A stretch of 64,000 nucleotides of DNA from Hymenobacter baengnokdamensis. Lineage in GTDB: Bacteria; Bacteroidota; Bacteroidia; Cytophagales; Hymenobacteraceae. Where the stretch lies: assembly GCF_008728635.1 (NCBI RefSeq), contig NZ_CP044285.1:2480001-2544000 (forward strand), written 5' to 3'. Numbering within the stretch: position 1 is the stretch's first letter; the number at the start of each line of letters is the position of its first letter. Below are positions 1 to 64,000 of this stretch, one piece after another. Made by a program: the position numbers and the translations under genes. The notes beneath the pieces were generated by a model, which saw only the letters and a program-made list of their open reading frames with translations, was not told the origin of the DNA and did no database searches.

Positions 1-1
1 T

Positions 2-754
2 CCCGTGTTAGATGTTCCGGGTCCTGAGCGCTCTTTTTCGCTTCCTCTTAGTTATAAGGCAGGTATTCAGCTGGAGCAAGAAGCTTCCTGGGTAGGCTTG
101 GGTTGGTCGCTTAATGCTGGTGCAATTGCACGAACAGTGAATGGCTATGCCGACGACGCGAACGGAGACATATCGGTTTCCAATATGCATAAACGGGTTT
201 CGGATGTGAGTACAATAAATTATATCCCCCTAGTATTCTCTGTAACTGAGGAGATGTATAGTGGAAAATTCTCCGGTACTGTCGACCTGATAGGATTAGC
301 AAGCGTCAATTGGAATAATGATGGAATTGCGGGAGGCGACGTAGTAGGGCTGGGCTACCAAAAAGGGCAAGGAGCGACCATAGATCCAGTACGATTAATG
401 ATGGCGGCCGTTACTATCGCAACATTAGGTGGGGCTAGTATTGCGGAGAAAGCGACTAGTCTTGGTGTTAAAGCATTTGATCAAACCGCGACAAATATAG
501 GCATAGGTGTAGCGGTAGGGGCTTTTGGGCTTGGGCGAATGGGCGGCACTGCCTCTTTTGGCAATAGCATTACTAGTTATACAATTGGTGATTATATAGA
601 ATCCGACACTTACACTATACAGGCAAATAATACAATAGAGCACGCTTATGGATCCTTATATTTCGGTCAATTAAGTCAACAGACAAGTATTACAGGGACT
701 GGTCCTACTATTACCCCAACTGGAGGAAGCGGGGGAAATCTCCTGAATTCCTAG
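2..754 (+). CDS. Rhs/YD-type surface protein, 5' fragment (start lies outside window)
   Basis: The reading frame is open from the first bases of the window, so the true start is upstream; the GTG at 5 is probably internal. The early residues (LSYKAGIQLEQEASWVGLGW, then SLNAGAIARTVNG) are the conserved N-terminal block of large Bacteroidota Rhs/YD or SpvB-like secreted proteins. A glycine- and alanine-rich hydrophobic stretch follows at roughly residues 125-185. The frame ends at a TAG at 752-754, while frame 1 is open across this point and carries on as the next entry. One extra G in the G run at 731-735 would join the two into a single protein. I treat both entries as one gene. Such proteins are usually exported and polymorphic; a toxin role cannot be shown here because the ends are missing or atypical. 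Confidence 0.7.
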   Translation, partial: PVLDVPGPERSFSLPLSYKAGIQLEQEASWVGLGWSLNAGAIARTVNGYADDANGDISVSNMHKRVSDVSTINYIPLVFSVTEEMYSGKFSGTVDLIGLASVNWNNDGIAGGDVVGLGYQKGQGATIDPVRLMMAAVTIATLGGASIAEKATSLGVKAFDQTATNIGIGVAVGAFGLGRMGGTASFGNSITSYTIGDYIESDTYTIQANNTIEHAYGSLYFGQLSQQTSITGTGPTITPTGGSGGNLLNS

Positions 755-876
755 CTACTCGGGATTGCGCCGGGACGACCCTAGACCCAGGTACGCACCT
801 AGAGGAGACGGCGGCAGATATCTACCAGCCCAATGGCGCGGGCAACCCCATAAGTATAGCCCATGACTACTTTAGT

Positions 877-3800
877 GTGATGGGAGAGGGCGTTTCTGGT
901 TCGATACGACCTTACCGACTAGATGTTGGCAGTGTAGCCTATCCATGGATAAAAACAGCAGACTGTGATAAACATCTCAAGTACATGACCGTGCCTTTCC
1001 AGGATTATAAGGTCGGTTTTAGATACGAAGGAGATCTTTCGAATACTTACGATTATCATCAGAATGGACAAGATATTGGCTTTCAGGTAAGTGCCGACAA
1101 ACAGTCCGTCACCATTACGGACGAGCGCCTATTTGCGGCGCATGCGCGCATCGAAGCGACCCGCAAAGGGCTAGTTAATCCTTCCGCTGGCACGCCGCAA
1201 CTTGTACAAGGAAAGCATGTCGTGTGGTATAGCAACGCTGAAATTGAGCAATTGAGTGCTAACCCTGGCACCAGTGACTTTCTCGATTATAATCAGCCAA
1301 CGGCCGGAATTGGTACGGCCAATACGTTCCGCCATCAATTGCCCCCTAGTGGAATTGGGGCCTTTGCCGTAACGGGAGAGGACGGGACGACCTATCATTA
1401 CTCGCTGCCAGTATATCAATTTAAAACATGTACTAAGTCCAGCGAAAACCAGCTATCTACCACTGTTGGCCATCTCGGCAGCTATATTAAGAATGAAGGC
1501 GCCCCGAGTCCGAATAACCAACACGGGGGTTATGCAACGACATGGTTGCTCACCGCCATTACCTCCTCAGACTATATTGACCGTAACAACTCAGGTACGG
1601 TTGATGCTAGCGACTGGGGGGGATGGGTGAGATTTGACTATGGGAAATTTTCCTCTCGCTATAAATGGCGTCAACCTTACGTGGGCACCAGCTACCCCGA
1701 TACCTCTGACCCAATTGTGTACGAAGGTTACACTCAGGGCTATCGTGAAAGCTATTACTTAGATAAAATCAGTACCCGCACTAACTCTGCTTTATTCGTA
1801 AAGAGCGTTCGGCAGGATGGTCGAGGTCATTTTGATCGTTACTCTGGAGTATTTGGCCCAGATGGCTCTTTTCACGCAAATGATTTAGGTATTGATGATC
1901 ATTTTCCAGCCTCTTCGTTGCGGCTCGATGAAATTATCCTGTTGGATAATAGTACGCTTGAAAAGGCCCAAAAAGTGGATGGGATTCGGCTGCAAAATGA
2001 CCCTGTTTCCACGCCCGCCTTAAGCAATAATACCGCGGGCAATTCCACAAATACTAATTGCAGTACTTGCGGCGATGACTTCGGACAGGTATTAGATGGC
2101 TTTGACTTGACGACTGACCCGCGTATCCAGCAATTTATAGAGGCTAATGCTATTAAGCGCATACGCTTCAACTACAGTTACGAACTATGCCGGGGAGTAC
2201 CGAACTCATTTACGTATCAAGATAACCAGCTAGCTAGTCTCCCGTCCATGGATGTGGCTCACTCTACTGTTAACAGGGGCGGAAAATTAACGCTGAAAAG
2301 CTTGTCGTTCTTTGGTCCAACAGTTAACCAAACGCCAACCAAAATTATTCCTGATTTCACTTTTAGCTACGAGGCTCTCGGTCAAACAGCTGCCAACACG
2401 AATCCCGCTTATTCACAAGAAAACTGGGATGCTTACGGGATGTATAATCCCAATGGCATGCATAATACCACGAGCCATAAGCCGGATCCTGCTATCTATG
2501 CCGCACCTTGGACGCTTACTAAAGTTACCTCTCCTTTAGGAGGCGCTACCACCATCTCGTACGAACGTGATCAATATGCTCATGTGTCAGAATATGGCAA
2601 TTCTGTAATCGGATTCACCAGTGATGGGGTCTCGACCTTAACATTAGCGCCAGAACAGGCCACTATTTTAAATGACGACCTTGGTAACGTGCTGAAGGCT
2701 GGAGATAAGGTAAGAGTAGTAGCAAATCTCGTTAGTACCTGTCCAAGAACTGGCTTCTCATCAGTGGGCGTGCAAATAGATGGTGTCCTTCAAATAGCTT
2801 CTGTTAATAGTAACAGCATTACGCTTACTTCCAGCTTCAATCTGCCCTGCGGTGCACAAAGTGTCATTACCAATGATAATTACTCCCCTTACGTGCAAGT
2901 ATATACGCCAAAAAATGTAATCGGAGGTGATATACGAGTAGCCAGCATAACTACTACCGAAGGAGACAGGGAATACAAAGTTGTTTACAAATATGAGGAC
3001 TCAAGGGGCACAAGCTACAACAGTACAGGTGTGCTTACCAAAGAACCCTCATTTCTCGGGAAGTTAAGTCGGCCTACAGATTATCAATTTGACTATCCTA
3101 CTACTCCAGTTCTATATAATAAAGTGACCGTTTTACGTGGGCCTTTCCATGAAAATAATGAAAATTTATACGATAGTAAGGAAGTATACGAGTTTTTTAC
3201 ACCCACCTCGGATATGGTAACCGAGGGCCTTAGTGGTACTAGTACAAAAGGCTTCTGGGATCCAATTAATAATAACTACACAGGTATTGCTGACTTATAT
3301 AATAATCAAGTTAGGATCAATACGGGCTTGATTGGCCGGCCTAAGTCGGTGCGAACATATAATAGGCAGGGTAGCTTAGAGCTGAGTAGTGACTTTATGT
3401 ATGCAAATCAAGTAGCTAATGCGGATAATGTGGCTAGGCAAGGAAATTTTTCAGAAGGTGTTCTTACTAATGAAGAATTAGGCATTCCGACTAACCAAGG
3501 CAGTACTTCCAGAGGTGCTAGGGGTGCTGGATCCGTCATGCCACCAGTGACTACTATAATTAATCACTACCAAGTAAACCGAACTACTAAAGAGTATGTG
3601 CCGGCAATTATGACAGGGTCACGCAGCACACGTAACGGCTTAAGTATTCTGACTAATAATGTGCTCTATGACTTTTATACCGGTCAGACATTAGAAACTG
3701 CTTTTACGAATTCATTGGGTAAAATACTACACACACGTACCCTACCTGCTTACACGTTACCGGGCAATGAGGCGATGGGGGCGAAGGGGGATAATCCGAC

Positions 3801-5286
3801 AAATAGGCATATGCTGGCCCAACAGGGAGCAGTCTATACCTTAGAGGAGGTACCGGGCGGCCCAGCCTATGACCCACTCAACCCCCTCAATCCGGCTACT
3901 TCGCATGTGCTCTCGGCCAGTGTGCAAACCTGGCAGAGCAACTGGACCAATTACCGCGAAGCGGATGCTACCGGCATGTACCAGGATATAGCTGGTCAAA
4001 CGCCGGTCTGGCGGCAGGCCGCTACCTATACCTGGCAATCTCCGGTACTGGATACCGACGGTTCTCTCAAGGATTTTACGCCCTTTAACTGGAATGGAAC
4101 GCCGGACAGCCGCTGGCTCAAAACGGGGGAGACCGTCCGCTATGATCATTACTCCCACGCGGTGGAAGCGCGAGATGTGAACGGCAGCTACGCCGTTCAG
4201 AAGACGGGCTATAATCAAACGCAAGTAGTAGTGTCAGCCAGTAACGCCCGGTACACCGAAGTCGCGTACGCGGGAGCAGAAGACCAGCTTACGGTAGCGG
4301 GGGCCACGCATTTTGGCGGGGAAGTGGTGGCGGCGGACGGAATAGCCGTGGCCGCGCCTACTGCCCCCACGCACACGGGATTTTATAGCCTGCAAGTCGC
4401 CGGTGGCAAGAAAGGCTTTGTCTACCAGGCCCAGGCGGGGCGGGATGTGACGCTGGGCAAAACCTACCGTGTCAGCGCCTGGGCTAATGCCAATGCAACG
4501 GCGGGCAAGATCTATGCTTCCCTTAACGGTCGCCGGTTGGCCGAAAGCTCGCGGAGTAGTAGCACGACGAAGAAGGCGGGTGCGTGGTACTTGCTCTCCC
4601 TGCTGGTAACGGTGCCCGCTTCGGCCTCCGGCCAAACCATTGAATTTGGCTGTGCCAACGATGGCGTAGCCGCGGCTAATTTTGATGACTTCCGGGTGGC
4701 TCCGCTCACGTCCACCGTCACGAGCCGGGTCTATGACCCGCGCTCCAATCAACTGCTTTTCAGCCTGGATAACGACAATCTATTCACCCAGTATGAGTAT
4801 ACGCCCACCGGGCGCTTACGGCAGGTCTCTCAAGAAGCACTGGATGGGACGGGTATTGCGGCCTCTACCAAGAAAGTAGTGAAGCAGTATGACTATAACT
4901 ACGGGCAACTTACCGCCCCTAATTGGCTCACGACTGACTACCGGTGTAAAGTAGATGGCGATGGAAACTATACTGGCGTTGAGGAGCGGCAGATAAGCGA
5001 TATAAATTCCTTGAGTAGTTCGTTTGGCACCCTAAAATGGGAGGACAACGGGGCATCATCCACCTGTGCTCGCCCTGCTTGTCCGTTTACCGACAGCAGC
5101 ATTCCGAATCGCCTGCGCAATAATCAGTGGGAGCAGGCGCAACCGAATGGCGCCCCAACGAAGCAGACGTATGGGCAATGTTGTCAGTGGACCTACCATT
5201 GGATTTACAGCAATGGGGATGATGCGGGGGATACCTATAGTGAGTGCACAACTGATAACTGTAACCAGATAGCTCCCCAAATTTAA
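877..5286 (+). CDS. Rhs/YD-type surface protein, 3' fragment, with CBM-like module
   Basis: This 1469-codon frame continues the preceding fragment. The same frame is already open from before 721 and reads sensibly through the gap (for example SPEFLATRDC and HDYFSVMGEG), so the ATG at 877 is probably not a real start. The protein is rich in Tyr, Asn, Asp and Gly. A carbohydrate-binding-like beta-sandwich module lies at about residues 1125-1285 (LGKTYRVSAW through NFDDFRV), followed by one YD-like unit (SRVYDPRSNQLLFSLDNDN, then QYEYTPTGRL). No Rhs core hallmark (PxxxxDPxG) is visible, and the Cys-containing tail ends abruptly. The first 2.8 kb is AT-rich and the last 1.5 kb GC-rich, suggesting mosaic origin. 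Family membership is confident; function is unknown. Confidence 0.75.
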   Translation: MMGEGVSGSIRPYRLDVGSVAYPWIKTADCDKHLKYMTVPFQDYKVGFRYEGDLSNTYDYHQNGQDIGFQVSADKQSVTITDERLFAAHARIEATRKGLVNPSAGTPQLVQGKHVVWYSNAEIEQLSANPGTSDFLDYNQPTAGIGTANTFRHQLPPSGIGAFAVTGEDGTTYHYSLPVYQFKTCTKSSENQLSTTVGHLGSYIKNEGAPSPNNQHGGYATTWLLTAITSSDYIDRNNSGTVDASDWGGWVRFDYGKFSSRYKWRQPYVGTSYPDTSDPIVYEGYTQGYRESYYLDKISTRTNSALFVKSVRQDGRGHFDRYSGVFGPDGSFHANDLGIDDHFPASSLRLDEIILLDNSTLEKAQKVDGIRLQNDPVSTPALSNNTAGNSTNTNCSTCGDDFGQVLDGFDLTTDPRIQQFIEANAIKRIRFNYSYELCRGVPNSFTYQDNQLASLPSMDVAHSTVNRGGKLTLKSLSFFGPTVNQTPTKIIPDFTFSYEALGQTAANTNPAYSQENWDAYGMYNPNGMHNTTSHKPDPAIYAAPWTLTKVTSPLGGATTISYERDQYAHVSEYGNSVIGFTSDGVSTLTLAPEQATILNDDLGNVLKAGDKVRVVANLVSTCPRTGFSSVGVQIDGVLQIASVNSNSITLTSSFNLPCGAQSVITNDNYSPYVQVYTPKNVIGGDIRVASITTTEGDREYKVVYKYEDSRGTSYNSTGVLTKEPSFLGKLSRPTDYQFDYPTTPVLYNKVTVLRGPFHENNENLYDSKEVYEFFTPTSDMVTEGLSGTSTKGFWDPINNNYTGIADLYNNQVRINTGLIGRPKSVRTYNRQGSLELSSDFMYANQVANADNVARQGNFSEGVLTNEELGIPTNQGSTSRGARGAGSVMPPVTTIINHYQVNRTTKEYVPAIMTGSRSTRNGLSILTNNVLYDFYTGQTLETAFTNSLGKILHTRTLPAYTLPGNEAMGAKGDNPTNRHMLAQQGAVYTLEEVPGGPAYDPLNPLNPATSHVLSASVQTWQSNWTNYREADATGMYQDIAGQTPVWRQAATYTWQSPVLDTDGSLKDFTPFNWNGTPDSRWLKTGETVRYDHYSHAVEARDVNGSYAVQKTGYNQTQVVVSASNARYTEVAYAGAEDQLTVAGATHFGGEVVAADGIAVAAPTAPTHTGFYSLQVAGGKKGFVYQAQAGRDVTLGKTYRVSAWANANATAGKIYASLNGRRLAESSRSSSTTKKAGAWYLLSLLVTVPASASGQTIEFGCANDGVAAANFDDFRVAPLTSTVTSRVYDPRSNQLLFSLDNDNLFTQYEYTPTGRLRQVSQEALDGTGIAASTKKVVKQYDYNYGQLTAPNWLTTDYRCKVDGDGNYTGVEERQISDINSLSSSFGTLKWEDNGASSTCARPACPFTDSSIPNRLRNNQWEQAQPNGAPTKQTYGQCCQWTYHWIYSNGDDAGDTYSECTTDNCNQIAPQI

Positions 5287-5413
5287 CCAGACCCGCTAGA
5301 ACGCCCTCCCTTGAGGCCACCCGTCCAACGCAGGTGAGGTAACGGCCCCCTATTGAAAGCCCACAAAAAGCGAGTATCCTTGCTATCAACCTAGTATTTC
5401 ATCACCGGTTAGC

Positions 5414-6625
5414 ATGAACCTATCCCCCGCCTTCGTGCCGACCCGCCATCCGATGCTCTCTTGGGTACGGGTCGCGGTAGCCGTTAGTCTCAGTAGTCTG
5501 TGTTTTCACCTCACTGCCCGCGCGCAAAGTTTTGCGGGGGCAGTCAGCTACGCGGCAGGCGGCAGTCCCCAGGGTATTGCGGCCGCCGATGTGAATGCGG
5601 ATGGCCTGGCCGATTTGCTGGTGGCTAATTCGAGCGCGAATACCCTGAGTGTGCTGCTTAACCAAGTCGCGCAGCCCGGTACGTTTGCCACTGCCCCGGC
5701 GAGCTTTTCTACTAAAGGGCTGTATCCGGTCGCCTTAGCAGTGGGGGACGTCAATGGCGATACCTACCCCGACGTCGTCCTGGTCAACGAAACCAGCAGT
5801 ACGGTCAGTGTGCTGCTGAACACGAACAGCCCGGCTTTATTTGCGCCGGCTAGCGTGTATGGGAGTGGCTCGCTGCTGCCGCGGGGGATAGCACTGGGGG
5901 ATGTCAATAAGGATGGGCTCCTGGATATTGTCCTGGCCGCGACGGTGGGCAATAAGATCGGAGTTTTGCTCAATTCCCCTACGGCCCCGGGTACTTTTCA
6001 GGCCGCCCAGCTGTATCCGAGCGGCGGAACCCGGCCCGAGGGCCTGGCAGTAAGTGATGTGGATGGGGACGGGCAACTTGACATTATTGTTGCGAACCAA
6101 ACCAGTAATTCGGTCGGCGTTCTGCTCAACTCCACGCAAAGCCCTGGGACCTTCGCTACGCCCGTATCCTACGCTACTGGCGGAACCTCGCCCCGCGCGC
6201 TCCTCTGCAGGGACGTCAACCTGGATGGCCTAAGTGACATTCTGGTGACCAATATGGCCAGTGGGACGGTGAGTGTCTTACTCAATTACCAAACGGCAGC
6301 CGGCACTTTTTTGCCGGCTACTGCCTACGCTACCGCGGCATCTGGTCCGGTAGGGCTCGGCGCAGGCGATATCACGGGCGACGGCCTACCCGATGTGATA
6401 GTTGCAGATTACGAGGCAAAAACCGGCACTACCATTTCCATATTGAGTAATTCTACGGCTAAGGCTGCCGTGTTTAGTTCTGCTGCTCGACTCTACCGGA
6501 GCGGGGGGACTGGCCCCCACGACGTAACGGTGGGCGATTTCAATGGAGACGGTCGGCTGGATATCGCCACGAGCAACTTTGGCAGTAATGTGATAGGCGT
6601 CTTGTTGAATACGGGTAAATTCTAG
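5414..6625 (+). CDS. Secreted VCBS/FG-GAP repeat protein
   Basis: The 403-residue product begins with a signal peptide: a hydrophobic stretch at about residues 17-36 ending ARAQ. The rest consists of about seven repeats of 55-60 residues. Each carries a calcium-binding-like D-x-N-x-D-G-x-x-D motif (DVNADGLADLL, DVNGDTYPDVV, DVNKDGLLDIV, DVDGDGQLDII, DFNGDGRLDIA) followed by a V-x-V-L-L-N strand. This is the FG-GAP/VCBS beta-propeller pattern, so an exported, probably calcium-stabilised surface or adhesion protein is likely. No obvious type IX C-terminal domain is present, as the protein ends on a propeller repeat. It lies 127 bp after the Rhs-like gene in the same direction and could be co-transcribed with it. 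Confidence 0.85.
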   Translation: MNLSPAFVPTRHPMLSWVRVAVAVSLSSLCFHLTARAQSFAGAVSYAAGGSPQGIAAADVNADGLADLLVANSSANTLSVLLNQVAQPGTFATAPASFSTKGLYPVALAVGDVNGDTYPDVVLVNETSSTVSVLLNTNSPALFAPASVYGSGSLLPRGIALGDVNKDGLLDIVLAATVGNKIGVLLNSPTAPGTFQAAQLYPSGGTRPEGLAVSDVDGDGQLDIIVANQTSNSVGVLLNSTQSPGTFATPVSYATGGTSPRALLCRDVNLDGLSDILVTNMASGTVSVLLNYQTAAGTFLPATAYATAASGPVGLGAGDITGDGLPDVIVADYEAKTGTTISILSNSTAKAAVFSSAARLYRSGGTGPHDVTVGDFNGDGRLDIATSNFGSNVIGVLLNTGKF

Positions 6626-6659
6626 CGTAGCTAGTCCACTCCAAGAGGAGCGGCCGGGT

Positions 6660-7179
6660 TGCGCCACTATACTAGGGGTTTTATCAAAGTTATCGACTAG
6701 CGTTAAGACCCGGATTATACGCCCGTCGAATAGCTTATCCGCTACAAAATCTATGCGCCACCTCTGAGGCGGCGGCGTCACCGCCATGCGCGCTAGGTGG
6801 TGACGCCGCCGCCCGATTACGCCGTGGCCGTTCACTGCGTAAGTTCAAGCCTTCCGAACAGGAAAGGCGATGTACCCGCTTGTGGTTATCAGGCCATCCC
6901 TCCCGGCGCAACAGCATGTGAAGCCGGCGCCAGCCGTAGCGGACTTGGCACCTGAGCCAACTCGCGTAAACGATGACGTAGCACGGTATCGTCCCGGCCA
7001 TGGGCTTTATAGGACCAACTCGAACGCTGTAAGCCGATGACCCGGCAAGCTCGTCGGGCCAAGATGTGATAGGCGTGGAGGAGGTGTTGGGCCGCGTGCC
7101 TAGCGGTCCGGGCCTTAAAACTTTTTTTGAGCACGTCCTGCCACATCTGCTTGTCGAGGCTAAGGTCGGCCACGAGCTA
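6660..7179 (-). pseudogene. IS3-family (IS407-like group) transposase remnant
   Basis: Reading leftwards from 7176, the pieces match the end of an IS3 OrfA (LVADLSLDKQMWQDVLKK), then OrfB: RRACRVIGLQRSSWSYK, a one-base frame change near 6950, RYGWRRLHMLLRREGW, and after another frame change WRIDFVADKLFDG with IRVLTLVDNF, which contains the first catalytic Asp. The second Asp and the Glu are missing. The frame has at least two shifts and its 5' end stops exactly where the IS630 element begins. The OrfA start is not found on the far side of that element, so the copy was already incomplete. It cannot be functional. Confidence 0.8.
6768..6813. repeat. 18-bp-arm inverted repeat inside the IS3 remnant
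   Basis: The arms at 6768-6785 and 6796-6813 are reverse complements with one mismatch, around a 10-base loop. They are almost pure GGC/GCC repeats with GTCACC at the inner end. There is no T run, so it is not a typical terminator. It sits at one of the frame breaks of the transposase remnant and may be a palindrome formed by slippage or a tiny insertion. Confidence 0.7.
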
Positions 7180-7180
7180 T

Positions 7181-8280
7181 TTAAACTCGTCGCGAAGTAA
7201 AAAGCGAAAGCCGTTGATTAAACTTGCGGCATGCAGGTTTCCCTCACCGACCCGGAGCGCCAACGGTTGCGTGCGTTGCAAAAGCAACGGCGCGATGACG
7301 AGGGCTACGTAAAAGTGACGGTGGTGCTGTTGCTGGACAAGGGGCGCTCGGCGGGAAGCATTGCCGACGATTTGGGGCTGGATGATGGCACGGTGTACCG
7401 CTACGCCGAGGCCTTTGCCCGGTTGGGCTTGGAGAAGTACCTGGCCCACGAGCAGCGCGGCTACTGGGGGCTGCTGACCAGCACCCAACTCGCCGGCTTG
7501 TGCCAGGAGCTGCGCCGGACCCTGTACACCGACTGCCGCCCGTTGCAGGCCTGGCTGACACAGGCCACCGGCGTGCGCTACTCGGTTTCGGGCCTGACGG
7601 ACCTGCTACACCGGTTGGGCTTTGTGTACAAGCTCACCACGCCCATGCCTTGCGAAGCGGACGCCGACGCGCAGGCCGCTTTTCTGGCCAACCGGTTGCA
7701 GCCCCTGCTGGAACGGGCTGCGGCCGGCGACGCCGTGGTGTATTTTGCCGACGCGGCCCACCCCACCCACAACACCCGCTGCACCCGGGCCTGGACCGAA
7801 AAAGGCGCACAGCGGCCCCTGCCTACGGTCAGCGGACGCGAACGGGTGAATCTGAACGCGGCCCTCAACGCGCACTGCCCTACGCAGGTGTACGTGCACG
7901 AAACGGCCTGCGTCAACGCCCAGAGCACAAAAGCCTTATACGAACAGCTGCTGGCCGCCCATCCCAGCCAACCGATTTACGTGGTCTGCGACAACGCCCG
8001 CTACTACAAAAACCAGGAACTGACCCAGTGGCTGGCCGATAAGCCCCTGGTGCAGGTCTTTCTGCCGCCCTATTCGCCCAACCTGAACCTGATTGAGCGC
8101 CTGTGGAAGTTCCTGCGCCAGAAAATCATCAACGCCACCTTTTACCGCACCAAGGGCCACTTCCGACAAGCCGTGCTCGGCTTCTTCTCCCGACTCAACG
8201 AGTTCGGCCAAGAACTCGCGTCCTTACTTACCCTCAACTTTCACCTCCTGGATTCGCAACCCACTTCGTGACGGGTATAA
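7181..8280 (+). mobile_element. IS630-family insertion sequence, complete
   Basis: Imperfect terminal inverted repeats of 28 bases lie at 7181-7208 and 8253-8280, sharing the blocks CGTC, CGAAGT and GCGAA at equal spacing. TA dinucleotides occur at both edges (7182-7183 and 8278-8279), the target duplication expected for this family. The single transposase gene fills the element and its stop lies inside the right repeat. The left edge abuts the IS3 remnant, so this element probably inserted into or beside it. The exact outermost base is uncertain by 2-4 bases because several TA steps overlap. Confidence 0.85.
7231..8271 (+). CDS. IS630-family transposase
   Basis: The 346-residue DDE transposase begins with a helix-turn-helix region (about residues 30-80: LDKGRSAGSIADDLGLDDG, then TVYRYAEAF). 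The RNase H-like catalytic domain follows, with YFADAAHP (Asp174), VVCDNARYYKN (Asp254) and PPYSPNLNLIERLWK (Glu289), the signature D...D...E spacing of IS630/Tc1-mariner relatives. The frame is intact over full length, so the element may be active. The ATG at 7231 lies about 50 bases inside the left terminal repeat, the normal position. Confidence 0.95.
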   Translation: MQVSLTDPERQRLRALQKQRRDDEGYVKVTVVLLLDKGRSAGSIADDLGLDDGTVYRYAEAFARLGLEKYLAHEQRGYWGLLTSTQLAGLCQELRRTLYTDCRPLQAWLTQATGVRYSVSGLTDLLHRLGFVYKLTTPMPCEADADAQAAFLANRLQPLLERAAAGDAVVYFADAAHPTHNTRCTRAWTEKGAQRPLPTVSGRERVNLNAALNAHCPTQVYVHETACVNAQSTKALYEQLLAAHPSQPIYVVCDNARYYKNQELTQWLADKPLVQVFLPPYSPNLNLIERLWKFLRQKIINATFYRTKGHFRQAVLGFFSRLNEFGQELASLLTLNFHLLDSQPTS

Positions 8281-8363
8281 CTCCCGTAGCCGTAACCAAG
8301 GAAAAACGAAAAAAAGCTGGTTCGCTTAACCATAATAGCAAATGGGACAAGGCCCACTGGAAA

Positions 8364-8522
8364 ATGCATTTGCAAGGCGATGATTCAGAAGACAGTCTGT
8401 TTACATTGCCACAGCAACGACTGATTAGCAGTCTGCTGACTGCTGATGAATGGATTGAAGAAGAAAGTAATGATTTAGCCGAGCTCCTGCTGGCCAATAA
8501 TGTGCTTGTCGATGAAGCGTAG
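8364..8522 (+). CDS. Orphan 52-codon reading frame, probable gene remnant
   Basis: Between the two intact insertion sequences, a frame starting at ATG 8364 encodes an acidic leucine-rich peptide (SLFTLPQQRLISSLLTADEW, then DLAELLLANNVLVDEA) with coding-like composition. The frame is open upstream into the IS630 right end, so it may be the 3' end of a gene whose front was lost when the elements inserted. I do not recognise a family. The following 174 bases to the next element hold a short GTGGCCGC/GCGGCCAC hairpin near 8631-8650 and no convincing gene. Confidence 0.35.
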   Translation: MHLQGDDSEDSLFTLPQQRLISSLLTADEWIEEESNDLAELLLANNVLVDEA

Positions 8523-8735
8523 CTAATATGTTAGCACTCCTAACCTAGTGATTCAAGCGCGATTGTATGCCCTGGAAAGGACGTGCTGGCCGGTGAAAAC
8601 GAGCGGCTAGTGGATGCCCTTGATTACAACGTGGCCGCGTGAGCGGCCACCAGAGTGAGTTAACTAACTGTGGTCGTTCGGTACTGAGGTGGTCGGGTAA
8701 TTCTGGACAGAATAGGGTCTTATCTTTCGCACGTC

Positions 8736-9044
8736 ATGAAAGACAACCCTCAACCTATTAAACGCCGGCGTTATGACGCCGCCTTTCGAGCGGAGGCTCT
8801 GCGGCTAGCCGGTGAAAGCCGCTCGACCCAAGCCGCCGCGCGGGCCTTAAATATTAATGTCAAGCTACTCTACAAGTGGCAAAAGGAAGCTCTTACGCCG
8901 GTGGCCGCCGCACGGGGTGCGGAGTTGGACCCCGCCACAGCCGCTGAACTGCGCCAACTGCGGGCCACGAATCGACGCCAGGCCCAGGAGCTCGAGATTT
9001 TAAAAAAAGCCATTGCCATCTTCTCGGTGACCGACAACCAATGA
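8736..9044 (+). CDS. IS3-family OrfA (DNA-binding subunit)
   Basis: The 102-residue protein has the IS3 OrfA layout: a basic N terminus, a helix-turn-helix (YDAAFRAEALRLAGESRSTQ through NINVKLLYKWQKEA, about residues 13-55), and a leucine-zipper-like helix (LRQLRATNRRQAQELEILKK). OrfA alone usually binds the IS ends; fused to OrfB by frameshifting it forms the active transposase. The gene overlaps orfB by 4 bases (ATGA), with orfB in the -1 frame. Confidence 0.93.
   Translation: MKDNPQPIKRRRYDAAFRAEALRLAGESRSTQAAARALNINVKLLYKWQKEALTPVAAARGAELDPATAAELRQLRATNRRQAQELEILKKAIAIFSVTDNQ
9002..9008 (+). other. Probable -1 programmed frameshift site (A AAA AAA)
   Basis: Seven consecutive A lie in the phase TTA AAA AAA GCC near the end of orfA. 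Slipping back one base enters the orfB frame, which is open from here through the orfB ATG at 9041, giving a fused OrfAB. This is the standard arrangement of IS3 elements. The fusion is inferred from frame and motif only. Confidence 0.7.
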
Positions 9045-9940
9045 GCCGCTATCGTTTTATCGAAGCGCAGCGGAATCAGTACCCCGTGCGCTTGCTTTGC
9101 CAGGTAGTCGCGGTGCCAGTCAGCGGCTACTATGCGTGGCAACAAGCTCAAGAACAAGTAAATGATAAACAGGCGCCTGCTTGGGAAGAGGCGCTGGTCA
9201 AGGTTTTCGGCCGGCACAAACGCCGCTACGGCACGCGTCGGCCGCAGGTCGCCTTGCGCCGCAAGGGCTACCGCGTTGGTCGCCAGCGCCTACGGGCAGC
9301 CATGCACCGTCGAGGCCTACACGCGCTGCAACCTAAATCATTTACCCCACGCACGACTGACTCGACGCACGGGCTACGTTGCGACCCCAACCGGCTGCTC
9401 AACCAGCCCAAACCTACTCAAGCTAATCAGGTATGGGTCAGTGATATCACTTATCTGCCGCTGGCCAATGGAGACTGGGCTTATCTGTGCGCCTTTCAGG
9501 ACATGGTCAGCAAGCAGGTGCTGGGCTGGCACGTCATGGCAACCATGCCCGAGGAGCTGCTTACCACGGCCTTGCAGCGCGCTTTTTGGGCCCAGCCGCC
9601 CACACCCGGCCTACTCGTGCACTCCGACCGCGGCGGGCAGTACTGCGGCAAGGTGTATCGCAAACTACTGCACGACCACGAGGCCCTGCGCTCGCAGAGC
9701 CGCCGCGGCGACTGCTACGGTAATGCCCAAGCTGAAAGCCTCTGGTCGCGCCTAAAAACGGAGGTGCTCGAACTGCGCGAACGGCCCGTTTTTGCCGACC
9801 TAGCCGACGCGCAGACCAGCGTCGCCGACTATTTTGATTATTATAATCACGAGCGCCTGCACTCCAGTATCGACTACCAGACTCCGTATCATACTCACCA
9901 ACAGATTCTTCAACTTAACGCCCTAAACTGTCCAGCGTAA
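9041..9940 (+). CDS. IS3-family OrfB (DDE transposase)
   Basis: The 299-residue catalytic subunit shows RRYGTRRPQVALRRKGYRVG in the N-terminal HTH_21-like region and an rve integrase core with Asp135 (VWVSDITYLP), Asp196 (LLVHSDRGGQY) and Glu232 (NAQAESLWSRLKTE), then YYNHERLHSSIDYQTP. All three catalytic residues are present and the frame is unbroken. The stop codon lies within the right terminal repeat. Translation is probably mainly by frameshift from orfA. Confidence 0.95.
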   Translation: MSRYRFIEAQRNQYPVRLLCQVVAVPVSGYYAWQQAQEQVNDKQAPAWEEALVKVFGRHKRRYGTRRPQVALRRKGYRVGRQRLRAAMHRRGLHALQPKSFTPRTTDSTHGLRCDPNRLLNQPKPTQANQVWVSDITYLPLANGDWAYLCAFQDMVSKQVLGWHVMATMPEELLTTALQRAFWAQPPTPGLLVHSDRGGQYCGKVYRKLLHDHEALRSQSRRGDCYGNAQAESLWSRLKTEVLELRERPVFADLADAQTSVADYFDYYNHERLHSSIDYQTPYHTHQQILQLNALNCPA

Positions 9941-10021
9941 CTAGACCATCCCATGCAGGTACTCTGGGTGTAGTACTCCCCAAAAGTTGGACAGTTCAGG
10001 CGGGCTATCTTAGTCAAGTCC

Positions 10022-10128
10022 ATGAGTCCCAAACGCACCCGCCGTCGCTACACGGCCGAGTTTAAAGCTGAGGTGGCATTGGCCGCCCTCACCGAGCGCC
10101 AGCCCCTGGCCGAGTTGGCGGCCCACTA
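10022..10128 (+). pseudogene. IS3-family orfA remnant (5' end only)
   Basis: A start at 10022 encodes SPKRTRRRYTAEFKAEVALA, LTERQPLAELAAHY, the classic beginning of an IS3 OrfA. A terminal-repeat-like TTGGACAGTTC lies about 35 bases upstream. Similarity stops abruptly near 10128, where the right end of an oppositely oriented IS3 remnant begins, so only about 35 codons remain. Confidence 0.75.
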
Positions 10129-10139
10129 CCTGGGGTGGT

Positions 10140-10875
10140 CTAGCTGGAACGGACAGAGAGCTAAGGTAGGTGTTGGAGGAGGTCGGCTTCAAACTGGTGA
10201 GGCGAGCGGTAGCCGAGTGCCGAGTGGCGGCGGTCGAGGTTGAAGTACGTATCGAGATAGTAGGCCACTTCCAGCCGGGCCTCTTCCACGCTGGCGAACG
10301 CGCCGCTGTGGGGCAGCAGCTCGGTTTTGATGGTGCTCCAGCCGGCTTCGGCCTGTGCGTTATCCTAAGGGTTGCCCGGCCGGGCGTAGCTGGCCAGTGC
10401 GCCCGCCTGCTGCGCTGGCGGCAGGCCAAGCTGGTGTACTGGCTGCCCCGGTCCGCGTGGATGAGCAGCCCTGGCGCGGGCTGACGCAGCGTCAGGGCTT
10501 GTTCCAAGGCAATGAGCACCAATTCGGTGGGCATCTGTGCAGCCAGGTGCCAGCCTACCACCCGGCGCGAACAGGTATCGCGCCACGTGGCCAGGTAGCA
10601 CCAGCGGCCGCCTACCAGCGGCAGGTAAGTAAGTAATGTCGCCCACCCATACCTGGTTGGGGTGCGTGGGCGCGGGCTGGCCCAGCAGTCGGTTCTCGGC
10701 CACCACTGTGGCCGACCCGTCCGCCGTGGTGCGCGGACGCTGGGGGCGGGTGCTCAGGGCACGTTGCCCGCTGGCGCGGAGCCAGCTCCGCAGCGCGCAA
10801 CGGCCCACTAGGTGGCCCTCGGCGTGCAGCTCGGCCCGCAGGCGGGTGCCGTAGCGGCCCGCATGGCGCGTTGCA
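10140..10875 (-). pseudogene. IS3-family orfB remnant with several frameshifts
   Basis: Reading leftwards from about 10875: RYGTRLRAELHAEGHLVGRC, NRLLGQPAPTHPNQVWVGDI (first catalytic Asp), then after a shift VVGWHLAAQMPTELVLIALE and LLIHADRGSQYTS (second Asp), and after another shift YYLDTYFNLDRRHSALGYRS, ending PHQFEADLLQHLP at the stop codon 10161-10163. The N-terminal quarter of OrfB and all of OrfA are missing on the right, where the sequence joins a truncated cellular gene. At least two frame changes make it non-functional. The end near 10140-10157 carries a TGGAACGGACAG terminal-repeat-like sequence. Confidence 0.85.
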
Positions 10876-11043
10876 ATGGTAGCGAACGAGAGTCTTAACT
10901 AGATTGGCCAACTGGATGGTGGGCATCGTGCGCAGGCGCTGCCGCATGCATAGCGAACACCTGCCTGCCTGGCCCTGCGTGTTGATGACCGCGCTGAGGT
11001 TTGGGTCTTTCGCGCAGTCGCTGCAAAGAAGGTGCTTGCTCAC
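10876..11043 (-). pseudogene. Double-CxxC zinc-ribbon protein, 3'-truncated by IS3 remnant
   Basis: The start codon at 11043 overlaps the stop of the channel gene by four bases, so this was the next gene of the SIR2-RES-channel operon. The surviving 56 residues hold two CxxC pairs (Cys7/Cys10 and Cys29/Cys32) and a hydrophobic helix (TIQLANLVKTLVRYH). The layout resembles the small N-terminal zinc-binding domain often fused in front of RES domains (HEPN/RES N-terminal domain 1 type), here as a separate gene. At about 10875 the frame runs into the IS3 orfB remnant, giving an unrelated tail to 10612. Family assignment is moderate; truncation is clear. Confidence 0.6.
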
Positions 11044-11858
11044 TTGTTATCCGTTATGGTCACTTTGATTTCGTACCTCTTCTTCCTACGTTGGGGCATC
11101 CAGTGCTTAGTTCTTTTTTTCGGATTAGTAATATGATAGTTGGTTTGCAGCTTAGAGGAAAAGAAGTTGATGAATAGTGCGACAAATACTAGGAACAATA
11201 CTATCTGCGAAACCACTAAAAACTGCCCAAACCCGGTGCACGGATAGATGTCTCCATAGCCCACCGTTGCCGACGTGACGAAGCTAAAATAGATTGCCTT
11301 TATTGTCGAATCCAAAGGTTCTTTTAAGAAGTCGGGGTTCGCGTGACTGGAGTAGGAGTAGATTACGGCATAATCTAGCGACACCTGCACGTAGTTTATC
11401 AGCAGCGTTGACAAGGAACGCCGGGAGGAGATTGGCTCGGAAAACTCGTCAGACAGGAAGATGAGTGAAGCCAAATAAATGACCGTTTCTAGCGTCATAT
11501 AAGCAGAAATTACTGCAACGCATCCGTAGCGAGTTAGGCCAAGTAGTAAAAAGGCAAGGGGCAGAAGCAGTTTGAGGACGACGTACACCTCCACCCAAAG
11601 TTTTCGCGCCAGTAGCCCACACAGCCCGCTAAAGTGCCTGACGTACAAGCCAATCGTAGCGTACTGTAGCCAAATGAGTTTGAGGCGAATGAGTCGCTCG
11701 ATGCCCGCATCATCGTGGCGCGTGTTGCGCCACACGCGCAACACGTTGAGCCATTGGTTTTCCCAGGCCGTTCTTTTCAGTTTTCGGGTAGGCCGGGCGT
11801 GCTCCTGGCCTTTGAATAGAGTTGACCAGAAGCCCTTTGTGTTGTCGTACCTCATCAA
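11040..11858 (-). CDS. Two-pore-helix type potassium channel protein (TVGYGD filter)
   Basis: The 272-residue membrane protein has a soluble N terminus of about 60 residues, hydrophobic segments near 62-72, 88-107 and 112-135, and a terminal pore module: helix AIYFSFVTSATVGYGDIYP with the potassium selectivity filter TVGYGD at 198-203, then a last membrane helix (about 213-233) and a basic tail. This is the Ion_trans_2 (KcsA-like) architecture. The gene starts 9 bases after the RES gene and overlaps the next gene by 4 bases, so it is translationally linked to both. In this company a membrane-depolarising effector or a sensor is a reasonable inference; housekeeping potassium transport is the alternative. 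Confidence 0.85.
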   Translation of the reverse strand: MMRYDNTKGFWSTLFKGQEHARPTRKLKRTAWENQWLNVLRVWRNTRHDDAGIERLIRLKLIWLQYATIGLYVRHFSGLCGLLARKLWVEVYVVLKLLLPLAFLLLGLTRYGCVAVISAYMTLETVIYLASLIFLSDEFSEPISSRRSLSTLLINYVQVSLDYAVIYSYSSHANPDFLKEPLDSTIKAIYFSFVTSATVGYGDIYPCTGFGQFLVVSQIVLFLVFVALFINFFSSKLQTNYHITNPKKRTKHWMPQRRKKRYEIKVTITDNK

Positions 11859-11867
11859 TCAGCTTCG

Positions 11868-13043
11868 TTACGGTGTGAGCAATTTTGGATTTCTCTTCCT
11901 TAACGTGCGTTCAATGAAGCCAAATCCCGTCATCAAGTAATCTCTAGGGTCATCCACCACCAGGGCAAGTGTTTGCGGATTGCTGTCCATTTCGTTGCAT
12001 TCGTCCAGCGTGAATGGTCGCACATTACCGTAAGAAGCCATCGACTCTACGTCAATCGAGGTTGGTTCCGTAAGAGCGAAAGCCGCAGCCAAGTCGCTAC
12101 AGTGTCCACTACCCTGGATATCCTTAACTGGGAAGACGTAATTGTAAAGAAGTACGCCTCTTGCGATGCCGTAATCCGCTTTGGTAGACGGGTACATGAT
12201 ACCCGACATCGTCTCCTTCTCGCTCGTCACGTACTGCAAGAGCAACTGCGGAATGACGTATTCCGGTTTGAACGTGTCCGTAGTTGACTTGGTCTTGATG
12301 CAACAAGTGATGGATAGTGGGAACAGCGCGAGGTACCTAAGCAAATAGGTGTAACGGTTGTGGAGGTTGGGTACCACGGCACGCAGTTGAGGCAGGTAGT
12401 CAGTCAACCGCTGGAGCTTGACGACCTTCAGGTCTCTGACGTTCTCGAACCTACTGAAGTTCAAAGAGTGTAGGCGTGGCTTGTTAAGCTCTTCCCAGCA
12501 GACGTAGGTAGAATCGCCAAGGTAGAGGGCAGGTAGGCCGGGAATGCTGTAGCGGTTAGTGCCTACCAAACCACGGCTTTCAAAAGGATGATGAAATAAG
12601 TCGCGCTTCGTGAACCTCTTGGTTCCTTCGGGCCTGGCGCGGTAGAAGGAGTGGTGCGCCCTTATCGTCTCGATTGATGTCAGGTTGTTGAAATCAACGA
12701 AGTTCAGTGCCGCTCTGAACGCTTCGTCAGCTTGGAGCAGTCTTCCCCGGTAGTAACACTCGACGGCTTCGATGATTCCTTCGGTAAGACGCTGAATTTT
12801 ATCCGTGAGCGGGCTTTGCTCGTCACCCTCGTATAAGGCCACATCATCGGTGTGGGGCTTGACGTACGTTAGGTGGTAGTTAAGGTAATTGTCGAGCTCA
12901 GCTTTAAGGTGTGCTCGAAAATCCCCACTAGCATCGGATTGTGCTGGACGCGGAAGCTCGAACTGCGCCGGGTGTAACTGGTTGGCGACGCGCTCGAAGT
13001 CACCATCATCAGGTGCTTTACGCTGGCGAGCGGGTAGTGGCAT
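11868..13043 (-). CDS. RES-domain protein (putative NAD+-consuming enzyme)
   Basis: The 391-residue protein has an N-terminal helical region (about 1-125) and a C-terminal RES-type fold: SFYRARPEG (Arg135, Arg137), LFHHPFESRGLVGTNRYSIP, LPALYLGDSTYVCWEELNKP (Glu184/185), then EYVIPQLLLQYV and GIMYPSTK (Ser286), the last block typical of the family. RES toxins such as MbcT degrade NAD+ by phosphorolysis, and ParT-type relatives modify proteins with ADP-ribose. No Xre-type antitoxin lies next to it, unlike Xre-RES toxin-antitoxin pairs. The length and N-terminal helical region match the stand-alone RES proteins that carry HEPN/RES N-terminal domains. It lies in a leftward operon after the SIR2-like gene (126-base gap) and just before the channel gene. 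Confidence 0.72.
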   Translation of the reverse strand: MPLPARQRKAPDDGDFERVANQLHPAQFELPRPAQSDASGDFRAHLKAELDNYLNYHLTYVKPHTDDVALYEGDEQSPLTDKIQRLTEGIIEAVECYYRGRLLQADEAFRAALNFVDFNNLTSIETIRAHHSFYRARPEGTKRFTKRDLFHHPFESRGLVGTNRYSIPGLPALYLGDSTYVCWEELNKPRLHSLNFSRFENVRDLKVVKLQRLTDYLPQLRAVVPNLHNRYTYLLRYLALFPLSITCCIKTKSTTDTFKPEYVIPQLLLQYVTSEKETMSGIMYPSTKADYGIARGVLLYNYVFPVKDIQGSGHCSDLAAAFALTEPTSIDVESMASYGNVRPFTLDECNEMDSNPQTLALVVDDPRDYLMTGFGFIERTLRKRNPKLLTP

Positions 13044-13169
13044 GCTGGTAAATGTAACGGTATCTTAAAGTATATTTGGGTTAAATGGACAAATGTGTTG
13101 GCCCTACCCGGTCTCGCACTAGCGTGGAAACACCTGATTTTAACGCCACCGTATTTCTACGGAGTATTG

Positions 13170-14240
13170 TCATTCTCGCTCCTCGAATGCTTTTTCTGCT
13201 GCTTTTAGCGGGCCGAGCCAATCCCACAACTCCTGAAGCGTAGTGAAGTCGCGCGGTATTGGGTTGCCATCTTGGAACGCCTCGTCTATGGTCCTTGGCA
13301 TAGTCATATGCACGTAACTTTCATACGTGCGACGCGGATGCCGCGCTAAGCTAGAATCAAAGTAGTTGGTATGGTAGTCGTAGTGGTGGGAGTGAATGAA
13401 CCCATCCCACGACGCTTTTACTTCCTGTTCGGGGCGAACATCAATTAACTCAAACTGCTCCATGTTCCGGAGTTCTGCCCCTCCCCAGGCACTTTTCAAC
13501 AGGTCTATTGCTTCGACATCGGTTTTCGGTGCGCTGTAGCCAAAAATAGTCACCCGCGCTGCCCTTTCTAGGCGCTCCTGTAATATGTGCCACTGCGAGG
13601 CGATGAACTCGTCGGAATTATAGTCTTTGTGGGTTACAGGGTATAAAAGTTGCGTCGGCTCGAAGAAACCACTTCCATCCGCACGCATGGAATAACCTAC
13701 TGGTCCGGCTCTTTGGTCCTCTCGGCTGTATCCAAGGCGCACGTTGCCATGCAGGAATAGTACGTTGGGTGGCGACTCGTGCCATTGGGTACATTCTGAA
13801 GAGCGTTTACCCCCGGTAAAGAACTCAGTGTTTCGGTTCCAAGCCTCGTAGAGGAACGGGTCCCAATTAAACGTGGCGATAACATCCTCCGTTCGCAGTG
13901 AGCAAACCAGGTAATCATAAATGGTTGGCTCCGGAGGCAACGTCATTTTTGAAAAATACTGATAAATCCGATGATTGATGACCTCAAGCAGCGGGCTTTT
14001 GGGCATTTCATCGTACAGGGTACTGTACAGCTTTTCGAAGTTAGGGTCAACGATGTGAGGCGGTAGCTTGGCGATTATGTCCTGTAGGCCCACTACGTCT
14101 GCAATGCTGTACATTGAAGGTAGACGCTTCCCACCCGGCTCCGGATTCCGAATAGTTGCGGCAATGCTAGCCCCAGCCCCAAGCAGCACAACATGAGGCT
14201 TGTTGTTGTAAACACGGTCAATCTCGTCTTGGCGGGTCAT
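13170..14240 (-). CDS. SIR2-like domain protein (putative NADase)
   Basis: The 356-residue protein carries all SIR2-type motifs: VVLLGAGAS (21-25) for NAD binding, TFNWDPF (Asn125, Asp127), LFLHGNV (catalytic-type His164) and VTIFGYSAPKTDVEA (233-241). The spacing is that of the SIR2/SIR2_2 families found as NAD+-depleting effectors in anti-phage systems (Thoeris ThsA, DSR, SIR2-HerA, SIR2-Argonaute partners). There is no zinc-binding deacetylase module, so histone-type sirtuin activity is unlikely. It is the first gene of the leftward cluster and is more AT-rich than the core genome to the right. NADase activity and defence role are inferred from family and context. Confidence 0.82.
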   Translation of the reverse strand: MTRQDEIDRVYNNKPHVVLLGAGASIAATIRNPEPGGKRLPSMYSIADVVGLQDIIAKLPPHIVDPNFEKLYSTLYDEMPKSPLLEVINHRIYQYFSKMTLPPEPTIYDYLVCSLRTEDVIATFNWDPFLYEAWNRNTEFFTGGKRSSECTQWHESPPNVLFLHGNVRLGYSREDQRAGPVGYSMRADGSGFFEPTQLLYPVTHKDYNSDEFIASQWHILQERLERAARVTIFGYSAPKTDVEAIDLLKSAWGGAELRNMEQFELIDVRPEQEVKASWDGFIHSHHYDYHTNYFDSSLARHPRRTYESYVHMTMPRTIDEAFQDGNPIPRDFTTLQELWDWLGPLKAAEKAFEERE

Positions 14241-14423
14241 CAGTTTGACTGGTTAAACTGGCTGCGCAACAGTATAATAATTTCGTTCTTGGCCACCACA
14301 TCTGCTACGCTTGCCTCATCGTTATGTAGTACACGCTGAACTACTAGGTCAACTTATGGGCGGCAGACTTTCAGATTTTAATCTTCTGGGTATTGACCAC
14401 GTTGACTTGGTTGAACGAGCCGT

Positions 14424-14612
14424 TCAGCAGGTATGGGGGCTACAGCGCTGGGTCTTAGATAGGAGCTTCGGTTCCGACAGGCATGGGCCGCCGTGGTGGC
14501 AAAGCTGGCGCAGTTCGGACTTGAGTATGTCTACCACTTCGGCCAGTTCCGGCATAAAGAGGCTAAGCTCTTCCAGGCGCTGGAAGGCTTTTGCTTCGAG
14601 GGTGTTTGTCAT
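14424..14612 (-). CDS. Small hypothetical protein or remnant upstream of the SIR2 gene
   Basis: A 62-codon frame from ATG 14612 (an in-frame ATG also at 14636) begins with a plausible helical, acidic sequence (LEAKAFQRLEELSLFMPELA, EVVDILKSELRQL) and ends in a less protein-like tail. The first part resembles the leading helix of small Bacteroidota DNA-binding or excisionase-like proteins, but no helix-turn-helix is visible. It has the same direction as the SIR2 operon, 183 bases upstream of it. It may be a broken regulator. Confidence 0.3.
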   Translation of the reverse strand: MTNTLEAKAFQRLEELSLFMPELAEVVDILKSELRQLCHHGGPCLSEPKLLSKTQRCSPHTC

Positions 14613-14639
14613 AAGGCGCAGTAGGAGCGCGGTCATGGT

Positions 14640-15240
14640 GCCTGGTGTGAAGGCGGAGAAACGACGATTAGATAGACGACTAGTAGAAGCGAAGGAAGGG
14701 TAGTGTAAATAATGGATAGTCTGCCGCTTGGAGCGCGTGAGCTACCGCAGAGCTAAGGTATTCAGAAATCCCAAATTTGTGGCAAGTCTACTCAGTACAA
14801 CTGACTGGCGAGTTGGCGTTGCGCCGGGGCGTACGTTGTGAAGGCTACCCACCGTGATGGTGCCGCATTGGGGTAGCCCAGCGACCACCTATAGTAACGC
14901 GTCGGAGGATTGGTTACTCACCGGCGGTCTATCACCAAGCGTGCACCGAGTCGTAATAACCAAAGTTAAGCTTCATTACCCGCTGAGTGCAGTATTCGGT
15001 GCGGATAGCCAGGCTTGCACCAGCTGAGCAACAGCGGCAGGGAAGACACAGAACAGTGGCTCTTACTCGTTCACCTTGAATCTGCCACAAGTATTTCGCT
15101 CAGCATAGGGAAGGTGGCTGCGCAATATTCTCGCAATGCCTCGCTCAACTGCCCTGCGATACCCCTCTAAACCATTCACTCCGCAATTGAATCCGACCCG
15201 AGGGTCCCCTCACGGGTCCCCCGAGATACATCCGAGAAAC
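14640..15240. other. Stretch without a supported gene
   Basis: About 600 bases between the SIR2 cluster and tRNA-Glu. No frame has coding character. Near 15197-15226 the motif GGGTCCC occurs twice within a CGAGG...CCCGAG near-palindrome, which might be degraded element end sequence. No copy of the tRNA-Glu 3' end was noticed here or to the left. Confidence 0.5.
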
Positions 15241-15244
15241 AAAA

Positions 15245-15272
15245 ATGGCCTTCCTGCTAGCAGGAAGGCCAT
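15245..15272 (-). terminator. Rho-independent terminator of tRNA-Glu
   Basis: A perfect palindromic hairpin (GGCCTTCCTGC, loop TAG, complement) at 15247-15270 is followed on the minus strand by TTTTT. It lies directly after the tRNA 3' end. Confidence 0.9.
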
Positions 15273-15275
15273 AGT

Positions 15276-15350
15276 TGGTAGTCCGTAGGGGAATCGAACC
15301 CCTGTTGGTAGAATGAAAATCTACTGTCCTAACCCCTAGACGAACGGACC
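15276..15350 (-). tRNA. tRNA-Glu (anticodon UUC)
   Basis: On the minus strand the sequence folds into a standard cloverleaf: acceptor GGTCCGT pairing with ACGGACT (a G-T wobble at the first pair), anticodon stem GTAGA/TCTAC with loop TTTTCAT giving anticodon TTC, and T arm with loop TTCGATT. The CCA end is encoded. It marks the border between the accessory region to the left and the core genome to the right. Confidence 0.96.
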
Positions 15351-15369
15351 GTTGTTCGTTTTGATGGTG

Positions 15370-15400
15370 CAAAGATACGGGGACTTGCTTGCGAACCAAA
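15370..15400 (-). promoter_or_regulatory. Bacteroidota-type promoter for tRNA-Glu
   Basis: On the minus strand, TTTG (15400-15397) is followed after exactly 19 bases by TATCTTTG (15377-15370), matching the TTTG-N19-TAnnTTTG consensus of the primary sigma factor of this phylum. It ends 20 bases before the tRNA. Confidence 0.85.
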
Positions 15401-15604
15401 TCTGCGGTATAAAAAAAGTGATTAGGGGCGAAGAGGGCGCTGATTTTCAGTTGGAAAAAAACAGCAGGAGTATCCATTGTGTTATTCCTGGCAATTCGCT
15501 TCAGGTTCGGAAACGGGCAAAGCCGCCGACAACCGTACCTTCGTAGCGCGTTATCACTTGGGCTGCGGCAGTGGCCCGCCACTCTTCCTATTTTTTCCAA
15601 TATT

Positions 15605-16612
15605 ATGGCAAAAATCAAAGTCGCCATTAACGGCTTCGGCCGGATTGGTCGCCTCACCTTCAAGTCGCTGCTCGGGCGCGACAACGTGGAGATTGTGGCC
15701 ATCAACGACCTGACTGACAACAAAACCCTGGCTCACCTGCTCAAGTACGACTCGGTGCATGGGCGCTTCGATGGCACGGTAGTCTACGACGAGCATAGCC
15801 TGACCGTGAATGGCCAGCATATTGCTGCCCTGGCTGAGCGCGACCCCAAGCTGCTTCCCTGGAAGGAAATGGGAGTTGATATTGTGCTCGAAAGCACGGG
15901 CCGCTTTGTGGATGAGGCCGGCGCAGGCCAGCACCTCACGGCCGGCGCGAAGAAAGTGGTTATTTCGGCACCTGCTACTGGCAACATTCCGACCGTGGTG
16001 CTGGGCGTAAACGAAGATACCCTGACTGGCAACGAGACTATTATCTCGAATGCCAGCTGCACCACCAACTGCCTGGCCCCGATGGCTAAGGTGCTCGACG
16101 ATGCCTTTGGCATCGAAAAGGGCTATATTACCACGGTGCACGCTTATACCTCAGACCAGAACCTGCAGGACGCGCCTCATAAAGACCTGCGCCGCGCCCG
16201 GGCCGCTGCCTACAGCATTATCCCTACCAGCACCGGCGCCGCCAAGGCCGTGGGGCTGGTGCTGCCCCAGCTGAAAGGCAAGCTCGATGGTATTGCCATG
16301 CGGGTGCCTATTCCAGATGGCTCTACCACCGACCTGACGGTGATTCTGAAAAAGGAGGCCTCGAAGGAGGAAATTAACGCTGCCATCAAAAAGGCGGCTG
16401 AAGGCCCTATGAAGGGCATTATTGAATACAGCACCGACCCCCTGGTGAGCATCGATATCGTAGGCAACAAGCACTCGTGCATCTTCGACTCGGAGCTGAC
16501 TTCCAACAATGGCACACTGGCGAAAGTAGTGGGCTGGTACGACAACGAAACCGGCTACTCGACCCGTACCGCCGACCTCATTCAGAAGCTGGGTGAGAAA
16601 ATGGTGGGCTAA
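15605..16612 (+). CDS. gap: Glyceraldehyde-3-phosphate dehydrogenase, type I
   Basis: This enzyme converts glyceraldehyde 3-phosphate to 1,3-bisphosphoglycerate with NAD+ in cytoplasmic glycolysis. The 335-residue protein has the Rossmann motif INGFGRIGR (9-17), the active-site SNASCTTNC with Cys152, His179 in [10 protein letters not shown], and the C-terminal WYDNETGYS. Asp35 in AINDLTD indicates NAD preference. An in-frame TTG at 15479 would add 42 unrelated residues, so the ATG at 15605 is preferred. It stands alone and ends in a strong terminator. Confidence 0.98.
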
Positions 16613-16669
16613 CTAGTTGCTGCCTGGTTGCTACCCGGCCAGCGGTTGTTGGCCAGGTATAGTTTGAAG

Positions 16670-16697
16670 AGGCCTGCCTGCTAGGCAGGCCTTTTTG
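16670..16697 (+). terminator. Rho-independent terminator after gap
   Basis: Hairpin AGGCCTGCC...GGCAGGCCT (16670-16691) followed by TTTTTGTTTTTT. Confidence 0.92.
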
Positions 16698-16740
16698 TTT
16701 TTTCCTGAGAAATGTTGCCGCCAAGGGGCAGCGCGCGCTT

Positions 16741-17616
16741 ATGCCGCAGATTTGCTTTATTTTTAATCCGGTAGCGGGTACGGGTCGGCGGGCCGACTTC
16801 CCGGTGCTACTAGCCCGCTACTTTGGGGGCCGGGCGGGCAGCGAGTACCTGCTCTGGCCCACTAAAGGGCCGGGCCACGCCACGCAGCTGGCCCGCGAAG
16901 CCGCGCAGGCCGGCTGCCGAATCGTGGTGGCCGTGGGCGGCGATGGCACAGTGAACGAGGTAGGGCAGGGCTTGCTCGGCCAGACGGGCACGGCGCTGGG
17001 TATTGTGCCCCGCGGCTCGGGCAATGGCCTGGCCCGCCACCTGCGCGTGCCGCTGGGCTTGCCGGCTGCCCTGCGCCGGCTGCGCCAGGCTGTCTTTAGC
17101 CGCATAGATGTCGGTACTATAAATGGGCACCCGTTTTTCTGTACGGCGGGGCTGGGCTTTGACGCGCATGTGAGTCAACATTTTGCGCAGGCTGGTACCA
17201 GGGGGGTGAGCACGTATCTGCGCGTGACGTTTCGTGAGTATGGCCACTTCCGGCCCGTGCCCGTGCGGGTCGAAACCAATGGCCAAACGTTGGCTACCGA
17301 TTGCTACGTGCTGGCCTTCGCCAACGCCTCGCAGTATGGTAATAATGCCTACATCGCGCCGCAGGCTGACCTCCGGGATGGCCTGCTCGATATGTGCCTG
17401 ATTGATGCGCTGCCTCCCTGGCGGGCTGTGCAGGTAATAATTGGCATGGCCCTGGGCACGCTGCCCCGTACCGGCGGAGCGGCCTATCGCCACATCAGCC
17501 ACGCCAGAGTGCGGGCCGCCGCTCCCATCGGCTACCACGCCGATGGCGACTACCTCGGCCATGCCACCGACTTTGAGCTGGTAGTGCTGCCGTTGGCGCT
17601 GGAAGTCGCCGTGTAG
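16741..17616 (+). CDS. Diacylglycerol/lipid kinase family protein (YegS/DgkB-like)
   Basis: The 291-residue cytoplasmic protein has the DAGK catalytic domain: FIFNPVAGTGR near the N terminus, the nucleotide-binding VAVGGDGTVNEV (GGDGT at 66-70), LGIVPRGSGNGLARHL, and a C-terminal beta-sandwich with LRDGLLDMCLI. It probably phosphorylates a lipid such as diacylglycerol or a sphingoid base; the latter is plausible because this lineage makes sphingolipids, but the substrate cannot be read from sequence. It follows the gap terminator, so it has its own transcription start. Confidence 0.92.
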   Translation: MPQICFIFNPVAGTGRRADFPVLLARYFGGRAGSEYLLWPTKGPGHATQLAREAAQAGCRIVVAVGGDGTVNEVGQGLLGQTGTALGIVPRGSGNGLARHLRVPLGLPAALRRLRQAVFSRIDVGTINGHPFFCTAGLGFDAHVSQHFAQAGTRGVSTYLRVTFREYGHFRPVPVRVETNGQTLATDCYVLAFANASQYGNNAYIAPQADLRDGLLDMCLIDALPPWRAVQVIIGMALGTLPRTGGAAYRHISHARVRAAAPIGYHADGDYLGHATDFELVVLPLALEVAV

Positions 17617-17711
17617 GCAATCCACTACCCGGCCAGGAGTAGTCGCTGGTGGTGCAGAGTGCCCGGCAACGCCAAGTGAAAAATATATTATCTTATATAT
17701 ATTAGGCCAAA

Positions 17712-18500
17712 ATGCCACAGGATTTTATTCAGCAATTGCAAGCCCAGCTGCAGCCTGCCCGTCAGCGGATGGTAGCGCACCCAGTATACCGTCGTATTGA
17801 GACGCTGGCCGACCTACGCCTGTTCATGGAGCATCATGTATATGCGGTATGGGATTTTATGTCACTGCTCAAAGCGTTGCAGCGCGACCTCACCTGTACT
17901 ACGCTGCCCTGGGTGCCGAAAGGTAATCCGGCTACGCGCCGCCTTATCAACGAGATTGTGCTGGAAGAGGAAACTGATGTGGACCCCGAGGGGCGGCCGG
18001 CCAGCCACTTTGAGCTGTACCTGCGGGCCATGCAGGAGTGCGGGGCCGATACTGCCCCGATAACTCGATTGCTGGCTGCTCTGGCCGAAGGAGCCAGCTT
18101 ACCCGCCGCGCTGGTAGTAGCTCAGGCGCCGGCCAGTGTGCAGGCGTTTGTGAAACAGACATTTGACGTTATTACTAGCGGGCAACCCCATGCGGTGGCA
18201 GCGGCTTTTACCTTTGGCCGCGAGGATGTAATTCCGGATATGTTCCGAAGCCTGATTGCTGACCTGGGGCGGCGCTTTCCGGGCCAGCTCGACACGCTTA
18301 CCTACTACCTCAACCGCCACATCGAGCTCGATGAGGACCACCACGCGCCGCTGGCTCAGCAGATGGTGCGCGACCTCTGCGGCCTCGACCCCGCCCGCTG
18401 GCAGCAGGCCACCGAGGCCGCCCGACAGGGTATGGCCGCCCGCGTGGCCTTGTGGGATGGTATTGCCGCTGCATTGGCTAAGGAGAAGGTCGCCGTTTAG
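17712..18500 (+). CDS. DUF3050 protein (heme-oxygenase-like fold)
   Basis: The 262-residue protein matches the DUF3050 layout: HPVYRRIETLADLRLFMEHH then VYAVWDFMSLLK at the N terminus, EETDVDPEGRPASHFELYL in the middle, and RHIELDEDHHAPLAQQMV near the end. The conserved His and Glu residues suggest a metal-binding helical bundle of the heme-oxygenase-like superfamily. The function is unknown. A short AT-rich tract (17680-17704) precedes the start. Confidence 0.88.
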   Translation: MPQDFIQQLQAQLQPARQRMVAHPVYRRIETLADLRLFMEHHVYAVWDFMSLLKALQRDLTCTTLPWVPKGNPATRRLINEIVLEEETDVDPEGRPASHFELYLRAMQECGADTAPITRLLAALAEGASLPAALVVAQAPASVQAFVKQTFDVITSGQPHAVAAAFTFGREDVIPDMFRSLIADLGRRFPGQLDTLTYYLNRHIELDEDHHAPLAQQMVRDLCGLDPARWQQATEAARQGMAARVALWDGIAAALAKEKVAV

Positions 18501-18516
18501 GAAGTTATACCCTCCA

Positions 18517-18567
18517 CTCCACTAAGAAAGGACGCTAGCCAGGGGCTAATGCCCTTTCTTAGTGGAG
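18517..18567 (+). terminator. Hairpin after DUF3050 gene, probable terminator
   Basis: Perfect 15-base arms (18517-18531 and 18553-18567, CTCCACTAAGAAAGG and complement) enclose a further small GCTAGCC/GGCTAAT stem. There is no T run, so intrinsic termination is uncertain; it may instead block 3' decay. Confidence 0.55.
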
Positions 18568-18607
18568 CCAGTGGCCGGGAAAGTCCGGCATCCCGACCTT
18601 TGCCTAC

Positions 18608-18952
18608 ATGAAAAAAGACCAGTCGCGCCGCCAGGGAGTGGTATATTCCACCAATCCCGACTTCTCTTACCAATCTGACGAGCCGGCCGAGGCTAGCACG
18701 CTGCCGCCCCAGCAGCAGCAATTGCGCGTGCAGCTTGATAAAAAGCAGCGTGGGGGCAAGCAGGTAACACTCGTCACGGGTTTTGCGGGGCGCGAGGAAG
18801 ATTTGCAGACGTTAGGCAAGCTGCTCAAAACCAAGTGTGGCGTGGGGGGCAGCGCCAAAGAAGGGGAAATCGTCATTCAGGGTGATTTTCGCGCCAAAGT
18901 GCTGGAAATTCTACAGAAGGAAGGTTATAAGGCCAAGCAGATAGGCGGATGA
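18608..18952 (+). CDS. SUI1/eIF1-family translation factor (YciH-like)
   Basis: The 114-residue protein has a flexible N terminus and a SUI1 fold in the last 80 residues: [35 protein letters not shown] and [20 protein letters not shown]. Bacterial relatives act on start-codon selection or ribosome function under stress; the precise role is unsettled. It is the expected length. Confidence 0.93.
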
Positions 18953-18958
18953 AATAAG

Positions 18959-18992
18959 TAATGGGTAATAAATATTACCCATTACTCACTAG
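18959..18992. repeat. Short palindromic intergenic repeat (copy 1)
   Basis: Twelve-base arms TAATGGGTAATA and complement (18959-18970, 18973-18984) are followed by CTCACTAG. The 17-base string from 18976 recurs with one change at 50803-50819. It overlaps the stop codon of the leftward PspC gene and may serve as a bidirectional 3' end signal. Confidence 0.6.
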
Positions 18993-21664
18993 TCCCGCAC
19001 TTCTTCGAGCGAGCTACTACCGCTGAGGTCTTTTTCGATGCGGCTGGGCCGGCCAGCGTAGCGCACGCTGCTGCTGCCGCTGAGGTCTACTTTTAGCTCG
19101 TCGGTGGCTTTAATTCTGGCATGCGACATGCCGGCCAGTTCCACGTTGGCGCGGGTGGTTTGCAGCGTCAGCGCCTCAATCTGGCACACGCCCGAGCCAT
19201 CGATGCGCAGCTCGTCGGCCCGGCCGCTCAGGTCGGCCGAGCAGGCCCCCGACAGGTCCAGCTCGAGGCGGGGCACAGTTACGTTGAGCCGGCTGGTGGA
19301 GGCGCCGCTGGCTTCGAGGTGCAGGCTGTTGTCATGAAAGCCGCTGATATCTGACTGGCACGCCCCGCTCAGATTGAGGCGCTCCAGGCGTGGCATCGTG
19401 ACGGTAACAAGCATAGGATGACTGCTGAAGCTAAAGCCCGAAAGCAGGGAGCTCTCGCCGCGCTGGCGCACCACCAGGCGGTCGCCGTTAGTATCGAGGC
19501 GCAGCTTGTCGAGGTCTTCGATGCGGCCGGCGGCTTCTACTTTATAGCTGTCGCCCTGGCGCACTACCAGGCGCAGGGCGCCGTATACTTCTACTTCCGT
19601 AAAATTACCGGGGCTGTTCATGGTCTTGCGGCCACTGCCGTAAGAGGCGGGCTCGGTGCTGAATTTGGCTGCCTCCGTGTGGATGTGCACCGTCGGGTTG
19701 TCGCCGTCGGTGTTCACGCGCACCTGCATCTTGCTGCCGTTTACGCCCAGGTTCACCACTTCATCGTTGTCGCTGTCCTGGCTGTCGCCATTGTCGTCGT
19801 CATTGTTGTCGGCCGAGGCCGGGCAGTCGAGGCAGGCAAACTTGCCCTCGCGGGTAAAGCGGGCGCGGTAGGCACGGTCGCGGCTCGGGCGGTGGCCGCT
19901 GGTAAAGTCATTATCATCAAGGTGTTCGATAAAGAGCGGCGTGAGGCGGTAGATTTTGTCCAGGGGCAGGTGCAGGGTCAGGGTCAGCTTCTGGTCGCGG
20001 AAGGGAGCGCTGCTTTTCAGCGTAGTGCCCTGGTCGAAAAGGATGGTCGAATCGCGCTGGCTGATGTTGTAATTAATCGTCTGCTGAGCCGTGAGGCGGG
20101 CGGCTTCCTCAGTGCGGCCCCGGGCGCGGAATTCTTCTTCTACGAAAGGTGCCACACCGCTGTCGGCCGGGGCTAGGTTCAGGTTAACCCATTGAAAATG
20201 GTCTTCCACGTTGCGCGAATCCAGCACGATGCCGGGGCCAGCGATGGGTTGTAGGCGCACGGTAGTGGTATAAGTGTCCTTGGCCTGAAAATCGCGGGCC
20301 ACCTGCAAGCCGGCGGCCGTCGAGCCTACCACGCCCAGCAGCCACAGGCCCAGCAATACTCCACTCGCCGAGCGGCCCAATATTGGCCGGCGCAGCAGCA
20401 AGCGCAGCCCCAGCAGCAGCAGCCCCAGGCCCGGGATGCCCAGCAGCAGCCCCCCGGCTATCGCGCCCCAGGGCGGCAGGTTGCGCACCAGCGCCCCAAA
20501 GCTGTCATCAAACATAAAGCCGTTGCTGGTGTGCTCCACGGCCGTAAAGGGAATAATGCTCAGGGAAGCGCCCAGCACCATGAGTACACTGAACAGCCAG
20601 CTGCCACCCCAAAAAATCAGCAGCAACCCCACCGCCCAGCGAATGAGTGTGCCCAAGAAGCTCACGGCCGGCCGGGCACCCCGGGCCGCCGTTTCGAGGT
20701 AAGTGCCCAGCGGGCGGTTGGGGGTTGGGGGAACCTCGCCATCAAAAGCATTGGAGCGCAGGTTATTATCAATGCCCGAGAGCGTGACGGCGTCGCCGCG
20801 CATCTGCATCTTCTCCGATACGGTGCGGGCTTCGGGCACCACGGCCCAGAGTATTAAGTAGATGATAAACGTCGAGCCGCCCAGAAACAAGCCAATCAGA
20901 AAGAGTACCCGCACCAGCACCACGTCGGTCTGGAAATACGCGGCCAGTCCGGCCGATACCCCGCCGACCTTGCCGTTGTCGACATCGCGGAAGAGCTTGC
21001 GGCCGGTGAGCTTGCCGCCAAAATCCAGCGTATCAATTGGTTCGGGGGCATCGTCGCGCTTGGGCAGGGCTATCCACAGCACTACGTAGGCGATGAGGGC
21101 CAGGCCGCCAAAGTCGAAGCGGTGGCGAAATATGCCGGTGCCGGGAATGTGGTCATAAACCCCGAAAACGTTGGGCAGCAGCACCAAAGCCAGGAAAATG
21201 AGGCGCACCAGCAGTGGGTTCACCCGGAAGTACTGGGCCAGCCCGGCGCACACGCCCGCAATCTTACGGTGGGCCAGGTCGCGGTAGAGGCGGCGCGGCT
21301 CGGTATCGGCCGGGGTAGGAGTGGGGCCACCGGCAAAAGCGCGGCCGGCACCAGTGCCGGCGGCGGCCGGCTCGGCATAAGCTTCCTCATCCTCGTCGGC
21401 CGACGACTGGAAGTCGCTCACCCGGCCCATCTTGGCGGTCATTTCCTCCACGTCTTGCAGGGTGATAACCTGCTTATTAACCGAGAGGCGCGCCGAAAAC
21501 AGCTCGGCAATGCGGCCCTCAATGTCGGCCACGATTTCTTCGTGGCCCTGGTAGCTGGCGAAGTGCGCCTTCACCTCCTGAAGGTAGCGGCTAAGCACTT
21601 CGAAGCCATCATCTTCAATATGAAAGATGATACCCTGCAAGTTGATGCTGATGTTCTTTTTCAT
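18989..21664 (-). CDS. PspC-domain membrane protein with C-terminal head-GIN/DUF2807 domain
   Basis: From the ATG at 21664 (KKNISINLQGI) the protein has 891 residues; the frame remains open to 22198 but that stretch overlaps padR and is not protein-like. The order is a PspC-associated N-terminal helical domain (about 1-85), a first PspC domain (RRLYRDLAHRKIAGVCAGLA, from about 124) with a membrane helix, a second (KLFRDVDNGKVGGVSAGLAAYF), several further membrane helices, and a C-terminal repetitive beta domain of DUF2807 type (VEVYGALRLVVRQGD, LNLSGACQSDISGF, DLSGSSSVRYAG). PspC proteins answer envelope stress. The padR-type gene just upstream, in the same direction, is the likely regulator. 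Confidence 0.9.
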   Translation of the reverse strand: MKKNISINLQGIIFHIEDDGFEVLSRYLQEVKAHFASYQGHEEIVADIEGRIAELFSARLSVNKQVITLQDVEEMTAKMGRVSDFQSSADEDEEAYAEPAAAGTGAGRAFAGGPTPTPADTEPRRLYRDLAHRKIAGVCAGLAQYFRVNPLLVRLIFLALVLLPNVFGVYDHIPGTGIFRHRFDFGGLALIAYVVLWIALPKRDDAPEPIDTLDFGGKLTGRKLFRDVDNGKVGGVSAGLAAYFQTDVVLVRVLFLIGLFLGGSTFIIYLILWAVVPEARTVSEKMQMRGDAVTLSGIDNNLRSNAFDGEVPPTPNRPLGTYLETAARGARPAVSFLGTLIRWAVGLLLIFWGGSWLFSVLMVLGASLSIIPFTAVEHTSNGFMFDDSFGALVRNLPPWGAIAGGLLLGIPGLGLLLLGLRLLLRRPILGRSASGVLLGLWLLGVVGSTAAGLQVARDFQAKDTYTTTVRLQPIAGPGIVLDSRNVEDHFQWVNLNLAPADSGVAPFVEEEFRARGRTEEAARLTAQQTINYNISQRDSTILFDQGTTLKSSAPFRDQKLTLTLHLPLDKIYRLTPLFIEHLDDNDFTSGHRPSRDRAYRARFTREGKFACLDCPASADNNDDDNGDSQDSDNDEVVNLGVNGSKMQVRVNTDGDNPTVHIHTEAAKFSTEPASYGSGRKTMNSPGNFTEVEVYGALRLVVRQGDSYKVEAAGRIEDLDKLRLDTNGDRLVVRQRGESSLLSGFSFSSHPMLVTVTMPRLERLNLSGACQSDISGFHDNSLHLEASGASTSRLNVTVPRLELDLSGACSADLSGRADELRIDGSGVCQIEALTLQTTRANVELAGMSHARIKATDELKVDLSGSSSVRYAGRPSRIEKDLSGSSSLEEVRD

Positions 21665-21735
21665 GGGAAGGGCCGCAGGCGCGAAGCGCGGCAGGTTGAA
21701 TTCGGAGAAAGAAAGGGTAGCTGAAAAAGCAGGGG

Positions 21736-22074
21736 TTAGGTAGTGCGACGGGGCTGGCGGATAATGCCCACCGAGAGGGCCATCTCTTCCCACGTCTGGC
21801 GCAGCTCCTCCAGAAACTGGCGGCCGGCCTCCGTAAGCGTGTAGTATTTGCGGGGCGGGCCGGAGGTTGACTCCTTCCAGACGTAGTCGAGCAGCGCGGC
21901 ATTCTTGAGGCGCGTGAGCAGTGGGTAGAGGGTGCCCTCTACCACTATCATGCGGGCCTGGGTCAGCTCCTCCAGCATGTCGCTGGCGTAGGCCTCCCCG
22001 CGGCCAATAATCTCCAAGATGCAGAATTCGAGGATGCCTTTGCGCATCTGCACCTGGGTGTTCTCTAGTTTCAT
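21736..22074 (-). CDS. PadR-family transcriptional regulator
   Basis: The 112-residue winged-helix protein shows MRKGILEFCILEIIGRG, YASDMLEELTQARMIVVEGT, LYPLLTRLKNAALLDYVWKE and PPRKYYTLTEAGRQFLEEL, the PadR signature. It sits 71 bases upstream of the PspC/DUF2807 gene, the common Bacteroidota pair, and probably represses that operon in response to an envelope signal. The ATG at 22074 is followed at residue 10 by another Met. Confidence 0.95.
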   Translation of the reverse strand: MKLENTQVQMRKGILEFCILEIIGRGEAYASDMLEELTQARMIVVEGTLYPLLTRLKNAALLDYVWKESTSGPPRKYYTLTEAGRQFLEELRQTWEEMALSVGIIRQPRRTT

Positions 22075-22109
22075 GGGCGGTATGGGCTAGTAGTAGGTGA
22101 GGAACTGTA

Positions 22110-22140
22110 CAAATGTACGGCAGGTACTTTGTATTGCATA
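22110..22140 (-). promoter_or_regulatory. Probable promoter of the padR-pspC operon
   Basis: On the minus strand a perfect TACATTTG (22117-22110) lies 19 bases after TATG (one mismatch from TTTG, 22140-22137). It also overlaps a GTACAAATGTAC palindrome (22107-22118), a possible operator for autoregulation. Confidence 0.5.
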
Positions 22141-22368
22141 ATACTTGGTGTAAAAAATTTTGTTCCTTTTTGCGAAAAAAAATATCTCTGATAAGCAAGA
22201 GAGTATTAGATTTTTGCTATTTAGTTGCCTGGTAGCTTAGGGTTACTGAGATAACTTCTCGAAAATCAGCCATCTGAGCGGGAGTTCCTTAGCCAGAGGT
22301 GGTCACTACGCACTATCCGGCAGTAACTTGCGTTGCCGCACCGACTATTTATCGGGTTTTATTTTTCT

Positions 22369-23505
22369 ATGCTCCAACTTTTCGCCAATTGCCGCCCGTG
22401 GGTGGCTCTACTAGGGCTGAGTGTATGGCTGGGCCTGGCTGCCGCGCCGGCTATGGCCCAAACCAGCGCCCCCAAGTACAGCGACGAATTCCTTAACCTG
22501 GGCGCCGGTGCCCGCTCGCTGGGCATGGGCAAAGTGCAGGTGAGCCTGGCTACCGATGCCACTGCCGGCTACTGGAACCCCGCCGGCCTTACCGCTGTCA
22601 CGGCCAGGTACGACGGCGTGCTGATGCACTCGGAGCTGTTTTCGGGGGTGGTAAAAAACGACTACGCGGCCTTTGCTATGCCGCTCGACGATAAAAGCGC
22701 CATTGGGGTAACCCTGCTGCGCTCGGGCGTCGATAACATCGCCGATACCCGGGCGCTCATCAACGAGTACGGGTATATTCAATACGACAAGATTACGTAT
22801 TTCTCGGTGGCCGACTACGCGCTCCTGCTTTCCTACGCCCGCAAGCTGGGGCCCGAAGGCCTGAGCGTGGGCGGCAGCGGCAAACTCATCTACCGCAACG
22901 TGGGCAGCTTTGCCAATGCCTACGGCTTTGGGGTAGATGTGGGCTTGCAGTACAACCACAAGGGCTGGCGCCTGGGCCTGATGGCCCGCGATATCACCAC
23001 TACCTTCAACGCCTGGAGCATTGATGCCGATAAGTTTAAGGCCAATGCGATACCAGGTGAGGCTATTCCGACCAACAGCACCGAGCTAACGCTGCCGCGC
23101 CTGGTGCTGGGGGCGGGCCGGCAGTTTAAGCTGCCGGCCCAGTTTACGGCCCTGGTGGCTGCCGACCTCGAAGCCACTACCGATGGCCAGCGCAACACGC
23201 TTATTTCGGCCAAGCCCGTGAGCGTTGACCCACGCGTGGGGGTTGAGGTAGGCTACCGCAGCCTGGTATTTCTGCGGGGTGGGGCCGGCAACTATCAGAA
23301 AATCCAGAACTTTGACTTGCAGCAGCAGTGGAAGGGCCAGTACAGCCTGGGTGCGGGCGTCGCCATCAATGGCTTGCGCGTAGACCTGGCTTTGTCGCGC
23401 CTGGCTGTCGAAAACCAGGGCTCTACCTCCCAAACCAACTCGCTTATCGTGAGCTTGGGCTACGGCCTGGGCAGCCGGGCCACGGGCATGCCGATGATAA
23501 ATTAA
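22369..23505 (+). CDS. PorV/PorQ-family outer-membrane protein
   Basis: From the ATG at 22369 the 378-residue protein has a signal peptide (VALLGLSVWLGLAAAPAMAQ) and then the family start EFLNLGAGARSLGMGKVQVS, DATAGYWNPAGL, followed by a beta-barrel of FadL/PorV type. PorV acts as a shuttle that hands type IX secretion substrates to the sortase. The next gene, a C25-type protein, starts 26 bases downstream, matching the usual PorU2-PorV-like pairing. A TTG at 22333 would add 12 residues but spoil the signal peptide. Confidence 0.9.
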   Translation: MLQLFANCRPWVALLGLSVWLGLAAAPAMAQTSAPKYSDEFLNLGAGARSLGMGKVQVSLATDATAGYWNPAGLTAVTARYDGVLMHSELFSGVVKNDYAAFAMPLDDKSAIGVTLLRSGVDNIADTRALINEYGYIQYDKITYFSVADYALLLSYARKLGPEGLSVGGSGKLIYRNVGSFANAYGFGVDVGLQYNHKGWRLGLMARDITTTFNAWSIDADKFKANAIPGEAIPTNSTELTLPRLVLGAGRQFKLPAQFTALVAADLEATTDGQRNTLISAKPVSVDPRVGVEVGYRSLVFLRGGAGNYQKIQNFDLQQQWKGQYSLGAGVAINGLRVDLALSRLAVENQGSTSQTNSLIVSLGYGLGSRATGMPMIN

Positions 23506-23531
23506 GAGTATTATATAAAATATAATATATT

Positions 23532-26500
23532 ATGAAAAAAAGATACTCAGCTGCCGGGCAGCACATGCTTCGGGCCCTGCGCGTTTGCCTGCTGCTGTTG
23601 GCCGTGCTGGGCGGGCAGGCGGCGCAGGCGCAGTCGGGCCGCTACGGCAACGAGTGGATAGTGCAGGGCCAGGCTTACTACAAGTTTAAGGTATGGCGCA
23701 ACGGGCTTTATCGCCTCGACTACGCTTACCTGAGCAAGCTCAGCGGCCTGGGCGGCGTGGCCCCCACGCAGCTCCAGCTGTGGCGGCGGGGCAAGGAGGT
23801 AGCGGTTTACCAGGGTGGCAATTCGGCTACGCTGGATAATACCACGTACCTGGAATTTTATGGCCAGCGCAACGACGGGCGGCTGGACAGTGCCTTATAT
23901 AAGAAACCCAGCGACCAGGCCCATCCATTCTATAGCTTCTTTACCGATACGGCTACCTATTTTCTGACCTGGAGCAATGCCCGCCTGGGCAAGCGCATGG
24001 CTCAGCCGGTGGTAGCGGGTGGCACGCCGCATGCTTGGCGCATTCAGGCGGTGCGCACCGTGTATTATGACAGCTACATGGAGGCCCCCGATACCGATTA
24101 TAATACCTGCCTGCCGTGGCTGGAAAGGGGAGAAGGCTTTTTTGGGTCCTACGGCAATACCACGGCTAAAAACGACAGCCTGCTGCGAGCGGTAGTAACC
24201 GACCCGGCCTCGCCGCTGCCCACTGCCGAAGTGCTGGTAGCGGGGGCCAGCGTGCCCAGCCACGCCAATGGCTACCATACTACCAGCCTGGGCGTGCTGC
24301 AACCGGGTACGACTACTGTGCGGCCCCTATCAATACTGAGTTACCCGAATTTCAGCGCTGCCCGGGCGCGCTATACGCTGCAGCGCAGTGACATCAGCAG
24401 CGCGGGAATTGTTCAGGTAAACGGCAGCGTGCTTAATCAGGGTACGGGGCCGGTGTACGATGCCTTTCGCTACGGCTACCTGCGCCTGACGGCCCCGCAG
24501 GAAAACCGCTGGTTTAGCGACCGCCGCAGCCTGTGGTTTCAAAACGATTCACTTTTGGGAGGGCCGGCTACCTATGAGATTGATAATATTCCGGCCACGG
24601 TAAACGGCTACGATATTCAGGACCCCTGGAACGTGCAGCGCATTGCGCCCACTGCCGCCCAAACGCTGGGCAGCACGGCCCGCCGCTTTGTGTTTCCGAA
24701 CGCTACGGCGGCGAGCACGCGCCAGCTGCTGCTGGCCGACGGGGCGCAGCCGCTGGTGCCGCCTGCCCCGCAGCCGGTACACTTTCGCACTATAAATCCG
24801 GCCAAACCCAATTTCATCATTATCACCCACCCCAAGCTGATGAAGGCGGCGGGCAGCGAGCCTAATGCGGCGCGGGCCTATGCCAACTACCGGGCCTCGG
24901 CCGCGGGCGGCGGCTACGATACGCTGATGGTGACGGCCCCGCTGCTCTACGACCAGTTTCACTACGGCGAGCGCTCACTTATGGGCCTGCGTCACTTTGC
25001 CCTCTGGCTGGCGGCCAACAGCCCCACCCGGACGCAGTACCTGCTGCTGCTGGGCAAGGCGCTGGCACCAGACACGCGCGCCGATAACCCCGGCGACCCC
25101 ATTCCGACCACCACGCTGGGGGCATCAACGTACAGCACTACGCGCATACTGGGTGATTTGGGCCAGGACCTAGTGCCGACCTCATCGCGCGCGTCTTCCG
25201 ATAACATTTTATCCAGCGACTGGCAGCACGACAACTACGTGCCGCGCCTGCCTACCGGGCGCGTAGCGGCCACCACTCCGCAGGATGTGATGGCGTATCT
25301 GAATAAGCTGAAAGAGCACGAGGCCCTGGGGCCCGAGGACTGGCGCAAGAATGTCGTGCATCTGGTAGGCGGCGCGAATGCGAGCGACTTTGCCGAGTTT
25401 GCCGGATACCTTAATATCTATAAGCAGCAGATTCAGCGGCCCCTGTTTGGCGGCACGGTTACTACCTACCAGAAATCTGGTATTCTACCTACCAGTATTA
25501 ATATATCGGACCAGGTAAATAACGGCCTGTCGCTTATCTCGTACTTCGGGCACGGCTCCATCAACTCGGTTGACCTCAACATCGGCAACATCAACGACCC
25601 GGTCAGCAACTACCACAATGCCGGCCGCTACCCGGTAATGATGTACGATGGCTGTGAGGTGGGGCAGTGCTTTGTAGTGGCCAGCACCTTTGGCAACGAC
25701 TGGATGCTGGCCCCCAGCAAAGGAGCCGTGGGCCTGCTCTCGCAAACCGACTTGTCATTTGCCTACCTGCTGCACCCGGCGCAGCAGAAGCTGCACGAGC
25801 TGCTCTTTAATAATCCCACCTGGTTTGGGCGGCCCGTCGCCGAAGTGCGGGCGGAAGTCGTGCGTCAGCTGCAAAATTTAACCCCCTTTTTGCATAACCC
25901 CGCCGGTGCCGTCGACCTGCTGGCCACGCTCTGGCAGGGCGACCCGGCCCTGCGCCTCTACGCGCCCGTCGCGCCCGATTTTATTGCCAATGGCGTTACC
26001 ATCTCGCCCAACCCGGTGGCCGCCACGGCCAGCAGCTTCCAGCTGATAGTTTCGGTGAGTAACCCTGGTCGCATCACCTTCGACCCTATCGAGATACGCG
26101 TTACCCGCACCTACTCGGCTCAGAATGGCCGCAAGCCCGATACTTTCTTTGCAACCGTGCGCCAGGCCTGGCAGCGCGATACCACCTATACCATTACTAT
26201 TCCCAACTCGGGCAATGTATTTGGCGACAACAAGTTTTTGGTTGAGCTCGATTACCAGAATAAGGTGGCTGAGCTTAACGAAAACAACAACTCGGCTTCG
26301 CTTATCTATACCTTTCTGGAGGGCGGCGTAACCCTGCTGACGCCCACCGAGTTTGCCATTGTGCCAACTACCACCCCCCGCCTGGTTGCCCAAAGCAACG
26401 ACCTGGCGGGTACCACGCGGGGCTACGACTTTCAGGTCGACTCGGTAGCTACCTTCGATAGCAAGGGCCTGAGAAGCAAGCTGAATGTGCAGGCCGCCGT

Positions 26501-26903
26501 AGTAGCCAGCTGGACGCCCACCGGGGCTGATGAGCTGAAGCCCGCGGCCGGCCGCGATTCGGTGGTGTGGTATTGGCGCGCGCGCTTTACTACGCCTGGC
26601 CCTCAGGAAGATGGCAATTGGAAAGTCAGCTCGTTCCGGGTGATAACCAAGGCCGTGGCCGATGGCTGGTCGCAGAGCCACAACGGACAGTTTAACCGCG
26701 ACCAGCTGCAGGGCGTAGCCGTTGCGACACCTGGCAACCAGTGGACTTTTCCCACGCAGCAGCAGCAGCTAACGCTGCGTACGGTGGGCGGGGGGCCGTA
26801 TCGGGCGTGCCCACCTTCAATATCAAGAGTGGCTACGGTATCATCACCGACCCGCTGCAGCCTCCGGGCATTGATTGTGCCATCCAATCACCCAACCTGG
26901 TAA
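23532..26903 (+). CDS. porU2: C25-family (gingipain-like) protein, PorU2-like, N-terminal part
   Basis: The protein begins with a signal peptide (VCLLLLAVLGGQAAQAQ) and has an N-terminal domain of type IX sortase-like proteins (YKFKVWRNGLYRLDYAYL). A caspase-like C25 peptidase domain follows at about residues 415-810, with His674 in ISYFGHGSINS and Cys708 in MMYDGCEVGQC as the likely dyad, and CARDB-like beta domains after it. The frame breaks at the G run 26790-26795; downstream of that this frame gives unrelated residues to 26903. One added G joins it to the next entry as a protein of about 1735 residues. It likely processes or anchors type IX substrates at the cell surface together with the PorV-like neighbour. 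Confidence 0.88.
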   Translation: MKKRYSAAGQHMLRALRVCLLLLAVLGGQAAQAQSGRYGNEWIVQGQAYYKFKVWRNGLYRLDYAYLSKLSGLGGVAPTQLQLWRRGKEVAVYQGGNSATLDNTTYLEFYGQRNDGRLDSALYKKPSDQAHPFYSFFTDTATYFLTWSNARLGKRMAQPVVAGGTPHAWRIQAVRTVYYDSYMEAPDTDYNTCLPWLERGEGFFGSYGNTTAKNDSLLRAVVTDPASPLPTAEVLVAGASVPSHANGYHTTSLGVLQPGTTTVRPLSILSYPNFSAARARYTLQRSDISSAGIVQVNGSVLNQGTGPVYDAFRYGYLRLTAPQENRWFSDRRSLWFQNDSLLGGPATYEIDNIPATVNGYDIQDPWNVQRIAPTAAQTLGSTARRFVFPNATAASTRQLLLADGAQPLVPPAPQPVHFRTINPAKPNFIIITHPKLMKAAGSEPNAARAYANYRASAAGGGYDTLMVTAPLLYDQFHYGERSLMGLRHFALWLAANSPTRTQYLLLLGKALAPDTRADNPGDPIPTTTLGASTYSTTRILGDLGQDLVPTSSRASSDNILSSDWQHDNYVPRLPTGRVAATTPQDVMAYLNKLKEHEALGPEDWRKNVVHLVGGANASDFAEFAGYLNIYKQQIQRPLFGGTVTTYQKSGILPTSINISDQVNNGLSLISYFGHGSINSVDLNIGNINDPVSNYHNAGRYPVMMYDGCEVGQCFVVASTFGNDWMLAPSKGAVGLLSQTDLSFAYLLHPAQQKLHELLFNNPTWFGRPVAEVRAEVVRQLQNLTPFLHNPAGAVDLLATLWQGDPALRLYAPVAPDFIANGVTISPNPVAATASSFQLIVSVSNPGRITFDPIEIRVTRTYSAQNGRKPDTFFATVRQAWQRDTTYTITIPNSGNVFGDNKFLVELDYQNKVAELNENNNSASLIYTFLEGGVTLLTPTEFAIVPTTTPRLVAQSNDLAGTTRGYDFQVDSVATFDSKGLRSKLNVQAAVVASWTPTGADELKPAAGRDSVVWYWRARFTTPGPQEDGNWKVSSFRVITKAVADGWSQSHNGQFNRDQLQGVAVATPGNQWTFPTQQQQLTLRTVGGGPYRACPPSISRVATVSSPTRCSLRALIVPSNHPTW

Positions 26904-28738
26904 TAGCCGTGCTCGACGAGCATTCGCTGCAGCGCCTCAACATTACCCAGGGTGGGCCTTACCTGACCTGCGGGCTGCCAACTCAACCCTTCTATCATTT
27001 TGCAGGGACTAGCGATACGCTCGACAACCTTAACAACAGCGTGGTCCGCCAGAATCAGCTTAAAACCTTCCTGAGCAATGTGCCCGATGGTGCCTACGTG
27101 GCTATTATCAGCATCAACCGGCTGCGGTATGCCAGCCTGCTGCCCATCCTGGGCAGCTCGTTTAGCACCCTGCTCGGCAGCAAGCTGATAACCCAGCTCA
27201 AAAATGGCGACCCCTGGGCCCTGGTAGCCCAAAAGCGGGCCAGCGGCGGCCGGCTAATTCAGGAGGCGGGCCCCGACCGCACTCAGCCGCTGCCGGCTTA
27301 CAGCCAAGGCGTGGAGTTTACGACGCAGCTTACCACGCCTGGCCAGGCGGGGACAATTACGAGCACGCTCATTGGCCCGGCCCAGCAGTGGCAAACGCTG
27401 TTTAACGTGATAAAGCCGGTAACGCCGACGGCCCACTACACCTTGCAGCTGGTGGGCATTGATGCCAACAACAAAGCCACGGTGCTCAATGCCAACGTGA
27501 AGACGAAGAACCTGGACCTAACGGGCTACTCGGCTACCACGTATCCGTATATGCAGCTGCAGCTATCGCTGCGCGATTCGGTAAACCGGGTGCCGCCGCA
27601 GCTCAGGCAGTGGCTTATTACCTATAAAGGGGTGCCCGAAGGGGTTGTACGCCGCGACCTGGTGGCCGCTATCAAGTACGACTCTACCACCCTGCGCAAC
27701 CAGGCCGCTACGGGCAAGCTCAACTTCCCCGTGAGGTTCGACAACGTGTCGTCGGATGCGTTTGCCAATCCGCTCCAGCTCCAGGTGGAGCTTCTGAATG
27801 CGACCACCGGCCTGCCCGTGGCCAGTACCAAAAAGCTCATTCCGTTTCCGCATGTACCGGCCCCTTACGACACGGCTACGGTGAATGTGACGATGGACGT
27901 AACCGGCGTGTTCGGCCACCTTATTCCGCATATATTCGTCAATCCTCAGCTGCAGCCGGAGCTCTATTACTTTAATAATGAGCTGCGACTGAATGCCTTT
28001 ACGGTGCGCGATAACAGCGTGCCGCCCACCCTCGATGTCGCCTTTGATGGCCGTCATATTCTGGATGGCGAGCTGGTATCGTCGCGCCCGGTCATCGATA
28101 TTCAGCTGAAGGATGCCGATAAGCTGCGGCTCATCAAGGATGCCTCGGCCTTTACGCTGTTTTTGCAGAAGGACGGCCAAACTGCCGTGCCAGTCGATGT
28201 GAATGGGGCTTCGGTGCAGTTCAGCGTCGATGTCTCGTCGGGCAGCCTGGCTAAGCTGGAGTACCGGCCCGGCCTGAGCAAGCCCCTCGACGATGGCCTG
28301 TACACGCTGCGGGTGCAAGGGCGCAACGCCTCGAACTCGGCCGCCGGCACCCAGGATTACCAGGTAAGGTTTCAGGTAATAGGTGCCTCCATGATTTCCA
28401 ACGTGTTTCCGTACCCGAACCCGGTCACGAGCAAGGCGAAATTTGTGTTTACGCTGACCGGAAATGAGCTCCCCCGCAACATGAAAATCCAGATTATGAC
28501 CCTCACGGGCCGCGTGGTGCGCGAGATTTTTATGAGTGAGCTGGGCGCGCTGCACATCGGCAATAACGTAACCGACTATGCCTGGGACGGCACCGACCAG
28601 TACGGCGACCGCCTGGCCAACGGCACCTACCTCTACCGGGTGTCTATCGACGACCCTACCGGCGAGTATAAGAAGTTCAGCACGGCCGGCGACCAGGCCT
28701 TCAAAAACGACTGGGGCAAGCTCGTGCTGCTGCGCTAA
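26741..28738 (+). CDS. porU2: PorU2-like C25 protein, C-terminal part (after frameshift)
   Basis: This frame is meaningful from about 26796 (AVSGVPTFNIKSGYGIITDP) and continues the previous gene; the ATG at 26741 is not a real start. It contains the interleukin-like and beta-sandwich domains seen in the C-terminal half of these proteins, then a FlgD-Ig-like end (VFPYPNPVTSKAKFVFTLTG, IMTLTGRVVREI, WDGTDQYGDRLANGTYLYRV). The last module is common at the C terminus of type IX associated proteins. A strong terminator follows 37 bases after the stop. Confidence 0.88.
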   Translation: MDFSHAAAAANAAYGGRGAVSGVPTFNIKSGYGIITDPLQPPGIDCAIQSPNLVIAVLDEHSLQRLNITQGGPYLTCGLPTQPFYHFAGTSDTLDNLNNSVVRQNQLKTFLSNVPDGAYVAIISINRLRYASLLPILGSSFSTLLGSKLITQLKNGDPWALVAQKRASGGRLIQEAGPDRTQPLPAYSQGVEFTTQLTTPGQAGTITSTLIGPAQQWQTLFNVIKPVTPTAHYTLQLVGIDANNKATVLNANVKTKNLDLTGYSATTYPYMQLQLSLRDSVNRVPPQLRQWLITYKGVPEGVVRRDLVAAIKYDSTTLRNQAATGKLNFPVRFDNVSSDAFANPLQLQVELLNATTGLPVASTKKLIPFPHVPAPYDTATVNVTMDVTGVFGHLIPHIFVNPQLQPELYYFNNELRLNAFTVRDNSVPPTLDVAFDGRHILDGELVSSRPVIDIQLKDADKLRLIKDASAFTLFLQKDGQTAVPVDVNGASVQFSVDVSSGSLAKLEYRPGLSKPLDDGLYTLRVQGRNASNSAAGTQDYQVRFQVIGASMISNVFPYPNPVTSKAKFVFTLTGNELPRNMKIQIMTLTGRVVREIFMSELGALHIGNNVTDYAWDGTDQYGDRLANGTYLYRVSIDDPTGEYKKFSTAGDQAFKNDWGKLVLLR

Positions 28739-28775
28739 AACCGCAAAAGGCTGACTGCCGACTCGCCCCGGCAAT

Positions 28776-28808
28776 AAAACCCCTTTCCTTTGTAGGAAAG
28801 GGGTTTTT
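28776..28808 (+). terminator. Rho-independent terminator after porU2
   Basis: Hairpin AACCCCTTTCCT, short loop, AGGAAAGGGGTT followed by TTTT. Confidence 0.93.
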
Positions 28809-28834
28809 TACTACAATAAACCGAAATAGCCTAT

Positions 28835-30112
28835 ATGCCTGCTAGCCAGTGGCGTGTTTCTGAAAAAAGTATTTCCCCGGTGCCGGGGCGGCTTGAGTTT
28901 CTGGATGGCCTGCGTGGGTTCGCGGCGCTGGTCGTTATCGCTCACCACTATTCGGCCGCTTTTTACCCCACCAGCATGACGGGTATGGCCAACACGGCGC
29001 ACCTGCCGGGCAGGTGGGAAACCTGGTTTGCCGGCTCTCCGGTGCATGTGCTGCTCAACTTTCGGGTGTGCTTCTTCTTTGTGCTAAGCGGACTGGTGCT
29101 GGCGGCTTCGACAGCCCACGCGCCGCGGGGGTGGCGCACCTTGCTGGCGCAGCTGGTGCGGCGCTACGTGCGCCTGGGTCTTCCGGTAGCTGTCAGCGTG
29201 GCAATGGGCTATGCGCTGTTGCGGGTGCATGGCTTCTACAATGAGCAGGCCGCCGCCGCTACCGGGGCGGCCTGGTTTGGCTCGTTCTGGCACGTGGTGC
29301 CGGCGCTGGCCCAGTGGGTGCGCGACATGCTGTTTGGAGTAATGGTGCAGGGGGAGGCCCTCTATAACCCCGTGCTGTGGACAATGATGGTGGAGTGGTT
29401 TGGCTCGCTGCTGGTGCTGGGTCTGCTGGCTTTTGCCGGTGGGCTTTCGTGGCGGCTGGCCCTGTATGCTGCGCTGGCGCTGGGCATTACCCTGAGCCGA
29501 CTCGACTTTTACTACGTGGGCTTTCTGCTGGGGCTGGGGCTTTTCGATATTTACCGGCAGGGGTGGGTGGCCCGCTTGGCTGCCCGGACGCGCCGAAGGC
29601 TGATTGTGGGCTTACTGCTGGTGGCTTTTTTTACTACCAGCCACCCCCAGGTGTACTACGCCGCGCCCATGCACGCAGCCTATGTGTGGCTGGCGCTACC
29701 TGGTGTGGGGGCGGGCCGCACGGTCGATATCTACCACACGCTTGGCGCCGCAGCGCTGCTGGCGGCCGTGCTGCTCTCGGGCCGGCTGCGCCAGCTCACG
29801 ATGGCACCCTGGCTGCGCCGGGTAGGCCGGCGGGCCTTTGCCCTGTATCTGACCCATTTTCTGGTGCTTGGGACAGTTTCGGCGTGGTTGTTCTTGTGGC
29901 TGCGCGGGTTTTTTTCCTATCATGCCAGCTTCGGGCTGATGCTGGTATCGTCGGGGCTGGTGCTGGCTGGCAGTGCCGAGCTTTTTTACCGGTGGGTCGA
30001 CAGGCCCAGCCACGCGGCAGCCCGCTGGCTTGGGCGCTGGGTAGGAGCCAAGCTGGCTTCTGCCGCCGCGCCCACTGCCGTTCCCGCGCCGGCGAGCCGG
30101 ATAAAGTATTAG
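28835..30112 (+). CDS. Acyltransferase family 3 membrane protein (OafA/YrhL type)
   Basis: The 425-residue protein has about ten membrane helices. It begins with the diagnostic LEFLDGLRGFAALVVIAHHY (catalytic-type His in HHY), followed by RVCFFFVLSGLVLA and RRYVRLGLPV. Such enzymes transfer acyl groups from a cytoplasmic donor to exported sugars or lipids. The acceptor is not deducible. The end overlaps the convergent folA gene by four bases. Confidence 0.93.
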   Translation: MPASQWRVSEKSISPVPGRLEFLDGLRGFAALVVIAHHYSAAFYPTSMTGMANTAHLPGRWETWFAGSPVHVLLNFRVCFFFVLSGLVLAASTAHAPRGWRTLLAQLVRRYVRLGLPVAVSVAMGYALLRVHGFYNEQAAAATGAAWFGSFWHVVPALAQWVRDMLFGVMVQGEALYNPVLWTMMVEWFGSLLVLGLLAFAGGLSWRLALYAALALGITLSRLDFYYVGFLLGLGLFDIYRQGWVARLAARTRRRLIVGLLLVAFFTTSHPQVYYAAPMHAAYVWLALPGVGAGRTVDIYHTLGAAALLAAVLLSGRLRQLTMAPWLRRVGRRAFALYLTHFLVLGTVSAWLFLWLRGFFSYHASFGLMLVSSGLVLAGSAELFYRWVDRPSHAAARWLGRWVGAKLASAAAPTAVPAPASRIKY

Positions 30113-30606
30113 CGGCGGCGTAGCGTCACGAAGCTGTAAGCCACGGCGTGCTTATCGTCGGGGGCATGGCGCTCCCGGGTTTCCTCACGCCACTCGGTGG
30201 GAGAGAGCGGCGCGAAAAAGGCATCACCATCGGGAATGGAGGTATGGACCTCGGTAAGGTGTACGACATCGGCCGCGGGCAGGGCCTGGCGATAGATTTC
30301 GCCTCCGCCAATCACGCACACTTCTTCGCCGCCGGGCTGGGCAGCGGCCAGCGCCAGTGCCTCGGGCAGCGAGTGGGCCAGCAGCACGCCGGCCGGGGCC
30401 GGCCAGGCCGACTGGCTCGTTACTACAATATTGGTGCGGCCCGGCAGCGCCCGCCCAATGCTTTCGAAGGTACGGCGGCCCAGCACGATGGGATGGCCCA
30501 TGGTCAGGGCCTTGAAGTGCCGGAGGTCGTCGGGCAATTGCCAGGGTAACTGGCCCTGCCGGCCGATTACGCCGTTTTCGGCGGCGGCTACGATGAGCGA
30601 AACCAT
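30109..30606 (-). CDS. folA: Dihydrofolate reductase
   Basis: It reduces dihydrofolate to tetrahydrofolate with NADPH. From the ATG at 30606 the protein has 165 residues and begins VSLIVAAAENGVIGRQGQLP, WQLPDDLRHFKALTMG (substrate-binding Asp in LPDDL), then HPIVLGRRTFESIGRALPGR and VCVIGGGEIYRQAL, all standard. An ATG at 30648 would add 14 atypical residues. It lies upstream of fmt in the same direction in reverse order (fmt is transcribed first, 63 bases away). Confidence 0.96.
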   Translation of the reverse strand: MVSLIVAAAENGVIGRQGQLPWQLPDDLRHFKALTMGHPIVLGRRTFESIGRALPGRTNIVVTSQSAWPAPAGVLLAHSLPEALALAAAQPGGEEVCVIGGGEIYRQALPAADVVHLTEVHTSIPDGDAFFAPLSPTEWREETRERHAPDDKHAVAYSFVTLRRR

Positions 30607-30669
30607 AAGAATTACGAATACTGAATAACGAGTAAGCGTCTCGGGCATGGCCCCGACGCGATGCCCTGC

Positions 30670-31605
30670 TTACGCACCAAACTCCAGCCTGGTGCCGCGC
30701 AGAAATTCTTCCACGCCCAGGCGCTTTTTGCCTTCGAGCTGCACTTCGAGCAGGCTGAGCCAGCCGCTGGATGTGGCTACGCCGAGGTAGTGGCGGCCAT
30801 CCGTTGTCCAGGTTCCGGCCGGCGCTGACGGGCCAGATATAGCCGTGGCACGATATACTTTCAGGCCTCGGTTGTCGGGTAGGGTCGTATAAGCGGCCGG
30901 CACGGGAGCTAGGCCGCGCACCTGGTTTACCAGCTCAGCGGCAGGGCGGGTAAAATCCAGCCGACCCGTTTCCTTGGTAAGCTTGGGGGCAGGGCGCAGG
31001 TCGGGCGTGTGCGGCTGGGGCGTGCTGGGTGCCCGGCCTGCGGCGATGGCGGCCACGGTGCGGCCGGCCAGCGCCGCCCCAGCTACCTTCAGCTTGTCGT
31101 ACAGAGTGCCAAAGTCGTCGGATGGGTCAATAACGACCTTATCCTGCAGGATAAGGTCGCCGGTATCAATCTCATGGCGCAGAAAAAAGCTGCTGACGCC
31201 CGTTTCCTCGTCGCCGTGCATCAGGGCCCAGTTGATGGGTGCCGCGCCCCGGTATTGCGGCAGCAGCGAAGCATGAATGTTGACCGAGCCCAGCCGGGGC
31301 ATGCTCCACACTGCTTCGGGCAGCATTCGGAAGGCTACGACCACTTGCAGGTCGGCCGCGTAACGCTTGAGCTCGGCCTGAAAAGTGGGGTATTTCAGGT
31401 TGGTAGGCTGCAGCACCGGCAAGCCGTGCGCCAGCGCCGCCTGCTTTACCGCCGATGCCTGCAGCTGCCGCCCGCGCCCCGCCGGCCGGTCGGGCCCCGT
31501 GATGACGGCCACCACCTGCGCCTCGGGCAGGGTGAGCAGGGTTTCGAGGGTGGGCACGGCAAAATCGGGCGTACCCATAAAAACGATGCGCAAGGGAGTA
31601 GGCAT
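30670..31605 (-). CDS. fmt: Methionyl-tRNA formyltransferase
   Basis: It formylates initiator Met-tRNA using 10-formyltetrahydrofolate. The 311-residue protein has the N-terminal formyltransferase domain with RIVFMGTPDFAVPTLETLL, catalytic Asn109 and His111 in SVNIHASLLPQYRGAAPI, and Asp150 in HEIDTGDLI, followed by the C-terminal OB-like domain. Length is standard. Transcription is leftward with folA following, which links formyl-folate use and folate reduction. Confidence 0.97.
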   Translation of the reverse strand: MPTPLRIVFMGTPDFAVPTLETLLTLPEAQVVAVITGPDRPAGRGRQLQASAVKQAALAHGLPVLQPTNLKYPTFQAELKRYAADLQVVVAFRMLPEAVWSMPRLGSVNIHASLLPQYRGAAPINWALMHGDEETGVSSFFLRHEIDTGDLILQDKVVIDPSDDFGTLYDKLKVAGAALAGRTVAAIAAGRAPSTPQPHTPDLRPAPKLTKETGRLDFTRPAAELVNQVRGLAPVPAAYTTLPDNRGLKVYRATAISGPSAPAGTWTTDGRHYLGVATSSGWLSLLEVQLEGKKRLGVEEFLRGTRLEFGA

Positions 31606-31625
31606 TTAGTATATAGTAAAAAAAA

Positions 31626-32846
31626 TTATTTATCGGGGTAAAGCAGGTACTTGCTGCGCAGCTGCTTAAACTGCCCCAGCTGCGGCTCCCAGCTGGCCCG
31701 GATGCTGGCCTCCGGGCGCCCGGCTATCACCTGCGCCCGCAACGAGTCGGTGCCGGCCAGCTGCTCAAAGTATTTGGTAAAAAAATGCGCCTTATCGGTG
31801 CTCTGCCGGTAGAAGTCGAGCAGGTAGCGCACCGTAAAAAACTGGGCCGGCTCGTGCGCGGCCGGCTGGTGCAGGTCGAGGCCGTAGCAAAGCTGGCCAT
31901 TGAGCGGCGGGGTGGGCGAGCCCGCATTGGGGCGGGGCGTAAACTGATACGGGCGCGTAGCCGGCTGCGTAGGCGCCCCCATAACCTCGAAAGGCCGGTC
32001 GGTGCCCCGCCCTACGCTCACGTTGGTGCCTTCCAGCAGGCACACGCTGGGGTACAGGGCCACCGCCCGCGCAGTGGGTAGGTTGGGAGAGGGGGGCACG
32101 GGCAGCGCGTAGGGCGTGGCGTGGGTATAGCCGCCCGCCACGGGCACCACCTGCAGGCGGCACTGCCGGCCGCCAGCCAGCCATTTTTCGCCGTTCAGCA
32201 TGCGCGCCAGCTCACCCACCGTGAGGCCGTGGCAGATGGGTAGCGGGTCGAGCCCCACAAAAGAGCGGTACTTGGGCACCAGCACCGGGCCATCAACTAC
32301 CCGGCCGTTGGGGTTAGGCCGGTCGAGGACAATAACGGTTTTGTCTTGCTCGGCGGCGGCTTCCATCACGTAGTGCAAGGTGCTGATAAACGTGTAGAAC
32401 CGCGTACCAACATCCTGAATATCAAAAATAAGCACGTCTACATCGGCCAGCATCTCGGGAGTTGGCTTCTTGGTTTTGCCGTACACCGAGCGCACCGGCA
32501 CGCCCGTGCGGGCATCGCGCCCGTCGGTGATGGTGGCCCCGTCGGCGGCTTCTCCCCGAAAGCCGTGCTCGGGCGCAAAAATGGCGGTCAGGTTAACGTG
32601 CAGGGCCTTGAGCGTATCAACCAGGTAAGTAGCGCCAATGCGCGAGGTTTGGTTAACTACCAGTCCTACCCGCTTGCCCTGCAGGGCCGGTAGGTATTGG
32701 CTTAGCTGGGCAGCCCCCATGAGCAGGGGGCGGGCCTGCTTTGCGCCCGGTGTTGGTGGCCTGTGCCCGCCGTGGTCTACGGCCGGGCCCGCGCCGGGCC
32801 CGCAGCCTGCTGCCAGGCCGGCCGCTACTAAAATCCACTTTATCAT
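31626..32846 (-). CDS. DUF1343 lipoprotein, NamZ-like exo-N-acetylmuramidase (GH171)
   Basis: The 406-residue product starts with a short lipoprotein-like signal (AAGLAAGCG, lipidated Cys about residue 15). The conserved DUF1343 blocks are present: GKRVGLVVNQTSRIGATYLV, FAPEHGFRGEAADG, VDVLIFDIQDVGTRFYTFIS, VIVLDRPNPNGR and LLEGTNVSVGRGTDRPFEV. The characterised member NamZ removes terminal N-acetylmuramic acid from peptidoglycan fragments. A periplasmic cell-wall recycling role is therefore likely. Confidence 0.9.
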   Translation of the reverse strand: MIKWILVAAGLAAGCGPGAGPAVDHGGHRPPTPGAKQARPLLMGAAQLSQYLPALQGKRVGLVVNQTSRIGATYLVDTLKALHVNLTAIFAPEHGFRGEAADGATITDGRDARTGVPVRSVYGKTKKPTPEMLADVDVLIFDIQDVGTRFYTFISTLHYVMEAAAEQDKTVIVLDRPNPNGRVVDGPVLVPKYRSFVGLDPLPICHGLTVGELARMLNGEKWLAGGRQCRLQVVPVAGGYTHATPYALPVPPSPNLPTARAVALYPSVCLLEGTNVSVGRGTDRPFEVMGAPTQPATRPYQFTPRPNAGSPTPPLNGQLCYGLDLHQPAAHEPAQFFTVRYLLDFYRQSTDKAHFFTKYFEQLAGTDSLRAQVIAGRPEASIRASWEPQLGQFKQLRSKYLLYPDK

Positions 32847-32928
32847 AGCCCAAAAGTACCTTGCTGCGTAAGAAGCGCGCTGCTAGCCGCTCGCAACCAC
32901 TGGCGAGGACGTAGCTTTACGCCCACTC

Positions 32929-33726
32929 GTGAATATCGCCCGCTACATATCGCGCCGCATGGACGGGGCCGACTCCGGCTCCTTTACCCACTCCGTCACG
33001 CGCATCGCTACGGTCAGCATTGCCCTCGGCATCGCCGTGATGATTGTGTCGTTTTCAATTCTGCACGGCTTTCGGGAGCAGATTCAGAATAAAATCTTCT
33101 CGTTTGGCGCGCATCTGCAGCTCTCGCGCTACGATACCAACAACTCGCTGGAGGTAGCGCCTATTTCGGAGCCCGTGCTGCGCCGCCAGCTGGCCCGCTA
33201 CCCGCAGGTAGCCTCCGTGCAGGCATTTGCCCGCAAAACGGCCATCATCAAAACCACCGACGAGGTGCTGGGCGTAGTGCTGAAAGGGGTGTCGGAAACC
33301 CACGGCCCCAGCGCCATGCGGGCCAATATAGTGGCCGGCAGTTTTATTCACTACGCCGACTCGGCCGCCAGCAACGACATTGTTATCTCGCAGAAGATAG
33401 CCGATAAGCTGCGCCTTAAAGTCGGCAGTCCGGCCCTGTTCTACTTTATTCAGCAGCCACCGCGGGTGCGCAAGTTCCGGGTGTCGGGTATCTACCAGAC
33501 TGGCCTCGACGAGTTTGACGAGGTGTACGTGCTCGGCGACCTGCGCCAGATTCAGGAGCTCAATGCCTGGCCCGACTCGCTCGTGGGGGCCTGGAGGTGC
33601 GCCTGCGCGACTTTGCGCAGCTCGACCACACCTTCGACCAGTTTTACGAGCAGCTGCCCTACGAGGTGCGCATCGAAAAAACGACCGACCAGTATGCGCA
33701 GCTCTTCGACTGGCTTCAGCTGCTGA
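32929..33726 (+). CDS. LolE/FtsX-like ABC transporter permease, N-terminal part
   Basis: The GTG-started frame begins ARYISRRMDGADSGSFTHSV then TRIATVSIALGIAVMIVSF, the first membrane helix of the MacB/FtsX/LolC-E permease family, followed by the large periplasmic domain. At the G run 33585-33589 the frame goes wrong and gives an unnatural Ser/Cys-rich tail. One extra G makes it read VGGLEVRLRDF and continue into the next entry, giving a complete permease of about 405 residues. Such permeases extract lipoproteins or act on the envelope with a cytoplasmic ATPase, which is not in this window. Confidence 0.85.
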   Translation: MNIARYISRRMDGADSGSFTHSVTRIATVSIALGIAVMIVSFSILHGFREQIQNKIFSFGAHLQLSRYDTNNSLEVAPISEPVLRRQLARYPQVASVQAFARKTAIIKTTDEVLGVVLKGVSETHGPSAMRANIVAGSFIHYADSAASNDIVISQKIADKLRLKVGSPALFYFIQQPPRVRKFRVSGIYQTGLDEFDEVYVLGDLRQIQELNAWPDSLVGAWRCACATLRSSTTPSTSFTSSCPTRCASKKRPTSMRSSSTGFSC

Positions 33727-34142
33727 ATCGCAACGTGATTATCTTCCTTATTCTGATAATATTTGTAGCTACCTTTAATATGGTTGCCACTATATTTATC
33801 ATGATTCTGGAGCGTACCAAGATGATTGGTATCCTGAAAGCGGTAGGCGCTACCGATAACCAGATTCGGGGCATGTTTTTCTTTCGCGGCGTCTCCATTA
33901 CGCTCCGGGGGCTGGTTATTGGCAATGTTATCGCGCTCGGCTTCTGTGCCTTGCAATATTATTTCCGCATCATTCCGCTCGACCCCGAAAATTATTATAT
34001 GGACCGGGTGCCCATTGCCTGGAGCCCCGCGGTAATGGTGCTGCTCAATGCCGCTACGCTGGTCGCTTCCGTGCTATCGGTGCTGATTCCTACCTATATG
34101 ATAGCCCGCATCAAGCCTATGGTCGCCATCCGGTTTGACTAG
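33597..34142 (+). CDS. LolE/FtsX-like ABC transporter permease, C-terminal part
   Basis: This carries the last three membrane helices of the same permease (VIIFLILIIFVATFNMVATI, then FIMILERTKMIGILKAVGAT, RGMFFFRGVSITLRGLVIG) and ends IARIKPMVAIRFD. The ERTKMIGILKAVGA motif is the coupling-helix region of FtsX-family permeases. The ATG at 33597 is internal to the restored gene rather than a real start. Confidence 0.85.
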   Translation: MRLRDFAQLDHTFDQFYEQLPYEVRIEKTTDQYAQLFDWLQLLNRNVIIFLILIIFVATFNMVATIFIMILERTKMIGILKAVGATDNQIRGMFFFRGVSITLRGLVIGNVIALGFCALQYYFRIIPLDPENYYMDRVPIAWSPAVMVLLNAATLVASVLSVLIPTYMIARIKPMVAIRFD

Positions 34143-34326
34143 CCGCCTTCAGCGCCAGGTTGAGGAACTACGCGGCAAAAAAACGACGTTGAGCGACAAA
34201 ACCCGGCGCGTTAAGCGAACAAGGTGTAATTTAGCGGGGCCAATTGGGCTGTTCAAAAATAAAAACCGGGTGCAACCTGTTTAGTGCTCCGTACGCTCTC
34301 TTGGGTATAACAACTTTCCTTTTTTC

Positions 34327-35430
34327 ATGAAAAACTTTCCTCGGCTAGCCGGCCGTTTGCTGGCCCTGATGCTGGTAGCTGGCAGCCTCGGCCTGAGCAG
34401 CTGCACCAATTCCGATACCACACCGGTGCTAGGCAACTGGACTGTCGGTAACTCATTTGCCGGTACGGCCCGCAGCAATGCCGTAAGCTTCGTTATCAAT
34501 AACATCGCCTACGTTGGCACAGGTATTGATGCCAATAGCAAGCGCTATAATGACTTCTATGCCTACAACCCGAAAACCGGTAGCTGGACGCAGGTAACGC
34601 CACTGCCGGCTACGGCCCGCTACAATGCTGTAGCCTTTACGGCGGCCGGCAAAGGCTACGTTGGCACCGGCTACGACGGCACCAACTCCGATGTTAACAA
34701 AAACTACCTGAGCGACTTCTGGCAGTTTGACCCCACCGTTAATACTGCCACCACCACCGGTACTACTACTATAACCACTACGGGTAGCTGGAAGCGCGTA
34801 GCCGACTTTCCAATGCCTAACGGGTTAGGCCGCTACAGCGCGGTGGCTGCCAGCGTAAATGATATTGGCTACGTAGGCTGCGGCTACGATGGCAACTTCG
34901 AGAAAGACTTTTATCAGTACGACCCGAAGGCCAACACCTGGGCCCCGCTGGCCAATGGCTTCCCCGGCAACAAGCGCATGGGTGCCCTGGCCTTCACTAT
35001 CAATGGCCAGATGTATGTAGGAACAGGTACCAACAACAGCCAGTATAATACCGATTTCTGGGCTTATAACCCGGCTGGCGGCGGCACCTGGACGCAAAAG
35101 CGCTACCTGGCCAATATCAGCACCTCAACCGATTCGTATGACTATAGCGCTGTGGCGCGGGCCTATGCGTCTTCCTTCGTGATAGGTAACCTCGGCTACG
35201 TAACGGTGGGCAGCAGCAGCGCTGTTAAAACCGACTGCTATGCCTACGACCCCACTATGGATACCTGGACGGCTACCAATCCCTTTTACTTCACCACGGG
35301 CGGCGGGGCTGGTCGTAACTCGGCCGTGTCGTTTGGTATCGGCAATTATGGCTACGTAGGTACCGGTGCCTCGGGTAGCACGCGATTTGATGATTTCTGG
35401 CAGTTTGACCCAAGTGCAGCGCAGCAGTAG
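34327..35430 (+). CDS. Kelch-repeat lipoprotein
   Basis: The 367-residue protein has a lipoprotein signal peptide (LALMLVAGSLGLSSC, lipidated Cys about residue 26). It then has about six Kelch-type repeats, each with a GY-V-G-x-G core, a DF/Y-aromatic strand and a W-T strand (AYVGTGIDANSKRYNDFYAY, GYVGTGYDG, GYVGCGYDG, MYVGTGTNN, GYVTVGSSS). A beta-propeller on the cell surface or in the periplasm is likely. The following DUF4270 gene begins within its last codons, indicating translational coupling. Confidence 0.9.
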   Translation: MKNFPRLAGRLLALMLVAGSLGLSSCTNSDTTPVLGNWTVGNSFAGTARSNAVSFVINNIAYVGTGIDANSKRYNDFYAYNPKTGSWTQVTPLPATARYNAVAFTAAGKGYVGTGYDGTNSDVNKNYLSDFWQFDPTVNTATTTGTTTITTTGSWKRVADFPMPNGLGRYSAVAASVNDIGYVGCGYDGNFEKDFYQYDPKANTWAPLANGFPGNKRMGALAFTINGQMYVGTGTNNSQYNTDFWAYNPAGGGTWTQKRYLANISTSTDSYDYSAVARAYASSFVIGNLGYVTVGSSSAVKTDCYAYDPTMDTWTATNPFYFTTGGGAGRNSAVSFGIGNYGYVGTGASGSTRFDDFWQFDPSAAQQ

Positions 35431-36808
35431 TATTGCTGGCTCGTGCCAGCTAAGGCGCTGGTACCAGTGGCCCTGGGTGCTGTTGCTGGCCCTGGGGCTA
35501 CTGGCTACCGGCTGCTCGCAAGATGTGAGCAACATTGGGGTGGGCCTGCCCACCGCCAATACCAACACGGGGGCTTACCTCGTGGATACGCTCACTATCC
35601 GAAGCTCTACCGTGCTGCGCGATTCGGTGGTTACTTCCAATACGAACTCGCTACTCGTGGGCCGCTACACCGACCCGCAGCTGGGTACCATTACGGCCAA
35701 GAGCTTTGTGCGCCTGGGCTTAACGAGTTCCTTTATCCCGGACCCTACCGCGGTGTACGACTCATTGACGCTGGTACTTACCCTCGACAATTACCGGTAT
35801 GGCGATACAACCAAGACGCAGTCGCTGGTAGAGGTGCATCGGTTTACCGACCCCAACAATGCCATTTCTGCTACGAAGGTGTCGTTTGCCTCGCCCCGCC
35901 TTACACCCCCGCCCAGCTACAGCCCCACGCTGCTCAACTACGATACTATTCAGCGCAAGAACGTAGCGCCGATTGCTCGGGCCCGGCCTACGCTCACTTC
36001 GTTGCGCCTGCATCTGGACAATAACCTGGGGCGCCAGCTACTCGCCGCTGGCCAGCGTGGCCAGCTAAGTACGCAGGATGCGCTGGATAGCTACCTGCCG
36101 GGTATTGCGCTCACCCCAGCGCCTACCGACGACGCCACTATTATCCGGCTGAGTGCCACCTCGAGTGGGGCGGGTATTACGCTCTACTATCACCTGCCTA
36201 CCGACCCCACGACGGTGCTTAGCACCTTTTTCTCGTTTGCAGCCGGCAACCGTCACTTTTACCAGGTAACAGCCGACCGTAGTACCGCGGGCGCCACCAG
36301 CAGTACCAACTTCCCGCAAATGTCGCTACAGGCAGTTCCGGCCGCGCTTACCGGGCAGCAAACCTTCGTTGAAGGTGCGCTGGGCCTGCAAACCCGGCTC
36401 GATTTCCCGTATCTGACCGATATTCAGCAGTATGGCGCTCATATTACCGTAACCAGCGCGCAGCTAATTGCGCCGGTGCCGGCCTTTAGCGTTCTGCAGT
36501 CGCCGTTTGTGCCCGCTCCGCCCCCGCTTATTGTTACGGTTGCCGATGGCAGTAACCGTGTGCAAGCTACTTACCTGGCCAACGTGCCATACATGTCAGG
36601 CATTTCTTCGCTCACCGGCTTGCAGCAGGGCTATTACCAATGGTCGATAGCTACTTACGTCCAACAGGTGCTCAACCGCAATGTGCCAAATAATGGCTTG
36701 CTGCTGGGGTCGGTTACCTCTGCGCTACCCGACCGCGTCGTACTGGGAAGCGCTCAGAATAAAGATAGCAAGCTCCAGCTCCAGCTCTACTTCATAACCG
36801 TGAAGTAA
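35414..36808 (+). CDS. DUF4270 lipoprotein
   Basis: A GTG at 35414, overlapping the Kelch stop by 17 bases, gives a basic start and lipoprotein signal (LRRWYQWPWVLLLALGLLAT then GCSQ). The frame is also open to GTG 35366. The body matches DUF4270, a Bacteroidota-specific family: DTLTIRSSTVLRDSVVTSNT, LLVGRYTDPQLGTITAKSFV, near the start and a beta-rich remainder. The function is unknown; surface or outer-membrane location is inferred. A strong terminator follows. Confidence 0.85.
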   Translation: MQRSSSIAGSCQLRRWYQWPWVLLLALGLLATGCSQDVSNIGVGLPTANTNTGAYLVDTLTIRSSTVLRDSVVTSNTNSLLVGRYTDPQLGTITAKSFVRLGLTSSFIPDPTAVYDSLTLVLTLDNYRYGDTTKTQSLVEVHRFTDPNNAISATKVSFASPRLTPPPSYSPTLLNYDTIQRKNVAPIARARPTLTSLRLHLDNNLGRQLLAAGQRGQLSTQDALDSYLPGIALTPAPTDDATIIRLSATSSGAGITLYYHLPTDPTTVLSTFFSFAAGNRHFYQVTADRSTAGATSSTNFPQMSLQAVPAALTGQQTFVEGALGLQTRLDFPYLTDIQQYGAHITVTSAQLIAPVPAFSVLQSPFVPAPPPLIVTVADGSNRVQATYLANVPYMSGISSLTGLQQGYYQWSIATYVQQVLNRNVPNNGLLLGSVTSALPDRVVLGSAQNKDSKLQLQLYFITVK

Positions 36809-36828
36809 AGCTTGCCGCAGTTAGCTGC

Positions 36829-36886
36829 GATTGCCAGCTGGCCGGGCTACGTATAAGCGTAGCCCGGCCAGCTGGCAATCTTTTTT
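36829..36886 (+). terminator. Rho-independent terminator after DUF4270 gene
   Basis: Very long perfect hairpin: 23-base arms (from GATTGCCAGCTGGCC inward) with a TATAAG loop, followed by TTTTTTT. Confidence 0.95.
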
Positions 36887-36967
36887 TGAGCAGGCTGATA
36901 ACCAGAAGTTAATAAGAGCACGTCAAAAAAAGACAACTAACTCCTACCTACTTCCTGTTAAAGGAGC

Positions 36968-37675
36968 GTGTCTGAACAACTTTCCCCTTCCGCTGCCCGC
37001 CCCGACCTGCTGCGCGTGTCATACGACGACTACCGCGCCTTACCCGCCATCGCTAACTCCGACCTCTCGCGCCTGCGCGATGCCTTGGATGGCCGCCCGC
37101 CGCGGCTCGATTCGGGCTCGGGGGCACTGAGCTTTGGTACTGCGTTTCATACGGCCCTGCTGGAACCTGCCGAGTATCAGGCTGGCCAGCCGGGCCTCAA
37201 CGATACGCTCGTCTGGTGGCTGGTAGAGGGGGTCAAGCTGAATACGGAGCTGCGCCGCCTGCTCGAAAATGGCGTGACGGAGCGTAGTGCCGTATTTAGT
37301 GAGCCCGAAACCGGTACGCTTTGCAAGCTGCGCGCCGACCTGGTGCTCGACCAGCCCGGCCTGCCTTATACAGTGGTAGATTTTAAAACCACGATGGCGC
37401 GCGACGCCGAACACTTTCGGTGGCAATGCTCAGCCTACGACTACGACCGGCAGGCGGCCTTTTACACCGATGCCCTGCGGGCCGAGCGATTTTTACTGGT
37501 GGGCGTGCAGAAAGTAGAGCCTTTTGGCGTCTTTCCCCTCGAAGTGCCTCCCGCTATGCTGGCCGAAGGACGCCGCAAGTATAAGCACCTGCTACAGCTG
37601 CTGCGCGCTCCCGGTACGGCTCCTGCCTATCGCGCAGAGGCAGTGCAGGCAGCCGTGACGGCACTCGGTTTGTAG
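36968..37675 (+). CDS. PD-(D/E)XK nuclease-like protein (RecE/exonuclease VIII type, DUF3799)
   Basis: The 235-residue protein shows the RecE-like nuclease core: LSFGTAFHTALLEPAEYQ, CKLRADLVLD (first Asp), YTVVDFKTT (Asp...Lys pair) and RQAAFYTDAL. The full PD-(D/E)XK set is present. The GTG start at 36968 has AAGGAG only one base before it, an unusual spacing; a second GTG near 37016 is an alternative that leaves the core intact. These exonucleases normally work with a RecT-type annealing protein in prophages, but no such partner or phage gene is near. It may be a domesticated single gene. Confidence 0.82.
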   Translation: MSEQLSPSAARPDLLRVSYDDYRALPAIANSDLSRLRDALDGRPPRLDSGSGALSFGTAFHTALLEPAEYQAGQPGLNDTLVWWLVEGVKLNTELRRLLENGVTERSAVFSEPETGTLCKLRADLVLDQPGLPYTVVDFKTTMARDAEHFRWQCSAYDYDRQAAFYTDALRAERFLLVGVQKVEPFGVFPLEVPPAMLAEGRRKYKHLLQLLRAPGTAPAYRAEAVQAAVTALGL

Positions 37676-37802
37676 CTAGCGCAGCTTTCAGGCGCGTGTA
37701 CACGGTGTAGCCGCGCTCACCCAGCCCCTCTCCAAAGAGCAGAGTGCCAGATAAAAAATGTATTAATATGATAAAATATATTAAATTATTAATTAATATA
37801 TT

Positions 37803-38804
37803 TTAAACAATATTTTGCCGCCTGGCTGATAGTTCGCGCAGTAGCTGCCGCAAAGCGGCTGGCTCGTGGAGCTGCCGCACCAGTAGGGCCAGGTAGTCGG
37901 TTTCGGCGCGAAGGTCGCGCTTTAGCTGGCGCAGGCGAGTGCGCTGCTGCTTTTCGGTGCCACTCCACGGTGCGTTTTCCACTGGCCGCTGGGCGGTGGC
38001 CAGTTCCTGAGTCAGTTGAGTGTACTGCTGCTTCAGAGCGGCCGTATAGCGCTCCAGGAGCACTGCTGCTTCCGTGCCGGGCTCCCCAACTGCTTCCGAC
38101 TCGGCCAGTAACGTAAGCAGCGCGGCCAGGTCGGCAGCGGCATAAGCTGCCGTGATGCGTTGCATTAGCTCAGTTTGAGTCTGCTGGGTGGTCGCATCGG
38201 CCCGAGCGGCCCGGTCTGGATGGTGCAGGCGGGCCAGCTGGCGATAAGCTGCTTTGGTATGCTGTAGCAGGTCGTGGCTTTCATTCGCACGGGTTTTTAG
38301 CTGCTCCTCAGCCTTGGCGCGGGCGCGCTGCTGACGGCGGGCGCGGGCCAGGGCGGCCGCCTGCTCGTGGGGCAGCTCGGGTGGAGCAGCTGACGCGGCA
38401 GGGAGCGGTGGCTCGGAGAGTGGAACGGCGGCCGGCGCGTAGCGGGCCAGCACTTCAGTCTCATCTTCCCCAAACCGTTCCTGTAAGCTTAACGCATTGT
38501 GCACCAGCAGTTCCGTTACTTGCACTTCTTCGGCGCGCGTAAGATAGCCGCTGGTCAGGGCTACTTCCAGCGGCGCATATAAGCTTCGTCGGGCCGCTAC
38601 CGCCGCCACGGCCACCGGCCCCACCTGCCGCCAGTACGTTTGGCGGGCAGCCGCCTGCGAGGCGAGTAGCACCCGCAACTGCTCGCGTAGCGCATTTACG
38701 GCCTCAATGGCCTGGCGAAAGGCCTGCTGAGCTACCGAAGCCGTGCCCTGCGGGGCAGCCTGGTCGGGTAAAAACTGGCGGCGAAGAGCAGAGAAATCGG
38801 ACAC
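37803..38804 (-). CDS. J-domain protein (DnaJ-like, central J domain)
   Basis: From the GTG at 38804 (SDFSALRRQFLPD) the protein has 333 residues; an ATG at 38861 would start inside a long hairpin and is less likely. It is Ala-, Gln- and Arg-rich with long helices on both sides of a J domain at about residues 170-230. The J domain carries the HPD motif (YRQLARLHHPDRAARAD) and an upstream helix (ESHDLLQHTKAAYRQL). It should stimulate DnaK ATPase. Its client is unknown; no Gly/Phe or zinc domain is present, so it is not a general DnaJ. A 45-base AT-rich tract lies after the stop. Confidence 0.8.
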   Translation of the reverse strand: MSDFSALRRQFLPDQAAPQGTASVAQQAFRQAIEAVNALREQLRVLLASQAAARQTYWRQVGPVAVAAVAARRSLYAPLEVALTSGYLTRAEEVQVTELLVHNALSLQERFGEDETEVLARYAPAAVPLSEPPLPAASAAPPELPHEQAAALARARRQQRARAKAEEQLKTRANESHDLLQHTKAAYRQLARLHHPDRAARADATTQQTQTELMQRITAAYAAADLAALLTLLAESEAVGEPGTEAAVLLERYTAALKQQYTQLTQELATAQRPVENAPWSGTEKQQRTRLRQLKRDLRAETDYLALLVRQLHEPAALRQLLRELSARRQNIV

Positions 38805-38820
38805 GTAATAGCAGAAATAG

Positions 38821-38878
38821 CAGCCTGAGAGAATCCTATGTTTGAGCCGTGGCTTAAACATAGGATTCTCTCAGGCTG
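38821..38878. repeat. 28-bp-arm inverted repeat (near-perfect hairpin)
   Basis: Arms 38821-38848 and 38851-38878 are reverse complements except for one base, with a two-base loop (GT). The left arm starts CAGCCTGAGAGAATCCTATG. It is far longer than a usual terminator, has no T run, and lies right before the J-domain gene start. It could be a recombination or element end, or a structured leader. Confidence 0.9.
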
Positions 38879-39115
38879 AGCTGAATGAAGGCGCGGTGCG
38901 CAAGTCCCTGGCTGCTCATGGCATCGAGCTGATTGGGGGCGGCCTACATGAAGCGTATTCATACCGTAATGGCCAACCAGCGCGAGCTGGTGGAGGTGCC
39001 CGGCTCATTTACCCCAAAAATCATGCGCATGGGCGGTGCATAAAAAAGATGACTACGCTAAATCCGGTTCGGGGAACCATTTCGTAAGAAGGATAGGCTC
39101 GCCAGAGCCGTGTTT
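38879..39115. other. Unassigned stretch with coding-like fragments in several frames
   Basis: Rightward from the hairpin, pieces with protein-like composition occur in different frames: VRKSLAAHGIELIGGG, a possible 31-codon frame from ATG 38949 (RIHTVMANQRELVEVPGSF) ending at 39044, and KKDDYAKSGSGNHFVRR. This looks like a decayed gene. A hairpin with a T6 run at 39132-39158 (rightward orientation) would terminate transcripts from here, inside the 3' end of the MOSC gene. Confidence 0.4.
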
Positions 39116-39694
39116 TCATAGCTCAGGAAAGCCCGCTGCCTTTGGCTGCGGGTTTTTTATTGTCTGGGCTGGCTCGGCGGCCGGCAGCACAAGCACCGCA
39201 TCGCCCACCCGCAAGCGGCCCCCCTGCGCAATATGCGCCGTGAGACCGCCGTGGCCGCGCATGGCATTGTAGCCGCCCGCCCCCAGCTCTTCTTCCATGC
39301 GTGAGCAGGGATGGCACTCACCAGTAATGTCAAGAATAACCTCGTTGCCGAGCTGAATCTGCCGGCCTTTGAGGGCCAGCAGGTTAAGGCCGCTGATAAC
39401 GAGATTTCGGCGGAGCCGGCCGGGCGCTAGCGGGCCGGGCAAGCCCAGAAATCCCGCTACGGCCGCCAGGTGCTCGTGCTGAATAAGGGTAATCTGCCGC
39501 TTGCCGCCCGCCTTCGGGCTGGCGTGGTCGCCGGCCAGGTGCCGGTCGGTAATGACCTCGGCCTCAGCTACCGCCTCCAGCGCGGCGCGGCGGGCCGGGC
39601 GCAGCCCTATCCATTCGAGCCGCCCCTGCTGGGGCAGCGTAGCCAGCAGCCGCGCAACCGTCGATTTATCATCGCCAAAAAAAGGAAAAGCCAT
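39116..39694 (-). CDS. MOSC domain-containing protein
   Basis: The 192-residue protein contains the MOSC (molybdenum cofactor sulfurase C-terminal) signature: DRHLAGDHASPKAGGKRQIT, LRRNLVISGLNLLALKGRQI, and DITGECHPCSRMEEELGAGG with the conserved Cys, then LTAHIAQGGRLRVGDAVLVL. Such domains handle molybdenum-cofactor sulfur or N-hydroxylated compounds. The last 15 or so residues are atypical because they are encoded by a terminator-like hairpin. No molybdenum enzyme is adjacent. Confidence 0.9.
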   Translation of the reverse strand: MAFPFFGDDKSTVARLLATLPQQGRLEWIGLRPARRAALEAVAEAEVITDRHLAGDHASPKAGGKRQITLIQHEHLAAVAGFLGLPGPLAPGRLRRNLVISGLNLLALKGRQIQLGNEVILDITGECHPCSRMEEELGAGGYNAMRGHGGLTAHIAQGGRLRVGDAVLVLPAAEPAQTIKNPQPKAAGFPEL

Positions 39695-39776
39695 TGGGTA
39701 AAAAATAACGGGTGAGGGTAAGAATGGGAGGGTTGGGAGATTTAGTATAGTCTGATAATAATGTTCTAGTAATTGC

Positions 39777-40241
39777 CTAAAGTTCGTCGGGCGTGCCGAA
39801 GCCCTCGCGTATCTCGGGGTGGCTAATCTGACCGCCCAGGTTGCCGGCCCTTGCCAGCAGCCCGAAGCTAAGCGCAGCGCCTAGCGCCGTAAGCCACACC
39901 AGCTGCCGCGCCCGACTAGCCTGCTGCCCAAGCTGCAGCAGGGTCAGCAGCGCCAGCGTGCCGGTAGCAGCCAGCACCCAGTAGCCCAGGCGGGCCGCCT
40001 GCGCGTGGTGCTGAATCAGGGCCTGGCTCACGCGGGGCATGTCTTTGACTACCTGGGCGGCGCCCGGCCCCGTTAGCTGCGCGGGCAAACCGGCCACCAC
40101 CGCCAGCACCAGCGCCCAAAGGCCGGCCCGCAATACGGCATCCTGCCGCCAGCCTAAGCCCGCCAGCAGTAGCAGCAACCCCCCCAAAGCTCCAAAAATC
40201 GGGGCGTGATTGAAAAGCAGGTGCCAATGTGCCTGGTTCAT
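39777..40241 (-). CDS. Four-helix membrane protein of unknown function
   Basis: Starting at the ATG 40241 (NQAHWHLLFNHAPIFGALGG), the 154-residue protein has four hydrophobic segments and conserved-looking His residues in or next to helices 1 and 3 (HWHLLFNHAP, HHAQAARLGYW). This resembles DUF2231-like or small heme-binding membrane proteins, but I cannot assign a family firmly. An ATG at 40265 would add eight residues. Confidence 0.7.
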   Translation of the reverse strand: MNQAHWHLLFNHAPIFGALGGLLLLLAGLGWRQDAVLRAGLWALVLAVVAGLPAQLTGPGAAQVVKDMPRVSQALIQHHAQAARLGYWVLAATGTLALLTLLQLGQQASRARQLVWLTALGAALSFGLLARAGNLGGQISHPEIREGFGTPDEL

Positions 40242-40399
40242 AAAACAGAGGGAAAGCCCAGGCATTAGCCCAGTCTAGTGTTTAAAACTTAAAGGTACAA
40301 GCACCAACCCCAGGGCAGCCCTTGCGTATTGATTGGTAGAATGTGCCGGCCACTATTCCCGCTCCGGCTCCGAGTTCTTACACTTTTTAGTTTTTCCTT

Positions 40400-41053
40400 A
40401 TGGCTACGAAAGCCCCAGCTAAAGCCTCTGTTAAAGGCGTCACCAATCTGAAGGGTGCCGGCCAGCCTCAGTCCAACTCTGCCGTCAATATTCAGCCCCT
40501 GCTCAACCAGCAGCTGAAGGCACCCTCGCCTACGCAGCGCTTTGGCACGGTGAGCCAGCGCCTGCCCATCGGCCTCACCGATGAGGTGCGCCTGGCCAGC
40601 GTAAACATGCTCAACCAGCTGCTGGCCGATACTATTTCGCTGCGCGATTTGTATAAAAAGCACCATTGGCAGGTGGTAGGCCCCACGTTCTACCAGCTGC
40701 ACCTGCTCTACGATAAGCACTACGAGGAGCAGGCCGAGCTGGTCGATACGATTGCCGAGCGCATCCAGATTCTGGGCGGCGTAGCCGTGGCAATGGCCGC
40801 CGACGTAGCTGAAACCACCAGCATTCCGCGCCCCCCGCGCGACCGCGAGGAGGCTCCCGTGCAGGTGTCGCGCCTGCTCGAAGCCCACCAGATTATCCTG
40901 AAGAACTGCCACGACTACGCTAAAAAAGCCGATGATGCCGGCGACGACGGCACCAACGACCTGATTGTGAGCAACGTGATGCGTACCAATGAGCTACAGG
41001 TATGGTTCGTGTCGGAGCACATTGTGGAGTCGCCGCTCACGCGGGCCGAGTAA
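40400..41053 (+). CDS. dps: Dps-family ferritin-like DNA-protection protein
   Basis: The 217-residue protein has a Lys-, Ala- and Pro-rich N-terminal extension of about 55 residues, probably for DNA binding. The Dps four-helix bundle follows, with the ferroxidase region YKKHHWQVVGPTFYQLHLLY, DKHYEEQAELVDTIAERI, and NELQVWFVSEHI near the end. It should oxidise and store iron and shield DNA under oxidative or starvation stress. It faces a low-affinity iron permease homologue across a shared terminator hairpin. Confidence 0.95.
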   Translation: MATKAPAKASVKGVTNLKGAGQPQSNSAVNIQPLLNQQLKAPSPTQRFGTVSQRLPIGLTDEVRLASVNMLNQLLADTISLRDLYKKHHWQVVGPTFYQLHLLYDKHYEEQAELVDTIAERIQILGGVAVAMAADVAETTSIPRPPRDREEAPVQVSRLLEAHQIILKNCHDYAKKADDAGDDGTNDLIVSNVMRTNELQVWFVSEHIVESPLTRAE

Positions 41054-41065
41054 CAAGAAAAAGAG

Positions 41066-41136
41066 TACCAACAAGCGGGGTCAAATATAAATAATAATAT
41101 GTATTGTTACTTATGATTTGACCCCGCTTGTTGGTA
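41066..41136. terminator. Bidirectional hairpin between dps and the iron permease gene
   Basis: Perfect 21-base arms (41066-41086 and 41116-41136, TACCAACAAGCGGGGTCAAAT and complement) enclose a 29-base AT-rich loop. It lies between two convergent genes, so a shared 3' end signal is likely, although the big loop is unusual. Confidence 0.7.
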
Positions 41137-41147
41137 AGCTACTGGCG

Positions 41148-41615
41148 CTATTGGCGGTGAGCGGCTAGTTTTTCATGGTGGTTATCTTCAGCTTCTTCCA
41201 CCGAGTGCGTTTCACCCAAGTCGTTGTCGGCCTTGGCTTTGTCGGCCAGCAGGCAATAAAACTGGTGAATAAGCCGGATTTCTTCTTCCGAAAAGTCCTG
41301 GGCGTTGATGAGGCGGTTGCTCGCCCCCTTGGTAGCGGCCAGCAGCTCGTTTAGCTTGAGGTGTAGTACCAGCGAGTCTTTGTTTTGCGCTCGCTGAATC
41401 AGAAATACCATCAAAAAGGTGATGATGGTGGTGCCGGTATTAATCACTAGCTGCCAGGTTTCGGAATAGTGAAAAAGCGGCCCCGACAGTGCCCATACCA
41501 GCACAATACCGACGGCGCTCACAAACACCGAGGTTGTGCCCGAGTACCGGGTAGTTTGTTCCGCAAAGCGGCCGAAGAAAGAAGTCCTGTTCGCTACCTG
41601 GGGAGAGTCGGCCAT
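41148..41615 (-). CDS. Low-affinity iron permease family membrane protein
   Basis: The 155-residue protein has two to three membrane helices and the family block SETWQLVINTGTTIITFLMV, FLIQRAQNKD, then a soluble helical tail rich in Glu, Asp and His. Relatives are annotated by similarity to fungal Fet4, but transport activity in bacteria is weakly supported. Convergent with dps. Confidence 0.88.
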   Translation of the reverse strand: MADSPQVANRTSFFGRFAEQTTRYSGTTSVFVSAVGIVLVWALSGPLFHYSETWQLVINTGTTIITFLMVFLIQRAQNKDSLVLHLKLNELLAATKGASNRLINAQDFSEEEIRLIHQFYCLLADKAKADNDLGETHSVEEAEDNHHEKLAAHRQ

Positions 41616-41734
41616 TGAGAATAGTAGAAAAAAATGTAAGCTGCGAGCAGGAGCTAATATCCTGCCAAGTAAGCGATAAAGCTATGAGTAGTGCCTGAGC
41701 CTCCACTTTTTTAGGCGTAAAATGCCCCAGGCAA

Positions 41735-41765
41735 TTTGCAAAAGCAAGCCGGCGTAGTACATTTG
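41735..41765 (+). promoter_or_regulatory. Bacteroidota-type promoter for tRNA-Leu
   Basis: TTTG (41735-41738), 19 bases, then TACATTTG (41758-41765): an exact match to the phylum's primary sigma consensus, 65 bases before the tRNA. Confidence 0.85.
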
Positions 41766-41829
41766 CACCCGCTTCGCCGCCTCAGCGAAGCCGGCCCTGA
41801 GCCGACTACAAAGTTGCCGATTGCTTTTT

Positions 41830-41911
41830 GCGCACGTGGTGAAACTGGTAGACACGCCATCTTGAGGGGGTGGTGCCTTCGGGTGTGGGAGTTCGAATCT
41901 CCCCGCGCGCA
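41830..41911 (+). tRNA. tRNA-Leu (anticodon GAG)
   Basis: The class II cloverleaf has acceptor GCGCACG with CGCGCGC (one A-C mismatch at pair 5-68), D arm GTGAAACTGGTAGACAC, anticodon stem CCATC/GGTGG with loop TTGAGGG (anticodon GAG), a variable arm with GCCTTCGGGT, and T arm GGGAG-TTCGAAT-CTCCC. The CCA end is not encoded. Confidence 0.93.
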
Positions 41912-41920
41912 CGCAATAGT

Positions 41921-41950
41921 AAAAAAGCCCGCTGCCAAGCGGGCTTTTTT
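41921..41950. terminator. Bidirectional terminator between tRNA-Leu and rqcH
   Basis: Hairpin AAAAAAGCCCGCT, loop GCCA, AGCGGGCTTTTTT; T runs on both strands serve the tRNA (rightward) and the convergent rqcH gene, whose stop codon overlaps it. Confidence 0.93.
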
Positions 41951-43526
41951 ATGCCTGGTTATGTTCAAAAGGGTTACCGGGGACTACCAATATCACCCGT
42001 TCGCGCTCTACCAGTACCTGGCCGGGCAAAGCGCCTTTGGGCTTGCGCACAAATTTTTTAGGAGTCACCGTAACCGGGCATAGTGAGTCGTGCTGGCGGC
42101 GCGAGTACCAGCCGGCCAGCTGCGCGGCGCGCCCTATTACCGGCTCCGGTATAGCCTGGCCCGACCGATGCCGGATAACCACGTGAGAGCCGCTCACGTC
42201 CTTGGCGTGCAGCCACAGGTCGTCTTTATGAGCATATTTCTGGGTAAGCAGGTCGTTGTTCTGCGCATTACGACCTACCAATATGGTGAATTCCATATAT
42301 TCAAACACCTTGAAGGGTAGCTCGGCTCCGGCCTTGCCCGCTGCTGGAGCCGGGTCGAGGGCGTGTAGCTTGCGCCAGGCCCGCAGGCTGCGCAGCTCGT
42401 GCAGGGCATCCAGCTCTTCAAGCAGCTCCAGGGCGTGCATTGCCTCAGCTTCGCGGCTGCTGATGCGGGCTTGCAGCTGGCGCTCTTCGATTTGCTGGTT
42501 TTTGGCTTTGCGGTAAAGGTTTTCGGCGGTTCGCTGAGGCTTTTCGAGGGGCTTTAGCTTGACTACAACTTCCTTATTGGTGTAAAAGTCGACGGCTTCG
42601 AGCTGGGCGGCACCCGGCGCAATGGCATGCAGGTTGGCCATGATAAGGTCGGCACGGTGGCGATAACCGGCCTCGTGGGCCAGCGCCCGCAACCGCTGGC
42701 TGGCCAGGTGGGCGCTGGTGCCGGCTTCCTCGGCGCGGCGCGTAAGCAGCTGCCGCAGCTGCCGGCGCTCGGCTTCGAGCGCGCGGCGGGCCAGTGCCAG
42801 CGGTATAAATCGCCGCAGGGCAGCCACCGGGTCGGTGCCGGGCAGCGTTTCCAGGATTTCGCCCAGCGGCATCAGGCTCAGGCGCGTGCGGCCGTCGAGG
42901 TAGATAAAATAATAAGCCGTGGGACTTTCCAGCTCGGCCAGCAATTCGGTAGCCAGCTGCTGTTTTTGCTCAGTTGGCGCTTCTTCGTAGCCGCGCTGCT
43001 CGCGCAGAAAACGGGCCGGCAGGTCGGCCAGGGCAGGTGGCAGCTTGCCGGGCGCGCCGGCCATCGGTACTACGTAGCTGGTGCCCGGTGCGGCGGGTCG
43101 CAGGTCGGCATCGGTGGCATAGCGCTGATGAAACAGCTGCGGCGTCGCTGTCGGGCTGGCCCGGAATATAGCGTTCGGGCGTGGCCCGTAGAGCTTGAAC
43201 ACCAGCGTGGCCGCGTCTTCTTCAAAGTTGACTTGTAATACCCGGTCTTGCGGCCAGGCCTCAACACTGGCCACGGTGCGGCCTAGCAGCTCGGGCAGCA
43301 AATCGACCGAATTCTGGCGGGCGCGGTGGAAGGTTTCGGGCAGGGCCAGGGCGGGGAAGCCGGCCCCGAGCTGCGCCTTCAGCCAGTACTCGGTACCGGC
43401 TTCGCTTAGCAGGCCAAGTACCAGCTCATCTTTTTCCTGCGAAAAGCAGCTGGCCACGCGGCAGCCACGCAGCCGCGCGGTGAGGGCCGGGGCCAGCTGC
43501 CGCAGGAAGTAGTAGTTGGTATGCAT
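41949..43526 (-). CDS. rqcH: NFACT-family ribosome quality control protein (RqcH/Rqc2 homologue)
   Basis: From the ATG at 43526 (HTNYYFLRQLAPALTARLRG) the protein has 525 residues. The order is an NFACT-N domain (about 1-180), helix-hairpin-helix, coiled coils (about 240-400), and the NFACT-R RNA-binding domain near the C terminus (YMEFTILVGRNAQNNDLLTQ, HKDDLWLHAKDVSGSHVVIR). It binds stalled 50S subunits and adds alanine tails that mark the chain for degradation. An upstream extension to 43592 is open but not protein-like. It follows the MBL hydrolase gene by 23 bases, so the two may be co-transcribed. Confidence 0.93.
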   Translation of the reverse strand: MHTNYYFLRQLAPALTARLRGCRVASCFSQEKDELVLGLLSEAGTEYWLKAQLGAGFPALALPETFHRARQNSVDLLPELLGRTVASVEAWPQDRVLQVNFEEDAATLVFKLYGPRPNAIFRASPTATPQLFHQRYATDADLRPAAPGTSYVVPMAGAPGKLPPALADLPARFLREQRGYEEAPTEQKQQLATELLAELESPTAYYFIYLDGRTRLSLMPLGEILETLPGTDPVAALRRFIPLALARRALEAERRQLRQLLTRRAEEAGTSAHLASQRLRALAHEAGYRHRADLIMANLHAIAPGAAQLEAVDFYTNKEVVVKLKPLEKPQRTAENLYRKAKNQQIEERQLQARISSREAEAMHALELLEELDALHELRSLRAWRKLHALDPAPAAGKAGAELPFKVFEYMEFTILVGRNAQNNDLLTQKYAHKDDLWLHAKDVSGSHVVIRHRSGQAIPEPVIGRAAQLAGWYSRRQHDSLCPVTVTPKKFVRKPKGALPGQVLVERERVILVVPGNPFEHNQA

Positions 43527-43549
43527 AAGGTAAGCAGCGCCGGAATTGC

Positions 43550-44317
43550 CTATACCTCCACCTGCAGCCCATCGTAGGCCAGGCGCACCCACGGAGGCAG
43601 GGTAGCTTCTACTTCGCGGTGGCGGCCCAGCTGGTGGCTGATGTGGGTAAGGTAGGCCCGGCGTGGCTTCAGCTCTTCCAGAATAGCCACGGCCTGGCCG
43701 AGCGTGAAGTGTGAGATGTGCGGCTCGTGGCGCAGGGCATTGAGCACGATGGTGTCGGCCCCGCGCAGCTGCTCCAGGGTGCTGGCGGGCAGGTAGTTGG
43801 CATCGGTAAGATACGCCAGGCCGCCCAGCCGGAAGCCCAGCACGGGTAGCTTGTGGTGCAGGGCCCGCAGCGGCTGCACGGCCAGCCCCAGCACGTCAAA
43901 CGGCTGCTGGTCGTCGGTAATCGGGTGCAGGCTCACCTGCGGGACGCCGGGGTACTTGTGCTCGGCAAACACGTAGGCAAACTCGCGCTTGAGCTGCTCA
44001 AGTACCCGCGCCTCGGCGAAGAGGGGCATTTCCTGCTGCTGCCGAAAATTAAACGCCCGCACATCGTCGAGGCCGGCGGTGTGGTCCTTGTGCTCGTGCG
44101 TGTACAGAATACCGTCGAGGTGGCTGATGTGCGCCCGCAGCATTTGCTGCCGGAAGTCGGGCCCGGTATCGATAACCAGGCTGCGGCCTTCCACGGCCAG
44201 GTGCGCCGATACGCGCAGCCGCTGGTCGCGGTAGTCGAGCGAGCGGCATACGGGGCAGGAACAGCCAATCATTGGCACCCCCGACGAAGTGCCCGTTCCC
44301 AGAAAGGTTAGTCTCAT
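43550..44317 (-). CDS. MBL-fold metallohydrolase (PhnP-like phosphodiesterase family)
   Basis: The 255-residue protein begins RLTFLGTGTSSGVPMIGCSC then CPVC, a metal-binding Cys cluster typical of PhnP-like members. It continues with the MBL motif THEHKDHTAGLDD (His74, His76, Asp78, His79), the Asp in YLTDANYLP and a C-terminal THISHQLGRH. It probably hydrolyses cyclic phosphodiester or related substrates in the cytoplasm; the substrate is not certain. Confidence 0.93.
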   Translation of the reverse strand: MRLTFLGTGTSSGVPMIGCSCPVCRSLDYRDQRLRVSAHLAVEGRSLVIDTGPDFRQQMLRAHISHLDGILYTHEHKDHTAGLDDVRAFNFRQQQEMPLFAEARVLEQLKREFAYVFAEHKYPGVPQVSLHPITDDQQPFDVLGLAVQPLRALHHKLPVLGFRLGGLAYLTDANYLPASTLEQLRGADTIVLNALRHEPHISHFTLGQAVAILEELKPRRAYLTHISHQLGRHREVEATLPPWVRLAYDGLQVEV

Positions 44318-44415
44318 GCTGCGATAAGTGTCGGGTAGCCGCCGGCCACCAGCTTTTCGGCGGCGAAGAAAGGCACAAAGCTAACCGCCAGGCGCGACTA
44401 GTGGCCGGCGGTCAG

Positions 44416-44802
44416 CTAGCCGATGTATTGCCGCACCATACGAACCAGGGCATCAAAGTCGAGCGGCTTGGGCAGGTAGTCGGTTATGCCGGCTTCCTGA
44501 AACTGCTCCAGGGAATAGTTGTTTGCATTGCCCGTAATGGCGATAATGGGTAGCCCCTGGATATGGGGGTCAGCGTGGCTGCGAATTTCGCGGGTGCATT
44601 CTATACCGTTTTTTATTGGTATATTAATATCCATTAATACTCCGTCAATAGCATTGTTTTCCAGTTGGCGTAGCACTTCGCCGCCATTCTTGGCCAGCAC
44701 CACGCGATACTTCTGCTGTTCCAGAATTTTACGGGTAAGACTGATAATAACCGAGCTGTCTTCGGCAATCAGGATAGTTTTCGGTTGAGGGTCAGGAGCC
44801 AT
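44416..44802 (-). CDS. Single-domain response regulator (CheY-like receiver)
   Basis: From the ATG at 44802 the protein has 128 residues and is a bare receiver domain: TILIAEDSSVIISLTRKIL, phosphoacceptor Asp58 in DGVLMDINIPI, a Thr at 90 (AITGNA) and Lys112 in YLPKPLDF. There is no output domain. It starts 84 bases after the stop of the hybrid histidine kinase in the same direction and is its probable partner, taking phosphate from its Hpt domain. Confidence 0.95.
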   Translation of the reverse strand: MAPDPQPKTILIAEDSSVIISLTRKILEQQKYRVVLAKNGGEVLRQLENNAIDGVLMDINIPIKNGIECTREIRSHADPHIQGLPIIAITGNANNYSLEQFQEAGITDYLPKPLDFDALVRMVRQYIG

Positions 44803-44886
44803 TTGAAGGTAGAAGAGGTAGAGAGGAGGAAAAAAAGATAGTTGGACGCAAGCAATAATAAGTGATAAAATAAGTAGAGCCACAAA

Positions 44887-47800
44887 TTACCCTGTTGAGG
44901 AAGATGCTTTGGCAGTAAGCAAAGCGGGATAATGGGTCACAAAGTGCTGAAAAAGCTGGTTTAGCTTTGCCAGCCCGTCAGTTAGGCTGCGGGTTTCGTG
45001 GCGCTTAATTGTCTGCTCCAGCAGCAGGGCCTGGGCAGCCAGGCTGGTGAGCCCCAGGGTACCGGCGGTTCCTTTCAGCTGGTGCAGCAGCGGGTGCAGG
45101 CCCGGCAGGTCGAGCGCCTGCCAGCGGGCGTCAGCTTCGGTGAGCAGCGCACTGGTTTCGGTCACAAACTCAGCATACAGCTCGGCAGCAAACCCTTCCC
45201 CGGCAAGCTGGTGCAGCTGGGTGAGCACTTCAGGGTCAATAATCGTAACGGCTACCGGCGAGGCCGTCGGCACAGCCACGGAAACAGTCGTAGAAGTCCA
45301 GCGCGCCAGCGTCTGGGCCAGCTGCTGGTGTTTGACGGGCTTGGCTAGGTAGTCGTCGAGGCCGGCTTGCACAAAGCGGGCGGCATCGTCGGCCATTGAG
45401 TAGGCCGTCATGGCTACGATGGGCGGGCTGCTCTCACCCAATTGGGCCTTTATAGCGCGGGTAGCGGCAATGCCATCGAGGCCCGGCATCTGGATATCCA
45501 TCAGAATAAGCTGATAGGCCGCGCCGGGGGCGGTGGCGCGGGCAATGGCTTCGTAGCCATCGCTGGCTACATCAACCTCGCAGTGCAGCTTGGCCAACAG
45601 GCGGGCGGCTACCTTCTGGTTAATGGCGTTGTCATCAACCAGCAGAATACGAGGGCGTTGGCTGGCAGTAGGCTCCGCAATAGCGGGCAGCTCCGGCGTC
45701 GGCTCAGCCACCGGAGCCATAGCCGATATCTGGCAGCGGATAGTAAACCAGAAAATACTGCCTTCGCCGGTGTTTGACAGCACCCCGATAGTGCCTCCCA
45801 GCAGCTCGGCCAGCTCCTTGCTGATAGCCAGCCCCAGGCCCGTGCCGCCATAGGCTTTGCTGGGAGTGGTGTCGAGCTGGGTAAAGCTGGTAAAGAGCCG
45901 GGCCGCATCGTTGGGCGAAATGCCAATACCCGAGTCCTGCACCGCAAAGCGCAGCGTGCAGAACTCGCCCTCGGTACGCACCACCGACCCCACCACCGTT
46001 ACCGTGCCCTGGGGCGTAAACTTGATGGCATTGGCCACCAGGTTGGCCAGAATCTGGAGCAGGCGGGTTTCGTCGGTGACGACAAAAGCCGGCATATCGG
46101 GCGTGAGCAGGTAAGTAAACCGGATGTTTTTCTGGCTGGCCCGGTACGAAAACAGGGCGCTCAGGCGGTCGAGCATCGGTGCCAGTGCCAGCGGCGCTTC
46201 CTGAAGGCGCATCTTGCCCGCCTGAATTTTCGACAAATCCAGAATATCGTTCAGAATGGTCAGCAGCGCCTCCGAGCTAGTGCCCAGCGTATCGACATAG
46301 TCGGCCTGCTCGGCATTGAGCGGCGTCTGGCTCAGCAGGTCAATCATGCCGATGATGCCGTTCATTGGGGTGCGCAGCTCGTGGCTCATATTCGCCAAAA
46401 ACTGCGTTTTGGCGGCCGAGGCGGCCTCTGCTTCTTCCTTCGCCAGCCGCAGGTCATCCTGAATACGGCGGATTTCGGTAATGTCGCGGGCAATGCCTTC
46501 CGTGCCGAAAGGCGTGCGCCGGGCATTAATGAGCACACTTACCGGGTAGCCATCGTGGTGGCGCAGCTGGGTTTCGAAGTTGCGCAGCTCGTTGTTGGTA
46601 GCCAGCGCCCGCAGCAGCAGCGGGTGCTGGTCGGGCTGCCAGTAAAAATCCTCAATGCGGCCGCGCAGCACATCGGTTGGGTTGTAGCCCATTACTTCGC
46701 GCACCGACGGGCTTAGAATAGTAAAGCGCCCTTCGCGGTCGGTGCGGTAATAGATATCCTGGAACGACTCGAAGATGGAGCGGAATTTTTCTTCCTGGGC
46801 GGCCAGGATGAGCTGCGAGTTCTTATCGGCCGTAATGTCCTGCGCCTGGGCCGTAATCTCTTCAAACGAGCCGTCGGGCAGGTAAATGGGCGACAGCGCC
46901 ACGCTCAGCCAGACAGCGGCGCCCTTGGGCATGGGAATAGATACTTCAAAATGGCGCGACTCGCCCCGCGCGGCGGCCTGGTAGCCCTCTCTGAACAGCG
47001 CGCGGGTGGGCTCATCGCCCTGAATGGCGTCGTTGTCAATCAGGTTGAGGCCCTGCACCGGCACAGTGCCATTGCGCTGCTTGTAAAAGGTCGCATAATT
47101 GTGGTTGAACGATACCAGGTAGCCCTGCCGGTCGATATTCCACATCAGGCGGCTGCCGCTCTCGAATATGGCGTTCAGGCGGGCATTCTGGCGGGCCAGG
47201 TGCTCTTCTTGGCGCTTGCGGTCAATGGCCAGTGCTACCTGCCCCGAGATAAAATGCAGAATATCAAGGTCGGCGGGCGTGTAGAGGTCGGCGCGGTCGT
47301 ATTCCTGTACGGTTAGTACGCCGATAATCCGGTCGCCCACGCTTAGCGGCGAGGCCAGCAGCACGGCCGGCAGCCGCCCAAAGGCCGTCATCTCGCCGGT
47401 GCGCATGAGGCGCAGCAGGTCGGCCTGGGTAAAAAACATGGGCTGCCCCTGCTCAATCACATACTCCGTGATGCCCATCGAGAACGGCCGTCCGTCGCCC
47501 TGCTCAAAATACGAGTGCTGGTCGACGTAATACACGAACTGCAGCTCGGTGTGGGCATCATCGCATAAGGCAATGAATATATTATTGGTTTCAATTACTT
47601 TGCCCAGCTCGCGGTGAATAGCTCCGTAGAGGGCGGGCAGGTCGTGGGCCGAGATGGCCAGGTTGGCAATGCTGTAGTAAACCTTCTGCAGCCGCTCGGC
47701 CTTGATGCGGTCGGTGATATCGTGAAGCACGGCGCGGGCCGTGGGCGGCCGGCCCGGCTGGTGCTCGCTGCTCACCGAGCCAATGAGGTGTACCAGCCGG

Positions 47801-48477
47801 CCTGCCTTAGTCAGCAGCACAGTTTCGAGCTTATTGAGCGCCTGCCCTTCGTAGAGGCGGCGCAGCTGATACAGCAGCTTGGCGCGGTAGTAGGGGTGTA
47901 CTACCTCGGTGAGCGGGCGGCCCAATAGCTCCTCCTCCGTATAGTCCAGCTTTTCCTGGCCGGCCCGGTTAATAAAAAGCAGGTTGTTGGTAGCGCTCAG
48001 GTGTAAAATCAGGTCGTGCGAGCTATCGAAAAACTCTCGCAGGTAAGAGGGCTCCGGGATGGTAGGATTGCCCAGCTCAGCAGCCACCGGCTGCTGGCTG
48101 CGCAGCGTATAGCCGGTCGCCCACAGGCCGGCCACGCGCCCCTGGGCATCAAATAGTATATTCGACTGCCACTGAATAACGAGAATACTACCACTGCTGG
48201 TAACCACTTCGAGCTCGTAGTAGGCCTGGCAAGTGCTTTCCCCAGCCATCACCTCTTGCAGGTGCAGCTGCCGCTCGGCCTGTTGCGCAGGCGGCGTGAG
48301 CAATTGATGGTAATACTGGCCTGTCAGGTCGGCGGGCGAGTAGCCCGTTAGCCGTGCCAGCGTTTCATTTACTTCCGTTATCCGTCCGTCGCGGTCGAGC
48401 ACCAAGTAAGCGAGTTGCAGCTGGTCGAGCAGGAGCGCGGTAGCCGGCACCAACGGCTCCGAGGAATTCACTTGCAT
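44887..48477 (-). CDS. Hybrid histidine kinase (PAS-PAS-GAF-PAS-PAS-HisKA-HATPase-REC-Hpt)
   Basis: From the ATG at 48477 (QVNSSEPLVPATALLLDQLQ) the protein has 1196 residues and no membrane helix. The order is PAS (about 12-125), PAS (145-260), GAF (265-420), PAS (430-550), PAS (560-670), HisKA with His699 in NMSHELRTPMNGIIG, HATPase_c (NLVANAIKFTPQG, YGGTGLGLAI), receiver with Asp994 in ILMDIQMPGLDG, and C-terminal Hpt with His1132 in LLHQLKGTAGTLG. A cytoplasmic phosphorelay sensor of redox, light or ligand signals is likely. The frame is open to 48648 but that part is basic and overlaps the divergent gene. Confidence 0.94.
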   Translation of the reverse strand: MQVNSSEPLVPATALLLDQLQLAYLVLDRDGRITEVNETLARLTGYSPADLTGQYYHQLLTPPAQQAERQLHLQEVMAGESTCQAYYELEVVTSSGSILVIQWQSNILFDAQGRVAGLWATGYTLRSQQPVAAELGNPTIPEPSYLREFFDSSHDLILHLSATNNLLFINRAGQEKLDYTEEELLGRPLTEVVHPYYRAKLLYQLRRLYEGQALNKLETVLLTKAGRLVHLIGSVSSEHQPGRPPTARAVLHDITDRIKAERLQKVYYSIANLAISAHDLPALYGAIHRELGKVIETNNIFIALCDDAHTELQFVYYVDQHSYFEQGDGRPFSMGITEYVIEQGQPMFFTQADLLRLMRTGEMTAFGRLPAVLLASPLSVGDRIIGVLTVQEYDRADLYTPADLDILHFISGQVALAIDRKRQEEHLARQNARLNAIFESGSRLMWNIDRQGYLVSFNHNYATFYKQRNGTVPVQGLNLIDNDAIQGDEPTRALFREGYQAAARGESRHFEVSIPMPKGAAVWLSVALSPIYLPDGSFEEITAQAQDITADKNSQLILAAQEEKFRSIFESFQDIYYRTDREGRFTILSPSVREVMGYNPTDVLRGRIEDFYWQPDQHPLLLRALATNNELRNFETQLRHHDGYPVSVLINARRTPFGTEGIARDITEIRRIQDDLRLAKEEAEAASAAKTQFLANMSHELRTPMNGIIGMIDLLSQTPLNAEQADYVDTLGTSSEALLTILNDILDLSKIQAGKMRLQEAPLALAPMLDRLSALFSYRASQKNIRFTYLLTPDMPAFVVTDETRLLQILANLVANAIKFTPQGTVTVVGSVVRTEGEFCTLRFAVQDSGIGISPNDAARLFTSFTQLDTTPSKAYGGTGLGLAISKELAELLGGTIGVLSNTGEGSIFWFTIRCQISAMAPVAEPTPELPAIAEPTASQRPRILLVDDNAINQKVAARLLAKLHCEVDVASDGYEAIARATAPGAAYQLILMDIQMPGLDGIAATRAIKAQLGESSPPIVAMTAYSMADDAARFVQAGLDDYLAKPVKHQQLAQTLARWTSTTVSVAVPTASPVAVTIIDPEVLTQLHQLAGEGFAAELYAEFVTETSALLTEADARWQALDLPGLHPLLHQLKGTAGTLGLTSLAAQALLLEQTIKRHETRSLTDGLAKLNQLFQHFVTHYPALLTAKASSSTG

Positions 48478-48580
48478 ATTAAGTTGGCAAACGCAGGCCG
48501 GGGCACTTGGTTTCGATTTGGGCCGCCGCAAGGTTAGTTTTGGGTTGAATTTACGGCGGCTGCGCCGTTTTGTCTGCTTC

Positions 48581-49762
48581 GTGCCCATTACTTTTTCCCC
48601 GCCGGACCTGCCCACGCCGCGCCCGCGCCTGGTTTTTGCCGTCACCACCGACCTTAGCTACGACCAGCGCATGCAGCGCATCTGCGCCAGCCTGACCCGC
48701 GCCGGCTACGAGGTACTGCTCGTGGGTTGGCAGCGGCCGGCGTCGCTGCCGTTGGGGCCCCAGCCGTATGCGCAGCATCGCCTGCGCGGCTGGTTTCAGC
48801 AGGGCAAGCTATTTTATTTGGAGTATAATATAAGGATTTTAATATATTTATTAAGTCAGCACGCGGCCGCCTGGTCTTGTGCCGACCTCGACGCGGCGCT
48901 GCCTACCTGGGTGCGCGCCCGCCTTGGCGGCCAGCCATTTGTGTACGATGCCCACGAGTTTTTTACCGAAGTGCCGGAGGTGGTAGCCCGGCCGGGCGTG
49001 CAGCGCATCTGGCAATGGGTCGAAAACTTTGTGGTGCCGCGTGCCCGGCTGCGCTACACGGTGGGGCCGGCCCTGGCGCGGCTGTTTGAGCAGCGTCATC
49101 CGGGCTACCCGTTTGGCGTGGTGCGCAACGTGCCGATGGGCCAGGGCGAGGAAGAAAAGCCAGCAGCTAGCGGGCTGGCGAAGCCCGCGGTTTTTCTGCT
49201 TTACCAAGGCGCCCTGAACGTAGGCCGCGGCCTAGCCGAGCTTCTCACGGCCATGCCGCAGGTGCCGGCCCGGCTCGTCATTTGCGGGGAAGGCGACTGC
49301 TCGGTAGCGCTGCGCGAGCAGGCTGCGCGGCTGGGCCTGCTGGCGACCGAGGCAAATCCGGCCGGGCAGGTTGAGTTCAAAGGCTACGTGCTGCCCCCGG
49401 CCTTGCGCACGCTCACCGCCCAGGCTACCGTGGGCATCATGCTGCTGGAGAATATAGGCAAAAGCTATTACTACTCACTGGCCAACAAATTCTTCGACTA
49501 CGTGCAGGCCGGCATTCCGCAGCTGTGCATCGACTTTCCCGAATACCGTGCCCTCAACGCGCAGTATGAAGTGGCGGAGCTGGTGCCCGACCTTGCCCCC
49601 GCCACGCTGGCCGCCGCCCTGGCCCGGCTGCTGCCCGATGGCCAGCCGGGCCCGCGCTACCACCAACTGGCGGCCAACTGCCGCCGCGCCCGCGTAGAAT
49701 GGTGCTGGCAGCACGAGGAAAAAACGCTGCTGAGCCTGTACGCTACCCTGGGCTTGTGCTAA
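48581..49762 (+). CDS. Glycosyltransferase (GT4-like, GT-B fold)
   Basis: A GTG at 48581 gives about 393 residues beginning shortly before LVFAVTTDLSYDQRMQRICA; the frame is open from TTG 48518. The GT-B features are LTRAGYEVLLVGW in the N-terminal domain, FVYDAHEFFTEVPEV in the middle and LLYQGALNVGRGLAELL, VICGEGDCS, LEFxxY-like VEFKGYVLPPALR and IGKSYYYSLANKFFDYVQAG in the donor-binding half. It probably adds a sugar in surface polysaccharide or lipid synthesis. Codons 78-92 are unusually AT-rich (48811-48856). Divergent from the histidine kinase. Confidence 0.88.
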   Translation: MPITFSPPDLPTPRPRLVFAVTTDLSYDQRMQRICASLTRAGYEVLLVGWQRPASLPLGPQPYAQHRLRGWFQQGKLFYLEYNIRILIYLLSQHAAAWSCADLDAALPTWVRARLGGQPFVYDAHEFFTEVPEVVARPGVQRIWQWVENFVVPRARLRYTVGPALARLFEQRHPGYPFGVVRNVPMGQGEEEKPAASGLAKPAVFLLYQGALNVGRGLAELLTAMPQVPARLVICGEGDCSVALREQAARLGLLATEANPAGQVEFKGYVLPPALRTLTAQATVGIMLLENIGKSYYYSLANKFFDYVQAGIPQLCIDFPEYRALNAQYEVAELVPDLAPATLAAALARLLPDGQPGPRYHQLAANCRRARVEWCWQHEEKTLLSLYATLGLC

Positions 49763-49813
49763 AAGCCTGCTTTTAATACCGGGGAATATTTTTATAAGCT
49801 GCTCAGAGATACT

Positions 49814-50749
49814 ATGCGCCTGCCGACTTACCTGCTCGACCAACTTGCGCCTTCTGCTGCCGACCCGCGCCCCGTACTGCTGGCCGTGGCCGGCCCTACC
49901 GCGGTGGGCAAAACGGCTCTCACGGTGGCATTGGCCAAGCAGTTGGGCACCGAGATTATTTCGGCCGACTCGCGCCAGTTTTTTCGGGAGATGAGCATCG
50001 GCACGGCCAAGCCCACGGCCGAGGAAATGCAGGGCGTGCCTCATCACTTCGTTGACTCGCACAGTATTACGCAGGAGTATAGCGCCGGCCGCTTCGCTGC
50101 CGACGCCGATGCCCTGCTGGCGCGGCTGTTTGCGCGGCATGCGGTAGTGATTGCTACCGGCGGCTCGGGCCTGTATCTGCAGGCCCTCACCGATGGCCTT
50201 GATGAGCTGCCGGCCGTGCCGGCTGCTGTGCGCCAACAGCTGCAGCACGAGCTGCAAACGCTGGGCTTGCCGCCGTTGGTGGCCGAGCTTGCGCGTACCG
50301 ACCCCACCGCCTACGCCCGCCTCGACCTGCAAAATCATCAGCGGGTGCTGCGGGCCCTGGAAATTACGCGCGGTACCGGCCGGCCGTTTTCCAGCTTTCA
50401 TAAGGGGCCGGCGGCCGTAGCGGCTACGGCCGCCGGCCGGCCGTTTCGGGTGGTGAAAGTGGCCCTGAGCCGCGACCGCGAAGCGCTGTATCAGCGCATC
50501 GACCAGCGGGTTGTGCAGATGCTCGACACGGGCTTGCTGGCTGAAGTGGAGGCGCTGTTGCCCTTTCGCCACCACCAGGCGCTGCAAACGGTAGGTTACC
50601 AGGAGCTGTTCGGCTACCTCGACGGCCACTACGACTATGCCGAGGCCGTGCGTCTGCTTCAGCGCAACACGCGCCACTATGCCAAGCGCCAGCTCACCTG
50701 GCTGCGCCGCGACGCGGCGTATGCGTGGGTGGAATTGGATAATGGCTAA
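49814..50749 (+). CDS. miaA: tRNA dimethylallyltransferase
   Basis: It isopentenylates A37 of tRNAs reading U-initial codons. The 311-residue protein has the P-loop VAGPTAVGKTALTVALAKQL, the family motif ISADSRQFFREMSIGTAKPT, HHFVDSHSITQEYSAGRFA, IATGGSGLYLQALTDGLDEL and C-terminal QLTWLRRD. The length is standard. It starts 51 bases after the glycosyltransferase stop. Confidence 0.97.
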   Translation: MRLPTYLLDQLAPSAADPRPVLLAVAGPTAVGKTALTVALAKQLGTEIISADSRQFFREMSIGTAKPTAEEMQGVPHHFVDSHSITQEYSAGRFAADADALLARLFARHAVVIATGGSGLYLQALTDGLDELPAVPAAVRQQLQHELQTLGLPPLVAELARTDPTAYARLDLQNHQRVLRALEITRGTGRPFSSFHKGPAAVAATAAGRPFRVVKVALSRDREALYQRIDQRVVQMLDTGLLAEVEALLPFRHHQALQTVGYQELFGYLDGHYDYAEAVRLLQRNTRHYAKRQLTWLRRDAAYAWVELDNG

Positions 50750-50802
50750 TGAGAGATGGGTATCTGTACTAAACGTTTGGAACGATATTACCTATTACTC
50801 AC

Positions 50803-50819
50803 TACCCATTACTCATTAG
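50803..50819. repeat. Short intergenic repeat (copy 2)
   Basis: TACCCATTACTCATTAG, differing by one base from the string at 18976-18992; partial echoes (ATTACCTATTACTCAC) lie just before it. Like copy 1 it lies at the 3' end of a leftward gene, here pfkA. Confidence 0.55.
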
Positions 50820-50820
50820 C

Positions 50821-51792
50821 TCAAACCGAAAGTATTTCAACCATCCGCATAAAGCTCTGGTTGATGACCTTGCGCTTGTTGATGGTATCGTCGAAGGGCG
50901 TGTACATGAGCTTGCGGTCCACAATGCCGGCCATCACGTTTTTCATGCCATTGAGCAGGCCTTCGACAGCCGCGATACCGAGCTGCGAGGCCAGCAGGCG
51001 GTCGGCGGCCGTGGGCGAGCCTCCGCGCTGAATGTGGCCCACAATCGTGACGCGGGTATCGAGCTGCGGAATGGCTTCCTTCACGCGCTTGGCTACCTGG
51101 TGTACGTTGCCTTCCTCCTCGCCTTCGGCCACGATAACGATAAACGAGGTTTTGTTGCGCTTGTAGCTGGCTTGCAGCGTTTCAATTACGGCCTCCACGC
51201 TCATGGCGGTTTCGGGCACCATCACAATCTCGGCCCCGCCGCCGATGGCGCACGGAATGGCAATGTAGCCCGAGTCACGGCCCATTACTTCCACAAAAAA
51301 GCAGCGGTCGTGCGAGTCGGCCGTATCGCGGATTTTATCGATGGCCTCCAGCGCCGTGTTCACGGCCGTGTCGTAGCCGATGGTGTAGTCGGTGCCGTAG
51401 AGGTCGTTGTCGATGGTGCCGGGCGCGCCCACCGTCGGAATGCCGAACTCCTTCTCAAAAATGGTGGCCCCCGTAAACGTACCGTTGCCGCCAATAGCCA
51501 CCAGGCCTTCAATGCCGTGGTTAACCAGCTGGTCGAAAGCCTGTTGGCGGCCTTCCTTGGTCATGAATTTCTGCGAGCGGGCCGATTTCAGGATGGTGCC
51601 GCCGCGCTGCACCGTATTCGACACCGAGGCCGAATCCATGCGCACAAACTCGCCTTTAATCATGCCGCTATAGCCGCGCATTATGCCGTATACTTCAATA
51701 CCGTGATATACCCCGGCCCGCACCACCGCGCGCAGGCAGGCATTCATGCCGGGCGCATCGCCCCCACTGGTAAAAACTCCAATTCTCTTCAT
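50821..51792 (-). CDS. pfkA: ATP-dependent 6-phosphofructokinase
   Basis: It phosphorylates fructose 6-phosphate in glycolysis. From the ATG at 51792 the protein has 323 residues: KRIGVFTSGGDAPGMNACLR, GYSGMIKGEF, GGTILKSARSQ, the catalytic VGAPGTIDNDLYGTDYTIGY, EVMGRDSGYIA and HIQRGGSPTAADR. Gly at the two positions that separate ATP from pyrophosphate users supports ATP use. The usual GGDGS/T motif reads IGGNGTFTGA, with Asn for the Mg-ATP-contacting Asp. The frame is open to 51849 without homology. Confidence 0.95.
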   Translation of the reverse strand: MKRIGVFTSGGDAPGMNACLRAVVRAGVYHGIEVYGIMRGYSGMIKGEFVRMDSASVSNTVQRGGTILKSARSQKFMTKEGRQQAFDQLVNHGIEGLVAIGGNGTFTGATIFEKEFGIPTVGAPGTIDNDLYGTDYTIGYDTAVNTALEAIDKIRDTADSHDRCFFVEVMGRDSGYIAIPCAIGGGAEIVMVPETAMSVEAVIETLQASYKRNKTSFIVIVAEGEEEGNVHQVAKRVKEAIPQLDTRVTIVGHIQRGGSPTAADRLLASQLGIAAVEGLLNGMKNVMAGIVDRKLMYTPFDDTINKRKVINQSFMRMVEILSV

Positions 51793-52015
51793 GGTCAAAA
51801 GACAGCTAAATCGCCCGGCGCTACCGCTGGGTAGGCGCAAACCCTGCAAAGGTCGTACGCCAAGGGCACTTACCGGCAGGGGCCAGGTTATTTGGGCCCG
51901 ACATTTTTCCGGATATTACGTATAGGTAGGCAATAGTAGCCAGCAGACACTTGGTTATTAGGTGTTTCATACCTACTTTTCGCTATCTCATCGCCCACCT
52001 TCAACCCGCACCCTT

Positions 52016-52462
52016 ATGTTTGGTTTTTTCGAAAACGAGCAGGCTAAGAAAATAAAAGGCCACCTCTGCAACCTCGCGGCCCTCGCTAAAGCCGATGGTA
52101 ACGTCGACGAACGCGAAATGAACTTCATCATCACCGTGGGCAAAAAGAATGGCGTGTCGGCCAGCGATGTACGCAAGCTGGTAGCGGGCCAAACCAACTG
52201 TCTCTCTGATTTGCCTACGAACGATTCGGAGCGGTTCGACCAGATATTCGACTTGGTTGATATGATGCTGGCCGACGGCATCGTGGACGAAACGGAAATG
52301 GACTTCTGCATCATGATGGCCGAGAAGCTGGGCTTCCGCAAAGCCATTGTGGGCATTCTGGTGCGCAAGATTTCACAGGGAGTAAAAGACGCTGTGCCGC
52401 GCGACCGCATCAAGGAAGAAAGCCTTTCGTTTCTGAATTACAATGCTCTGCCGCAGCGGTAA
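52016..52462 (+). CDS. TerB-family (tellurite resistance TerB-like) protein
   Basis: The 148-residue acidic helical protein begins FGFFENEQAKKIKGHLCNLA and has two internally similar halves with acidic metal-binding loops: LAKADGNVDEREMNFI and MLADGIVDETEMDFCIMMAE. This is the TerB-like fold. It was named after tellurite resistance, but stand-alone copies more often act in envelope or metal stress. No other ter genes are present. Earlier frame to 51962 lacks homology. Confidence 0.88.
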   Translation: MFGFFENEQAKKIKGHLCNLAALAKADGNVDEREMNFIITVGKKNGVSASDVRKLVAGQTNCLSDLPTNDSERFDQIFDLVDMMLADGIVDETEMDFCIMMAEKLGFRKAIVGILVRKISQGVKDAVPRDRIKEESLSFLNYNALPQR

Positions 52463-52567
52463 AAGGTGATGGGGTAATGGGCCGGAAGTAAAGCAAGTAT
52501 AAAGTGAAGAAATCGTATGATTGAACTCCTTACTATATCTTAATAGCTTCCTTGGCCTGTTGCCCCA

Positions 52568-53749
52568 TTACACTATCGCCCGCAGCAGCCCCGCTACGGC
52601 GGCGTCAATCTCGGCTTCGGTAATGGTGAGGGGCGGCGCGATGCGCAACGAATTATCGCAGAAGAGAAACCAGTCGGTGAGAATACCTTCCTGGGCCAGG
52701 GCGCGGTCGATGATGGGCTTGAGCACCGCGAAAGAAGCAAACTCCACGGCCATGAGCAGGCCGCAATAACGTACTTCCCGAATGGCCGGGTGCACCAGCT
52801 GCCGCCGCAGGCGCTCGGCTTTGCCGGCTACGCCCGCCAGCAGATTTTCTTCCTGAATGACCCGGAGCGTAGCTAGCGATGCCGCGCAGCTCACCGGATG
52901 CCCGCCAAACGTAGTGCAGTGCCCCAGAATGGGGTTGGTCTGGAAGCCCACCATGATTTCGGGCGAGGAGATAAATGCGCCAATCGGCATGCCGCCGCCC
53001 ATGCCCTTAGCACACACCAGAATATCGGGCACCACCCCAAACTGCTCGAAGGCCCATTGGGTGCCCGTGCGCCCAAAGCCGCACTGAATCTCGTCCAGGA
53101 TAAGCAGCGCGCCCACCTCCGTGCAGCGCTGGCGCACGGCGGGCAGGTAGTCGGGCAATGGCAGCCGTACCCCGGCCTCCCCCTGCACAGTTTCGAGAAT
53201 AACGGCGGCCGTATGCTCAGTTATAAGGGCCAGGTCGGCCAGCTCGTTGTAGCGCAGATGCGTAACATCGGGCAGCAAGGGGCGATAGCTGTTCTTGAAG
53301 CTCTCCGAGCCCGTGATGGACAGCGCGCCGTGGGTAGAGCCGTGGTAGGCATTGAGGCTCGAAACCAGGCCTGTGCGGCCCGTGTGGCGCTTGGCCAGCT
53401 TTAGCGCGCCCTCGATGGCCTCGGCCCCCGAATTGGTGAAGTAAACGGTGTCGAGCGGGGCCGGCAGGGTAGCGGCCAGCGCCGCAGCCAGCCGGGCCGG
53501 AGGGGCCTGCACCAACTCCCCATAGACCATCAGGTGGAGATATTTATCCAGCTGCTGCTGAATGGCTTGCAGTACTTTGGGGTGGCGGTGCCCCACGTTG
53601 CTGACCCCGATACCGGAGATTAAGTCCAGGATAGGGCGGCCTTCGGGGGTATACATATACACGCCTTCGGCCCGCTCAATCTCCAGTAAAAGCGGGAACT
53701 CGGACGTCTGGGCCTGGTGGCGCAGGAAAAGCTGGCGGGGCGTAAGCAT
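52568..53749 (-). CDS. Class III PLP-dependent aminotransferase (acetylornithine/ornithine type)
   Basis: The 393-residue protein has YFTNSGAEAIEGALKLAKRH, AYHGSTHGALSITGS, LILDEIQCGFGRTGTQWAFE (Asp219 contacting the PLP pyridine) and the PLP lysine Lys248 in LVCAKGMGGGMPIGAF, followed by GHCTTFGGHPVSCAA. It transfers an omega-amino group, most likely of ornithine, acetylornithine or a related diamine; no arginine-pathway genes lie beside it, so the substrate is left open. It is downstream of the sigma-factor operon with a 34-base gap. Confidence 0.93.
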   Translation of the reverse strand: MLTPRQLFLRHQAQTSEFPLLLEIERAEGVYMYTPEGRPILDLISGIGVSNVGHRHPKVLQAIQQQLDKYLHLMVYGELVQAPPARLAAALAATLPAPLDTVYFTNSGAEAIEGALKLAKRHTGRTGLVSSLNAYHGSTHGALSITGSESFKNSYRPLLPDVTHLRYNELADLALITEHTAAVILETVQGEAGVRLPLPDYLPAVRQRCTEVGALLILDEIQCGFGRTGTQWAFEQFGVVPDILVCAKGMGGGMPIGAFISSPEIMVGFQTNPILGHCTTFGGHPVSCAASLATLRVIQEENLLAGVAGKAERLRRQLVHPAIREVRYCGLLMAVEFASFAVLKPIIDRALAQEGILTDWFLFCDNSLRIAPPLTITEAEIDAAVAGLLRAIV

Positions 53750-53783
53750 AACGCCCGCAAAGGTACCGCCGGGGTCGCCTGCG

Positions 53784-54272
53784 CTATTGGCCGGTGCCTA
53801 AGGGCGGCTCAGCCTGGCCGGCTACGCGCTTCAGCACCTCCTTGGTAAAATCGCGCTCAGCCTGGTAGAGCTGGGCCACCTGCCGCAGCGTGAGCACTTT
53901 CTGAGCCTTATCGAAATAGTCTTTTTCGAGGTTGAGCTGCTGCTGCTTAATGGCAAAGTCCTGGTTGAAGTTGTCGCGCAGCTGCGCGTCGGTCAGGGCC
54001 GGGTTGTCAGCGTCGCGGCGCAGCAGGCGGGCCGAGCGGCCCAGCTCGCGGCGCCGGGCTACAAACTCGTTGTACATCGGCCAGAAGCGCTGGGCCTGGT
54101 CCTGCGTGAGAGTGAGGCGCGAGGTAATAAAGGCAATCTTAGCGTTATCGAGCTGACTAATACGCGCGCCACCCTGTTGAAACCGGCCCCGCCCCTGCGC
54201 CCGTGCCGGCTGGCCAGTAGCCAGCGCAAGCAGCGTGAGACCGGCCAAGATGAAAGAACGTGTATTTTTCAT
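53784..54272 (-). CDS. Secreted helical protein, Spy/CpxP-like
   Basis: From the ATG at 54272 (KNTRSFILAGLTLLALATGQ, PARAQ) the 162-residue protein has a signal peptide and a charged helical body with RLTLTQDQAQRFWPMYNEFV, ARRRELGRS and VLTLRQVAQLYQAERDF. This two-part LTxxQ pattern is seen in Spy/CpxP-like periplasmic stress proteins. It is the third gene of the ECF sigma-factor operon and may sense or chaperone periplasmic proteins. Confidence 0.78.
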   Translation of the reverse strand: MKNTRSFILAGLTLLALATGQPARAQGRGRFQQGGARISQLDNAKIAFITSRLTLTQDQAQRFWPMYNEFVARRRELGRSARLLRRDADNPALTDAQLRDNFNQDFAIKQQQLNLEKDYFDKAQKVLTLRQVAQLYQAERDFTKEVLKRVAGQAEPPLGTGQ

Positions 54273-54286
54273 ATATAGCAAATAAA

Positions 54287-54745
54287 TTATAAAACTCCTG
54301 CCTCGTCGGCAGGTTGGGCATCTAGCGCCTCAGTCAGCTCGCTGGGCGAAGGCTTTAGGTATTGCCTGGTGATGCCCAGGTGATGGGCCGGCAGCTCAGC
54401 TAGGTCGAGCATATCAACGTGCACCTCTCCACTGCTGAGGTAGTCGAGCAGCTGCTGTTGCGATACAGTGTCGAGCGTGGCGGTGGTGCTAGGCGCATTG
54501 CCCAGCGAAGAGCCCCCCAGCCACAGCGAGGCGGCAAAGGTACCCAGCAGCACGGTAGAAGCCAGGCCAGTGCGCACGTAGGCCGGGGCGTGCCGCAGCC
54601 AGGCCAGCGGTAGCGGGCGAGGAGCCGGGGCGGCCACCTGCGCCATTACCCGCATGGGTAGCTGCTCGAAGTAGCCGGGCGGCGGGGAGCTCAGCGGCTG
54701 CGGCCAGCGACGCGGATGCTGGTCAAGGCGGAAGGGCGTTTTCAT
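54287..54745 (-). CDS. Single-span membrane protein, putative anti-sigma factor
   Basis: The 152-residue protein has a Pro-rich cytoplasmic N terminus (LPMRVMAQVAAPAPRPLPLA), one membrane helix (about residues 57-76, TGLASTVLLGTFAASLWLGG) and an acidic periplasmic tail. It lies 30 bases after the ECF sigma gene, the usual place for the cognate anti-sigma factor. No classical zinc-binding anti-sigma motif is visible, so the role is inferred from position. Confidence 0.65.
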   Translation of the reverse strand: MKTPFRLDQHPRRWPQPLSSPPPGYFEQLPMRVMAQVAAPAPRPLPLAWLRHAPAYVRTGLASTVLLGTFAASLWLGGSSLGNAPSTTATLDTVSQQQLLDYLSSGEVHVDMLDLAELPAHHLGITRQYLKPSPSELTEALDAQPADEAGVL

Positions 54746-54775
54746 GAATGTTGGATGGAAGAACGAGGGTAAGGT

Positions 54776-55348
54776 TTAATCGGCTTCGTCGGGAGTTGAG
54801 GCCAGATTGTCGGTAGAAGTAACGTATTCCTCAATTTTGCGGGCGGCGTGGTGGTAGCTGGCCTTCAGGGCACCTACGCTGGTACCGGTTACCTCGGCCA
54901 TCTGCTCGTAGGGCATCTCCTCGTAATAACGCAGGTTGAATACCAGACGCTGCTTGTCGGGCAGGCGCAGAATGGCTTTTTGCAGCCGCAGCTCAATCTC
55001 ATCGCCCGCAATGGCGGGGTCAGCCTCGACTTTAGCCGCCAGCTCGGCGCCCACATCGTTGAGCGGCAAAAAAAACTTGCGCCGCTTGCTCTGCAAAAAG
55101 CTCAGGCACTCGTTGGTGGCAATGCGGTAAATCCAGGTGAAAAGCTGGGCATCCTGCCGAAAGTTTTCCAGATTTTTCCACACCTTCACAAAGACGTCCT
55201 GCGTGAGGTCGTCGGCATCGTCGTGGTCGATAACCATCTTCCGCACATGCCAATACACCTTCTGCTGGTACTTGCGCACGAGCTGATTAAAGGCCAGATT
55301 GCGGCTGGCCGGATGCTGAAACTTGGCGAGGATTTCGTGGTCTTCCAA
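54776..55348 (-). CDS. RNA polymerase sigma factor, ECF subfamily
   Basis: The 190-residue protein has region 2 (FNQLVRKYQQKVYWHVRKMV, DDADDLTQDVFVKVWKNLEN, FTWIYRIATNECLSFLQSKR) and region 4 (LPDKQRLVFNLRYYEEMPYE, QMAEVTGTSVGALKASYHHA). It heads an operon with a membrane protein and a Spy-like protein, which points to an envelope-stress regulon with the second gene as likely inhibitor. Confidence 0.96.
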   Translation of the reverse strand: MEDHEILAKFQHPASRNLAFNQLVRKYQQKVYWHVRKMVIDHDDADDLTQDVFVKVWKNLENFRQDAQLFTWIYRIATNECLSFLQSKRRKFFLPLNDVGAELAAKVEADPAIAGDEIELRLQKAILRLPDKQRLVFNLRYYEEMPYEQMAEVTGTSVGALKASYHHAARKIEEYVTSTDNLASTPDEAD

Positions 55349-55412
55349 ACGCGGAGCGGGGGCGAAAGTGCAGGTTGGACGACGAGGAAGGACGCAGGTT
55401 TAATCCTTGTTG

Positions 55413-56015
55413 CTAATGTGTGCGCCGGGCGTGCAGCAGCCGGACTACCTCTGCGGCCGCAGCTGGGTCTTTGGGGTGATGCTGTTGGTAAATCATCTTA
55501 TCAACCAGCGTCGGGTCGTCACGATAAAATTGCTGTATGAAGGTATCAGCAGGTACCAGCCAAACTATTATTCCTAAGGCGGTGATGCAGGCGTCTAAGC
55601 GAGGCAGCGTACCGGTGGCTAGCTGTATAGCAATTATCAGAGCGAGCGCTGGAACGCCAGTCAGCAACATTATCGCCGCGCCTTTCCATAAAAGCAGCTT
55701 GAAAAGAATACCTATTAGCGTAACTGCGCTAGCGATGCCCTTTATTTTGGGGAGTAATAAGTGAGTAAATGCTTGCTGCGACGGCGAGTTTACCGGCACG
55801 TAGTCGAAACCCAAGGACTCATCAACTCCGGCAACAGGGGCAAAAGCGCGCAGGTACTGAACAGTTGCCAGCGTAACAAGCCCAACGAGCAGTAAGGTAT
55901 TGCCAGTAGGGAATAGTAAATATTTCAGCCCCAAGCCGAGCACTGTCAATATGCAGCTAACTAACTCTGCGCGTGGTAATATATTATCAAGAAGGGGGTG
56001 TTGCTTGTCCGACAT
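55413..56015 (-). CDS. Hypothetical membrane protein
   Basis: The 200-residue protein has four to five membrane helices in two groups (about 18-55 and 90-155). The segment GIASAVTLIGILFKLLLWKG is reminiscent of the paired helices of gliding proteins such as GldL, but the overall length and tail do not fit that family. It precedes the sigma factor gene in the same direction but is 64 bases away; it may or may not belong to that operon. Confidence 0.7.
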   Translation of the reverse strand: MSDKQHPLLDNILPRAELVSCILTVLGLGLKYLLFPTGNTLLLVGLVTLATVQYLRAFAPVAGVDESLGFDYVPVNSPSQQAFTHLLLPKIKGIASAVTLIGILFKLLLWKGAAIMLLTGVPALALIIAIQLATGTLPRLDACITALGIIVWLVPADTFIQQFYRDDPTLVDKMIYQQHHPKDPAAAAEVVRLLHARRTH

Positions 56016-56025
56016 GCTTCTCTAT

Positions 56026-57447
56026 TTAATGCCCAAAAATGCTCAGTGAAGTAGTCTGAGCCGAGCGAATGGTAAAATTGCGCACGTCGGTAAACTTGCT
56101 GGCGTTGCTGGTAGCCGTGCGAAAAACCAGCCGGTACGCGCCCGGCTGCATGGCCAGGTTGAGCTTGCTGCTGCTTTCGGGCAGGTTATAAATCCAGGTT
56201 TGCGACTCGTCATCGTTGAGCTTGTAAAGGCTGCCGAAGCCTTTGAGGTCGGACGTGATGTTGAGCGTACCGGGCGCGGCGTACGTCACCGTAGTAGCCT
56301 GCCCCTGGCGCACGCTCACGCGCTGCACGATGCGCGGCAATGTGAGTATCTCGACCTCATAATTGCCGGCCAGCAGCTTCTGGCGGCTGCCGAAGGGCAG
56401 GGCCAGGCTGGTAGTCGCGCTGCCCTGCGCCCGCACCACGGCCTGCACGGCACCGCCGTAAGGGTTGGGCGTAATAGTAGCCGGCTGCAATACCAAGGTG
56501 CCCTGCGGGATTTTGAAAGTCAGCACATTTGCCTTGCCGCCCCGGATAACCAGGTTGGGCTGGCGCACGGCCGGCACAGTATTGATAACCAAATCGTAGG
56601 TCTGTAGGGCGTCGATGTCGAGCACATCGGCCTTGCCCTGGGCATCGCGGTAATGCACGTAGTTGTACTCCGGCTGCCCGGTCACGTTGTTGACAAACGT
56701 CATGTTGACGTTCGACTCCACCGGCCGGCCGGCCTCATCGGTGAGGTTGATGGCCACGGTGGTTTTAGCCAATGTCTGAGCAATTACATCGTTGAGTACG
56801 GTCTGGAAGGTCTTAACCTCGGCCGCGTTGTAGTACTTGCCCAGGCATTCGAGCGACCGGCCAAAATCCTTTTCGGCCCCGATACCAATTACGAAGGGCT
56901 TCAGGAAAACCCGCTTGCGCTGCAAGGCTAGCGAGGCCGCGCAGGGGTCGCCCTTACACGACTCTACGCCGTCGGTGATGAGCAGCAGCACGTTGCGCGA
57001 GGTTTTATCCAGGGGAAAATCCTTGGCCGATTGCTCCAGCGAGTAGGTAATGGGCGTGTTGCCCTGTGCCTTCAGCGTCTTGAGCCGCGTTTTGATGGCC
57101 GCGGCATTCTTAGGCGCAAAGGGAACTTCAAGGCGTGAGTCTTCGCAGTTTTGCTCGGCATTGGCGTGCTGGTGGCCGTACACGCGCAGGCCAAGCTCCA
57201 GGTTGGGGTAGGCATTGAGCGAGTCGGCCATCTTGGCCAGCAGGCGCTTGGCCACTTCCCAGCGCGGCGTGCCTTCCCAGGGGGCCATCATCGAGCCCGA
57301 GGCGTCGAGCAAAAACAGAATCCGCGTGACTTTGGGGTGCTCGGGCGGAGCATTCTGGGCCTGGCCTGGCCGGCTGATAGCTAAAAGCAGGCAAGCCAGC
57401 AGACAGCCGATTCTGCAAAAGGCAAGCGGTCGGAGTGGGAAAAGCAT
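56026..57447 (-). CDS. Secreted von Willebrand factor A domain protein
   Basis: The 473-residue protein has a signal peptide (IGCLLACLLLAISRPGQAQ) and a VWA domain at about residues 40-225 with the MIDAS motif DASGSMM, Thr in QGNTPITYSL and VLLLITDGVESCKGDPC. Beta-sandwich domains follow. The Cys pairs around the metal site (NCEDS, CKGDPC) suggest disulfides, which fits export. It probably binds protein ligands through a metal ion outside the cytoplasm; the partner is unknown. The membrane-protein gene starts 10 bases downstream. Confidence 0.88.
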   Translation of the reverse strand: MLFPLRPLAFCRIGCLLACLLLAISRPGQAQNAPPEHPKVTRILFLLDASGSMMAPWEGTPRWEVAKRLLAKMADSLNAYPNLELGLRVYGHQHANAEQNCEDSRLEVPFAPKNAAAIKTRLKTLKAQGNTPITYSLEQSAKDFPLDKTSRNVLLLITDGVESCKGDPCAASLALQRKRVFLKPFVIGIGAEKDFGRSLECLGKYYNAAEVKTFQTVLNDVIAQTLAKTTVAINLTDEAGRPVESNVNMTFVNNVTGQPEYNYVHYRDAQGKADVLDIDALQTYDLVINTVPAVRQPNLVIRGGKANVLTFKIPQGTLVLQPATITPNPYGGAVQAVVRAQGSATTSLALPFGSRQKLLAGNYEVEILTLPRIVQRVSVRQGQATTVTYAAPGTLNITSDLKGFGSLYKLNDDESQTWIYNLPESSSKLNLAMQPGAYRLVFRTATSNASKFTDVRNFTIRSAQTTSLSIFGH

Positions 57448-57542
57448 CGGCGAAATTTACACTACTATCCGCAACTTCACCCATTACCTTAGCCAAGCAC
57501 CGGCCGACGGTAATCCCAGCTGCAAACCAGCACGGAGCCCGC

Positions 57543-58079
57543 CTAAGCGCCCAGCTGCTGAAGATGAGCCAGGTGGTGGCGGCCGTGCCAGGCGTACTGC
57601 ACCAGCGCCTGCTCCAGCGTGCTGGTGGTTTGGTAGCGCGGGTGGTAAAAAGTGCGCTGCCATTGTGCCTCGCTCAGGTGCTGCAACAGCATTACCCAGC
57701 GGCTGTGCAGGCTTTCGAGCAGAGCCAGCGACACGGCCAGCGGCGTAGCGGCCACGTCGGGCAGCTCGGCCCAGCCCTGCTCATCGAAGGGCCGCACGGT
57801 CGGGTTGTCTTCCGTGAGCGCTAGCCGAAAGCGGCTGTAGAGGATGAGATGCGCGTCGGCAAGGTGATGAATTACCTGGCGGCCGGTCCACCCGCCGGGG
57901 CGGTAGGGTAGCTCTAGGCGCTCCGCGCCGGCCCGCGCCACAGCGGCCTGCAGCTGCGCCGGCAGCTCGGCCAGCTGCTGGATGTAGGGGGCGCGACCGG
58001 CGGCCGTAAGCGGTGCTGTGGGCAGATGCGGCCGGCCAATCGGAAACCGCAGGTGGTCATCGGTGGGGGAGGTGGTCAT
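57543..58079 (-). CDS. YfiT-like DinB-superfamily metal-dependent hydrolase/thiol transferase
   Basis: From the ATG at 58079 (TTSPTDDHLRFPIGR) the 178-residue protein matches YfiT/BstA-type DinB proteins: LELPYRPGGWTGRQVIHHLA with a metal His, DAHLILYSRFRLALTED, and the C-terminal YAWHGRHHLAHL carrying the other two His ligands. Relatives in Firmicutes transfer bacillithiol; Bacteroidota can make that thiol too, so the role is plausible but unproven. Confidence 0.88.
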   Translation of the reverse strand: MTTSPTDDHLRFPIGRPHLPTAPLTAAGRAPYIQQLAELPAQLQAAVARAGAERLELPYRPGGWTGRQVIHHLADAHLILYSRFRLALTEDNPTVRPFDEQGWAELPDVAATPLAVSLALLESLHSRWVMLLQHLSEAQWQRTFYHPRYQTTSTLEQALVQYAWHGRHHLAHLQQLGA

Positions 58080-58577
58080 GAAGAATAGCAGGGAATTAGT
58101 ACTCAAAAGTAGCGGTTTGGCTGCGGGCGCAGCGTAGCTAAAACACGCATGGCGACCGGCGCGCTGCCGCGCAAAATATTTTCATTTCATGCCAATTTAA
58201 TGTAGCTGCGCTTGCTTTGTATTATCCAGCGTGCCAACATAAGCTGTAAAGCGTTGGCATCGTCCCACCATATTGCTCTAACACATTTGAATTAGGACCA
58301 GCATTTTCGCTGGTGTCCGGTAGCCTCTGGCAATTGGATGAAACTGATTAATAAATATGTAAGAATTTATATTTTTTTTAGCTTTTCCCAGTGGCTACAG
58401 GTGGTAGGATGGAAAAAGCAGCTGCCCGATTCGCAACGGGCTACCCAACATAAAAACGGGCTGATTTAGTGATGTCGGCTCCCAGCGCCTCGGCGGGACA
58501 AGCGACGGCTCAGCGCGTTTTTTCAACCCAACATTCCTGGTGTTATTAACTGCCTAGTGTGGCATTTACATGTTCTT
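58080..58577. other. Intergenic region upstream of the efflux operon
   Basis: About 500 AT-richer bases between divergent genes. I see no gene, no clear TTTG-N19-TAnnTTTG promoter and no operator palindrome. Regulation of the efflux operon, if local, is probably encoded elsewhere because no TetR or AraC gene adjoins it. Confidence 0.5.
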
Positions 58578-59660
58578 ATGAAAAGAATACTCATGCTCAT
58601 GAGTTTATGTGCCGTGTACTGCTGCACAAGCTGCTCGCCCAAAACTGAAGAAAAGGAAGAGCAAATTAAGCTACTGGCAACCAGTCCTTTACAAAAGGAT
58701 ACGACCATAACTAAAGAGTACGTGGCGCAGATTCATGCCTACCAGCACATCGAGCTGCGGGCCCTGGAGAAAGGCTATCTCCAGAAAATCTTTGTCGACG
58801 AAGGCCAGTCAGTTGCCAAGGGCCAGCCCATGTTCCAGATTATGCCCCTGGTGTATCAGGCCGACCTGCAAAAGTCGCAGGCCGAAGCCAATTATGTGGA
58901 TATCGAGTACCGCAACACCAAGAGCCTGGCCGATAGCAACATCGTATCCAAGAATGAGTTAGCCCTGTCCAAGGCTAAGCTCAATAAGGCCAAGGCAGAT
59001 GTAGCGCTGGCCCAGACTCACCTGCAGTTTACGTCCATCAAGGCCCCGTTTAGCGGTATTATGGACCACTTTCAGGCGCGGCTGGGTAGTGTTGTCAACG
59101 AAGGTGATTTGCTGACGACGCTCTCCGACAACAGCAAGATGTGGGTGTATTTCAACGTGCCCGAAGCCGAGTACCTGGCTTATAAGGAGCAGGCCAAGGC
59201 CGACAACGTGGTAAACGTAAAGCTGCTTATGGCTAATAACGAGGTATATAAATACCCTGGTAAGGTGCAGACGATTGAGGCAGATTTTAATAACGAAACC
59301 GGCAATATCGCTTTCCGGGCCACTTTCCCTAACCCCGATGGCCTGCTGCGCAACGGCGAAACCGGCAGCATCATGATGACGGTGCCGTTGAAAAACGCCC
59401 TGCTTATCCCGCAGAAAGCCACCTTCGAGATTCTGGAGAAGAAATACGTTTATGTGATTGACAGCAAAAACGTAGTGCACCAGCGGGAGGTAACCATTGC
59501 CTCGGAGATGCCCGACCTCTACATTCTCAAGGGGGGCGTCAGCAGCGGCGACAAGATTCTGCTGGAAGGCTTGCGCAAGGTGAAGGATGGGGATAAGATA
59601 AGCTACAACTACAAAGCTCCTCAGGCAGTTATCTCTCACCTGAAGGTGTATAGCGAGTAA
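58578..59660 (+). CDS. RND efflux periplasmic adaptor lipoprotein
   Basis: From the ATG at 58578 the 360-residue protein has a lipoprotein signal (LMSLCAVYCCTSC) and the membrane-fusion-protein layout: a biotinyl-lipoyl half (IELRALEKGYLQKIFVDEGQ, SVAKGQPMFQIMP), an alpha-hairpin (about 90-135), the second lipoyl half (FTSIKAPFSGIMDHFQARLG), beta-barrel and membrane-proximal domains (GLLRNGETGSIMMTVPLKNA). It links the pump to the outer-membrane factor. It is the first gene of the three-gene operon, 28 bases before the pump. Confidence 0.96.
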   Translation: MKRILMLMSLCAVYCCTSCSPKTEEKEEQIKLLATSPLQKDTTITKEYVAQIHAYQHIELRALEKGYLQKIFVDEGQSVAKGQPMFQIMPLVYQADLQKSQAEANYVDIEYRNTKSLADSNIVSKNELALSKAKLNKAKADVALAQTHLQFTSIKAPFSGIMDHFQARLGSVVNEGDLLTTLSDNSKMWVYFNVPEAEYLAYKEQAKADNVVNVKLLMANNEVYKYPGKVQTIEADFNNETGNIAFRATFPNPDGLLRNGETGSIMMTVPLKNALLIPQKATFEILEKKYVYVIDSKNVVHQREVTIASEMPDLYILKGGVSSGDKILLEGLRKVKDGDKISYNYKAPQAVISHLKVYSE

Positions 59661-59688
59661 AATCCGCCCATTATAATAGCCATACTAT

Positions 59689-62600
59689 ATGTTTAGCAAA
59701 TTCATTCGTAGGCCCGTATTCGCCATTGTTATCTCGATTGTCATCCTGCTCATGGGCGGGCTGGCTATCATGAAGCTGCCAACGTCGCAGTTTCCGGAAA
59801 TTTCGCCTCCCCTGGTAATGGTGAGCGCAGCCTATCCGGGTGCCAGCGCCAAGGTGCTGACCGAGTCGGTGCTGATTCCGCTGGAACAGGCCGTAAACGG
59901 CGTGCCGGGCATGAAGTACATGACCTCCGATGCCGTGAGCGCCGGTGAGGCCAACATCCAGATTGTATTCAACCTGGGTACCGACCCCGACCAGGCCGTG
60001 GTAAACGTGAATACCCGCATTGCGCAGGTGCTCAACCGCCTGCCCGAGCTGGTACAGCGCGAAGGCGTAGTGGTAAACCGCGTGGTGCCCAACATGCTCA
60101 TGTACGTGAACTTGTACTCGAAAGACAAGAACACGGACATGAAGTACCTGTTCAACTTCGCTGGCGTAAACATGATACCTGAGCTGCAGCGCCTCGGTGG
60201 CATTGGCCGGGCCAGCATCCTGGGTAGCCGGCAGTACGCCATGCGCGTGTGGCTGAAGCCCGACCGCATGCGCGCCTATAATATCTCGGTCGATGACGTG
60301 ATGAAGGCGCTGGGCGAGCAGAGTGTTATCGGCTCGCCGGGCCGTATCGGCCGCTCGGATGGCGGGCAGGCGCAGTCGCTCGAATACGTGCTCAGCTACC
60401 AGGGCCGCTTCAACGACGTGGAGCAGTATAAGAACGTGGTTTTGCGGGCCAACGCCAACGGCGAGAACCTGCACCTGAAAGACGTAGCCAGGGTGGAGCT
60501 GGGCTCGGAGTTTTACGACATCTACTCCAACCTGAACCAGTACCCTTCGGCGGCCATCGTGCTGAAGCAGACCTACGGCAGTAATGCCAGCGACGTAATT
60601 AAGGAGGTGAAAGTCAAGCTGGAAGAGCTCAGGAAAACCTTTCCGCCGGGCATGGACTACAAAATCACCTACGACGTATCGAACTTCCTCGACGCCTCGA
60701 TTGAGAACGTAATCCACACCTTGCGCGACGCTTTTATTCTGGTGGCGCTGGTAGTATTCCTCTTCCTTGGCGACTGGCGCTCGACCCTGATTCCGGCCAT
60801 CGCCGTGCCGGTATCGCTCATTGGCTCGTTCATGGCCATGCAGGCGTTCGGGTTGACTATCAACATGATTACGCTCTTTGCGCTGGTGCTCTCGATTGGT
60901 ATCGTGGTCGATAATGCCATTGTGGTGATTGAGGCTGTGCACGCCAAGATGGAGGAAGAGCACCTCTCGCCCTATAATGCGGTGCGCAAGGTGGTGGGCG
61001 AAATCAGCGGGGCCATTATCGCCATCACCATCATGATGACGGCCGTGTTCATCCCGGTATCGTTCATGAGCGGCCCGGTGGGTATCTTCTACCGCCAGTT
61101 CTCGATTACCATGGCTACGGCCATCGTGATTTCGGGCCTCGTTGCCCTCACGCTGACGCCGGTGCTCTGCGCCATGATTCTGAAGAACAACCACGGCCAG
61201 GAAAAGAAGAAAACGCCGTTGCAGCGCTTCTTCGACTGGTTTAACCGGGGCTTCGACCGCCTGACCAACGCCTACACCGGCCTGCTGTCGAAGATTGTGG
61301 CCAGCCGACTCATCACCTTCGCCATGCTCATTGCTTTCGCGCTGGGTATCTGGGCCATCTCGGCCAGGCTGCCGGCCGGCTTTATCCCGAGCGAAGACCA
61401 GGGCCTGATTTACGCCATTGTGCAGACGCCGCCCGGCACCACGCTGGAGCAAACCAATGCCGTATCGCAGCGCCTCGCCAGTCTGGCCAAAGACGTGCCG
61501 GGTATCGCTAATATTTCGACGCTGGCGGGCTACGAAGTGCTTACCGAAGGCCGCGGCTCCAACGCGGGTACCTGTCTGATTGACTTGAAGCCGTGGTCAG
61601 AGCGCAAGGAGTCCATTGCCGACATCATTGGCAACCTCGAAAAAAAGGCGCACGAAATTCCGGGTGCGACCATCGAATTCTTTGAGCCGCCGGCAGTGCC
61701 GGGCTACGGGGCAGCCGGTGGTTTCCAGCTGCAATTGCTCGATAAAACCAACTCCGGCGACTATAAAGCGCTGGAAAAGGTGAACGAGGAATTTATGGCC
61801 AAGCTGAAAAAGCGTAAGGAGCTGGCCGGCCTGTTTACCTTCTTCTCGGCTGATTATCCGCAGTACGAGCTCAAGATTGACAACGACCTGGCTATGCAGA
61901 AAGGCGTGAGCATCGGCAACGCCATGAACACGCTCTCCATCATGGTAGGCTCTACCTACGAGCTGGGTTTCATCAAGTACCAGCGCTTCTTTAAGGTATA
62001 CGTGCAGGCATCGCCCGAGTACCGCCGCCTGCCCGAAGACGTGCTGAACATGTGGGCTAAAAACGACAAGGGGCAAATGGTGCCGTTCTCAGCCTTCATG
62101 CACATCGTGAAGTCGCAGGGCGCCAACGAAATCAACCGGTACAATATGTACACCACGGCCTCCATCCGGGGTGGCGCGGCCGAGGGCTACAGCTCGGGTG
62201 AAGCCATTAAGGCAGTGCAGGAAGTAGCCAAAGAGCTGCCGCACGGCTACGACATCGACTGGGGCGGCTTGTCGAAAGACGAGGTTTCGCGCGGCAACGA
62301 GTCGACCGTTATTTTCATTGTCGTGCTGGTATTCGTGTACCTGGTGCTCGCCGCTCAGTACGAAAGCTTCCTGCTGCCGCTGGCCGTAATCTTCTCGCTG
62401 GTAGCCGGGGTGTTCGGCTCGTTCCTGTTCATCAAGATGTTTGGCCTGGCCAACGACATCTACGCCCAGGTAGGCCTGGTAATGCTGGTGGGTCTGCTGG
62501 GTAAGAACGCCGTACTTATCGTCGAGTTCGCGGCCCTGAAGCACGAAGAAGGCATGTCGGTGCGCGATGCAGCCATCGAAGGCGCCAAAGTGCGTTTCCG

Positions 62601-62877
62601 GCCTATTCTGATGACGTCGTTTGCCTTCATCGCCGGCCTTATTCCGCTGGTGGTGGCTACCGGCGCGGGTGCTATCGGCAACCGCACCATCGGTAGCTCG
62701 GCCTTGGGGGGTATGCTGTTTGGTACCGTGTTCGGGGTAATTATCATCCCTGGCCTGTATTACTTCTTCGGCACGCTGGCCGGCGACAACAAGCTGATTC
62801 GGGATGAGAATGAGTCGCCGGTACTTGAAGGCGTAGAGCCCCGGATTAAAATTGAAGAAATGGAGCCTTATGCGTAA
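59689..62877 (+). CDS. RND multidrug efflux pump, AcrB-like inner-membrane permease (HAE-1)
   Basis: The 1062-residue protein has the twelve-helix RND layout with two large periplasmic loops: FIRRPVFAIVISIVILLMGG, TSQFPEISPPLVMVSAAYPG, LGTDPDQAVVNVNTRIAQ, SIGIVVDNAIVVIEAVHAKM in helix 4 and GLLGKNAVLIVEFAALKHEE in helix 10. It is a proton-driven exporter of drugs or lipophilic compounds. The helix-4 acidic pair reads Asp408-Asn409 instead of Asp-Asp, while the helix-10 Lys is present. The stop overlaps the next gene by eight bases. Confidence 0.97.
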   Translation: MFSKFIRRPVFAIVISIVILLMGGLAIMKLPTSQFPEISPPLVMVSAAYPGASAKVLTESVLIPLEQAVNGVPGMKYMTSDAVSAGEANIQIVFNLGTDPDQAVVNVNTRIAQVLNRLPELVQREGVVVNRVVPNMLMYVNLYSKDKNTDMKYLFNFAGVNMIPELQRLGGIGRASILGSRQYAMRVWLKPDRMRAYNISVDDVMKALGEQSVIGSPGRIGRSDGGQAQSLEYVLSYQGRFNDVEQYKNVVLRANANGENLHLKDVARVELGSEFYDIYSNLNQYPSAAIVLKQTYGSNASDVIKEVKVKLEELRKTFPPGMDYKITYDVSNFLDASIENVIHTLRDAFILVALVVFLFLGDWRSTLIPAIAVPVSLIGSFMAMQAFGLTINMITLFALVLSIGIVVDNAIVVIEAVHAKMEEEHLSPYNAVRKVVGEISGAIIAITIMMTAVFIPVSFMSGPVGIFYRQFSITMATAIVISGLVALTLTPVLCAMILKNNHGQEKKKTPLQRFFDWFNRGFDRLTNAYTGLLSKIVASRLITFAMLIAFALGIWAISARLPAGFIPSEDQGLIYAIVQTPPGTTLEQTNAVSQRLASLAKDVPGIANISTLAGYEVLTEGRGSNAGTCLIDLKPWSERKESIADIIGNLEKKAHEIPGATIEFFEPPAVPGYGAAGGFQLQLLDKTNSGDYKALEKVNEEFMAKLKKRKELAGLFTFFSADYPQYELKIDNDLAMQKGVSIGNAMNTLSIMVGSTYELGFIKYQRFFKVYVQASPEYRRLPEDVLNMWAKNDKGQMVPFSAFMHIVKSQGANEINRYNMYTTASIRGGAAEGYSSGEAIKAVQEVAKELPHGYDIDWGGLSKDEVSRGNESTVIFIVVLVFVYLVLAAQYESFLLPLAVIFSLVAGVFGSFLFIKMFGLANDIYAQVGLVMLVGLLGKNAVLIVEFAALKHEEGMSVRDAAIEGAKVRFRPILMTSFAFIAGLIPLVVATGAGAIGNRTIGSSALGGMLFGTVFGVIIIPGLYYFFGTLAGDNKLIRDENESPVLEGVEPRIKIEEMEPYA

Positions 62878-64000
62878 CAGAAATTTAGTTAAAAGCCTGG
62901 CTGCTGCTGGCCTGGCGCTGGCAGCAGCGGCTTGCAAAGTGCCGCAGTTTGCTGAGCGCAACGCGAGCCGCAGCCTGCCGGCCACCTACAGCAACAGCCC
63001 CCAGGATACGACCAGCACCGCTAAAGTGCGGTGGCAGGAGTTTTTTACCGACCCCGGCCTGAAAGCGCTGATTGATACCGCTCTGCAACACAATCAGGAG
63101 CTGAACATCACGCTGCAGGAAATCCAGATTGCCCGCAACGAGATACAGGCCCGCAAGGGGGAGTACCTGCCTTCCGTTTCGCTCGGGGCGCGCACCGCCC
63201 TCGACCGTACCAGTCGGTACACGATTCAGGGAGCTACGGAAGACCAAATCAACATTCGGCCCGACCGTCGGAATCCCGACCCGCTCGGCGATTTTCAACT
63301 GGGGGCCTTTGCCAGCTGGGAGGTCGATATCTGGCATAAGCTCCGCAACGCCCGCAAGTCGGCGGCTACCCGGTACCTGGCTTCCGTTGAAGGTAAAAAC
63401 TTCATGGTGACCAATCTGATTGCCGAGATTGCCACCTCGTATTATGAGCTGCTGGCCCTTGATAACCAGCTGCTTATTTTGCAGCAGAATATCGAGATTC
63501 AGCGCAATGCGCTGCAGGTGGTGCGCCAGGAAAAGGAATCGGCGCGGGTAACTGAGCTGGCCGTTAAACGCTTTGAAGCCCAGATACAAAACACCACCGC
63601 CCGGCAGTTCACCATTCAGCAGCGCATTACCGAAACCGAAAACCGGATTAACTTCCTGGTCGGCCGGTTTCCGCAGCCGGTGGTACGCAACGACCAGTCG
63701 TTTAATGATTTGGTGCCCAAAACCATTCAGGCTGGCGTGCCCGCCCAGCTATTGAGCAACCGCCCGGACATCCGGCAGGCCGAACAAAACCTGGTAGCCG
63801 CCAAGCTGGACGTGCAGATAGCCCGCGCCAACTTTTATCCTTCGCTGGGTATCGACGCGGGCGTGGGCTTTGAAGCTTTCAAGCCGGGCCTGCTGTTCAC
63901 CACGCCCGGCTCCCTGCTCTATTCGCTGGCCGGCGACCTGTCCGCTCCCCTGATTAACCGCAACGGCATTAAGGCGCTATATGCCAGTGCCAATGCCCTC
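62870..64000 (+). CDS. RND efflux outer-membrane factor (TolC/NodT family), 3' end outside window
   Basis: The ATG at 62870 overlaps the end of the pump gene, and the frame stays open for 377 codons to the window edge. It starts with a lipoprotein signal (SLAAAGLALAAAACK, lipidated Cys about residue 23). NodT/TolC features follow: WQEFFTDPGLKALIDTALQH then NQELNITLQEIQIARNE, FASWEVDIWHKLRNARKSA, and SNRPDIRQAEQNLVAAKLDV then QIARANFYPSLGIDAG. The protein should form the trimeric exit duct. About 90-100 residues are missing beyond the window. Confidence 0.95.
   Translation, partial: MRNRNLVKSLAAAGLALAAAACKVPQFAERNASRSLPATYSNSPQDTTSTAKVRWQEFFTDPGLKALIDTALQHNQELNITLQEIQIARNEIQARKGEYLPSVSLGARTALDRTSRYTIQGATEDQINIRPDRRNPDPLGDFQLGAFASWEVDIWHKLRNARKSAATRYLASVEGKNFMVTNLIAEIATSYYELLALDNQLLILQQNIEIQRNALQVVRQEKESARVTELAVKRFEAQIQNTTARQFTIQQRITETENRINFLVGRFPQPVVRNDQSFNDLVPKTIQAGVPAQLLSNRPDIRQAEQNLVAAKLDVQIARANFYPSLGIDAGVGFEAFKPGLLFTTPGSLLYSLAGDLSAPLINRNGIKALYASANAL

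Follow-up and report, generated by a model that had tools for sequence, protein, structure and literature searches.

A RES-domain gene beside a potassium-channel gene: a possible two-gene unit in a Hymenobacter defence island

Thoeris immunity works through an ADP-ribose signal, made by an NAD+-cleaving enzyme and passed to an effector. Where the effector is of the TM-macro type, its macro domains are described as binding ADP-ribose (PMC11204291). RES toxins, in the accounts cited here, come with a controlling partner protein (PMC11535050, PMC12457610), and one of them, NatT, is reported to make ADP-ribose-1''-phosphate and, across a set of more than 50 phage isolates, to show no phage phenotype (PMC11535050). 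The same 2024 paper states that immunity had not been linked to any RES toxin-antitoxin system, TIR and SIR2 being the only domains used by known NAD-targeting defences. A 2022 survey lists RES-clade domains among those deployed by prokaryotic immune systems and suggests that phage ADP-ribose-processing domains counter small ADP-ribose signals (PMC9503650).

We analysed a locus within a 64,000-nucleotide stretch of Hymenobacter baengnokdamensis DNA (the window), where four genes lie on one strand in the order SIR2-like, RES, channel and a short fourth frame, as the initial annotation had described (Table 1). The defence-island setting that it proposed also holds, with IS remnants and a tRNA-Glu at the border. 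The tight packing claimed for the last three genes was right as to the 9-base gap between RES and channel, but the reported ATGA overlap reads GTGA, the fourth frame starting with GTG and overlapping the channel stop; 126 bases separate the SIR2-like gene from RES. The IS3 remnant that ends the fourth frame is 78.6% identical over the stretch to the best Hymenobacter plasmid record, annotated as an IS3 family transposase (blastn), and has a 68% copy elsewhere in its own genome. None of the four genes has a model in PADLOC 2023, TIR and ThsB gave no match in any of the four frames (Pfam, PADLOC), and an uninformative promoter and terminator scan found fewer sites than in shuffles.

Table 1 Features of the locus, in window coordinates.
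Feature	Position	Strand	Basis or remark
IS3-family transposase remnant	10130..10871	-	blastn to Hymenobacter plasmids
Second RES-type protein, first 56 codons, zinc ribbon of HEPN/RES type	10876..11043	-	HMM and tblastn
Potassium-channel protein, 272 aa	11040..11858	-	PF07885; two predicted helices, then KcsA-like pore (TVGYGD)
RES-domain protein, 391 aa	11868..13043	-	helical N-terminal part (about residues 12-121), then RES fold
SIR2-like protein, 356 aa, large uncharacterised family	13170..14240	-	conserved motifs
tRNA-Glu at island border	15276..15350	-	ARAGORN
GAPDH-like frame, next after tRNA-Glu	15479-16612		named by reading translation

The RES fold class is supported, and with it the enzyme class first assigned to this gene: the protein has the RES fold, and residues R135, R137, R164, E185 and S286 are identical in all 43 aligned sequences, their mapping to the published Arg/Glu/Ser triad being read from motifs rather than from a structure alignment. 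The protein is a candidate NAD+ phosphorylase or hydrolase, and NAD+ consumption is probable. Diphtheria-toxin structures were among the neighbours in a fold search. Sequence searches of solved structures with RES and SIR2 profiles returned no usable match. The gene is flanked by the SIR2-like and K+ channel genes, with no Xre/MbcA-type antitoxin gene adjacent, and no recurring partner was seen in the 26 RES loci read. In a single case (L031), PF16263 (DUF4917), which we take to be a SIR2-like domain, occurred in two frames adjoining the RES gene. No relative of RES or channel was confirmed in viral contigs.

The channel protein matched PF07885 at 5.8e-13, passing the cut-off, and carries the TVGYGD filter. 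Its model (pLDDT 86) has a pore resembling KcsA (Foldseek: E ~0.04, probability 1.00, target TM ~0.78), with nothing found at E<=0.001. Together, these features support a K+ pore, as had been claimed. The N-terminal part is conserved; no ligand domain, whether macro, SLOG (the types found in Thoeris effectors) or other known kind, was found, PF07885 and PF00520 being the only Pfam matches. The family comprises 107 relatives at E<=1e-3, one of which, P0346, is the sole member fused to a macro domain. In genome G290, a P-loop NTPase-TIR gene lies upstream of the channel relative on the same strand, 111 bases off; in G391, the relative adjoins a TIR gene that reached 141.7 bits against a ThsB model but is convergent to it, so that the two do not form one operon. 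Six of the eight other full-length relatives in 395 genomes sit in ordinary chromosomal surroundings without a TIR or RES neighbour, and one has a DUF4062 gene nearby with one gene between. Plasmid searches gave no channel match; at E<=1e-20, only G290 itself was recovered among 128 genomes of its order, and among 134 genomes from the same family as the window the full-length channel was confined to the window, with three partial matches at E<=1e-9.

Elsewhere, no two of the RES, SIR2 and channel families were found together in about 31 RES, 12 SIR2 and 30 channel distinct loci (149 loci with duplicates: RES alone 41, SIR2 alone 21, channel alone 38); many of these were examined with only about 1.5 kb of flank, so that partners farther away may have escaped notice in them. 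A Kordia locus (L027), in which a pore fragment overlaps the RES start, was considered as a co-occurrence and rejected, the fragment being weakly similar and apparently truncated; it appeared at E 7e-4 in a smaller search only and was not reported at 1e-3 in a later one.

Subsequently, we compared the sizes of source contigs for 118 of 119 non-self RES, 106 of 106 channel and 118 of 119 SIR2 rows, omitting rows without a length and drawing on the best 120 of 477 RES and the best 120 of 5635 SIR2 matches. Among the matches listed, at least four sizes agreed between RES (118) and channel (106), and at 3000 bases or more three agreements were observed against 0.22 expected; RES and SIR2 agreed twice and channel and SIR2 once, never at 3000 bases or more. 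RES P0002 and channel P0244 both derive from a 3267-base 'ena' metagenome contig, and RES P0003 and channel P0242 from a 24707-base 'lgn' metagenome contig; the third agreement, at 3665 bases, joins different sources and may be chance. P0002 and P0003 are the two best non-self RES matches among those listed (best 120 of 477), and P0244 and P0242 are two of the three best non-self channel matches. Because the closest relatives of both proteins come from contigs of equal size and source, the RES-channel pair seems to recur, an indirect reading that draws on contig identity rather than on adjacency read in sequence. The window RES is closest to P0002 (67%) among the matches listed, and in the two foreign pairs the channels are 84% alike but the RES proteins only 49%, as though alleles moved and the pairing stayed in place. 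The initial annotation had held that families rarely found as neighbours would mark a chance assembly; with no shared locus among those examined outside this genome, that refuting outcome is partly borne out, but RES and channel seem to recur together, so that chance assembly fits SIR2 better than the pair.

The SIR2-like family is large (5635 relatives at E<=1e-3), and 24 aligned relatives show little or no variation in GAGAS, F-N-W-D, H164-G165 and FGY; the proposed enzyme class is probably correct. The protein scored 12.6 bits against PF13289 (cut-off 24.5), none of the 24 aligned members matched a SIR2 model at E<=0.1, and PADLOC, NCBIfam and the SIR2 models of Pfam gave the family nothing above their cut-offs; a profile comparison with one annotated SIR2 protein aligned 55 columns at a probability of 28%. 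In two genomes, relatives neighbour a Dsr1-type gene at distances of 6 and 7 bases; in another, one lies inside a DrmD/DpdE-DrmMI-ThsB_TIR operon, and the family also occurs in a plasmid defence island. Given these settings, the gene looks like a separate, independent passenger of the island, outside any RES-channel unit.

The fourth frame scored 39.1 bits against an HMM of 13 HEPN/RES N-termini, a score reached by none of 2000 shuffles, and this comparison was repeated with 12 and 11 training sequences. A direct tblastn match linked it to the HEPN/RES gene of locus L138 (E 1.2e-5), and it contains the N-terminal CxxC...CxxC zinc ribbon of HEPN/RES (PF18870). It is cut at about codon 56, with no Pfam match and neither the HEPN nor the RES domain within it. 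Its sequence identifies it as the opening part of a second RES-type gene, broken off by the IS3 remnant; the two CxxC pairs described earlier are present, but not as a separate zinc-ribbon gene. A profile comparison of RES with the HEPN/RES protein L132 gave a probability of 4% and so does not establish a sequence link between the two RES types.

We tentatively favour, at somewhat below even confidence, a two-gene unit of RES and K+ channel in which NAD+ cleavage opens the channel and SIR2 stands apart; the unit perhaps once had the second RES-type protein behind the channel. We infer its trigger, reaction, ligand, gating and anti-phage role as follows. Once triggered, RES would cleave NAD+ to nicotinamide and ADP-ribose-1''-phosphate or ADP-ribose; this product, or contact with the active enzyme, would open the channel, and a cell deprived of both NAD+ and its K+ gradient would stop or die. 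Such a unit would follow Thoeris-like logic, except that RES substitutes for TIR and the effector is a genuine K+ pore. The specific proposal that RES-made ADP-ribose-1''-phosphate (or ADP-ribose) is an alarm signal gating a bacterial K+ channel is speculative and on balance doubtful; under it, RES, TIR and macro modules would each have been combined separately with this channel family. The ordinary settings of six of the eight readable full-length channel relatives argue against a RES-channel signalling explanation.

About as doubtful as the alarm signal is a functional pair without a diffusible signal, built on a channel that senses membrane damage, parallel toxins or toxin-antitoxin-like restraint. 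The recurrence evidence fits it equally, the channel has no known ligand domain, and known RES toxins are described with a controlling partner protein (PMC11535050, PMC12457610); on the other hand, both the TIR genes next to channel relatives and the fusion to a macro domain speak for NAD+/ADP-ribose chemistry, and no Xre/MbcA-type gene stands beside RES. Somewhat less probable still is that RES and channel are unrelated cargo, made adjacent by landing in an integration hotspot: the IS-marked island, the lack of co-occurrence in the loci examined elsewhere, the 26 RES loci without a recurring partner and the ordinary settings of six of eight channel relatives favour it, but the two same-source contig matches fall among the very closest relatives of both proteins, and only 9 bases separate the genes. 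The original proposal of a four-gene defence system, in which two NAD+-consuming enzymes, a channel and a zinc-ribbon protein act together, has shared strand and order in its favour, as well as conflict systems in which SIR2 and, in proposals, RES are listed (PMC9503650), but we rejected it as very improbable and unsupported, since the families do not co-occur in the loci examined outside the window's genome, SIR2 in these loci accompanies neither RES nor channel and keeps Dsr1-type (two genomes) or DrmD/DpdE-DrmMI-ThsB_TIR (one) company instead, a gap of 126 bases follows SIR2, and what was taken for the fourth member is a disrupted second RES-type gene.

If the RES-channel unit operates as proposed, it may let an attacked cell open its own membrane, and RES would acquire a concrete function, that of signalling to an ion channel. 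A candidate for an ADP-ribose-gated K+ channel in bacteria would also be at hand, which two genes would suffice to test, and an ADP-ribose-type alarm acting on a K+ channel would be a new kind of NAD+-derived immune signalling, fitting the idea raised in the survey on phage ADP-ribose-processing domains (PMC9503650).

Among known systems, the RES protein resembles the toxins of RES-Xre-type modules (MbcT-MbcA, NatT-NatR, ParT-ParS) in its fold, conserved Arg/Glu/Ser and probable NAD+ consumption, but has a long helical N-terminal part and a channel gene in place of an Xre/MbcA-type antitoxin gene. The SIR2-like protein shares SIR2-type motifs and defence-island neighbours with the defence sirtuins (Dsr1, ThsA, SIR2-HerA), whereas its family is stand-alone and about 350 aa long. 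The fourth frame shares the N-terminal zinc ribbon of HEPN/RES proteins (PF18870 and PF08808) but keeps only 56 codons, the HEPN and RES parts being lost. Thoeris with a TM-macro effector, as described (PMC11204291), likewise sets an NAD+-enzyme gene beside a membrane-effector gene, and within the channel family one member is fused to a macro domain and two adjoin TIR genes, of which one is ThsB-like; here, in contrast, RES replaces TIR, and the K+-type channel that would be the effector has no macro domain.

We scanned 149 loci by tblastn, using the window proteins and five relatives as queries. Single-family loci numbered 41 for RES, 21 for SIR2 and 38 for the channel, duplicates included (about 31, 12 and 30 after removal by hand); many loci were short-flanked, and many of the channel loci held distant ion channels outside the family. 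Two families in one locus were found only in the window's own loci. Because the families were found apart in the fetched loci, the initial annotation's proposal that the SIR2, RES, channel and zinc-ribbon genes constitute a new four-gene defence system is unsupported. With the window's genome counted throughout, the surveys of the phylum (395 genomes) and of the family (150 genomes) gave RES in 7 and 7 genomes and SIR2 in 9 and 2, respectively. The channel was present in 9 of the 395 phylum genomes at E<=1e-60 (30 of 395 at E<=1e-8); a full-length channel occurred in 1 of 134 genomes, and 4 of 134 matched at E<=1e-9.

The host genome is a single contig of 4.43 Mb, in which the genes occupy a lower-GC stretch to the left of tRNA-Glu and the GAPDH-like frame (GC 0.51 vs 0.57-0.63 across the next 8 kb). 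A gap of 126 bases separates the SIR2-like and RES frames, only 9 bases lie between RES and the channel, and the channel and fourth frame share a GTGA overlap. Among the matches listed, the top RES relatives with a named source are from Hymenobacter, as are 14 of the 15 plasmid records matching window positions 10000-14300, these 14 all at the IS remnant.

Features of the locus and its border
Feature	Position	Strand	Remark
IS3 remnant	about 10130-10871		
K+ channel frame	11040-11858	minus	
CxxC frame (fourth)	start 11043	minus	
RES frame	11868-13043	minus	
SIR2-like frame	13170-14240	minus	
tRNA-Glu	15276-15350		island border, beside GAPDH-like frame

The likeliest reading is a RES-channel pair, working through either a signal or parallel action; it is judged indirectly, from contigs equal in size and source. 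In the RES list, the best 120 of 477 matches, the top two non-self proteins lie on contigs of 3267 bases (P0002, source ena) and 24707 bases (P0003, source lgn), and the channel matches P0244 and P0242 lie on contigs of exactly these sizes and sources, the protein lists reporting the longest contig for each match. Among the matches listed, four contig sizes agree between the RES and channel lists, three of them of at least 3000 bases vs 0.22 expected; the sources differ for the sizes 3665 and 2338, which may agree by chance. The SIR2 list shares two sizes with RES and one with the channel, none of at least 3000 bases among the matches listed. Within contig-matched pairs, the partners differ by identity. 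That RES and the channel are instead island cargo has a low but real probability.

The channel pore is supported by a PF07885 match at 5.8e-13 and by its likeness to KcsA (Foldseek probability 1.00, E about 0.04); the protein has two more helices, and its N-terminal part is conserved, W, R and K positions included. Among its 107 relatives, P0346 (Clostridium estertheticum according to the source) has a macro domain at the N-terminal end (PF01661, precomputed), for which the best NCBIfam score, 187 bits, slightly missed that model's cut-off of 200; its channel part shares 35% identity with the window channel over 246 columns. The phylum survey yielded eight full-length relatives besides the window (L118-L125). 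In genome G290, a P-loop NTPase-TIR gene lies 111 bases upstream on the same strand (TIR_2, 32.2 bits, cut-off passed), and in genome G391 a convergent TIR gene adjoins the channel (141.7 bits with a ThsB model). The other six occupy, by reading, ordinary chromosomal settings, five of them in one genus with a common upstream gene. The few non-core members seen touch NAD+/ADP-ribose chemistry (TIR, macro and, here, RES); this is a small sample, and clustering is usual among defence genes. Separately, in one of the five genomes of that genus (L120, 8817-9764), a DUF4062 gene (PF13271, 61.9 bits) lies one gene from the chromosomal channel; DUF4062 is described as a TIR-like NADase family (PMC13174449).

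The fourth frame, 56 codons of which remain beside the IS3 remnant, had no Pfam match. Across 150 family genomes, its best foreign match was weak (E 0.013) and fell in locus L044, on a RES gene, called by reading and from its twin L133, with a matching N-terminal layout. An HMM from 13 HEPN/RES N-termini gave the fragment 39.1 bits (best of 2000 shuffles with cysteines fixed, 22.1), and of 1133 background frames none scored highly except the two copies from the window itself (next, 11.0). Because L044 had been found with the fragment itself, we rebuilt the HMM with L044 omitted and with its near twin L133 omitted too, obtaining 38.4 and 38.9 bits (best shuffles, 21.9 and 20.5). Plain tblastn also matched the fragment to a Vibrio HEPN/RES gene (L138, E 1.2e-5). 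From these HMM and tblastn matches, the locus probably once held RES, the channel and a second RES-type gene. In L044 and L133, the HEPN/RES-type genes follow two further genes in a tight row; the preceding genes (317 and 314 aa, with a shorter one before) are alike by reading, and the row is possibly a separate unit.

The SIR2-like protein has 5635 relatives, retains its motifs and was matched by neither PADLOC nor NCBIfam models. The relatives in L073 and L074, from two genomes, are spaced 6 and 7 bases from a gene of 1218 aa, which is full-length Dsr1 in the former (2398 bits) and, judged by reading, the same in the latter. In L078, a relative stands in a same-strand row (gaps of 1, 1, 2 and 30 bases) whose neighbours score as DruE, DpdE/DrmD and DrmMI, with a ThsB_TIR gene, and on a Vibrio plasmid another belongs to an island that also contains a HerA-type gene and genes bearing SIR2, SLATT and McrBC annotations. 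We take the SIR2 gene for a defence-island gene that probably travels alone. In genome G512 of the window's own family (L081, about 3668-7846, read from translations), a SIR2 relative and a nearby GAPDH-like gene are separated by an integrase-like frame, an arrangement that suggests a shared integration hotspot.

On the Hymenobacter yonginensis plasmid NZ_CP115397.1 (L126, 7989-17143), about 3.4 kb separates a RES relative from the defence genes SspB and SspC (355 and 1340 bits by PADLOC), and an annotated site-specific integrase is on its opposite side. Directly upstream of another in Hymenobacter daecheongensis (L031, 8936-9961) is a DUF4917 gene (PF16263) in two frames. The gene upstream in L018 (8844-9785) weakly resembles a TIR effector model (26.9 bits) and, below cut-off, a nucleoside deoxyribosyltransferase. 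By reading, the long RES relative in L026 and L034 has convergent to it a short RES gene of canonical appearance, itself accompanied by a helix-turn-helix-like partner, so that two RES types adjoin.

The window protein's RES fold class and residues are clear. We propose a mechanism in which the RES product would open the channel; the reaction, the ligand and the gating are inferred, as are the trigger and the action against phages. The open-licence literature, as far as its text was available, yielded no RES-channel system. A 2022 survey classes RES with the NAD+ enzymes that use phosphate and with the domains deployed by prokaryotic immune systems (PMC9503650), so a role for RES in conflict systems has already been proposed; other activities are possible for RES proteins, some of which are ADP-ribosyltransferases (PMC12457610). 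Macro-type Thoeris effectors bind ADP-ribose, and their presumed effect is to perturb membranes (PMC11204291).
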